Shown: one piece after another, positions 1-38,078 of the stretch | Numbering within the stretch: position 1 is the first letter of the stretch | Layout: each line of letters starts with the position of its first letter | Assembly: GCA_021737565.1 (NCBI GenBank) | Contig: JAIPDS010000016.1 | Span: forward strand, 1-38,078 | Direction of reading: 5' to 3' | Length of the DNA stretch: 38,078 nucleotides | Source: Desulfobacteraceae bacterium | GTDB lineage: Bacteria > Desulfobacterota > Desulfobacteria > Desulfobacterales > Desulfosalsimonadaceae | Made by a program: the position numbers and the translations under genes | The notes under the pieces: model-generated | Database searches by the model: none | What the model was told of the DNA's origin: nothing | Seen by the model: only the letters and a program-made list of their open reading frames with translations

Positions 1-43
1 AAAAAAGCCCCGATGCCCAGCTACTGGACATCGGGGCTTTTTT
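1..43. terminator. Bidirectional intrinsic terminator
   Basis: Bases 1-20 and 24-43 form a 20-bp hairpin with a single C-A mismatch and a 3-nt loop. The stem has a GC-rich core (GCCCCGATG / CATCGGGGC) flanked by A6 on the left and T6 on the right, so it can end transcription from either side. The gene it serves on the left lies outside the window. Confidence 0.85.
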
Positions 44-116
44 ATGCAATCATATGAAAAAATCCGAAATCCGAATTTCGATTTTCGTGCTTCGAATTTA
101 TCCTTTGCGGTGATTA

Positions 117-1697
117 ATGCGCTTTAAAAGCCTTAAGACGGGTATTTTTATAAATCTGGCCTTCCTGCTGTTTCTGGCAATTGCGCTGGCCGATCTGGTG
201 TTTTTGCAGATCACTGAACGGGTGATGGTGGAGCAGCGGCTTGCGTTTGCAAGGAAATCTCTCCCGGATATTGCGGCTATAGACTATAGGCAAGGAAAAG
301 ATAGCCAGGAGTTTTTCCGGGCCGGCGGAGATGATCTTATCCTGGCCGCTCTTATAACCAGGCGGGGCCTGAAGACCGAAATTTTCAATAACCTGCCTGA
401 ATCCTTGTCAGATGATGTTTACAGTTTTCATGATCTTGTTATGGGAGATGATAAGGCGCGTACCAGACTCCTGGGGACAATCTGGGGGGTTTTCTGGCCG
501 CGCAGTCGTTACGCGGTTATTTCAGAGCCTCTTAAGGATTCCGATGGGGTCGTCACTGCGGTTGTTTCACTGGCTCCGGTTTACAAGGCAATGCGGGATG
601 TCCAGCAGATGGCGGTGTTTTATCTTGTCATAAACCTGCTTGTTTTGCTTTTTTTCGGCGGTTGGCGCCTTTCAAGGATGCTTACCAGGCCGATAAACCG
701 GTTGATCAGCATTACCGATGAATACAGGGCTGATGAAGGCTTTGAAATGTTTCCCGAAAGACAGGACGATGAATTCAGCAGGCTTTCGGGCGCCCTTAAC
801 CAGATGCTCAGACGGATCGAGGCGGACCGCGATGAACTTCGCACCTCACTTGATTGCCTTGAAGAGTCAAACAGGCAGCTTAGAAGAGCGCAAAAAGAGA
901 TTATTCGTGCGGAAAAACTTGCCTCCACAGGCAGGCTGTCTGCAGGGCTTGCCCATGAAATAGGTAATCCCATCGGTATCGTTCTCGGATACCTTGGACT
1001 GCTCAAATCCCGTTTTGTCTCCGATGATGACAGTACTGCTCTGGATTACATAGAGCGTGCAGAGGCCGAAATCCAGCGGGTTAGTACGATCATAGGTCAG
1101 CTTCTGGATTTTTCCAGAAACCGTTCTGCCGATTTTTCAGTGCTTTCGGTGCATGAACTGGTTAAATACGCAGGTGACATGCTTGCCCAGCAGCCTTTGT
1201 TTTCAGGCATAAGTATCGAGTACCAGCTTGGTGCCGGGGAAGACAGTGTTTACGGAGATTATGATCAGCTTCACCAGGTTATGGTAAATCTTATGATCAA
1301 TGCGGCGGACTCCATAAAACAGTCTGATAATGCCGGCAACGGGGTTATAAGACTTGTAACGCGTAACAACCCGCAACCGGAAGGCGGAAGCCTTTCTGAC
1401 AATGACCGTGTGCTGCAATTAACGGTCATTGACAACGGCACGGGAATAGAGGAGGATCATCTGGATAAGATCTTTGATCCGTTTTTTACAACCAAGGAAA
1501 CCGGGAAAGGCACGGGACTCGGACTTTCGGTAAGCTATATAATAATAGAGCAGATGGGGGGAGAGATTGATGCGAACCTTCCAGAGGCAGGCGGGACTGA
1601 AATAGTCATCAAACTGCCGATTGCCGGGGAAATTCCGAAAAAGGACGATAGAAAGGCCGGGCGGGAAGAAAATCACAAGGACGGAAGCCTCCAATGA
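117..1697 (+). CDS. Membrane sensor histidine kinase, NtrB/AtoS-like
   Basis: This is the sensor half of a two-component system that phosphorylates the response regulator encoded just after it. The 526-aa protein has a membrane segment at about 9-31, an extracytoplasmic sensor region of about 130 residues without a recognised fold, a second membrane segment at about 166-184, and a HAMP-like linker (about 186-240). A coiled coil leads to the HisKA motif HEIGNP with phospho-acceptor His280. The ATPase domain shows the N box around N391/N395, G1 DNGTG (439-443), F box FDPFFTTK and G2 GKGTGLGL (463-470). The HEIGNP box and the sigma54 partner place it in the NtrB-like class. The ATG is preceded by a weak GGTGA. 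Its stop overlaps the next start by 4 bases (ATGA), indicating translational coupling. The signal sensed is unknown. Confidence 0.93.
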   Translation: MRFKSLKTGIFINLAFLLFLAIALADLVFLQITERVMVEQRLAFARKSLPDIAAIDYRQGKDSQEFFRAGGDDLILAALITRRGLKTEIFNNLPESLSDDVYSFHDLVMGDDKARTRLLGTIWGVFWPRSRYAVISEPLKDSDGVVTAVVSLAPVYKAMRDVQQMAVFYLVINLLVLLFFGGWRLSRMLTRPINRLISITDEYRADEGFEMFPERQDDEFSRLSGALNQMLRRIEADRDELRTSLDCLEESNRQLRRAQKEIIRAEKLASTGRLSAGLAHEIGNPIGIVLGYLGLLKSRFVSDDDSTALDYIERAEAEIQRVSTIIGQLLDFSRNRSADFSVLSVHELVKYAGDMLAQQPLFSGISIEYQLGAGEDSVYGDYDQLHQVMVNLMINAADSIKQSDNAGNGVIRLVTRNNPQPEGGSLSDNDRVLQLTVIDNGTGIEEDHLDKIFDPFFTTKETGKGTGLGLSVSYIIIEQMGGEIDANLPEAGGTEIVIKLPIAGEIPKKDDRKAGREENHKDGSLQ

Positions 1698-3091
1698 AGC
1701 AGCAACAAAACAGCCGGGACAATAAACGGATCCTTGTCGTGGATGACGAGGCAAATATGTGCCACATGCTGAGCCTTCTGCTAACAGAGGCCGGCTACGA
1801 GGTGGATACCGCAGAAGACGGCTCGGTCGCGCTGGAAAAGCTTGGTGAAAAACATTATCATTACATTTTCTGCGACATAAAAATGCCCAATATGGACGGC
1901 ATGGCTTTTCTCGAGGCAGCGCGGCAGTATTTGAATACAACCAGCGTGATCATGATGTCTGCCTACGGCACGATTGATACTGCTGTGGAGGCTATGAAAA
2001 AGGGTGCTTATGATTATATTTCAAAACCGTTTAAGCCCGACGAGGCGCTGCTGGTTTTAAAAAAGGCAGAAGAGCGCGAGAACCTGAAAAACGAAAACAG
2101 AGAGTTAAAAAGCCGGCTTGAAAATATCGGGGAGGCCGGCAGGTTCGGCAGCATGATTGCAGAGAGCAAGAGTATGCGGGATGTTTTTATGCTTGCAAGA
2201 AAGGTGGCCCGCTATGATACCACAGTGCTGATTACAGGGGAAAGCGGTACCGGCAAGGAGCTGATCGCCCGTGGCATTCATTTTGAAAGCAGGCGTTCGC
2301 AAAAACCCATTATCCCGGTCAACTGCGGTGGAATTCCGGAAAATTTGCTTGAAAGCGAGCTTTTCGGCCATAAAAAAGGGGCTTTTACCGGAGCGAGCCG
2401 GGACTACAACGGTCTTTTTGAAGCCGCTGACGGCGGCACCGTATTTCTTGATGAAATAGGTGATCTGCCCCTGGCCCTGCAGGTAAAATTGTTAAGGGTG
2501 CTTCAGGACAATGAAATACGGCCGGTGGGCACTGCAAATTCGAAAAAAATAGATGTCAGAATAATTGCCGCCACATCAAAAAATCTGGCAGAGGAGGTTG
2601 AAAAAGGAAATTTCCGGGAGGATCTGTTTTATCGTTTAAACGTAATGCCCATTCATCTGCCGCCTTTGATCGAGAGAGCCGATGATATACCGCTTCTTTG
2701 CAGGTTTTTTATAGAGCGCTACAGCACCAGGTTTAAAAAAAATATCAAGGGGATTTCACCCGAAGCCATGTCTATGCTTATGGAGCATACCTGGCCGGGA
2801 AACGTGCGTGAATTGGAAAACCTGATCGAGCGCGCCGTAATTTTGGCAGAAGAGCAGGAGCTTGATGGCGGATTGTTTTCTTCTCTGGCTCAGCCCGCGG
2901 AGTCCCGCCAGAACGGTGTTGATGATATAATATCGGGTTATTCCATCAAGTCGGGAAAGCAGGTCCTGGAAAAGGTCCTGATACGAAAGGCGCTTGCAGC
3001 CACGGGCGGCAACCGTACAAAAGCAGCTCAGCTTCTGGAGATAAGCCATCCATCTCTTTTGAGCAAGATAAAGACATACGGTCTTGAATAG
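1694..3091 (+). CDS. Sigma54-dependent response regulator, NtrC family
   Basis: This is a transcription activator of the bacterial enhancer-binding class and the partner of the kinase whose gene it overlaps. In the 465-aa protein the receiver domain covers about 12-125, with acidic residues D17/D18, phospho-acceptor D61 ([11 protein letters not shown]) and K111. A linker helix leads to the AAA+ domain: Walker A GESGTGKE (182-189), the sigma54-contact loop GAFTGA (229-234) and Walker [12 protein letters not shown] (249-259). A Fis-type helix-turn-helix closes the protein (about 433-464, [20 protein letters not shown]). The intact GAFTGA loop means it should act on sigma54 promoters. I found no convincing -24/-12 promoter next to it, so its targets may lie elsewhere. 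The subfamily (NtrC, ZraR or AtoC type) cannot be settled from this sequence. Confidence 0.95.
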
Positions 3092-3096
3092 CGGGG

Positions 3097-3381
3097 TTAT
3101 TTGCCCTTATTGATTCTTTCGCGAAGCTTGCCGGAGCATTTAAAGGTTACCACCTTTCGGGCGTCTAGCAGGAGGTCATTGCCGGTTGCCGGGTTACGGC
3201 CGCGCCGGGTGTTTTTCTGCTTTATGCAGAATTTTCCAAAGCCGGAGACAAGAACGTCTTCATCGTTTTCCAGACTTCGTTTTATAATTTCCAGAAGGGA
3301 TTCTACGATTTCCACTGATTTTTTCTTGGTAAACCCTAACTCATTGATCTGTTCGACGATTTTATTTTTTGTCAGTGCCAT
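3097..3381 (-). CDS. ihfA: Integration host factor alpha-like DNA-bending protein
   Basis: This 94-aa protein is a DNABII family member that bends DNA as a dimer. It has the dimerising helices (MALTKNKIVEQINELGF), the beta-arm region FGKFCIKQKN, and the signature RRGRNPATGNDLLLDAR with the intercalating proline of RNP. LSGFG-like and RRVVTF-like segments resemble IHF-alpha more than HU. The start at 3381 is chosen because AGGAGG precedes it and the family N-terminus begins there; an upstream in-frame extension would lack support. The ATG shares one base with the stop of the upstream small gene, so the two are translationally coupled. It converges on the response regulator with only 5 bases between stop codons. 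IHF commonly assists sigma54 activators, which makes this neighbourhood suggestive. Confidence 0.85.
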   Translation of the reverse strand: MALTKNKIVEQINELGFTKKKSVEIVESLLEIIKRSLENDEDVLVSGFGKFCIKQKNTRRGRNPATGNDLLLDARKVVTFKCSGKLRERINKGK

Positions 3382-3578
3382 TATGCCTCCTGATCCGGCG
3401 TTTGTTTGAGGTGGCAATCAAATTTTTCGGGGTCTGCTTCCGGCCCGGGATTGGTTGCCCGGGCAGTTTCGGTTTCAGTGACAGGGCAATACTTTTTTAC
3501 GGTTTTTAGGATATTGTCTATCCGGCTCGAAATTTTATCAATTTCATTTTTAATTTCATCGACTTGTGGTGCTTCCAT
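3381..3578 (-). CDS. Small coiled-coil protein upstream of ihfA
   Basis: This predicted protein of about 65 aa begins MEAPQVDEIKNEIDKISSRI and has one strong amphipathic heptad-like stretch (about 5-30), then a hydrophilic tail with two cysteines. I do not recognise a family. Its TAA overlaps the ihfA ATG (TAATG), the best argument that it is translated. The start is uncertain: the ATG at 3578 lacks a clear ribosome-binding site, and an in-frame TTG at 3623 would add 15 residues. On this strand a TTGACA box (3712-3717) followed by AT-rich sequence with TATAAT (3685-3690) lies upstream, but their 21-bp spacing is too long for a normal promoter. Confidence 0.45.
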   Translation of the reverse strand: MEAPQVDEIKNEIDKISSRIDNILKTVKKYCPVTETETARATNPGPEADPEKFDCHLKQTPDQEA

Positions 3579-3800
3579 AAAAAAAAGCCGTTTTGTGAAT
3601 CCGGGCTCATGGTTTTTCTGCAAAGCTACAGCCGTTAATAAACGATGAAGCGGATCTTTTCAAGGTGAAAATGATAATGTTTTTATTATAAATAAACCGA
3701 TATAAATAATATGTCAAGATGTTATAGGGACTTTTGAAACAAATTTCAGGAGAATTTGATTTTTCCGTTGCAAGTTTTTATATTACACTTTCTTTTTTAA

Positions 3801-3833
3801 TAAAAAAGGTTTCAGGAGCAAAAGCCTGAAACC
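3801..3833 (-). terminator. Intrinsic terminator of tRNA-Thr
   Basis: Read on the minus strand, GGTTTCAGG pairs perfectly with CCTGAAACC across an 8-nt loop (arms at 3825-3833 and 3808-3816), followed by a run of T. It sits about 15 bases past the CCA end of the tRNA gene. Confidence 0.85.
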
Positions 3834-3847
3834 AGTAAAATTCCTGG

Positions 3848-3923
3848 TGGAGCCGACGAGCGGAATCGAACCGCTGACCTGCTCATTACGAGTGAGCTGC
3901 TCTGCCTGCTGAGCTACGTCGGC
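3848..3923 (-). tRNA. tRNA-Thr, anticodon CGT
   Basis: The 76-nt cloverleaf reads on the minus strand. The acceptor arms GCCGACG and CGTCGGC (3917-3923 / 3852-3858) pair perfectly. The D arm is GCTC...GAGC, the anticodon stem GCTCA/TGAGC carries loop CTCGTAA with anticodon CGT at 3888-3890, and the T arm is AGCGG/CCGCT with loop TTCGATT. The discriminator base is T and CCA is encoded (3848-3850). It reads ACG threonine codons. Confidence 0.97.
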
Positions 3924-3943
3924 AAAACAAAAAGAAGTGATTG

Positions 3944-3971
3944 ATTATCACGGAAATGCCGCAGCAGTCAA
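3944..3971 (-). promoter_or_regulatory. Sigma70-type promoter of tRNA-Thr
   Basis: On the minus strand TTGACT (3966-3971) and GATAAT (3944-3949) are separated by 16 bp, each matching the consensus at 5 of 6 positions. The -10 box ends 20 bases before the mature tRNA 5' end. It is divergent from mfd. Confidence 0.7.
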
Positions 3972-4034
3972 GCCGTTTTTGGCTGATTACGGTATGTTGA
4001 TGATACAAAGCGAATCAGGAACCCGTTTATAAAT

Positions 4035-7000
4035 ATGAAAAAATATAAATCATTGTTTTTAAACACGCAAACCCAGGACACAGGCCCTGTTCAGACTTTA
4101 TATGAAAAGCTTGAACAGGGCGCGGACAGGGTTTCCTGCACAGGAACCGCGGGCTCGGAGCGGGCCTATATGCTGTGGCAATTAAGCCGCCGTATAAGGC
4201 GCCCCATGTTTGTGGTAGTCTCTGCTATGAGCCAGGGCGAGGCTCTTGTCCAGGACCTGGCCTTTTTTTCGGGAACCGGTGACGCCCCGCCGCTATATCT
4301 GTTTCCACCCTACAATATTTTACCCTTTAAAAGAGTTGCTTATCATGGTGAAACCGCGGCCAGGCGCATAAGGATACTTTATCAGACGGCGGTCGGGACA
4401 GATATCCCGGCAATCGTTGTGGCCCCGGTTGAAACCCTTCTGCAGAGAATTATCCCGCGTCGGGAGCTGTGCGATTACGCGGAGCTGCTGATGGTAAACG
4501 AGGAAACGGACCGCGACAGGCTGGTTGAAAAACTTAACGCCGGCGGATACGCGCATGCAGCTATGGTGGAAGAACCCGGAGAATACAGCATTCGCGGCGG
4601 CATAATGGATATATTTTCACCTATGTATAATGATCCGCTGCGCGTAGAATTCTATGGCGACACCGTAGAATCCATGCGGTTTTTTTCTGCAGCAACCCAG
4701 AGAAAAACAGGCTCTGTAAGCGAGGCGGTTGTACTTCCGGCAAGGGAGGCGATTTTATACAAGCACCAGGTAAGTAATGTACTTGACCGGGCAAGAACCC
4801 AGCGGTTAAATGCCGGTCTGGACAGGGCCGCAGAGGATGATTTTGCGGAAAGGCTGCGAAGCGAGGGTTTGTTTGCGGGCATTGAAAGCCTTCTGCCGCT
4901 TATTTATCCGGAACCGGATACTGTATTTGACTATCTTTCAGACCGGACATTAATGGTTGAATATGATGCCCCCGGGATTGAAAAAGCAGCGGTCCAAAAA
5001 GAGGATCTGGCAGCACAGAATTATGTTTCAGCCTGCCGGGACAACCGCATGTGCGTGCCTCCGGAGCAGATTTACCAGGACTGGCGGACCGCAAAAGCCA
5101 TGGTTGAATCAAGGCAGTGCCTTGGCTTCCATCCGCTAGGAGTCGGTTTTCCCCGAAACAGGAATTTATCCGGCAAGAGGGTCATTGAACTCGGGGTGAA
5201 GGACAATTCGGATATAGAAAATACCCTTCGCTCCGGAAAGAGGGGGGAGCGGGTTTTAAAGCCCCTGGCGGACTGGGTGGAAAACAACCGCATAAGCGGA
5301 TGTTCAACAATTATGGTCTGCAGAAGCAAGCCCCAGGCCGAAAGACTTTTAGACCTTGCCGAAGGCTACGGTATAAAACCGCAAGTTATTGATTCATTTA
5401 CAGAAATGCGCCTTAACGGCGAATCGCCGGCTATTTGTATAGGAAGACTTTCCGGCGGCTTTGTCTGGCCCGAACAAGGTCTTGCCGTAATAACCGACAG
5501 GGAGATTTTCGGCACCAGGGTAAAGCAGAGAAGCCGAAGGGAAAACCGGCAGCCTGTGCAGTCTGCCCTGCTTGATTTTGCGGAGCTTAATGCCGGAGAT
5601 CTCGTTGTTCACGTGGACCACGGCATCGGAAAATACCTGGGACTTGAAAAAATCACAGTTGAAGGAATAACAAACGATTTTCTGGTGATAGAATACAGAG
5701 GCGGGGATAAGCTGTTTTTGCCTGTTGACCGGATGGCCATGGTTCAGAAATACATGGGTGTTGACGGTGCAGCCCCTGTAATTGACCGGCTTGGCGGGAC
5801 ATCCTGGGTGAAGGTCAAGGCGAGGGCCAGAAAGTCGGTTGAGAAGATTGCAGGCGAACTGCTTGATCTGTATGCAGAGCGCAGGGTCAGAAAGGGACAT
5901 TCCTACGGCTCTCCTGACAGTTATTACAAGGATTTTGAGGCTGGTTTCCCTTACGAGGAAACACCCGACCAGCTAAGGGCGATTTCAGAGGTGACCGAGG
6001 ACATGGAATCTTCGGCTCCGATGGACAGGCTGATCTGCGGGGATGTAGGATACGGTAAAACAGAGGTTGCCCTTCGGGCGGCATTCAAGGCTGTAAACGA
6101 CGGCAAACAGGTGGCGGTACTGGTGCCTACAACGCTTCTGTCTGAACAGCATTTCCGGACCTTCACGGAGCGTTTTGAGCGCTATCCCGTAAATATAGAG
6201 AGCCTTAGCAGGTTCCGCAGCAGAAAGAAACAAAAGGAAATTGTTAAGGAGCTGGGCCACGGCGGTCTTGATATTATTATAGGCACCCACAGGCTGCTTC
6301 AGAAAGATATTGAATTCAAGGATCTTGGCCTGATCATAATAGATGAGGAGCAGCGGTTCGGGGTCAGGCACAAGGAAAGGTTAAAAAAGATGAGAAGCAC
6401 GGTTGACGTGCTTTCCATGACTGCAACGCCCATTCCCAGGACGCTTCATTTGTCCATGCTTGGTGTGCGGGACATAAGTGTTATTACTACTCCCCCGGAG
6501 TTGCGCCGGCCGATCATATCCTATATAAGCGAGTTTGACCCGGCAGTGATAGCAGAAGCTGTAAGAAGCGAGATGGAAAGAGGCGGGCAGATCTTTTTTG
6601 TGCACAATAACATCAATACAATATGGAATATCTCCAGGCGGCTCAGGGAAATGGTGCTCGAGGTGCGACTGGGTGTGGCCCACGGAAGGCTTGAAGAAGA
6701 AGAACTAGAACGGGTCATGTACCAGTTTATCAACCGGGAAATCGATATGCTGGTATCCACCACTATCGTGGAATCGGGGCTTGATATTCCGAATGCCAAT
6801 ACAATGATTATCAACCGCGCAGACCGCATGGGCCTGGCCCAGCTCTACCAGCTGCGGGGCCGCGTGGGAAGGGCCGAGACCCAGGCTTATGCCTATCTGA
6901 TAGTGCCCAGGGAAGCGGCCATGTCAAAAGATGCACAAAAGCGTCTAAGGGTGGTAATGGAGCACAGCGACCTTGGCGCCGGCTTTCAGATTGCATTAAA

Positions 7001-7592
7001 TGATTTAAAAATCCGGGGCGGCGGCTCGGCTCTTGGCGTATCCCAGTCAGGCCACATTGCAGCAGTCGGATATGATATGTTTTTAAAGCTCCTGGAAGAG
7101 GCTGTAAACAGGTTAAAGGGTGAACAGGTAGCCGAGCCCCTGGAGCCGGAAATAAATATTCCAGTATCTGTTTATATTCCGGAATCCTATGTGCCGGATA
7201 TTAACCAGCGCATGGCGGCCTACCGGCGGCTTGCCAGGATGAAGGAGCTAAAGGAGGTTTCGGATTTTCGTTCCGAATTGGCAGACCGCTACGGGGATCT
7301 GCCCGGGGAGGCCGTCAACCTGCTGCTTAAAATCATGTTAAGGTTACTGGCTGCAAAAGCCGGGGTAAAAAGGCTTGACCTCACACCCAAGCTCATGAGC
7401 ATGTCGTTTTCAGACAGGCACCAGAAAAATCCACAGGGAATACTGGAGCTTATTGCAAAAAATCCGGAAGCTTACCGCTTTGCCCCTGATCATTCACTCT
7501 ATGTGCGGATGGCGGGGGCCGGCGGGATTAACAGCCTGATGAACCAAGCCAAAAAGATATTGATGGAAATTGCAACATATGTTAATAATTAA
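4035..7592 (+). CDS. mfd: Transcription-repair coupling factor Mfd
   Basis: Mfd removes RNA polymerase stalled at lesions and recruits UvrA for nucleotide-excision repair. The 1185-aa protein matches the usual length. Order: UvrB-homology N-terminal part (about 1-340); a linker; the CarD-like RNA-polymerase-interacting domain at about 515-600 (LVVHVDHGIGKYLGLEKI); the RecG-type translocase with Walker A GDVGYGKTE (about 669), DEEQRFG box (about 769) and SMTATPIPRT; the second helicase lobe with STTIVESGLDIPNANTMI and QLRGRVGR; and the C-terminal autoinhibitory TRCF domain (about 1035-1150). The ribosome-binding site is weak. It heads a long co-directional gene run; the gap to the next gene is short and shows no terminator. 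Confidence 0.98.
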   Translation: MKKYKSLFLNTQTQDTGPVQTLYEKLEQGADRVSCTGTAGSERAYMLWQLSRRIRRPMFVVVSAMSQGEALVQDLAFFSGTGDAPPLYLFPPYNILPFKRVAYHGETAARRIRILYQTAVGTDIPAIVVAPVETLLQRIIPRRELCDYAELLMVNEETDRDRLVEKLNAGGYAHAAMVEEPGEYSIRGGIMDIFSPMYNDPLRVEFYGDTVESMRFFSAATQRKTGSVSEAVVLPAREAILYKHQVSNVLDRARTQRLNAGLDRAAEDDFAERLRSEGLFAGIESLLPLIYPEPDTVFDYLSDRTLMVEYDAPGIEKAAVQKEDLAAQNYVSACRDNRMCVPPEQIYQDWRTAKAMVESRQCLGFHPLGVGFPRNRNLSGKRVIELGVKDNSDIENTLRSGKRGERVLKPLADWVENNRISGCSTIMVCRSKPQAERLLDLAEGYGIKPQVIDSFTEMRLNGESPAICIGRLSGGFVWPEQGLAVITDREIFGTRVKQRSRRENRQPVQSALLDFAELNAGDLVVHVDHGIGKYLGLEKITVEGITNDFLVIEYRGGDKLFLPVDRMAMVQKYMGVDGAAPVIDRLGGTSWVKVKARARKSVEKIAGELLDLYAERRVRKGHSYGSPDSYYKDFEAGFPYEETPDQLRAISEVTEDMESSAPMDRLICGDVGYGKTEVALRAAFKAVNDGKQVAVLVPTTLLSEQHFRTFTERFERYPVNIESLSRFRSRKKQKEIVKELGHGGLDIIIGTHRLLQKDIEFKDLGLIIIDEEQRFGVRHKERLKKMRSTVDVLSMTATPIPRTLHLSMLGVRDISVITTPPELRRPIISYISEFDPAVIAEAVRSEMERGGQIFFVHNNINTIWNISRRLREMVLEVRLGVAHGRLEEEELERVMYQFINREIDMLVSTTIVESGLDIPNANTMIINRADRMGLAQLYQLRGRVGRAETQAYAYLIVPREAAMSKDAQKRLRVVMEHSDLGAGFQIALNDLKIRGGGSALGVSQSGHIAAVGYDMFLKLLEEAVNRLKGEQVAEPLEPEINIPVSVYIPESYVPDINQRMAAYRRLARMKELKEVSDFRSELADRYGDLPGEAVNLLLKIMLRLLAAKAGVKRLDLTPKLMSMSFSDRHQKNPQGILELIAKNPEAYRFAPDHSLYVRMAGAGGINSLMNQAKKILMEIATYVNN

Positions 7593-7622
7593 AAATTTTA
7601 TATGTTAAAGGGGGCTTTTTAT

Positions 7623-8615
7623 ATGGCCGGTTTTGGCAGGGCGAAGGTTTTTCTGTTTTTTTGTGTTGTTTGTCTTCTTGTCTTTGCAGTGCCCTTTGGC
7701 ACCGGTGCGCGGCAGGTGGTGGACAGGGTGGTTGCCGTGGTAAATGATGATGTCATCCGGCTGCGGGAAATGGAAAAGGCCCTTGAACCGGTTAAGCAGC
7801 AGCTCGAATCCCGGGGTCTTTACGGGGAGGAATTTGACGAGCAATTATACAAAGCCCGGGAGCAGATATTAGATGAGCTGATAAATCAGAAGCTTGCGGA
7901 CCAGCAGGTTGAGGAGGCCGGGATAAGTGTGAGCGGAAGCGACGTGGAAAATGCCATTGAGCGTATAAAGCAAAGAAATAACTATACTGACGAAGATCTT
8001 CGCATGGCTTTGCAGATGCAGGCAATGACAATTGAAGAATACCGCGCGGAGATCAGAAAGCAGATACTGCGAAGCCGGCTGGTGAACCGGAAAATAAAAG
8101 CCAGTATTGTGGTAACCGACGAGGAGATCCGGCGTTATTACGAGGCCAATCCCGAAGAATTCGGAGGCGAGGTCAGATATGAACTCCGCAATATTCTTCT
8201 GAAGCATCCGCAGCCGGAAGAGGAAGCTGCAAAAGATGAAATATTCGACAGGATGGAGTTTATTACCGCTCAATTAAAGGAAGGTGAATCCTTTGAGCGG
8301 CTGGCAAAAGAGTCCTCAGAAGCACCAAATGCGTCTGACGGAGGAGAGCTGGGGCGGTTTGGGCTTGAAGATCTTGCCCCAAGTATTAAGTCTGCCATTA
8401 AGGACATGGAAGAAGGAGAGTTTTCCGGGGTCGTGGAGACAGAACAGGGGTTTCAGATATTTTATGTGCAAGACATTAACTCTACCCCGCCAAAACCACT
8501 GGAAGAGGTTTCCGATAAAATCGCCGACAAGCTCTATGAGCAGAGGGTGAATCAAAAATACAACGACTGGCTGGAATCGTTGCGCGAGGAATCTTATATA
8601 AGAATTATCCGCTGA
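7623..8615 (+). CDS. SurA-like periplasmic foldase with one parvulin domain
   Basis: This is an exported peptidyl-prolyl isomerase/chaperone probably assisting outer-membrane protein folding. I start it at the ATG at 7623 (330 aa), because AAAGGGGG lies 8 bases upstream; the in-frame ATG at 7602 lacks a ribosome-binding site. A signal peptide covers about 1-29 (hydrophobic core 9-25, cleavage near TGA). The SurA N-terminal chaperone domain follows (DRVVAVVNDDVIRLREME... about 33-165), then one PpiC/parvulin domain (about 185-285, with GGELGRFG and QGFQIFYV) and a C-terminal helix that would complete the chaperone core. E. coli SurA has two parvulin domains and this one has a single copy. It follows mfd and precedes a RodZ-like gene. 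Confidence 0.88.
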   Translation: MAGFGRAKVFLFFCVVCLLVFAVPFGTGARQVVDRVVAVVNDDVIRLREMEKALEPVKQQLESRGLYGEEFDEQLYKAREQILDELINQKLADQQVEEAGISVSGSDVENAIERIKQRNNYTDEDLRMALQMQAMTIEEYRAEIRKQILRSRLVNRKIKASIVVTDEEIRRYYEANPEEFGGEVRYELRNILLKHPQPEEEAAKDEIFDRMEFITAQLKEGESFERLAKESSEAPNASDGGELGRFGLEDLAPSIKSAIKDMEEGEFSGVVETEQGFQIFYVQDINSTPPKPLEEVSDKIADKLYEQRVNQKYNDWLESLREESYIRIIR

Positions 8616-8632
8616 AAGGACGGGCATCTGCA

Positions 8633-9400
8633 TTGTCCTTTGGCCGTTATTTAAAAGCCATACGCGAAAACCGGGGGGTCTCCCTTGAGGAGCTTTCAGC
8701 CGAAATTTGCGTGCCAACCCGCCAGCTGAAAGTAATTGAGGCGGAAGATCTTGCCCGGATGCCTGAGGACGTATATGCAAAGGGGATGCTGCGGGCCTAT
8801 GCCGGGGCTGTGGGATTAGATCCCGAAGATGTTATCGAGCGATACAATGCGGAGTGCGAGGCCCGCGCCAAAGCAGACAGGCTGGAAAAAGAGGCTTTCG
8901 GGCCGGGAAGAAGAACTCTGGTCAGGACCGGCCTGGCTCTGGGGGTTTTGGGGATGATTATGGCCGTTACCTTGTATGGAACACAATTGGTTAACAAGGC
9001 TGCCAAGTATATAGATGCGCCCACGACCGGGGTGCAGGAGCAAAAAACTGAGGATGCGGGTGATTTTCCAGAAGGTAAAGAGGATGCCGCGATTGTTGAA
9101 AATTCGGGTTCCGGGAAATGGCCCCCTGCGCCCGCCCCCGACTCTGAACTGCAGGTGCTTTCAATTAACGCTGTTGGCGAGACAACTATAAGTATAAGTA
9201 TAGACGGCAGAGAGGTCGAGAAATATAAGCTGGCCCCGAAAGATTACATGGAGTTGGCTGCTTATAACAGTTTTCGGGTTTCAGTAAGCAATCCGGCCTC
9301 TGTAAAAATCACTTTTAACGGTAAACCTGTTAGTATTGCAGAGGCTCCGGGGCAAAAGACAGAAATCTTTTTGCCGGAAAAAAGCAAAGGCGGAAAATGA
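8633..9400 (+). CDS. RodZ-like membrane protein (HTH_25 + DUF4115)
   Basis: This cytoskeleton-associated membrane protein is probably involved in rod shape. The 255-aa product has an N-terminal Xre-like helix-turn-helix of the RodZ type (about 1-72: FGRYLKAIRENRGVSLEELS ... YAKGMLRAYAGAVGLDPE), a single membrane segment at about 98-118, a low-complexity linker rich in Pro, Glu and Ala (about 130-172), and a C-terminal DUF4115-like beta domain (about 175-245). The start is TTG at 8633 with AAGGA 12 bases upstream; no closer ATG preserves the HTH domain. The last codons overlap mgtE by 4 bases (ATGA). RodZ naming is by architecture; the HTH in this family usually binds MreB, not DNA. Confidence 0.85.
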   Translation: MSFGRYLKAIRENRGVSLEELSAEICVPTRQLKVIEAEDLARMPEDVYAKGMLRAYAGAVGLDPEDVIERYNAECEARAKADRLEKEAFGPGRRTLVRTGLALGVLGMIMAVTLYGTQLVNKAAKYIDAPTTGVQEQKTEDAGDFPEGKEDAAIVENSGSGKWPPAPAPDSELQVLSINAVGETTISISIDGREVEKYKLAPKDYMELAAYNSFRVSVSNPASVKITFNGKPVSIAEAPGQKTEIFLPEKSKGGK

Positions 9401-10752
9401 CAACCCAGCGCAACTACATACTGATTGAAACCATTAAGCGTCTTTTGCGCCGTGATTCTTATGCCAGGCTCAAAAAGATTATAAGCAGGATCCATGCTGC
9501 CGATCTGTCAACAGTGTTTCCCGTCCTGTCGGTTTCACAGCGGCGCCAGCTTTTCAGGCTTATCGAAGGCAGGCAGCAGCAGGGCGTAATTTTGAGCGAG
9601 CTTGATGAGGACGTAGTGCTCTCGATTATCGAGGGGTTAAGCATAGAAGAGCTGGTTGAAATTCTGGAAGAAATGCCCTCTGATGACGCCGCAGCCTTTA
9701 TCAAGCTTCTGCCGCAGGAACAGGCAGACGAAGTCCTTGAAAGAATCAGGACAAAAGGGGGCGAGGATGTTGAGAGCCTTCTGAAATATCCTGATGATAC
9801 CGCGGGCGGGATTATGATCCCGGATTTTATAGCCCTGCCCGAGGATATGACAGCAGGCGAGGTCATATCCACCCTGCAGTCCAAGGAATACAAAGACATC
9901 GAGATGCCCTTCTACATCTACGTGGTGGATGAAGATCAGCGCCTGGTGGGTGTATGCTCCTTAAGGCAGCTGGTGCTGGTCCGGCCCGAGACCCCGCTTA
10001 AAAATTTCATGTCAACAGATGTGGTTTCAGTGACCACTGACATGGACCAGGAAGAGGTGGCCAAGATCGTTGCCCGCTACAATTTCCTGGCAGTACCTGT
10101 TGTGGATGCCGAACAGCGCATGGTCGGACTGGTAACCGTGGATGACGTCATAGACATTTTCCGGGAAGAGGCCACAGAGGATATCCTGAAGATGGCAGGC
10201 GTCGGCGAGGAATTTGTGGAAACAAAGTCGGTCTTCCGCAGCATCCGCATCAGGCTGCCCTGGTTGTTTGCAAGCTGTGTGGGCGGAGTGATAGCAATTT
10301 TCGTTATAGGATACTTTGAGGCCAGTCTCCGGGAGATCTCCTATCTTGCTGCGTTTATTCCCGTGATTATGGGCATGGGCGGTAATGTGGGAATACAGTC
10401 TTCAACCATTGTGGTCAGAGGGCTTGCAACAGGCCGTATTCATATACATGATCTGTGGTTTGTGGTTGGAAAGGAACTGGCGGTTGGAGTACTTCTGGGT
10501 GTGATATACGGGCTTCTTCTGGCCGTGCTGGCCCAGGCTCAGTATAGCGTGGTAGGTTTCAGCGTGGCTGTGTCCGTGGGAATGCTCGCCTCAATGTCGG
10601 TGGCTGCACTCATAGGGTCTCTGCTGCCGATGCTTTTTGCCAGGACCGGAGTGGATCCCGCTGTTGCGACCGGGCCGTTTGTGACTTCTGCAATAGATAT
10701 CGTAGCTGTTTTCTTTTATTTCCAGCTTGCCACGCTGCTCCTCGGAATATAG
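9397..10752 (+). CDS. mgtE: Magnesium transporter MgtE
   Basis: This is a magnesium channel of the inner membrane gated by cytosolic magnesium. The 451-aa protein has the N-terminal superhelical domain (about 1-130), two CBS domains (about 137-265, starting after DDTAGGIM at 133-140), a connecting helix and five membrane helices (about 285-450). The family signature MGMGGNVGIQSSTIVVRGLA lies at 325-344, and the pore-side motif GVDPAVATGPFVTSAIDI holds the conserved acidic residue near 434. It overlaps the upstream RodZ-like gene by 4 bases and sits 3 bases before recO. Confidence 0.97.
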   Translation: MTTQRNYILIETIKRLLRRDSYARLKKIISRIHAADLSTVFPVLSVSQRRQLFRLIEGRQQQGVILSELDEDVVLSIIEGLSIEELVEILEEMPSDDAAAFIKLLPQEQADEVLERIRTKGGEDVESLLKYPDDTAGGIMIPDFIALPEDMTAGEVISTLQSKEYKDIEMPFYIYVVDEDQRLVGVCSLRQLVLVRPETPLKNFMSTDVVSVTTDMDQEEVAKIVARYNFLAVPVVDAEQRMVGLVTVDDVIDIFREEATEDILKMAGVGEEFVETKSVFRSIRIRLPWLFASCVGGVIAIFVIGYFEASLREISYLAAFIPVIMGMGGNVGIQSSTIVVRGLATGRIHIHDLWFVVGKELAVGVLLGVIYGLLLAVLAQAQYSVVGFSVAVSVGMLASMSVAALIGSLLPMLFARTGVDPAVATGPFVTSAIDIVAVFFYFQLATLLLGI

Positions 10753-10755
10753 GCC

Positions 10756-11526
10756 ATGTCCGGATTTTCCACGCCGGCGATTCTGCTTCGAAGGATAGAT
10801 CACGGGGATTATGATCTGATAGTCGTTTTTCTGACCCTTGAGAAAGGCAAGATCTCCGTGATCGCCAAGAATGCCAAGAAGAGCAGGAAGAGATTCTCAG
10901 GCCTGCTTGAACCCTTTACCGCGCTTGAGCTCGTTTGCGGCCCAAGCAGGTCCGGAGGCATGCACATACTAAAAGAAGCCTCCATGGAGTCTCCTTTTGC
11001 AGGAATTCGTGCCGATGTGTATAAAACTCTTTATGCCGGATACTGGGCTGAACTTATAAACGGATGGGTTGAGGACTGGAAACCCCAGCCGCGTATTTAC
11101 CGGCTTCTCTATGATGCTTTCTCCGCCCTGGATCTTGGGATTGCAGGCCCGGCCGAAAGCAGCATCATTTTCCAGATCCGCTTTTTAAGCATTGCCGGCT
11201 ATTCGCCGAAACTTGATTCCTGCTGTAAATGCGGTATACTCCTGGACCGGATTCCCGCGGGCGAGGTGATTTTTGATCTTGAAAAGGGCGGCATTGTGTG
11301 TAATGGATGTACGGCAGGCGAGTCCCGAACCCGGCTTCGGATTTCAAAAGGAACTGTAAAGCAGCTTTGCTGGATACGTGAAAACGAGTTTAATAAGCTT
11401 AAAAGGCTGCGGTTTACCCAAAAGTCCGTAATGGAGGCCCAGGCTGCAATGGAGGCCTTTGTTCCCTATTATCTCGGCCGGATGCCCCGGAGCCTTAAGG
11501 TCCTTGAGCAAATGCGCAGGCGGTGA
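10756..11526 (+). CDS. recO: DNA repair protein RecO
   Basis: RecO helps load RecA onto SSB-coated single strands in the RecFOR pathway. The 256-aa protein has the N-terminal OB fold (about 1-80: TPAILLRRIDHGDYDLIVVFLT...) and a helical C-terminal part that includes a zinc-binding Cys cluster: CCKCG at 156-160 and VCNGC about 25 residues later. Length fits the family. It starts 3 bases after mgtE, within the same transcript, and ends a few bases before the GHMP kinase. Confidence 0.95.
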   Translation: MSGFSTPAILLRRIDHGDYDLIVVFLTLEKGKISVIAKNAKKSRKRFSGLLEPFTALELVCGPSRSGGMHILKEASMESPFAGIRADVYKTLYAGYWAELINGWVEDWKPQPRIYRLLYDAFSALDLGIAGPAESSIIFQIRFLSIAGYSPKLDSCCKCGILLDRIPAGEVIFDLEKGGIVCNGCTAGESRTRLRISKGTVKQLCWIRENEFNKLKRLRFTQKSVMEAQAAMEAFVPYYLGRMPRSLKVLEQMRRR

Positions 11527-11530
11527 GCAA

Positions 11531-12622
11531 ATGTCGGAAAAGGCGTCGCATGCAATAAAAGAAAGGGTTCAGGGGGTTCTGAGGCAATATAGGATTTTGG
11601 CTTCCGCGCCGTGCAGGATCGATATGGGCGGGACGTTGGATATATCCAGCCTGTTTTATCCCCTGGCGCATCTTGGGCCGTGTACTTTTAATATCGCGCT
11701 TGACATGCGCACCCGGATGTCTTTGCATCCCTGGAAACCGGGGCTGGTCCGGGCGGAATCAACCGGGTTTTCCCCTGCCGAGTACAGGTTGGAAGAGGCG
11801 CCCTTTGACCACTCCTTGGGACTGATGTTTGCTGTTGCCGCTTATTTCGGCATTGACGGAATCTTAATCAGAGCCGATTCCGCCTCTCCCCCAAGAAGCG
11901 CGCTTGGCGGGTCTTCTTGCGCGGCGGTTGCTCTTGTGGCTGCATATTTCGCCCTGCTTGAGGCGGCCGGATACGATTGTCCGGGCCTTGAGGTTATACC
12001 GGTTCTTGCTCACGGTATAGAAGAAAGTATTGCAGGCGTTCCCTGCGGAATGCAGGACCAGCTTGCAGCAGCATACGGCGGGGTAAGTGCCTGGTACTGG
12101 GAGCAAAAGGCTGGCAGGCCTGGCTGGCGGCGCCGGGAACTGCTTGACCCGAAAGAAACAGGGAGGTTAAATGAGAGGATACTTGTGGCCTACTGCGGCG
12201 TGCCCCATGAGTCGGTGGATATAAACGCCGAATGGATCTGCAGGTTTCTGGCGGGAAAAGACCGTGCCCGGTGGTCGGAAATCGTTGATATTACAAAGAA
12301 ATTTACAGACGCATTTTCAAGCCGGGATTATGACGCGGCCGTCTGCTACATGAACCGTGAAACAGAGATTCGGCGGGATATCACCCCCCGGGTGGTGGAT
12401 GAAACAGGTGCTGAGCTGATAGAAGCCGCAATTGCGGAAAACTGTGGTGCAAGGTTTTCAGGCGCGGGCGGCGGGGGATGTATATGGGCATTCGGTTCTG
12501 CCAAAGATATCTCCGGGTTGCGCGGCAAATGGTCCGCTGTCTCGGCCCGGCGCCCCGGGGTGCGGATACTTGAGGCAAAGGTGGATGCACGAGGGTTAAA
12601 CGCGAATTGCAAAATGTATTAA
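11531..12622 (+). CDS. GHMP-family sugar kinase (HddA/galactokinase-like)
   Basis: This is an ATP-dependent small-molecule kinase, most likely acting on a sugar or sugar phosphate. The 363-aa protein shows the three GHMP motifs: APCRIDMGGTLD near the N-terminus (26-37), the ATP-binding loop PPRSALGGSSCA (120-131) in place of the usual PxxxGLGSSA, and FSGAGGGGCIWAFG near residue 325. GVPCGMQDQLAAAYGGVSAW resembles heptose-7-phosphate kinases (HddA) more than mevalonate-pathway kinases. The start at 11531 is chosen because it follows the recO stop by 4 bases; an in-frame ATG 72 bases upstream lies inside recO. It is placed between recO and glyQ, unrelated to either by known function. The substrate cannot be read from the sequence. 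Confidence 0.82.
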   Translation: MSEKASHAIKERVQGVLRQYRILASAPCRIDMGGTLDISSLFYPLAHLGPCTFNIALDMRTRMSLHPWKPGLVRAESTGFSPAEYRLEEAPFDHSLGLMFAVAAYFGIDGILIRADSASPPRSALGGSSCAAVALVAAYFALLEAAGYDCPGLEVIPVLAHGIEESIAGVPCGMQDQLAAAYGGVSAWYWEQKAGRPGWRRRELLDPKETGRLNERILVAYCGVPHESVDINAEWICRFLAGKDRARWSEIVDITKKFTDAFSSRDYDAAVCYMNRETEIRRDITPRVVDETGAELIEAAIAENCGARFSGAGGGGCIWAFGSAKDISGLRGKWSAVSARRPGVRILEAKVDARGLNANCKMY

Positions 12623-12640
12623 AAACCGGGATATTTAAAA

Positions 12641-13537
12641 ATGTATGTACAGGACGTGATACTTGCTTTGCAGCGTTTCTGGGCGCGCAAGGGCTGCGTG
12701 CTGGTCCAGCCTTATGACCTGGAGGTGGGGGCCGGGACCTTTCATCCTTCAACCCTGCTGCGCGCACTTGGGCCCGAACCGTGGAAGGTGGCATACGCCC
12801 AGCCCTCGCGCCGCCCGACAGACGGCCGCTACGGGGACAATCCTTACAGGCTCCAGCACTATTACCAGTTCCAGGTAATTTTAAAGCCTTCTCCCGGCGA
12901 TGTGCAGGACCGGTTTTTAAAGAGCCTGAAAGCCCTGGGGGTTGATCCCCTGGATCATGACATCAGGTTCGTGGAAGATGACTGGGAGTCTCCGACCCTG
13001 GGGGCCTCGGGCCTGGGCTGGGAAGTATGGCTCGACGGTATGGAAATCACCCAGTTTACCTATTTCCAGATGGCTGGAAGTATTGAGGTACATCCTGTTT
13101 CAGTGGAGCTTACCTACGGGGTGGAAAGGATCTGCATGTTTTTGCAGGGCGTGGACAACGTGTTTGACCTGAAATGGAACAGGGAGCTTACTTACGGAGA
13201 CCTTCATCACCAGCAGGAGGTTGAACAGTCAACCTATAATTTCGAATTCGCGGACGTGGAGATGCTGTTTGACTCTTTTGCGAAATTCGAGTCCGAGTCC
13301 GGGCGCACCGCAGCACAGGGTCTCGTTCTTCCGGCCTATGAGTACTGTCTTAAATGCTCCCACATATTTAACCTTCTCGATGCCAGGGGAGCGATAAGCG
13401 TTACGGAAAGGACCGGCTATATAGCGCGCATAAGAAATCTTGCGCGAAAATGCGCGGAGATTTATATAAGTCAGCGCAAAGATCTGGGATATCCAATGTT
13501 AAATAAACGGAAGGCAGAAGTACAGGTAGAAAAATGA
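12641..13537 (+). CDS. glyQ: Glycyl-tRNA synthetase alpha subunit
   Basis: This is the catalytic alpha subunit of the bacterial alpha2beta2 glycyl-tRNA synthetase. The 298-aa protein opens with the family hallmark [20 protein letters not shown] and contains [47 protein letters not shown] and [18 protein letters not shown], all typical of GlyQ class II core motifs. Length is normal. The stop overlaps the glyS start by 4 bases (ATGA), giving tight coupling of the two subunits. Confidence 0.98.
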
Positions 13538-15615
13538 ATTCTTTGTTAATTGAAATAGGAACAGAAGAGCTTCCTTCCGGATATATTGTTCCGGCCCTTA
13601 ATTCTTTTTGCGCCGCTCTTGGCCAACGCCTGCGGGATCTGCGCATAGAATGCGGTCAGGCGGGCATGTACGGAACTCCCAGGCGCCTTGCGGTAATGAT
13701 TGAAAACGTGGCAGACAAACAGCGGCCTGCTGCAACCCGCATAACCGGCCCGCCGGAAAAGGTGGCATTTGACCGGGAGGGCAGGCCCACGGTTGCAGCC
13801 CGTAAATTTGCCGAAAAATCAGGAGTGTCAGTAAACAAGCTTGAGCTCATTGATACAGAAAAGGGACGCTACGTATGTGTGGAAAAAACCGATTCAGGCC
13901 GCTTTACCGCCGCAGTGCTGCGGGAAATTCTTCCAGGGCTTATTTCATCCATACCCTTTCCCAAGACCATGCGCTGGGGGGAGCTCAGAGTGTCATTTGC
14001 CAGGCCTGTGCACTCCATTGTTGCACTGCTCGGCAAAAGAGCAATATCCTTTGAATTTGCGGGCATAAAAAGCGGCAGGCACACATTCGGCCACAGATTC
14101 ATGAAGCCCGGAAGGATAAGACTGGATTCCGCCGACCATTACCCGGAGGCGCTTGCAGAGGCCTACGTGCTTGCCGACATGGAACAAAGGCGCTCGGTTA
14201 TGTATGAAAGCATGCTCCAGACGGTAAAAAAGGCCGGCGGAGGCATCTTGGAAGACCCCGAACTTGTGGAAACAAACAACAACCTTGTGGAATACCCGGC
14301 AGTGGTGCTCGTAGGATTTGATCACAAGTTTTTGGAGCTTCCCCGCGAAATACTTGTTACGGCAATGCGCGAGCATCAGCGTTATTTTGCCGTGGTTGAC
14401 GAAAAAAACAGGATTCTGCCTTACTTTGTCTCGGTAAACAATACCAGGGCGCGGGATATGCGCATAGTGGCCGCCGGGCATGAAAGGGTGCTCAAGGCAA
14501 GACTGGAGGACGCAAAGTTTTTTTATCAAACAGATCTTAAGATTTCTTTCGAGGACCGGGTTGAGTCCCTTAAATCGGTGATCTTCCAGGCAGAATTGGG
14601 TTCTGTTTACGACAAGACCATGCGCATAAAAAAGCTTGCGGAAATATTATGCGGCAGGCTTGGCATCTCCGGCCCCCGGCTGGAACATGCAAGGCGTGCA
14701 GCACTTTTGTGCAAAACGGATCTTGTCAGCCATGTGGTGGACGAGTTTCCCAGGCTCCAGGGCATTATGGGCCGTGTTTATGCAAAGGCCTGGGGCGAAG
14801 CCGATGAGGTGGCCTATGCCATTGAGGATCATTACAGGCCCTCGTATTCCGGCGGCCCGCTGCCGGAGACAACAACCGGCGCAGTGCTCGCCATAGCTGA
14901 TAAAACAGATACCATTTGCGGATGTTTCCGTGCCGGCCTGGTACCCACAGGAGCATCGGATCCGTATGCTTTGCGCAGGCAGGGCATAGGCATAATTCAG
15001 ATAACCCTTGAAAAGGGTTTTGATTTTTCCCTGATTGAAATTATACGCGCGGGGCTTGAAATGTCCGGCATGAAGAAAGAGGATCTTGACAAAAAGGCGG
15101 CAGGGGTTTTTGAATTTTTGAAAAACAGGATAGCCTATCTGCTTGAAGATTCGGGTATTGCCAAAGACCTTGCCGCTGCGGCAATATCCGCGTCTGCAGA
15201 CAGCATTCCGGATGTGTGGTCCAGGGCCGAAGCACTTCACAAGCTTAAATCAGCCCCGGATTTCGACTCACTTGCCGTGGCCTTCAAGCGGGTGGTAAAT
15301 ATCATAAGAAAGGCTGATCAGGCTGAAGTGGCTGGTGCTGGCGTAAACGAGAAGCTTTTTGCAGAGCCTGCAGAGAAAAAACTTTTTGAATCGTTTCTGC
15401 AGGCAAAGCAAAATGTTTCCTCCTGCCTTGCCCGGGGCAGGGTTGACGAGGCTTTTTCAGAAATAGCAGCCCTTAAACCCGAAGTGGATATGTTTTTTGA
15501 TACAGTTCTTGTAATGAGCGAGGATGAGGCGACAAGGAAAAATCGTCTGGCGCTTTTAAAGCAGATTTCGGACCTTTTTGCAAGGCTGGCTGATTTTTCC
15601 AGGATTTCAACATAA
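13534..15615 (+). CDS. glyS: Glycyl-tRNA synthetase beta subunit
   Basis: This is the tRNA-binding beta subunit of the tetrameric glycyl-tRNA synthetase. The 693-aa protein begins [17 protein letters not shown], the GlyS N-terminal signature. It carries MRWG near 147, [12 protein letters not shown], the HD-like core containing [20 protein letters not shown] and GIMG.VYA.....[11 protein letters not shown], and the C-terminal anticodon-binding helical domain (DALRR-like, [11 protein letters not shown] at about 483). It overlaps glyQ by 4 bases. The following 63 bases contain a small TCTGA-GA-TCAGA palindrome (15616-15627) and no clear terminator, so read-through into the next genes is expected. 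Confidence 0.98.
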
Positions 15616-15678
15616 TCTGAGATCAGAATATCAAAATCTGAAATTCCAATATCGAAACAAATCAGGCGGAGGTTTAAA

Positions 15679-15939
15679 ATGGCAGGATTTGATCCTGAAA
15701 AAGACGAGGTTATCAGGCAGTGGAGAAATGAGGAGACCGGGCTCATGGTTTCCATAAACAGGTATGCAGAGGGCGAGCCCAAGGTACAGATCGGCCCCAG
15801 GATTTTAAAGAAGAAAGACGGCACAGACAGGGCTCCTGCAAAGGCCGGTCGCCTGAGCATGGAGGATCTGCTCTGGCTCTATGATATTATTGACGAGGTA
15901 AAAGAAGAGCTGGCAGAACATGCAAATCCCCTGGAGTAA
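15679..15939 (+). CDS. Small conserved-looking acidic protein of unknown function
   Basis: This 86-aa soluble, charged protein (MAGFDPEKDEVIRQWRNEE...) has a short beta-rich first half (GLMVSINRY, PKVQIGPR), a basic loop (KKKDG) and an amphipathic C-terminal helix (about 56-80: MEDLLWLYDIIDEVKEEL). I do not recognise a family. A strong ribosome-binding site GGAGG sits 7 bases before the ATG. It lies between glyS and ligA, 9 bases before the ligA start, so it is almost certainly co-expressed with them. No membrane segments, signal peptide or metal motif. Confidence 0.75.
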   Translation: MAGFDPEKDEVIRQWRNEETGLMVSINRYAEGEPKVQIGPRILKKKDGTDRAPAKAGRLSMEDLLWLYDIIDEVKEELAEHANPLE

Positions 15940-17997
<2,058 letters not shown>

Positions 17998-18034
17998 ACA
18001 GCAGGGCGGGATGCATTAAATTTTTAATAAAATT

Positions 18035-18159
18035 GATGGCACCGGAAAAAGTCCAATATCTGCGTTACGTGCAATTTCTCAGAATTTCACGTACGGCTAA
18101 GTACTCTGCATTCTTCAAAATTGCGCAAGCCTTGATCTTGAATTTTTTACAGCGCCATC
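18035..18159. repeat. 125-bp element with terminal inverted repeats, copy A
   Basis: The ends are near-complementary: GATGGCACCGGAAAAAGT at the left and ATTTTTTACAGCGCCATC at the right. The interior carries CACGTACGGCTAAGTACT, itself a short palindrome. The same layout and long identical blocks (AAAAAGTCCAATATC, AATTTCACGTACG, CCTTGATCTTGAA) occur in copy B at 37943-38066. A further GACTTTTTACGAG just to the right (18168-18180) looks like the end of another, broken copy. It lies between ligA and the acylphosphatase gene. An open frame running through it is not taken as a gene. Confidence 0.8.
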
Positions 18160-18218
18160 TAAAATCAGACTTTTTACGAGTGAATCAAAATTAATGCAGT
18201 GAAAAGGAGTGATCGGAT

Positions 18219-18503
18219 ATGGCGGGAAAAAAGGCCGTAAGGGCAATTATAAACGGAAGAGTCCAGGGGGTTAATTACCGGATGGCAACCTCCATGGCTG
18301 CTGATCGATACGGGGTAGGCGGATGGGTTAGAAACGTGCCCGACGGTACCGTGGAAGCCTATATCGAGGGGGATGCGCAAAACGTGGATGCCATGCTGGA
18401 CTGGTGCCGCAAGGGTCCGCCTGCGGCCTCGGTGACCGATGTAAGGGTAAACGAGGAAGAATATACCGGTAAATACAGCGACTTTACAGTAAGGTATACC
18501 TAG
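18219..18503 (+). CDS. acyP: Acylphosphatase
   Basis: This small enzyme hydrolyses acyl phosphates. The 94-aa protein has the two family signatures: GRVQGVNYRMA (catalytic Arg in the VQGVxxR loop; most members have Gly-Phe-Arg where this has Asn-Tyr-Arg) and GWVRNVPDGTVEAYIEG (catalytic Asn in WVRN). AAGGAG lies 9 bases before the ATG. It is the last gene of the co-directional run and is followed by a strong terminator. Confidence 0.95.
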   Translation: MAGKKAVRAIINGRVQGVNYRMATSMAADRYGVGGWVRNVPDGTVEAYIEGDAQNVDAMLDWCRKGPPAASVTDVRVNEEEYTGKYSDFTVRYT

Positions 18504-18554
18504 CTGATATTGGATTTGTCTTGGTATTCGTGCTTTCGGGCTTCGAATTAATAG

Positions 18555-18587
18555 AAAAGGGGTGGCAGAATTTTTGCCACCCCTTTT
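18555..18587. terminator. Bidirectional intrinsic terminator
   Basis: AAAAGGGGTGGCA (18555-18567) and TGCCACCCCTTTT (18575-18587) are perfect complements around a 7-nt loop, with A-rich and T-rich sides. It separates the converging acylphosphatase (+) and HU (-) genes. Confidence 0.93.
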
Positions 18588-18618
18588 TAACTTGCCAGCG
18601 CAGGTAGAATGAAACCGG

Positions 18619-18891
18619 TTAGATGGTTTCGCGCAGCTGCTTGCCCGGCTTGAATTTTACCACGTTGCGGGCCTTGATCTTGATCGGTGCGCCGGTCTGC
18701 GGGTTTCTGCCGGTTCTGGCCTTGCGGCGGACCTTCTGGAAGGTACCGAAGCCAACAAGTGTAACCTTGCCGTCTTTTTTCTTAAGCGATTTTACAACCC
18801 CGTCCATAAACGAGTTGAGCGCTGCGGTCGCCGCTACCTTGGAAATTCCGGCATCCTTTGCCATTTTTTCGACCAGTTCTGCTTTTGTCAT
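18619..18891 (-). CDS. hup: DNA-binding protein HU
   Basis: This is a histone-like dimeric DNA-compacting protein. The 90-aa product begins MTKAELVEKMAKDAGISKVAA, with the beta-arm segment RKARTGRNPQTGAPIKIKAR containing the RNP intercalation motif and VVKFKPGKQLRE at the end. A strong GGGAGGG precedes the ATG. On this strand a TTGACA box lies at 18968-18973, about 75 bases upstream; the -10 partner is unclear (TAAGTT at 17-bp spacing or TTATAA further down). It is a second DNABII gene in the window, distinct from the IHF-like gene at 3.1 kb. Confidence 0.95.
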   Translation of the reverse strand: MTKAELVEKMAKDAGISKVAATAALNSFMDGVVKSLKKKDGKVTLVGFGTFQKVRRKARTGRNPQTGAPIKIKARNVVKFKPGKQLRETI

Positions 18892-19156
18892 GGTCTTTCC
18901 CTCCCTTTTTTTTAAGGTTCATTCAAAAGCCCTGATTTTATAACAACTTAAAGTAGGTTTTTCGGCTTGTCAATACATAAAATGTGATTTTTACAAATTT
19001 TTTGAAAAATTTTAGTCGTTAACCTTGATCTGGAAGGGGTTTGAATGAGAGCAAAAGCTCAAGATCATGTATCATCATTGTGTGAAACCACTGTAAAATG
19101 CATTTGTACACTATGGGGCAACCCTGGGAGAGATATTCGGGTTTTTGCCTGCCGAT

Positions 19157-20299
19157 TCAGAAAAGCGCCTCGACAAAACGGTCAGGATCAAACGGCTGAA
19201 GGTCTTCAATGGATTCACCTACGCCGATATAGGAAACAGGGAGTTTCATGGTGCTGCAGATAGCCACAACTATTCCGCCCTTGGCGGTGCCGTCCAGCTT
19301 GGTAAGTACAAGCCCGTTCACCCCCGTGCCCTCGTGAAACATTTTTGCCTGGGAGACCGCATTCTGCCCGGTTGTGGCATCCAGGACCAGCAGAACCTCG
19401 TGAGGGGCATCGGGTATTTTCTTGCTAATGCTGCGCTTTATTTTTTTCAACTGCTCCATAAGGTTTGTTTTTGTATGAAGTCTGCCTGCCGTATCAATGA
19501 TCACCCGGTCAATATCCCTTGAAATCGCAGCTTCCACAGCGTCATAGGCTACCGCGGCGGGGTCTGCGTTTTCCCTGTGCGAGACCATCTGGGCCCCTGC
19601 ACGTTCGGCCCATATCCCGAGCTGTTCAACGGCTGCAGCCCGGAAGGTATCTGCCGCCCCCACAAGTACGCTTTGGCCTTCTCCCCGGAATCTGTGGGCA
19701 AGCTTTCCTATGGTGGTTGTCTTGCCCACGCCGTTTACTCCCACCACCATTATGACATGGGGTTTTCTACCGGCGGGTTTCGGTTCTTCCAGGTTTTTAA
19801 ATACCTTTGCGATTTCCTGCTTTAGAAACGAGCGCAGTTCATCAAAGTTTGAAATTCCGGGGCCATTTTCCCTTATTTTCCTTATAAGTTCGGTGGTTGT
19901 TTCAATACCCACGTCTGCCGTGATAAGAGCCTCTTCAATGTCTTCAAGCGCTTCCGGGTCAAGCACGCCTTTTTCAGAAACTGCGTTTTCAAGCCTCTGA
20001 GTAAGGGAATGGCGTGTTTTGCCAAGCCCTGACTTAAGCCTATCCATCAAGCCATGCGTTTTGGGGGTTACAGTGCCAGGCTCGACTTCGGGAGGCTCCA
20101 CGGCCTGCTGTTCTGCCCTCCTGGTTTCTGCCGGTTCTTTTGGAGCGGTCTTTTTCTGCTTGCGCCGAAAGAACAGAAACAGCAGGATGATTATTATTAC
20201 AAGAGCCGCTGCTGCAGCCGCAATTATTATCCATGTCAGCTCGCCTCCGGCAAGCATCCGGTCCAATTTTTCAGGCAGATCAGTTAAGAGCCCCTGCAT
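19157..20299 (-). CDS. ftsY: Signal recognition particle receptor FtsY
   Basis: FtsY is the membrane-docked GTPase that receives ribosome-SRP complexes. The 380-aa protein has an N-terminal membrane segment (about 22-44) followed by a basic stop (RRKQKK), a Pro/Glu-rich acidic A-like linker (about 50-82), and the NG domain: G1 GVNGVGKT (187-194), DTFRAAA (217-223), G3 DTAGR (269-273), G4 TKLD (333-336) and the C-terminal IGVGE..DLQPFDP. The start overlaps the 3' end of smc by 20 bases, with AAGGA 9 bases upstream. E. coli FtsY lacks such a true membrane helix; other lineages anchor it this way. No clear terminator follows; 18892-19156 otherwise holds only the upstream region of HU. Confidence 0.97.
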   Translation of the reverse strand: MQGLLTDLPEKLDRMLAGGELTWIIIAAAAAALVIIIILLFLFFRRKQKKTAPKEPAETRRAEQQAVEPPEVEPGTVTPKTHGLMDRLKSGLGKTRHSLTQRLENAVSEKGVLDPEALEDIEEALITADVGIETTTELIRKIRENGPGISNFDELRSFLKQEIAKVFKNLEEPKPAGRKPHVIMVVGVNGVGKTTTIGKLAHRFRGEGQSVLVGAADTFRAAAVEQLGIWAERAGAQMVSHRENADPAAVAYDAVEAAISRDIDRVIIDTAGRLHTKTNLMEQLKKIKRSISKKIPDAPHEVLLVLDATTGQNAVSQAKMFHEGTGVNGLVLTKLDGTAKGGIVVAICSTMKLPVSYIGVGESIEDLQPFDPDRFVEALF

Positions 20300-23200
20300 C
20301 TCCAGTTCCTTTACCGTGTTTTGTTTTGGAAGTTTGCTCGCTGATTTTCAGGGCTTCATCCACATTTACCGATATGATCCTTGATACACCGCTCTGGGCC
20401 ATTGTTATTCCAAAGAGCATATCCGAGAACTCCATGGTCTTCTTGTTGTGCGTGATCATTATTATCTGGGTTTTTTCTCCTATGATTTTCAAAAGTTCGT
20501 TAAAGCGTTCAACGTTTACATCATCGAGCGGGGCGTCGATTTCATCCAAAAGGCAGAATGCAGCAGGATTCAATAAGAATATTGCAAAAATAAACGCGAT
20601 TGCGGACAAAGCCTTTTCCCCGCCGGAGAGCAGACTCAGACGGCTTACTTTTTTGCCGGGCGGATTTATCATAAGCTCCACCCCGGTCTCAAGAGGCTTG
20701 TCAGGCATGGTAAGTTCCAGCCATGCCGCCCCCCCGTTGAAAAGCCTGGGAAACAGCTCCGAGAATTTTTCATTTATTGCTTCAAAGGTTTGGATAAACA
20801 GCTTTTTTGTTATACGGTTTATCCTGCGGATTACGTTTTCCAGGTCTTCTACGGCCTCCTCAAGATCGTCCCTGTGGCCCGCCAGAAAGTCATAGCGGCT
20901 TTTCTGGTTTTCATAGGCCTCTATCGCCCCCAGGTTTACCTCTCCCATATCATCTATTTTCTGCCTTAAAACAGTTCGCCTGTTTTCGGTTTTCTCAATT
21001 GAAAAATCATTTGCAACAACCTGATCTCTGTATTTAAGGCGAATTTTTTCAAAGGAATCCGGGTATTTTTCCAGAAACCTGTTTACAAGGTTTTCCTGGT
21101 TAATGTTTAAACCGGACAGATCGAGTTCAAGCTTATGGATTTTCCCCCGGGTTCTTTCAAGCTCGTTCTGGGCTTTTGAAATCTCTTTGTCTGTTTTCTT
21201 CCTCTGGCTTGAGAGCCGGTCGAATTCGGACTGTTCTGATTTGAGTCTCTGGCCAAGCGTCTGCAGTTTATTTTTTTCAGCCTCAAAATTTTTTTCAGCT
21301 TCTTTTGCCTGCTGCCCGTTGCTTTCGGCCTGGTGCTGTTTTTTTTCAATTTCGCTGTGCAGCCGCTCGATTCTGCGCCTTGCTTCGTTTTTGAATTCCT
21401 TTAACCTGTCAAGCGTATTCTTTTTGTTTTCCTTTTCAGCATTATATTTTGTCAGCTCCAGATTTAAATCATTGCGCCTGTCTTCAAAATCCTTGATTTT
21501 TTCTTCAAGCGTTTTCGTCTCCCGGTTTAAATCATCAATTTGTTTCTGTACAGAATCTATCTGTTTTGTGATCTCCGAGAGGGCGGCATCATGCTGGGCA
21601 AGTTCCCGGCTTATATCATCTTTTTCCCCCTGCAGTCGCTGGCGTTCCAGTTCTACCACTTCCAGTCTCTGCCGGGCCTGCCTGATTTTTTCCGAGGTTT
21701 TGTAGGCCGCCTTGTCGGCTTCGAGCAGTGCGGCGTCGTTTTCGTATTTTTTTTCAGTAAGCGAAGCCAGGCGGTTTTCGTATTCGCGCACTGCTTCTTC
21801 CTGTTCCTCCTGGCGCTGTTTGGTATCTTTGAGTTCTTTTTCCGTGTCCCGAAGTTCTGCATCAAGCTGCTTTATTTCCTGCTTTTTTTCAAGTATTCCG
21901 GCCATCTTGTCCGTGCTGCCCCCAACTATTATGCCTGATGAAGTCACTATATCTCCGCTTTTTGCAGCAATAACGCGATAGGTCGACCCCGAGGCTATTT
22001 CGGCCAGGGCGGTTTCTATATCCTCTGCAACCCCGGCATCTCCTATAAGTGTTTCAATCACGTTTTCAAACCCCTTTTTTACCCGTATGCGGCTGCAAAG
22101 CGGGGAGATCTTGTTGCTGCTTTCATGGCCGGCTGTCGCGGTGGCTTTTATGTCCGCGGGTATGAATCCGCTTCTTCCGGCATTGTTTTTTTTAAGAAAG
22201 CCAAGTGCGTTTAAACCGGCCTCGCTGTCGGTTACAACAATATACTGCAGAGCTTCGCCAAGGGCGGCTTCTGCTGCCGCCGCATATCCTGCTTCAGGTT
22301 CGATAATGTCTGCGACAATGTCCAGGCATCCCTGTTTTTCCCCTTCCCGGCCGGATTTCTGTTCTTTCATAACCGCCCGCACGCCGTCTTTGTACCATTC
22401 GAAATTCGAGTGCATGCGGTTTAAAACATTTAATTTGGATTTCATCCTGGAGCGCTGATTTGTAAGTTCATTTGCGGTCCTGACCTGTTCATCGAGCTTT
22501 TTGCTCTCAGTTTTGAGCGACTCCCTGCATTGGTTTATTTCGCTTTCCAGTTTGTCGCGGATCTCCTGGAGTTCTTTCTGCCTGTTCTGCTGTCGGGTCT
22601 GTGTTTTTTCAAGTTCCGCGATAATTTTTTCTGTTTCGTTTTTTTCGGATTCCACCTGCCTGAGCCTGCGCTTGACATGATCTTTGCCTGCTGCCGCGCT
22701 GTGGTAGGTATTATGATATGCAGCCTGCCTGGAAGCAAGTTCGGTCTGTTTTTTTTTCTGCTCCTCAAGCCGCTTTTTAAGAGAGTCAAGTTTTGTTCTG
22801 TCATCTTTTGATGCCGATTCCTGCTCCCTGATCTGATCCTGTATGCGTTTAATCGCTGATTCGAGTTCCCGGCATTTTTCCTCTCCCTGCTCAATTTCGG
22901 ATTCTATTTTTTTGCTTTCTGCCTCGGCTTCGTCTAAGGAGTGCTCCAGGTCTGAAATTTCCTGTTCCAGCTGTTGTTTTCGCTCATGCAGATGACGGAT
23001 TTCCCCTTCAAGCCTGTCTTTGGCGCTTCGGCTTCCGGTTTTTTCCGCCCGGAGTTCTGTTATTTCTTTTTCTTTTTCTGTGCGCCGGCTGTCGATATTT
23101 TCCAGTGCCGAGTTTAATTCTTTTATAGTCTCTTCGCCAACGGAGTCCTTTTCCTTCAGCCGGTCCAAAAGCTCCCTGGTTTCGGCAATGCGGCGTGCGT

Positions 23201-23918
23201 AGTCCTCGTAATAGTAAACAGTTATCAGAAAATCGGTTTCTTGGAGCTTTTTGCGGTATTCCTTATACTCCAGGGCTTTTTGGGCCTCACGGGACAGGCT
23301 CTCAAGCTGGGTTTCTATTTCCTCTAAAATGTCGTTTATGCGTGTCAGGTTCTGGCGGGTGGCATTTACCTTTGCAACGGCTTCCTGCCTGCGGTTCTTG
23401 TACCGGATCACCCCTGCGGCTTCCTCGATAAAGCTGCGGCGTTCCTCCGGGGATGCATCTGTTATGGCGCCGATATTTCCCTGCTGGATAATGGCGCAGG
23501 ATTTTGAACCCATTCCGTGGCGGAGGAATATGTCATGGACGTCTTTTAAGCGGCACGGCTGTTTGTTTATCAGGTAGTGGCTTTCTCCGGATCTGTACAA
23601 TCGCCTGGTGATCATTATTTCAGAATAGGTGCTTACAGGCGAGGATACATGTTCCGAAACATCGGCGATTGTAAGGGAGACCTCTGCCAAGTTGACAGGC
23701 GCTTTTTTATCGGTTCCCGAAAAAATAACATCCCCCATGGCTTTTCCGCGCAGCTGCCTTACGCTCTGCTCACCCATAACCCACTTAATGGCGTCAATGA
23801 TGTTGCTTTTCCCGCAACCGTTGGGTCCCACTACCGCGGAAATGCCGGGAGGAAAGGTAATGACGCATTTTTCTGCAAATGACTTGAAACCGTAGATTTC
23901 CAGTCTTTTCAAGAGCAT
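20280..23918 (-). CDS. smc: Chromosome segregation protein SMC
   Basis: SMC is the ATPase of the condensin-like complex organising bacterial chromosomes. The 1212-aa protein has Walker A GPNGCGKSN (31-39), two long coiled coils (about 165-500 and 665-1010) separated by the hinge (about 520-640, including EPEAGYAAAAEAALGEALQY), then the C-terminal head with signature LSGGEKA (1097-1103), Walker B FCLLDEIDAPLDD (1121-1133) and the D/H loops (ITHNKKTME). Length is normal. It is transcribed with ftsY, which it overlaps. AAGG lies 8 bases before the ATG. ScpA/ScpB genes are not in the window. Confidence 0.98.
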   Translation of the reverse strand: MLLKRLEIYGFKSFAEKCVITFPPGISAVVGPNGCGKSNIIDAIKWVMGEQSVRQLRGKAMGDVIFSGTDKKAPVNLAEVSLTIADVSEHVSSPVSTYSEIMITRRLYRSGESHYLINKQPCRLKDVHDIFLRHGMGSKSCAIIQQGNIGAITDASPEERRSFIEEAAGVIRYKNRRQEAVAKVNATRQNLTRINDILEEIETQLESLSREAQKALEYKEYRKKLQETDFLITVYYYEDYARRIAETRELLDRLKEKDSVGEETIKELNSALENIDSRRTEKEKEITELRAEKTGSRSAKDRLEGEIRHLHERKQQLEQEISDLEHSLDEAEAESKKIESEIEQGEEKCRELESAIKRIQDQIREQESASKDDRTKLDSLKKRLEEQKKKQTELASRQAAYHNTYHSAAAGKDHVKRRLRQVESEKNETEKIIAELEKTQTRQQNRQKELQEIRDKLESEINQCRESLKTESKKLDEQVRTANELTNQRSRMKSKLNVLNRMHSNFEWYKDGVRAVMKEQKSGREGEKQGCLDIVADIIEPEAGYAAAAEAALGEALQYIVVTDSEAGLNALGFLKKNNAGRSGFIPADIKATATAGHESSNKISPLCSRIRVKKGFENVIETLIGDAGVAEDIETALAEIASGSTYRVIAAKSGDIVTSSGIIVGGSTDKMAGILEKKQEIKQLDAELRDTEKELKDTKQRQEEQEEAVREYENRLASLTEKKYENDAALLEADKAAYKTSEKIRQARQRLEVVELERQRLQGEKDDISRELAQHDAALSEITKQIDSVQKQIDDLNRETKTLEEKIKDFEDRRNDLNLELTKYNAEKENKKNTLDRLKEFKNEARRRIERLHSEIEKKQHQAESNGQQAKEAEKNFEAEKNKLQTLGQRLKSEQSEFDRLSSQRKKTDKEISKAQNELERTRGKIHKLELDLSGLNINQENLVNRFLEKYPDSFEKIRLKYRDQVVANDFSIEKTENRRTVLRQKIDDMGEVNLGAIEAYENQKSRYDFLAGHRDDLEEAVEDLENVIRRINRITKKLFIQTFEAINEKFSELFPRLFNGGAAWLELTMPDKPLETGVELMINPPGKKVSRLSLLSGGEKALSAIAFIFAIFLLNPAAFCLLDEIDAPLDDVNVERFNELLKIIGEKTQIIMITHNKKTMEFSDMLFGITMAQSGVSRIISVNVDEALKISEQTSKTKHGKGTGDAGALN

Positions 23919-24203
23919 GGGAAAAGCCTTGACTGTAATGTTTAAGTGCGGCAGATTTATTGTTTTGAATTTGTGGTTATCTAACCTGATTTGAGGCTTG
24001 TGTGCAATAGAAAAAATCCGGTTTACCGGGCGTTGAAAGGATACTTGATTACCTTGGAACTTCTCGGGAAATACTGGTTTCTGTTCGGACCGGCAGTAAA
24101 ATACAGGGCAGGCCGGTATCTGAGATCAGCCGCCCCACAACTAAAGGCCATGAATCAATTATTTTTCTGTAATGGATTCGTTGCAAGTTCTTTGTAACGG
24201 ATT
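23919..24203. other. Intergenic region between smc and glpD
   Basis: This 285-base gap should hold the smc-ftsY promoter, but I see no good -35/-10 pair. It contains a near-palindrome GGTTATCTAACC (about 23976-23987), a possible protein-binding site, and a CTGAGATCAG palindrome (about 24120) that also occurs after glyS. No terminator for glpD is obvious. A 68-codon TTG frame on the plus strand has no ribosome-binding site and is not called. Confidence 0.5.
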
Positions 24204-25760
24204 TTAAATCAGGTACCCTTTGGCCAGTTCCCGGTAAGTTTCGATCTGGCTGTCAACCCAGTGCCTTGCGTATCCGAGTTCACCGGCCATGAGTTCGGCT
24301 GCTGCAGGGGCTGCTTCCATACTGGCCCTGGCGTTGAGCAAAAGGGCACGGGTTCGTCTGGACAAAAAGTCTTCCAGGGTGCGTGCCATTTCGTGGCGTA
24401 CAGCCCATACCGCCTCTGCCGCGATGATATTCAGGTCGGGATGGACAGGTTTGTTTAATTCCGGCTGTTGGCGCACCAGATCCTTTATACCTGCGGCATC
24501 GGCTCCGTAAACCGCCAGGTTTCCGAATTTTTCAGGGTGATTGTGATATCCGTGGATATGCAGTTCCCGGGTAACACACCGCTGTTCTTCCAGGTGAGCT
24601 ATAACCGCGGCATTGTCGATGGCGTCTTCTGCCATTTTTCTGTAGGTGGTCCACTTCCCGCCTGTTACTGTTACCAGCCCGGAACGGGAGATGTATATGG
24701 TGTGATCCCTGGAGATTGCCGCCGTATTTTCCGCATCCCCCTGGGTAACAAGCGGGCGCAGTCCTGCAAACACGCTCAGCACGTCTTCGGCTGACGGGTC
24801 CTTTTCCAGGTATTTTGCCGCATGGGAAAGCAGAAATTCTATTTCCTCTTCAAGCGGCCTTGGCTCCTCAAGGATCTGTTCCACCATGGTGTCAGTGGTG
24901 CCAACTATTACCTTGTCATGCCATGGAGTTGCAAACAGCACCCTTCCGTCTGCTGTATGCGGCACCATTATGGCGGTGTCTCCGGGCAGAAAGGACGAAT
25001 CAAGCACAAGGTGTATACCCTGGCTCGGCATGATCATCCTGGGTGCTCCGGGATCATCCATTTTCAGTACCTGGTCGGTAAATACGCCAGTTGCGTTTAT
25101 AACTCCTTTTGCCCGGATCTCATATTCCTCTCCTGTTTCCATGTCCTTTGCCAGCACGCCGGCGGTCATCTGTTTTTCCTTTATCAGACCCGCGACCTTC
25201 ATGTAGTTTACAAGTGTTGCCGACTGCTCTGCCGCGGTCTGGGCCATGTTTATGGCAAGCCGGGAGTCGTCGAACTGCCCGTCATAATAGATCACTCCTC
25301 CAAGCAATCCTTCAGTCTCAATTGTGGGCAGATATTTACGGGTTTTCTCCCTTGAGAGAAACTTGGAGTGCCCGAAGCCGTGCTTGCCAGCGAGTATGTC
25401 GTAGACCTTGAGGCCTATGCCGTAAAACGGACCCTCCCACCAGTCGTAGTTGGGCACCACAAAGGGCAGGTTGTGGACAAGGTGAGGAGCGTTTCTTCTC
25501 AGGCGCCCCCTTTCCTTTAAGGCCTCAAGCACAAGAGAGATATTTCCCTGCTGTAGGTATCTTACCCCTCCGTGGATCAGTTTTGTGCTTCTGCTGGATG
25601 TGCCCTTAGCAAAATCGTCCTGTTCGAGCAGCAGGGTCTGGTAGCCCCTGGATGCCGCATCAATGGCGCATCCGAGACCCGTAGCCCCGCCGCCCACTAT
25701 CACAAGGTCCCAAGGCTTGTCTGCATGTTTGATCCTTGAAATCATTTCGGTTCTGTTCAT
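24204..25760 (-). CDS. glpD: FAD-dependent glycerol-3-phosphate dehydrogenase
   Basis: This enzyme oxidises sn-glycerol 3-phosphate to dihydroxyacetone phosphate, passing electrons to the quinone pool at the inner membrane. The 518-aa protein has the FAD-binding GGGATG loop (23-28, WDLVIVGGGATGLGCAID), family block TSSRSTKLIHGGVRYLQQGN, the substrate region with VGTTDT, SVFAGLRPLV and VTGGKWTTYRKMAEDA, and a C-terminal DAO_C domain. I start at 25760, where GAGG lies 6 bases upstream; an ATG 12 bases earlier has no ribosome-binding site. It is transcribed alone, with no glycerol kinase or facilitator gene adjacent. Confidence 0.96.
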   Translation of the reverse strand: MNRTEMISRIKHADKPWDLVIVGGGATGLGCAIDAASRGYQTLLLEQDDFAKGTSSRSTKLIHGGVRYLQQGNISLVLEALKERGRLRRNAPHLVHNLPFVVPNYDWWEGPFYGIGLKVYDILAGKHGFGHSKFLSREKTRKYLPTIETEGLLGGVIYYDGQFDDSRLAINMAQTAAEQSATLVNYMKVAGLIKEKQMTAGVLAKDMETGEEYEIRAKGVINATGVFTDQVLKMDDPGAPRMIMPSQGIHLVLDSSFLPGDTAIMVPHTADGRVLFATPWHDKVIVGTTDTMVEQILEEPRPLEEEIEFLLSHAAKYLEKDPSAEDVLSVFAGLRPLVTQGDAENTAAISRDHTIYISRSGLVTVTGGKWTTYRKMAEDAIDNAAVIAHLEEQRCVTRELHIHGYHNHPEKFGNLAVYGADAAGIKDLVRQQPELNKPVHPDLNIIAAEAVWAVRHEMARTLEDFLSRRTRALLLNARASMEAAPAAAELMAGELGYARHWVDSQIETYRELAKGYLI

Positions 25761-25802
25761 AGAAAGCCTCATTGCGGTAAAAAGTTTTGTATTTTATCAA
25801 AG

Positions 25803-25831
25803 ATTTTAAGGCCCGAAGGCCATATTGGCAA
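25803..25831 (-). promoter_or_regulatory. Possible sigma70 promoter of glpD
   Basis: On the minus strand TTGCCA (25826-25831) and TAAAAT (25803-25808) are spaced 17 bp, each 5/6 to consensus. The spacer contains a GGCC-TTCG-GGCC mini-hairpin. It lies about 45 bases before the glpD start. Confidence 0.38.
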
Positions 25832-25857
25832 ACAGAAACTTTGGTTATCGCTATAGT

Positions 25858-26113
25858 CCCGGGATTTGTGAAAGTCCCTGCAAAAATTCAATCGATTCTT
25901 TCAGTCTTTTCCGCTGCGGGCCGCTGGGGCGGATTTGTTCGCTGCTGAGCGTTTTCGGGATTCGGCCTTTGGCTTACGCTGGAATTTCAAAAACTCGGGC
26001 TTTCGCCCTCAAACAGTTTGAAATTCCTGGCGTAAGCCTTCGGCCGAATTTACCCGAAACCGCTCAATGCAGACGAACAAACCTCCCCGACGGCCCTAAG
26101 ACAAAATCCCGGG
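25858..26113. repeat. Large imperfect palindromic element, copy P1
   Basis: The outer ends CCCGGGATTTGT (25858-25869) and ACAAAATCCCGGG (26101-26113) are complementary. A long inner stem pairs about 25935-25990 with about 26015-26070 (for example GGCTTACGCTGGAATTTC with GAAATTCCTGGCGTAAGCC), closed by a GGGC-TTTC-GCCC cap (25997-26008). The left arm has an extra unpaired stretch (about 25870-25910). The same element, diverged, recurs as P2 near 27.5 kb. It makes spurious open frames on both strands. Confidence 0.85.
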
Positions 26114-26234
26114 AAGCTTCAGGTTGATTCCGGGCTGTTTCAAACATGCGGATATAGGAGAACTTCTTTTGGCAGAGTTGGTCTTGTAAAGTCCAAGCCC
26201 GCATCGCTTCAACAATCTCGACCGGGGACATCAT
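26064..26234 (-). CDS. Possible 56-aa protein ending inside palindrome P1
   Basis: The frame begins ATGATGTCCCCG at 26234 and encodes MMSPVEIVEAMRAWTLQDQ..., a helical-looking, protein-like sequence, ending FVRLH at a TGA inside P1. The frame stays open upstream to the stop of the neighbouring gene (26316) but offers no ATG, GTG or TTG there, and the ATG lacks a ribosome-binding site. I do not recognise the family. It may be a remnant whose 3' end was replaced by the palindromic element, or a small gene carried with it. Confidence 0.3.
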   Translation of the reverse strand: MMSPVEIVEAMRAWTLQDQLCQKKFSYIRMFETARNQPEASRDFVLGPSGRFVRLH

Positions 26235-26315
26235 GGAAAATCCCGGTGCCGGATGAAAAGTCTCAGGCGGATCGGGGCGCCGGTTAGCGGAGGGCTGGAT
26301 GGAAACAGCAAAAAT

Positions 26316-26849
26316 TCAGTCCACCCAATTTTCCTGTTTTGTCATTTTGTCAAGTTTGTTTATGGCCTTTTTCAGGCTCTTTTGCTTTTTCTTGATGAAA
26401 GGCCGCAGCTCTTTCTCATTGCATAGCTTCATAATGAGAATTTGATTTTTTAAAATCTCTATTTGTTGAAGGAGCAAGGCCCCTTCCACGCGCAGAGGCC
26501 AATTTGCGAAACCAATATTTCTGGTCTCCCAGTCTGCAAATTTGTAGTTATCTAAAATTTCTTTTTCTTCGATACAGGCGTATTTACCCTTTGATATGTC
26601 TTCCAGCAAAGGAAGGTACCCCTCATTAAGTGCACGTTTCATAGCATCAAGGGATTGCTGCGGATCGGTGAACTCTTTTATTCCAGGTTCTTTTTTCTTT
26701 TCTCCCAGACCGCAGTCTGAAATTTCATCGAATCTTCCGGACTTGACCAACTCAATAATTTCCTTTTTCAACTGCTCATTGTGTTCCTGGGCCAAAGAGC
26801 AAGAGGGAATCAGTATAACAAAGAAGAAGATAAATATTAATTTTTTCAA
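26316..26849 (-). CDS. Exported protein of unknown function
   Basis: This 177-aa predicted protein starts at a TTG preceded by AAGGAGGG, one of the clearest ribosome-binding sites in the window. It begins MKKLIFIFFFVILIPSCSLA, a signal peptide that could be cut after SLA or, less likely, treated as a lipoprotein signal (IPSC). The mature part is hydrophilic and helical, with a Lys-rich C-terminus (about 145-170, KKKQKSLKKAINKLDKM) and three further cysteines. No family is recognised. The gene lies 25 bases after the end of the M15 peptidase reading frame, suggesting a two-gene unit. It is AT-rich relative to its neighbours. Read without the TTG start, the frame joins the upstream peptidase frame, giving a misleading 297-codon open frame. 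Confidence 0.7.
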   Translation of the reverse strand: MKKLIFIFFFVILIPSCSLAQEHNEQLKKEIIELVKSGRFDEISDCGLGEKKKEPGIKEFTDPQQSLDAMKRALNEGYLPLLEDISKGKYACIEEKEILDNYKFADWETRNIGFANWPLRVEGALLLQQIEILKNQILIMKLCNEKELRPFIKKKQKSLKKAINKLDKMTKQENWVD

Positions 26850-26874
26850 TCCGGTACCCTCCTTAATTTTTAAA

Positions 26875-27209
26875 TTACCTGGACCAGCTTCTTCGCGTTC
26901 CGTTATCCACGTGTACGAAATTTGAGTATAGACCAAGACCTTGAATTTTATTGCTCGACCACATTTTTTACAAACCTTTTTAAGCTTGTTAATATTTGAA
27001 CAGGAAATGTCTGCAGCGTTGCCTGACAGATGTTGAGAATTGGTCGTTCCGCCAACATTTGAATTATGAGTCGCACATCTATAGCCGCTGTTAATCGTTA
27101 ATGGCATCCCGATTTGTTTTTCTATATTTTTACACATGTCGATAATCTCATCCTTGATCAGATTCTTACCACAACCACATTTACAAGCGAAATCACTTTT
27201 GGCAATCAT
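26875..27209 (-). pseudogene. M15-type (Peptidase_M15_3) peptidase, frameshifted
   Basis: The family acts on peptidoglycan peptides (D-Ala-D-Ala carboxypeptidase or phage endolysin type). The first frame, from the ATG at 27209, gives FACKCGCGKNL, INSGYRC and the zinc motif SQHLSGNAADI (H60, D67). After codon 82 the homology moves to another frame, giving IQGLGLYSNFVHVDNGTRR, which carries the last zinc-ligand motif (FVHVD) and ends at TAA 26875-26877. The switch lies at or near an A6 run (26964-26969): one extra A would restore a single frame of about 111 codons. As given, no one frame holds the whole active site. It could be a real inactivating indel, an assembly error, or less likely a recoding site. 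It is upstream of the exported-protein gene in an AT-rich patch between palindromes. Confidence 0.75.
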
Positions 27210-27265
27210 GGGGATATCATACCTTCATTTATGTTATTGCTCTTATATTGCTTTAAATAAAGGAA

Positions 27266-27294
27266 ATTATTTCATGAAGCATAAAATATATCAA
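27266..27294 (-). promoter_or_regulatory. Possible sigma70 promoter of the M15/exported-protein unit
   Basis: On the minus strand TTGATA (27289-27294) and AATAAT (27266-27271) have 17-bp spacing, each 5/6 to consensus, about 57 bases before the M15 start. The surrounding sequence is very AT-rich, so a chance match is possible. Confidence 0.4.
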
Positions 27295-27428
27295 TATAAA
27301 GGTGAAAGAAATTATTTATTAAAGCAATTTTCCCTTATCATATAAGGCCTCCTATTTCAATTTTTTTGCGACTTTAAAGGAGCTTTTTTCTTCATTCGGC
27401 CGTAAAACGAAACTCGGTGAGTTTTGTC

Positions 27429-27685
27429 AGTCCCTGCAAAACACAACCCGGCCCCTGAAAATTTCCGTACAGCGGCCCTGCGGGGCAGTTTGTTCACTGC
27501 TGACCGTCTTCGGGATTCGGCCGGGCCTTGCGCTGGAATTTTAAAAACTCGGCCCTCCGGGCCTCAGACAATTTAAAATTCCGGACGCGCAAGGCCCGGC
27601 CGAATCTTATCCGAAGCCGCTCAATGCAGATGCACAAACCACCCCGCAGGACCGCCTGACCAGATTCCTGCAAGCTTGAAGATTT
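27429..27685. repeat. Large imperfect palindromic element, copy P2
   Basis: The strongest pairing joins 27472-27545 with 27575-27656: GGGATTCGGCCGGGCCTTGCGC faces GCGCAAGGCCCGGCCGAATC, and GCGGCCCTGCGGGG faces CCCCGCAGGACCGCC. The apex is CGGCCCTCCGGGCC. Boundaries are approximate and based on resemblance to P1, with shared blocks AGTCCCTGCAAAA, TTTGTTC.CTGCTGA, TTCGGGATTCGGCC, CGCTGGAATTT, CCGCTCAATGCAGA and AAGCTT at matching positions. The arms differ in sequence from P1 at paired positions, so the fold is kept better than the sequence. Confidence 0.85.
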
Positions 27686-27774
27686 ATTTTCAGGCTCTTT
27701 GGAAGCCTTTAGCATAAAAAATTAAGCTTTTGCATTTTCACTATTGGGTAAACTTCGATACCGGAGGCGATGCC

Positions 27775-27974
27775 TATGCGGACGAGGCAGGGCGGTCTTT
27801 GAGGGAGCATTGCATGAGGGCCGGTTAAGCAGATGCCGGCGTGCGGAGCCATAGCGGCCGGCGCTGTCTGAGCGCACGATAGTGCGCGAGTTCGCTGGAC
27901 GCGGCGAAGCACGCCTGGCAGATGCCAGGCCCGAATGCAGCGAACGAAAAGACCGCCCTGCCTCGGCCTGCATA
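27775..27974. repeat. Large imperfect palindromic element P3
   Basis: This is a 200-bp cruciform-like sequence. The outer arms GAGGCAGGGCGGTCTTT and AAAGACCGCCCTGCCTCG are perfectly complementary. Middle arms pair GAGGGCCGGTT..GATGCCGGCGTG with CACGCCTGGCAGATGCC.GGCCC. The apex is GCGCAC-GATA-GTGCGC (27872-27887). It is different in sequence from P1/P2, though GTTCG.CTGCATT occurs in both kinds of element. No gene is assigned within it; open frames on both strands arise from the palindrome. Confidence 0.85.
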
Positions 27975-28121
27975 CCAATAACCGGGTTGTTGTTTTTTTC
28001 AGTTTTTGCATTTTTTTGGTTTTCCCGGTGATCCGCCGGGTAGGCGGGTGCATAATAAATATTGGCGGGAAAATCGACTTATAGAGGTTCACCGTGAAAT
28101 TGACGTTAGGTGTATTATTTT

Positions 28122-28150
28122 TTGACAACCAGGCAAACACATCAGATAAT
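28122..28150 (+). promoter_or_regulatory. Sigma70-type promoter of the AsmA-family gene
   Basis: TTGACA (28122-28127, perfect) and GATAAT (28145-28150, 5/6) with exactly 17 bp between them. It ends 32 bases before the start codon of the AsmA-family gene, placing the transcript start near 28157. Confidence 0.75.
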
Positions 28151-28182
28151 ATGGAATATATAAATCTGGAGAGGATGGAGTT

Positions 28183-30537
28183 ATGAAAAAAATGCTTAAG
28201 ATAACGGGTTTGGTTTTTGCCGTACTGATAGTGCTGGTGGTTATAGTCATGGTTGCCGCCAAACTGCTTATCACCCCGGAGCGGGTAAAAAAGACTGTTT
28301 TGCCGGTGGCTGAAAAGGCCCTTAAAAGGAAGGTGAGTATCGGGGATATAAACATCAGCCTGTTTTCAGGGATTTCAATAGGGGATTTCAGGGTAATGAT
28401 GCGCGATGAGGACATGACCTTTGTTTCAGCCGAATCCCTGGAGCTCAGCTATAAGTTCTGGCCTCTTTTAAAAAAACAGGTTTCAATTGACGAAGTGCGG
28501 TTGAAGAACCCGGAAGTCCGGGTCGTTAGAAACAAGGACGGCAGTTTTAATTTCAGCGACCTGCTGGAAAACAATTCAGACGGCAGGTCACCGGCATCCG
28601 CCGATCCGGTTAAGGCTTCTGTTGCGCTGGCACAGGAAAAAGACGGAGGATCCGCAATGGATCTTATGGTCAGAAAGGTGGAGATAACAGGCGGCCATGT
28701 CCGGTTTACCGACAGGTTTGTGGACAAAGAGCCTTTTTCGTCCGGGATAAGCGGCCTGGAGTTTTTTGCGCGCAACATCTCCCTTAAGGAGCCGTTTCCC
28801 TTTGAATTAAGCGGCAGACTAAACGATGCCGCGGTCAGCGCCAAGGGAACAGCCGATCCCGTGGGGCGTGGAATCAAGGCCGATGTCCGGATCAGTGATC
28901 TGGATCCTCTTGATTTTGAGCCTTATTTCAGAGACCGGGTGCCGGGCAGGATTTCTTCGGCAAAGATTAATCTTGAGACCTCTGTTGAAGCTGATGCCCG
29001 CAAGGTCAGCTCAAAAGGTAAGCTAAGGGTTAAGGATGTTGACATGGTGCTTGAAGCACTGCCTGATGTCCCGTTTAAAAATGCAGGGATTGCGGCTGAC
29101 TATGATCTGACAGAAGAGCCTGGAGCACAAAACCTCAAAATACGAACTCTTGAAGCTGATATAAACGGCATTTCCATGAATGCTGCCGGCAATGTATTAT
29201 ACGGGGCTGTGCCTGAAATTGACATTTCCCTGGAGCTGCCTGAAACAGATATTAAAAAAATACTGGCTGCAATCCCGGAGGCTCTTGCAAAAACCGTGGA
29301 AAAAACGGATCCCTTCGGCAGGATTGAGGTGCAAATCCGTCTTGCCGGCACTGCAGACAAACCCGAACGATTGCTTCAAAGCGGAAAAGTGCGTCTTGAT
29401 AGTGCAGGAGCATTGATAAACAATCTTAAGGCATCTGCTTCAGGATATATAATTCTTTCCCCAGACCGGATATTCTCCGAGGAAACAGAGGTAAAACTGG
29501 GTGGGGATACCGCCCTGCTAAACTTTGAAATTACAGATTATTTTTCAGACCCGGTTCGCATCAGTAATACAGTAACAGCAAAGCGCCTGGATCTTGACCG
29601 CCTGATAGCGGCCGCAGGCGGCACCGGGGCTAAAGACGCGGGAAACGTTAAAGGGGATGCAGGCAAAGCCGAGGCAACGGATAAGGCAAAAAACAGCGGA
29701 AACAGTTCTCAAAAACATGCAATTGGGCCTTTTGATCTCCCGGTACGGGCGGAAGGACAGATCAGGGTCCAGGAGGCCCGCTACAGGGGTTTGCCTGTGC
29801 AGGATTTGCTTGCCAAGTATACATTGATTGACAATGTGTTTACAATGGAGTCGTTTTCGGCCCGTGTTGCCGAGGGCGAGGCAAAAGGCGAGGCAAGCAT
29901 AAACCTCGGGCAGAAAGACATGAAATACACGGCAAACCTTTTGCTGCAGAGTATAAATTCATCAGAGATAATAACTGCAATGTATCCAAAGGCAGGGTGG
30001 ATGGTATCCGGGACAGCCGACATAAACGGGGATTTCTCAGGCAGAGGAATCCGGATGAAAGATATCAGAAAGACTCTTACAGGGCGGTCTGATTTTAAAA
30101 TTTTAAACGGCAGGATTTCAGGCGAGCAGATAACCGGTAAACTTGGCCCTATGCTCGGCGCAGGGAATTTAAAGGCAATTGATTTTGATTCTTTTAAGGG
30201 GAACCTGAAAATAGCCGAGGGTAAGGTAAAAGTAGAAGGGGATTTTGACGGCAACGAGATAAAAATGAAGCCTTCAGGTATGATAGGGCTTGACGGATCC
30301 CTGGATCTTTCATTGAACCTCAGGCTTGCCCCGGGTTTTTCCGACCGGCTCTCGGGCGACAGCCTGGCAGGCCGGCTGATGACCGACAGCAAAGGGTGGA
30401 CCAGGCTCCCTGTGACGGTCGCGGGAACCGTAACCAGTCCAAAGTTCGCCCTGGACAGCTCGGAGGTCAGGCAGCAGCTAAGAAAAAAGGCAACTGAAAA
30501 GTTCATAGAAGAGGGTGTTAAAAAGCTGTTTAAATGA
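28183..30537 (+). CDS. AsmA-family envelope protein
   Basis: AsmA-family proteins are inner-membrane-anchored, mostly periplasmic bridge-like proteins linked to outer-membrane lipid homeostasis. This 784-aa product has one N-terminal membrane helix (about 6-28), then KLLITPERVKKTVLPVAEKALKRKVSIGDINISLFSGISIGDF-type sequence typical of the AsmA N-terminus. A long beta-rich body with repeated 'G.....A.G...' strands follows, then a Lys/Ala/Gly linker (about 476-510) and a C-terminal AsmA-like part (about 515-784) ending in a basic amphipathic helix. The ATG has GGAG 5 bases upstream. It is transcribed alone from its own promoter and converges on the next gene with 5 bases between stops. The exact substrate is unknown. 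Confidence 0.88.
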   Translation: MKKMLKITGLVFAVLIVLVVIVMVAAKLLITPERVKKTVLPVAEKALKRKVSIGDINISLFSGISIGDFRVMMRDEDMTFVSAESLELSYKFWPLLKKQVSIDEVRLKNPEVRVVRNKDGSFNFSDLLENNSDGRSPASADPVKASVALAQEKDGGSAMDLMVRKVEITGGHVRFTDRFVDKEPFSSGISGLEFFARNISLKEPFPFELSGRLNDAAVSAKGTADPVGRGIKADVRISDLDPLDFEPYFRDRVPGRISSAKINLETSVEADARKVSSKGKLRVKDVDMVLEALPDVPFKNAGIAADYDLTEEPGAQNLKIRTLEADINGISMNAAGNVLYGAVPEIDISLELPETDIKKILAAIPEALAKTVEKTDPFGRIEVQIRLAGTADKPERLLQSGKVRLDSAGALINNLKASASGYIILSPDRIFSEETEVKLGGDTALLNFEITDYFSDPVRISNTVTAKRLDLDRLIAAAGGTGAKDAGNVKGDAGKAEATDKAKNSGNSSQKHAIGPFDLPVRAEGQIRVQEARYRGLPVQDLLAKYTLIDNVFTMESFSARVAEGEAKGEASINLGQKDMKYTANLLLQSINSSEIITAMYPKAGWMVSGTADINGDFSGRGIRMKDIRKTLTGRSDFKILNGRISGEQITGKLGPMLGAGNLKAIDFDSFKGNLKIAEGKVKVEGDFDGNEIKMKPSGMIGLDGSLDLSLNLRLAPGFSDRLSGDSLAGRLMTDSKGWTRLPVTVAGTVTSPKFALDSSEVRQQLRKKATEKFIEEGVKKLFK

Positions 30538-30542
30538 CCGGT

Positions 30543-31529
30543 TCAGGGGCGGTTCATATCAAGGAGCACTTTAAGGCTGCCCTTGCGGCAGGCATGATCA
30601 AATGCTTCCGTGAAATCGGAGAAAGGATATATTTTTTCCACAAGGAGGTCAACGTCCACCAGTCCGTTTTCAAGGTACCTTAGTGCGAGGTTGATATCCC
30701 CGCATCTGGAACCGAGAATGTGTATTTCGTTTACAACTACTTCGCAAAGATCTATCTGAGACCGCCTGTGGGAAGTTGTTTTTGCTATAACAGTGCCCTC
30801 GGCCCGCACCATGGCAAGGGCATCCTGAATACCCTCCGGGCTGCCCGTGGCCTCTACCACAATATCAAAAGGGTCGGGCCTTGATCCGGCGGCCCCGGTC
30901 GAATCGCTCGGTTCGAGCAGTATCGTGTCAATACCCTTGCCTGAAACAACGGCAAGTTTTTCAGGATGCCGCCCTGCAAGCAGCAGGTTTTCGCAATGGT
31001 GTCTTAATGCAAGTGCGGTAAGCAGCCCCATTTTACCGTCTCCGAGCACGGCTATGCGGTGGGTGTTTTTTATGTGAACCTGCTGGGTGATCTCCAGGGC
31101 CGCGGCCAGTGGTTCTGCGAAAACCGCTCGGTAATCTTCCACCGATTCCGGGATGAGGTGAATATTTTTGACAGGAACGCACAGGTATTCCGCAAAAGCG
31201 CCGTTTCTGCCCCTTATGCCGATTACGGATCTGTCGCGGCAATGCCTGGCATCCCCGGAACTGCACCATTTGCACTTGCCGCATCCGCAGTTTATATCCG
31301 CGGTTGCCCGCTTGCCTTCAAGCTCCGGAAAAGACGGCGCCTTTTCCACTGTTCCTGCAAACTCGTGGCCAGCGATGCCTGAAAATCCCGCATAACCATG
31401 TAGGATTTCAATATCTGTGGTACAAATTCCCGCTGTTGAAATTTTTATAAGCGCTTCATTTTCTTCTGGCTTGGGAATCGGCATTTCTGTGAGAAAAGCG
31501 TGCCTGTTTTCCAACTTAGCAGCTTTCAT
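30543..31529 (-). CDS. Zinc-dependent medium-chain alcohol dehydrogenase family protein
   Basis: This NAD(P)-dependent oxidoreductase of the MDR superfamily resembles threonine/sorbitol-dehydrogenase-type enzymes. The 328-aa protein shows the catalytic zinc site (GICTTDIEI, then GHEFAG), the structural zinc lobe CGCGKCKWC..GDARHC with four cysteines, and a Rossmann fold with AVLGDGKMGLLTALAL. The start at 31529 follows AGGAAAGG and matches the family N-terminus (MKAAKLE...); an in-frame upstream extension of 20 residues has no support. It follows thyX on the same strand with an 83-base gap. The substrate cannot be inferred. Confidence 0.88.
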   Translation of the reverse strand: MKAAKLENRHAFLTEMPIPKPEENEALIKISTAGICTTDIEILHGYAGFSGIAGHEFAGTVEKAPSFPELEGKRATADINCGCGKCKWCSSGDARHCRDRSVIGIRGRNGAFAEYLCVPVKNIHLIPESVEDYRAVFAEPLAAALEITQQVHIKNTHRIAVLGDGKMGLLTALALRHHCENLLLAGRHPEKLAVVSGKGIDTILLEPSDSTGAAGSRPDPFDIVVEATGSPEGIQDALAMVRAEGTVIAKTTSHRRSQIDLCEVVVNEIHILGSRCGDINLALRYLENGLVDVDLLVEKIYPFSDFTEAFDHACRKGSLKVLLDMNRP

Positions 31530-31612
31530 TGCGTGCCTTTCCTTTAAAAGTAAACGGCGGCTTAGCAGGTCCGGCAAGAGCAGGGGCAATAATCGGGGAA
31601 TAGAAAAATTCC

Positions 31613-32416
31613 TTATACTTTAGAATACTCAAAGGCCCAGGCCCCGGATTCTTCGTCCTTGTAGATATCCTGAAATACGTTTGGGAATTCGCGTTTGCAG
31701 ATTTCGGCAATCTGGCCGCAGACCAGCCGGATTTCCTCTTCGGCATGAACAGAGGTCCGCATTGCAATTATATGCCTCCATGCCCTGAGGTTTCCTGTAA
31801 CCATGATTGTTGTTCCTATTCCTATGGGGGCCAGCCGCCGGAACATTGAAGTGAGCATTTTTTTGCTGGAAAAATCGTCTATGTCGGCGATGCCGAAGAT
31901 TTCTGCAAGTTCCTTTTGAGAGTTTTCAAGAAAATCGACCACCTCTCTGAATTTTTTTTCCGCCGCCGGGTTTTCGCAGGCCGAATCCGGAATCCATACC
32001 GGCAGATCGTCAAGACGGACATATCTAAGACTTTCCTGGCTGTAGGCCATTCCCGCCCGGTGGCGGACAAGCTCATGGGTAAATACCCTGGATACATTTC
32101 TGCAGATAAAAGTTGCATTTGCATGCTCCAGCACCGAGCCGTGCCCGCTTTTTAACACGTTTGCTATGTATCTGTCGTTGCCCCGCCTAACATTTGTGAC
32201 ATTCGGGTTGGATGCTTCCGGCCTGGCAGGATCGTAAGGCTGCCAGCTCCTGTAGCACATGCGGCCCGCAGCTTCTATCAGATTCTCCGCGTCTGATACG
32301 CTGTGGTCCGTCCCCCAGTCCGGATTCCCGATGTCTTTTAAATAAGCGTTTAAACCTTCGGGCACAAGCATGGTTTTGGCCACCAGATATGCCTGTGGAC
32401 TGTCGATCTGGCGCAT
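31613..32416 (-). CDS. thyX: Flavin-dependent thymidylate synthase ThyX
   Basis: ThyX makes dTMP from dUMP using FAD, NADPH and methylene-tetrahydrofolate. The 267-aa protein carries HGSVLEHANATF (FAD/dUMP region), the hallmark ELVRHRAGMAYSQESLRYV (RHR at 118-120), and FRRLAPIGIGTTIMVTGNLRAWRHIIAMR near the C-terminal active-site region. The published signature is usually written RHRx7S; here the serine after QE falls at x8 by my count. AAGGAGG lies 6 bases before the ATG. It sits 14 bases after the AI-2E-family gene. Presence of thyX suggests a ThyA-independent thymidylate route. Confidence 0.96.
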   Translation of the reverse strand: MRQIDSPQAYLVAKTMLVPEGLNAYLKDIGNPDWGTDHSVSDAENLIEAAGRMCYRSWQPYDPARPEASNPNVTNVRRGNDRYIANVLKSGHGSVLEHANATFICRNVSRVFTHELVRHRAGMAYSQESLRYVRLDDLPVWIPDSACENPAAEKKFREVVDFLENSQKELAEIFGIADIDDFSSKKMLTSMFRRLAPIGIGTTIMVTGNLRAWRHIIAMRTSVHAEEEIRLVCGQIAEICKREFPNVFQDIYKDEESGAWAFEYSKV

Positions 32417-32430
32417 AATTGCCTCCTTGA

Positions 32431-33501
32431 TTAATAGTCCGGTTTTTTAAGCGGTTTTTTGGAAAACCATGTTTTTATGACTGCATGAACCAGGGTGGCA
32501 AGCGGGATGGCAAGAAAAAGGCCCCATATCCCCCACAGGCCGCCGAAAACCAGTATTGCTACAATAATGGCAACCGGGTGCAGGTTAACCACCCCGGACA
32601 ATAGCAGCGGAACCAGTATGTTGCCGTCAATCAGCTGGATGATGCCGTATGCAATTACCGTGTAGGTAAATTCCGGGCTGATACCCCATTGGAAAAAGGC
32701 AAGCAGCACAACCGGAATTGTCATAACCGTGGCCCCTATATACGGGATAAGAACAGAGAGCCCGATAAACAGCGAAACCAGCATTGCGTAGTTAAGGTTG
32801 AGAAAGGAAAAGGTTATGTAGCTTGCGATCCATACGATGATAATTTCCCATAATTTGCCACGCACAAAATTGCCCACCTGGTCGTTGACTTCGTGCCATA
32901 CCTCTGTGGCGAGTTCAAGGTTTGAAGGCAAAAGAGTTTTAAGCCATCCCAGAATACGGTCCTTGTCCTTTAAAAAAAACAGCACCAGCAGCGGAACAAG
33001 TACAAGGTAGATCAGAAGGGAGATCAGGTTTTTTACCGAGGCTACTGAAAAGGCAACCGCCTCCTGCCCCATACTGGTCAGTTCTGTTTTCAGAAAACCG
33101 ATGATCTGTTTTACCTGCTCTTCAGAAATAAGTTCCGGATATTTCTCGGGCAGCTGCATTAACTGTTTCTGGCCGTTTGCTATCAGGGCCGGCAGTTCCT
33201 GGATCAGCTGGGCGATCTGACGCGAAAGCAGCGGCAGCAGTCCGATCACCAGTGCAAGCAGGCATATCATAAACAGAGTAAAGGTGACCCCAACCGCAAT
33301 GGTTCTGGGAATGTGCAGGCCTTGTAGCCGGTTGATAATTCCTTCAAGCAGGTAAGCGATTATCAGGCCCACGAAAACCGGCTGCAGCATCTTGCCCAGA
33401 AGAATTATTCCTATAAATCCTCCGAGAAGAATGGCCCATAAAATGACCATCTGGGGATCGGAAAATCGGTTTTGAAACCATTCCCGGATCATCCGGAGCA
33501 T
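32431..33501 (-). CDS. AI-2E family (PerM/TqsA-like) permease
   Basis: This polytopic inner-membrane protein has 356 aa. About eight hydrophobic segments are visible: two close to the N-terminus (about 18-55), one at about 65-92, one at about 150-180, and a cluster from about 215 to 340, with a soluble helical section at about 95-145. The C-terminal half carries the family features (NLNYAMLVSLFIGLSVLIPYIGA, then DGNILVPLLLSGVVNLHP). Transport of autoinducer-2 or another solute, or sodium/proton antiport, has been reported for members, so the substrate here is open. It lies in a probable operon between the DUF4404-like gene and thyX. Confidence 0.92.
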   Translation of the reverse strand: MLRMIREWFQNRFSDPQMVILWAILLGGFIGIILLGKMLQPVFVGLIIAYLLEGIINRLQGLHIPRTIAVGVTFTLFMICLLALVIGLLPLLSRQIAQLIQELPALIANGQKQLMQLPEKYPELISEEQVKQIIGFLKTELTSMGQEAVAFSVASVKNLISLLIYLVLVPLLVLFFLKDKDRILGWLKTLLPSNLELATEVWHEVNDQVGNFVRGKLWEIIIVWIASYITFSFLNLNYAMLVSLFIGLSVLIPYIGATVMTIPVVLLAFFQWGISPEFTYTVIAYGIIQLIDGNILVPLLLSGVVNLHPVAIIVAILVFGGLWGIWGLFLAIPLATLVHAVIKTWFSKKPLKKPDY

Positions 33502-33555
33502 AGGGGCAGCCTTTCAGGGTTTTGGGGGGTCAACACAATATGTTCCGCCCGGTTT

Positions 33556-33888
33556 TCAGATTCCAAGCTTGGACAAAAAGATGCAGATGTCGTTTACTGT
33601 TTCCACAAGCCTGGGATGGGTTGAATGAAATTCCCTTACAGATTCGTAAAGACCTTCAAGGGAGGCCTTAAGCAGGTTGGGATTGAGTTCCTCCCGGGTG
33701 GCTTCATGAGCCGTGGCCTTGGCAAATTTTTTGATGCTTTCGGCCTTTTCCAGATCGGTTTCAGCAAGATCGGTTACTTCTTCATTTAAGCGGTTTAAAA
33801 GATCGTAATATTCCTGTTTCTTGTCTTCCGGAATGTTTTTGGAATTCTTGATTTTTTCTTTCAGAGTTGCCAGAGTGTGCTTTAACAT
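33556..33888 (-). CDS. DUF4404-like small helical protein
   Basis: The 110-aa protein starts MLKHTLATLKEKIKNSKNIP and is helical throughout, with a C-terminal block FHSTHPRLVETVNDICIFLSKLGI that resembles the end of DUF4404 proteins (HPxL...LGI). The start at 33888 has AAGGA 7 bases upstream; ATG and TTG codons further upstream lack proper spacing. Function unknown. It is the first gene of a probable four-gene unit with the permease, thyX and the MDR dehydrogenase. Confidence 0.72.
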   Translation of the reverse strand: MLKHTLATLKEKIKNSKNIPEDKKQEYYDLLNRLNEEVTDLAETDLEKAESIKKFAKATAHEATREELNPNLLKASLEGLYESVREFHSTHPRLVETVNDICIFLSKLGI

Positions 33889-34033
33889 GGGCATTCCTTG
33901 ATCTGGTTGTTTTGTTTTTTTTAAAGTCTGCAAAACAGTATTCGGATTTTTTAGAACATTACCTTAATATTTTTTTCAAAACAAGATCGTTTTTTGTGGA
34001 AAAAACCAGCCTGCCGGACCATAAGGACGGAAT

Positions 34034-34141
34034 TTGACAAACCCCTGCAAGAACTGCGATATAGAGGAAAAGGTTCACGTATGCTGCGGGAGACATCCTG
34101 AAACAGGTATTGTAAACTTTTTTATTCGTATTTGCCTATAA
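34034..34141 (+). pseudogene. Short Cys-rich fragment, possibly of a YkgJ-like metal-binding protein
   Basis: A TTG with AAGGA 6 bases upstream opens a 35-codon frame MTNPCKNCDIEEKVHVCCG... containing CxxC and CC followed by GRHPETG. This cysteine pattern resembles the N-terminus of YkgJ-type zinc/iron-chelating proteins. The frame is then lost and runs into the 3' end of the thiolase gene on the other strand. I read it as a truncated remnant; a genuine 35-aa peptide is possible. Confidence 0.33.
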
Positions 34142-35327
34142 TTGCTATGCTGCATATGTTCTGGAACGGAAATCCTCCCAGGTTGTGGGTCATTGCCAGT
34201 ACCGGATTTTCGAGCTGGCGCTTGTCCGCCCTGCCGTGAAGCTGCAGATACATTTCATAGAGCATGCGAAGGCCCGAGGCTCCAATGGGATGGCCGAAGC
34301 ATTTAAGCCCACCGTCTATCTGGCAGGGTATGCCGCCGTCGCTGTCATAGAAACCTTCCATAATATCATTTATAGCCTTGCCACTTTCTGAGATATGCAG
34401 GTCTTCATAGGTTACCAGCTCGGTGATGGAAAAACAGTCATGAAGCTCCATCATGCTGATTTCTTCCCTGGGATTTTCTATACCGGCTTCCTTGTAGGCC
34501 TCCACGCTGCACTTGGGAGTGGTTATAAAATGATCCCCGTCCCAGTCGTTAAAACCCATCTCCTCTCCGCTGCTTAAGGCAAGCTGCAGAGCCTTTACAG
34601 ATACAAAGTCCTTTTTACCCATTTTTCTTGCAATTTCCGGGGTGGTGACAATTGCGCATGAAGAGCCGTCGCTTACACCGCAGCAGTCAAAAAGCCCCAG
34701 GGGATGGGCCACAATGGGTGCAGCCATTACCTGTTCATCCGTAACCTTTTTGCGAAGATGTGCCTTGGGGTTTATGGCGCCGTTTTCATGGCTCTTGGCT
34801 GATACATGGGCCATTGCCCTTTTCAGGTCATCGTCTTTTATCCTGTACTTGGCTGCATAGGCGCTTGCAAGCTGGGCAAAGGAGCCGGGTGCTGTCAGGT
34901 TCGGCCACCACTGCCAGGCCAGGGTCCCCGTGTTTGATCCCCCTGCCGGCAGGCCTCCGTAACCGGTGTCCTTTAGCTTCTCCACCCCCAGGGCAAGGCA
35001 GATATCATACGCGCCCGAGGCCACCGCATAGCAGGCCCCCCGGAAGGCCTCGGTCCCGGTGGCGCAGTAGTTTTCGACCCGGGTGACCGGTATCATGGGA
35101 AGCCGCAGGGTAGTGGCAAGGGGCATGGCGGTTTTGCCGACGTTTATTTCATCCATGCAGGTGCCGAGCCATGCGGCCTGGATGTCCGCAGGCTCGATTT
35201 TCGCATCAGCAAGACATTCTTCAAAAGCTTCGACCATGAGTTCTTCGGCCCCCACGTCCCATCGCTCGCCGAACCTGGTGCATCCCATTCCTATAATGGC
35301 CACCTTGTCCCTGATACCTGTTGCCAT
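34122..35327 (-). CDS. SCP-x-type thiolase-like acyl-CoA enzyme
   Basis: This 401-aa thiolase superfamily member presumably cleaves or forms a carbon-carbon bond on acyl-CoA substrates. Cys88 in VENYCATGTEAF is the nucleophile position. HDCF at 296-299 is typical of SCP-x-like thiolases, and GHPIGASG (345-352) gives the catalytic His346. Near the end NLGGFPFQN replaces the CxGGG of classical biosynthetic thiolases, as is common in this subgroup. GGGAG precedes the ATG. It follows the fusion gene by 87 bases on the same strand. Such thiolases often need a DUF35 zinc/OB partner, and the upstream fusion protein contains exactly that domain. A retro-aldolase role, as for Ltp2-type proteins in sterol side-chain breakdown, is an alternative to thiolysis. 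Confidence 0.9.
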   Translation of the reverse strand: MATGIRDKVAIIGMGCTRFGERWDVGAEELMVEAFEECLADAKIEPADIQAAWLGTCMDEINVGKTAMPLATTLRLPMIPVTRVENYCATGTEAFRGACYAVASGAYDICLALGVEKLKDTGYGGLPAGGSNTGTLAWQWWPNLTAPGSFAQLASAYAAKYRIKDDDLKRAMAHVSAKSHENGAINPKAHLRKKVTDEQVMAAPIVAHPLGLFDCCGVSDGSSCAIVTTPEIARKMGKKDFVSVKALQLALSSGEEMGFNDWDGDHFITTPKCSVEAYKEAGIENPREEISMMELHDCFSITELVTYEDLHISESGKAINDIMEGFYDSDGGIPCQIDGGLKCFGHPIGASGLRMLYEMYLQLHGRADKRQLENPVLAMTHNLGGFPFQNICSIAIIGKYE

Positions 35328-35414
35328 GTGAAATTCTCCCTTATTTATAAATTTAAAGCGCGAAAAACGAAATTTACGGCAAACCCGAAATCATGCATTA
35401 CAGAAGATCAGGCG

Positions 35415-37790
35415 CTAGGATTCCTGCGGCGATACCATTGCAAACAACGCTTCATTGGCATCCCCGAGCTGTCTTGCATCGCTCATGTCATTTATCCTTG
35501 AAAAATTTTCGCTTATCTCTTCAGGCGTGGGCGGGGTCTTGCCGTCGCCGATCTTTGCGCCCCTGCCGGTGAGTATGGCGGCCCTGCTGAAATGGCCTAT
35601 GCCGGCGTTAAAAATTTCACCCGACTCCGAGCATTGATCGCTGCACAGGTAGACAACCATGGGGGCTACAAGTTCCGGTTTCATTTTTTCGAACAGCTCC
35701 TGCGGCATTATGTCTTCTGTCAGCCTGGATGCGGCAAGGGGGGCGATGGTATTTACCCTGATGTCATATTTTTGCCCTTCAAGCTTAAGGGTGTTCATCA
35801 GGCCCACAAGGGCCATTTTTGCCGCGGAATAGTTGGCCTGCCCGAAGTTTCCGTAGAGGCCTGCCGCAGAAGTGGTCATGATGATCCTGCCGTAACCCTG
35901 CTCCTTCATTTGGCGGAATGCCGGTCTGGTCACGTTGTATGCCCCGTTTAGGTGGACCGAAAGGACTGCGTTCCAGTTTTCAGGCTCCATTTTAATAAAG
36001 CTCTTGTCCTGCAGTATGCCGGCATTATTGATCAGGATATCCACCCGTCCGTAATTGTCCATGGCGCATTTGATTATGTTTTCCCCGCCTTCGGGGGTTG
36101 CGACATTGTCGTAATTTGCAACGGCCTCTCCACCTGCGGCCTTTATTTCATCTGCAACCTTTTGGGCGGGTGCGGTTGAACCATCTCCCGTGCCGTCCCT
36201 GGCTCCCCCCAAATCGTTTACAACCACCCTGGCCCCTCTGGATGCAAGCTCTAAGGCATAGGCCCTTCCCAGGCCGCCTCCTGCACCGGTGATTACAGCT
36301 GTTTGTCCGTCAAACCTGATTTTGTCCTTTTCTTCGGCGGCGCCGGGCACCGGCCTTGCCTTCCAGAAATAATTTACAAATCCCCGCTCCTTGTCCCGGG
36401 TGCGTTTTCTGAATACCATTTGCATGGGCAGGCCGACTTTAATCTCAGAGAGCTTGCAGTCCGTGAAGTCTGCCATGAACCGCCCTCCGCCTTCAAACTG
36501 TATCATCCCGTAAATATGGGGCGGATCATAGGATACAGCCAGCATGTCACCGGTAAATGTTTTGACTTTTGCAGGACGGTCGGCGAATTCATAGTCCTGC
36601 TGGGCATATCTGGCAGTGCATTCAGGGTTGACGCACACATTTGCCCTGGGAAACTGCGGTGTGCCGCATTTTGTGCATTTTCCGCCTACCAGGCCCAGAA
36701 TCATTTTTCTGTTGCGCCACAGGGTTGTCATGGCGGTCTGGATCGGGGCTTCGGCCCTTATTCCCATCTCCGGCTCCATAAGATCCCGGAATACAAGCCA
36801 TTTGGGATAATTTTCAACTGTTTCCCGGTTTTCCAGGACAGGTTTTACTTTCGGCCTTTCTCTGAGTTCGTTTATTTTTTCAGTAACCGTAAAACAAAGC
36901 GCATCACAACCCTGGCCGAATCCGGCCGCCACAATCTTCTGCCCGGCTTCCGCCTCGTCAAGGGCGGCGGCCAGCATGAGAAGGGGATGGGCGCAGCCCG
37001 TGTCACCACAGACCTCATGCATGTTGTCCATGACCTTTTCCGGGTCTGCCCCCAGTTTTTTCGCAATTTTTTTGTGTTCCGCCTTGAAATAACAGGGGTA
37101 GACGAGCTTGTCGATCTGGTCTATCTTGAGATCAAGTTTGTTTAAAAGCCCGTTAATTGCCTCCGGTATGATTCCGGAGTATCCTTCATCCCTGACCCAT
37201 CGCTCCTCCCATGTATAGTCGAACCGGTGTCGGGCCCCGCGATAATGATCAACAAAATCGCAGGATATTGAATAGCTGCCGTTAAATTCCGCAATCACGT
37301 CTTGTCCGCCTGTCAGAAACGAGGCTGCACCGTCTCCGTACCACATTTCATAGAATCCGCCCGGCTTGGTCAGGCGGCAGTCCGAGGCCGTGACCAGCAG
37401 TTTTTTGTCCTTTTTGCCGGAGACCGATTCCAGGGCTGTAACAAGAGCTGTTGTACCGGCTTTCTGAGAGGCTGTAAAATCTGCGGTGGTTATATCCTCG
37501 CCCAGGTTTAAGGCGGTGGAGACAATGCCGGCGTTCTGGCGGTCGGCAAAGGGCAGGGAGGTGGAAGCCAGGCAGATACCGTCTACTTCCTTTTTGTCTG
37601 CGCTCTTCAGGCAGTTTCTCGATGCCTCAATAGACATTGTAACGGCGTCTTCGTCCCAGTTGCACATGGAACGTTCGCCCTGGGCCACCATTACAATGGC
37701 CGGGGAAAACCATCCCATGGCCTGGTATATGGCCGAACGCGAAAGCCGCAGCCGGGGAATGTATGCGCCGTAAGAAGTGATGCCGATCAT
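35415..37790 (-). CDS. Fusion protein: HMG-CoA-synthase-like + DUF35 zinc/OB + MFE-2-like SDR
   Basis: This is a 791-aa three-part protein. Residues 1-310 resemble archaeal-type HMG-CoA synthase (MIGITSYGAYIPRLRLSRSA, GDGAASFL, GDTGCAHPLLML), but the catalytic Glu, Cys and His positions seem to be Thr77, Gln109 (SQKAGT) and Pro232. Residues about 350-480 form a DUF35 zinc ribbon plus OB fold with Cys at 372, 375, 386 and 391. Residues about 490-745 are a short-chain dehydrogenase close to the hydroxyacyl-CoA dehydrogenase unit of peroxisomal multifunctional enzyme 2: TGAGGGLGRAYALEL (501-515), NNAG (588-591), Ser641, Tyr654 and Lys658 (YSAAK). A 45-residue tail follows. AAGGAG lies 8 bases before the ATG. 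With the downstream thiolase it would supply hydroxyacyl-CoA oxidation and substrate presentation for carbon-carbon cleavage. The pathway is unknown. Confidence 0.88.
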   Translation of the reverse strand: MIGITSYGAYIPRLRLSRSAIYQAMGWFSPAIVMVAQGERSMCNWDEDAVTMSIEASRNCLKSADKKEVDGICLASTSLPFADRQNAGIVSTALNLGEDITTADFTASQKAGTTALVTALESVSGKKDKKLLVTASDCRLTKPGGFYEMWYGDGAASFLTGGQDVIAEFNGSYSISCDFVDHYRGARHRFDYTWEERWVRDEGYSGIIPEAINGLLNKLDLKIDQIDKLVYPCYFKAEHKKIAKKLGADPEKVMDNMHEVCGDTGCAHPLLMLAAALDEAEAGQKIVAAGFGQGCDALCFTVTEKINELRERPKVKPVLENRETVENYPKWLVFRDLMEPEMGIRAEAPIQTAMTTLWRNRKMILGLVGGKCTKCGTPQFPRANVCVNPECTARYAQQDYEFADRPAKVKTFTGDMLAVSYDPPHIYGMIQFEGGGRFMADFTDCKLSEIKVGLPMQMVFRKRTRDKERGFVNYFWKARPVPGAAEEKDKIRFDGQTAVITGAGGGLGRAYALELASRGARVVVNDLGGARDGTGDGSTAPAQKVADEIKAAGGEAVANYDNVATPEGGENIIKCAMDNYGRVDILINNAGILQDKSFIKMEPENWNAVLSVHLNGAYNVTRPAFRQMKEQGYGRIIMTTSAAGLYGNFGQANYSAAKMALVGLMNTLKLEGQKYDIRVNTIAPLAASRLTEDIMPQELFEKMKPELVAPMVVYLCSDQCSESGEIFNAGIGHFSRAAILTGRGAKIGDGKTPPTPEEISENFSRINDMSDARQLGDANEALFAMVSPQES

Positions 37791-37942
37791 ATTTTAACTC
37801 CTTTGTTTTATACAGAGTTTGCTGTTTATGGTTTTGTGCTGATGACAGCCTGGAGATTTTTTCTGCCGGCGCGGAAAGTGCGCTTATAACGTCTGTCACC
37901 TGTTCATTTAGTTCCCTGTATTCTCTTCCGTCTTTTAAGGTT
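37791..37942. other. Leader region upstream of the fusion gene
   Basis: This 152-base stretch should contain the promoter for the fusion/thiolase genes, but I see no clear -35/-10 pair. On the minus strand it stays open in one frame (…KDGREYRELNEQVTDVIS…), which may be the trace of an older gene 3' end, but no start or family supports it. Confidence 0.35.
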
Positions 37943-38066
37943 GACGGCTTCGTAAAAAGTCCAATATCGGCGTTGCCCTTCATCCCTCGAAATTTCACGT
38001 ACGATAAGTACGCTGCATTTCTCGGGATTTTGTGCGCCTTGATCTTGAACTTTTTACTTTGCCGTC
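37943..38066. repeat. 124-bp element with terminal inverted repeats, copy B
   Basis: The ends GACGGCTTCGTAAAAAGT and ACTTTTTACTTTGCCGTC are inverted repeats of each other with few mismatches, and the centre has CACGTACGATAAGTACG. It aligns along its whole length with copy A at 18035-18159 while sharing only part of the sequence, showing two diverged members of one dispersed family. It lies upstream of the fusion gene at the window edge. Confidence 0.82.
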
Positions 38067-38078
38067 GGAAATCGACTT

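What the first reader, a model, noticed from the sequence alone, without database searches (positions are those of the whole stretch)
35415..37790. HMG-CoA-synthase-like domain with all three catalytic residues replaced, fused to DUF35 and an MFE-2-like dehydrogenase
By eye-alignment with archaeal HMG-CoA synthase, the Glu of the SES motif is Thr77, the nucleophilic Cys of ACKAGT is Gln109 (SQKAGT) and the His of FHQPN is Pro232. A Cys-to-Gln change is what turns polyketide ketosynthases into decarboxylating KSQ domains, so this could be a decarboxylase-like or purely structural domain. The same chain carries the DUF35 domain known to bridge thiolases and HMG-CoA synthases, plus a complete dehydrogenase (Ser641, Tyr654, Lys658). 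One polypeptide that holds a dead or repurposed condensing domain, a CoA-substrate shuttle and a hydroxyacyl-CoA dehydrogenase is an unusual enzyme.
Basis: partly seen in the sequence, partly recalled or inferred. Interest (0 to 1): 0.68.

Follow-up and report, generated by a model that had tools for sequence, protein, structure and literature searches.

The report
Dead HMG-CoA-synthase scaffold fused to dehydrogenase
Anaerobic bacteria of the sulfate-reducer group carry a conserved three-part protein in which a fat-metabolism enzyme domain has lost its catalytic residues, apparently to serve as a docking platform that holds a dehydrogenase next to the thiolase encoded by the following gene.

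Summary
ORF 35415-37790(-), 791 aa, is HMG-CoA-synthase-like (1-330) + DUF35 (351-486) + MFE-2-type (3R)-hydroxyacyl-CoA dehydrogenase (489-790). Glu, Cys and His of the synthase triad align to Thr77, Gln109 and Pro232. A KSQ-like decarboxylase is not supported: in 116 distinct homologues position 109 is Q 67, L 37, M 6, I 5, V 1, while Thr77 (114) and Pro232 (116) hold; 28 more distant ones show no Glu, Cys or His there either. The domain is under purifying selection. Closest solved relatives are PhlA, the non-catalytic subunit of PhlA/PhlB(DUF35)/PhlC(thiolase), and the archaeal HMG-CoA synthase of an equivalent complex. A thiolase with intact Cys/His/His follows 59 of 60 fused loci; a hydratase-2 gene precedes 58 of 63. 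Best reading: a pseudo-enzyme platform that, with DUF35, docks the dehydrogenase onto the thiolase for MFE-2-type beta-oxidation. Complex formation, direction and channelling are inferred. The fusion is common in Desulfobacterota; nine paper searches listed nothing describing it. New variant of a known kind.

The parts
35415..37790 (-). CDS of the 791-aa fusion protein
36801..37790 (-). HMG-CoA-synthase-like domain, aa 1-330, catalytically dead
37560..37562 (-). Thr77 codon, in place of catalytic Glu
   Evidence: alignment to 6esq_I; T in 114 of 116, V in 2
37464..37466 (-). Gln109 codon, in place of catalytic Cys
   Evidence: Q/L/M/I/V = 67/37/6/5/1 of 116
37095..37097 (-). Pro232 codon, in place of catalytic His
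   Evidence: P in 116 of 116
36333..36740 (-). DUF35 (zinc ribbon + OB fold), aa 351-486; Cys372, 375, 386, 391
   Evidence: Pfam, 6esq_E; the four Cys in 116 of 116
35421..36326 (-). MFE-2-type (3R)-hydroxyacyl-CoA dehydrogenase domain, aa 489-790; Ser641, Tyr654, Lys658
34122..35327 (-). Thiolase gene (NF004810), proposed partner; Cys88, His296, His346
37791..38078 (-). Contig end with the remnant of the 3' part of the upstream hydratase-2/dehydrogenase gene; last 119 bases identical to the end of contig C57

Best explanation
The N-terminal domain is a pseudo-enzyme: an HMG-CoA-synthase fold without any of its three catalytic residues, kept as the platform subunit of a thiolase/DUF35/HMGCS-like complex, as PhlA is in the PhlABC acyltransferase. 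DUF35 bridges it to the thiolase encoded by the next gene. In this lineage an MFE-2-type (3R)-hydroxyacyl-CoA dehydrogenase (with an SCP2 domain in most relatives collected) has been fused to the DUF35 end, so the enzyme that makes 3-ketoacyl-CoA is tethered to the thiolase that cleaves it. With the upstream hydratase-2/dehydrogenase gene this makes a bacterial MFE-2-type beta-oxidation set. Shown: domain content, residue losses and their conservation, gene order, homology to solved complexes, purifying selection. Inferred: complex formation, degradative direction, hand-over of the intermediate, substrate class.
For: Triad absent in all readable positions of 116 + 28 homologues with dN/dS 0.08-0.18 in seven orthologue pairs: dead but maintained. 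Best sequence matches in the PDB for this part are PhlA-type subunits and 6esq_I; best Z with 6esq_I, 9skh and PhlA. PhlA lacks Cys and Glu, and only PhlC acts in PhlABC (PMC6392133). Thiolase downstream in 59 of 60 fused loci; for unfused forms 26 of 28 by script and the other two by inspection; thiolase residues intact. Hydratase-2 gene upstream in 58 of 63 fused loci, against 2 of 23 unfused. Dehydrogenase S-Y-K in 81 of 81, about 50% identical to rat MFE-2. DUF35 domains fused to the preceding enzyme bind thiolase-fold partners in Shy-Sal and ChsH2-Ltp2 (PMC12329534 passages).
Against: No direct evidence of a complex; no multimer model could be made. In Shy-Sal 93% of the intermediate was released, so channelling is not a given. 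Fusion was lost again in a few lineages that keep the gene order (L069, L079), so tethering is not essential. The racemase-like gene is near only 13 of 32 fused loci, so the substrate is uncertain.
Confidence: 0.75

Rival explanations
1. KSQ-like decarboxylase: Gln109 in place of Cys lets the domain decarboxylate a malonyl-type thioester.
For: Gln at the nucleophile position in this protein and in 67 of 116 homologues.
Against: Leu, Met, Ile or Val in the other 49 of 116; mostly Leu in distant ones (16 of 28); 15 changes on the tree; the catalytic His is Pro in 116 of 116. That KSQ domains keep their active-site His residues is recalled, not tested.
Confidence: 0.04
2. The domain keeps a different catalysis of its own, using other residues around the old active site (Thr77 and neighbouring conserved residues).
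For: Thr77 (114 of 116) and Pro232 (116 of 116) are as conserved as many structural residues, and the site is lined by invariant residues such as D104, R139 and C233.
Against: Position 109 varies freely; position 232 varies in distant members (Tyr 12, Pro 9 of 28); PhlA is an inactive precedent with other residues there.
Confidence: 0.09
3. The complex works in the building direction (Claisen condensation or C-acylation followed by reduction), as PhlABC does, and not in beta-oxidation.
For: PhlABC, a close characterised relative of the N-terminal part, transfers acyl groups in antibiotic biosynthesis. Dehydrogenase and hydratase steps are reversible in principle (recalled).
Against: Among 32 fused loci with 4 kb on both sides, 19 have an acyl-CoA dehydrogenase, 13 a racemase-like gene and 6 an acyl-CoA ligase. 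The dehydrogenase is closest to MFE-2. The thiolase scores 180 bits with a thiolase and 72-85 with PhlC types.
Confidence: 0.1

Closest known systems
PhlA/PhlB/PhlC acyltransferase of Pseudomonas protegens (PDB 5m3k, 5mg5; PMC6392133)
   Same: HMGCS-fold subunit without catalytic Cys and Glu, DUF35 subunit, active thiolase-like subunit, genes together
   Different: Three separate proteins, no dehydrogenase, CoA-independent acyl transfer in biosynthesis; other residues at the lost positions (Gly115, Cys83)
Archaeal acetoacetyl-CoA thiolase/DUF35/HMG-CoA synthase complex (PDB 6esq, 6et9)
   Same: Same three folds; best structural match of the N-terminal part (Z 47.3) and best thiolase match (180 bits)
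   Different: HMG-CoA synthase there keeps Cys114 and Glu82 (PMC6392133); separate proteins; mevalonate pathway
Shy-Sal and ChsH1-ChsH2-Ltp2 (DUF35-linked hydratase/aldolase complexes; PMC12329534)
   Same: DUF35 fused to the enzyme of the preceding step and binding a thiolase-fold partner
   Different: Fused partner is a MaoC hydratase, partner enzyme an aldolase; no HMGCS-like part
Peroxisomal MFE-2 and SCP2-thiolase
   Same: (3R)-dehydrogenase about 50% identical to rat MFE-2, hydratase 2 and SCP2 domain in the operon, thiolase related to SCP2-thiolases
   Different: No HMGCS-like or DUF35 parts in the eukaryotic enzymes (recalled); different domain order

Membership tests
Catalytic HMG-CoA synthase | HMG-CoA-synthase fold | tested here: met
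   Z 47.3, 1.6 A over 334 residues with 6esq_I
Catalytic HMG-CoA synthase | Glu/Cys/His triad | tested here: not met
   Thr77/Gln109/Pro232; absent in homologues too
Catalytic HMG-CoA synthase | Score over NCBIfam equivalog cut-offs | tested here: not met
   NF003274 207.1 of 244; TIGR00748 161.6 of 353.35 bits
PhlA-type non-catalytic HMGCS-like subunit | HMGCS fold without catalytic Cys and Glu | tested here: met
PhlA-type non-catalytic HMGCS-like subunit | Encoded with DUF35 and an active-Cys thiolase-fold protein | tested here: met
   DUF35 in the same chain; thiolase next, Cys in 87 of 87 distinct thiolases aligned
PhlA-type non-catalytic HMGCS-like subunit | Physical complex with DUF35 and thiolase | not testable with these tools
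   no multimer prediction or binding assay
KSQ decarboxylase domain | Conserved Gln at the nucleophile position | tested here: not met
   Q in 67 of 116, 1 of 27 readable distant ones
KSQ decarboxylase domain | Retained active-site His (defining feature recalled) | tested here: not met
   Pro in 116 of 116; no His in 27 readable distant ones
DUF35 (zf-ChsH2 / OB_ChsH2_C) | Cys4 zinc ribbon and OB fold | tested here: met
   Pfam over cut-off; Cys372/375/386/391 in 116 of 116
MFE-2 (3R)-hydroxyacyl-CoA dehydrogenase | Sequence and fold relation, Ser-Tyr-Lys | tested here: met
   best PDB matches; Z 37.3 with 1gz6_A; 81 of 81
MFE-2 (3R)-hydroxyacyl-CoA dehydrogenase | NAD-dependent activity on (3R)-hydroxyacyl-CoA | not testable with these tools
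   needs an assay

The most novel reading that the evidence does not exclude
The pseudo-HMG-CoA synthase supplies half of a shared CoA site and an acyl-chain pocket, so that the 3-ketoacyl-CoA made by the fused dehydrogenase swings into the thiolase on its CoA arm without release. The operon (hydratase 2, two (3R)-dehydrogenases, SCP2 domains, SCP2-type thiolase, in part of the loci a racemase-like gene) would be an anaerobic bacterial counterpart of the peroxisomal branched-chain/side-chain beta-oxidation set, assembled as one channelling complex around a dead enzyme.
Probability: 0.33. Interest if true: 0.72.

Novelty: new variant of a known kind. Interest (0 to 1): 0.5.

Why it matters
The authors of the Shy-Sal work write that it will be interesting to determine whether substrate is channelled in other DUF35 complexes (PMC12329534 passage). 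Here the preceding enzyme is fused to the DUF35/HMGCS-like platform, so one purified protein plus one thiolase would test it. It also indicates that loss of HMG-CoA-synthase catalysis with retention of the fold, known from PhlA, marks a large bacterial family (matches at E <= 1e-40 in 110 of 395 sampled genomes of the phylum), whose members could easily be annotated as HMG-CoA synthases.

Tried and rejected
KSQ-like decarboxylation: rejected on conservation. An intact triad elsewhere: none seen in the alignments. Alkane (fumarate-addition) origin of the substrate: the own genome, 87.9% complete, shows no PFL-like protein (0 of 1 genome; control genomes rang in 3 of 14), so not supported here; the passages of PMC4561516 hold no mention of a racemase. 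One clean duplication of the two dehydrogenase domains: not shown, as fused and MFE-2 copies need 10 changes of label, at least 6 forced. Literature: the listings gave no paper that by title or abstract start describes this fusion; in PMC5109826 and PMC13365417 the terms for HMG-CoA synthase and DUF35 do not occur in the main text. The paper on the archaeal complex is not held; I know it through the citing papers and PDB titles. Domain orientation in the model was not interpreted. The viral fold library and the viral, phage, plasmid, E. coli and metagenome collections were not searched. The second structure job was not used.

Limits of the sample: the 116 cores come from the best 80 of 549 relatives (a capped list), 30 loci and the loci, identical cores counted once, so they lean to close relatives and the share of fused forms is not a frequency; most listed matches have frames of about 470-580 aa, i.e. 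unfused. The 28 distant rows were picked by me: 20 regions from the lower part of the listed matches, six genomes and two loci. Five of the 28 have no DUF35 in the same ORF, and one each has a gap at position 109 or 232.

Full report
The thing itself. The minus-strand ORF 35415-37790 encodes 791 residues. Pfam finds the C-terminal part of a ketosynthase-III-like domain (216-298), the zinc ribbon and OB fold of DUF35/ChsH2 (367-391, 408-461) and a short-chain dehydrogenase (496-685), all above curated cut-offs. NCBIfam archaeal HMG-CoA synthase models cover residues 1-333 but stay below their equivalog cut-offs (207.1 of 244 and 161.6 of 353.35 bits). The next gene on the same strand, 34122-35327, is a thiolase of family NF004810 (702.5 bits, cut-off 403).

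The residue claim. The phmmer alignment to the archaeal enzyme 6esq_I places Thr77, Gln109 and Pro232 opposite the catalytic Glu, Cys and His. PMC6392133 names the archaeal Cys114 and Glu82 and says both are missing in PhlA (Gly115 and Cys83 there; section 6 read); the His is read from the alignment. An AlphaFold2 model from 72 aligned sequences (mean pLDDT 84.6, pTM 0.70) superposes residues 1-339 on 6esq_I (Z 47.3, 1.6 A, 334 residues) and 1-349 on PhlA (Z 45.6-45.9, 2.4 A, 346 residues); residues 487-791 match rat MFE-2 dehydrogenase (Z 37.3, 3.7 A, 298 residues, 50% identity).

Is Gln109 meaningful? I collected 116 distinct HMGCS-like+DUF35 cores. Position 77 is Thr in 114 and Val in 2. 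Position 109 is Gln in 67, Leu in 37, Met in 6, Ile in 5 and Val in 1. Position 232 is Pro in all 116. Fused and unfused forms both show Gln as well as Leu, and the tree needs 15 changes at position 109. In 28 further, more distant proteins (23 with DUF35 in the same ORF) position 77 is Thr in 26, Val in 1, Ala in 1; position 109 is Leu in 16, the rest Thr 3, Pro 3, Ile 2, Val 1, Ala 1, Gln 1 and one gap; position 232 is Tyr in 12, Pro in 9, Asp in 2, Phe, Asn, Gln and Ala in 1 each, and one gap. Glu, Cys and His do not appear at these places. So the nucleophile is gone throughout the sample but nothing holds the site to Gln, which argues against KSQ-type chemistry. The domain is not decaying: over seven pairs of orthologues dN/dS is 0.08-0.18 for the HMGCS-like part, against 0.05-0.17 for the dehydrogenase in the six pairs where it could be computed (dS is near saturation in most pairs, so these are rough).

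Surroundings. In loci with at least 1 kb downstream a thiolase on the same strand follows in 59 of 60 fused cases; the exception, L042, has an interrupted fusion frame. For unfused HMGCS-like+DUF35 proteins the script found 26 of 28; in the other two (L016, L069) a thiolase ORF overlaps the end because a long start was chosen. In the short distant loci a thiolase ORF is seen in 25 of 28. The thiolase keeps its catalytic residues in 87 distinct sequences: Cys88 87, His296 87, His346 86 with one gap. Upstream, a gene with hydratase 2 (MaoC), mostly with dehydrogenase and SCP2, lies before 58 of 63 fused loci that have 1.5 kb upstream, against 2 of 23 unfused (3 if either side counts). Of the five exceptions three (L107, L108, L113) hold only 1,500 bases there, and L076 and L101 have a separate dehydrogenase gene without hydratase. 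In 32 fused loci with 4 kb on both sides there is, anywhere in the locus, a TetR regulator in 24, an acyl-CoA dehydrogenase in 19, an alpha-methylacyl-CoA-racemase-like gene in 13 and an acyl-CoA ligase in 6; in 11 unfused loci the counts are 1, 3, 0 and 1. Desulfosarcina alkanivorans (L038) shows acyl-CoA dehydrogenase, TetR, hydratase-2/dehydrogenase/SCP2, fusion, thiolase, AMP-binding ligase and two acyl-CoA dehydrogenases in a row.

The window's own genome. The window is a whole contig (C93) that ends just upstream of the fusion. Its last 119 bases are identical to the end of contig C57, which carries a 566-aa hydratase-2+dehydrogenase ORF and, divergently, a CoA-transferase-III-family gene whose best PDB matches are alpha-methylacyl-CoA racemases (6.2e-62). 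The positions that align with the racemase His, Asp and Glu (that these are catalytic is recalled) are H, D, E in 18 of 20 distinct such neighbours over all loci, the other two being cut before the Glu. So the operon here is probably hydratase 2/dehydrogenase, fusion, thiolase, with a racemase-like gene divergent.

Architecture and history. Of the 116 cores 61 are followed by dehydrogenase+SCP2, 17 by dehydrogenase alone, 5 by a dehydrogenase cut by the contig end, 28 by nothing, and 5 cannot be told. The rows of the window's genus (791-819 aa where complete) lack the SCP2 tail that others of about 910 aa have; some other lineages lack it too. All 83 fused rows fall in one branch of 89 rows (support 92, below the starred level), together with 3 unfused and 3 undetermined; the label needs three changes, which fits one gain and two losses, and starred branches force two. 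The dehydrogenases of the fusion and of the upstream gene are more alike within a locus (median 72.3% identity, 51 loci) than across loci (67.2%), and do not form two clean clades, which suggests repeated exchange between the copies. Fused forms are mostly in Thermodesulfobacteriota records or records labelled only Deltaproteobacteria; the Chloroflexi, Nitrospirae and Myxococcales records among the 80 carry unfused or cut forms.

How it most likely works. In PhlABC and the archaeal complex DUF35 holds an HMGCS-fold dimer and a thiolase dimer together; in PhlABC only the thiolase-like PhlC acts, and CoA in the archaeal complex is bound at an interface of all three proteins (PMC6392133). In Shy-Sal and ChsH2-Ltp2 DUF35 is fused to the hydratase of the preceding step (PMC12329534 passages). 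The present protein combines both designs: a dead HMGCS platform plus DUF35, fused to the dehydrogenase of the preceding step, next to a live thiolase. I read it as a platform that docks dehydrogenase to thiolase in MFE-2-type beta-oxidation. Docking, direction and any channelling are inferences; in Shy-Sal no significant channelling was found, which is a caution. The pseudo-enzyme may also give part of the CoA site or an acyl pocket; I could not test this.

Substrate. Racemase-like gene, hydratase 2, (3R)-dehydrogenases, SCP2 domains and SCP2-type thiolase together recall the peroxisomal oxidation of 2-methyl-branched and side-chain acyl-CoAs (recalled), so branched or bulky acyl-CoAs are a reasonable guess. 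The racemase-like gene is near only 13 of 32 fused loci, and the hydratase motif departs from the usual one (Asn replaced by Phe in 64 of 65; the usual motif is recalled), so this is weak.

Novelty. The parts are known; the arrangement was not found in nine paper searches (listings only) nor in the passages of five papers and one section that I saw. I rate it a new, widespread variant of a known kind.

Noticed in passing
window 37791-38078; L164 (G000:C57) 2316-4136: The upstream hydratase-2/dehydrogenase gene of this genome ends early (566 aa, no SCP2 domain) and a stretch resembling its usual continuation follows beyond a stop at the contig join; SCP2 thus seems lost from both proteins of the operon here.
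   Followed up: partly
L011 10533-12638 and 64 other hydratase-2 domains: The hydratase-2 motif keeps Asp and His (65 of 65) but has Phe where Asn is usual (64 of 65; usual motif recalled).
   Followed up: partly
fusion and upstream MFE-2-like genes in 51 loci: Their two dehydrogenase domains are more alike within a locus than across loci (up to 87% identity in L067), as if exchanged repeatedly.
   Followed up: partly
window 33556-33933 (-): Small DUF4404 protein just after the thiolase; ORFs that look alike at the start lie near the operon in L009, L010, L012 and L018.
   Followed up: no
L042, 7001-8824 (CP070746.1): Fusion frame stops at 607 aa inside the dehydrogenase and no thiolase gene was detected after it: an interrupted operon in one MAG chromosome.
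   Followed up: no
L088, 1322-8956 (Chloroflexi MAG): Two tandem sets of HMGCS-like+DUF35, thiolase and a separate short dehydrogenase: the unfused trio, duplicated.
   Followed up: no
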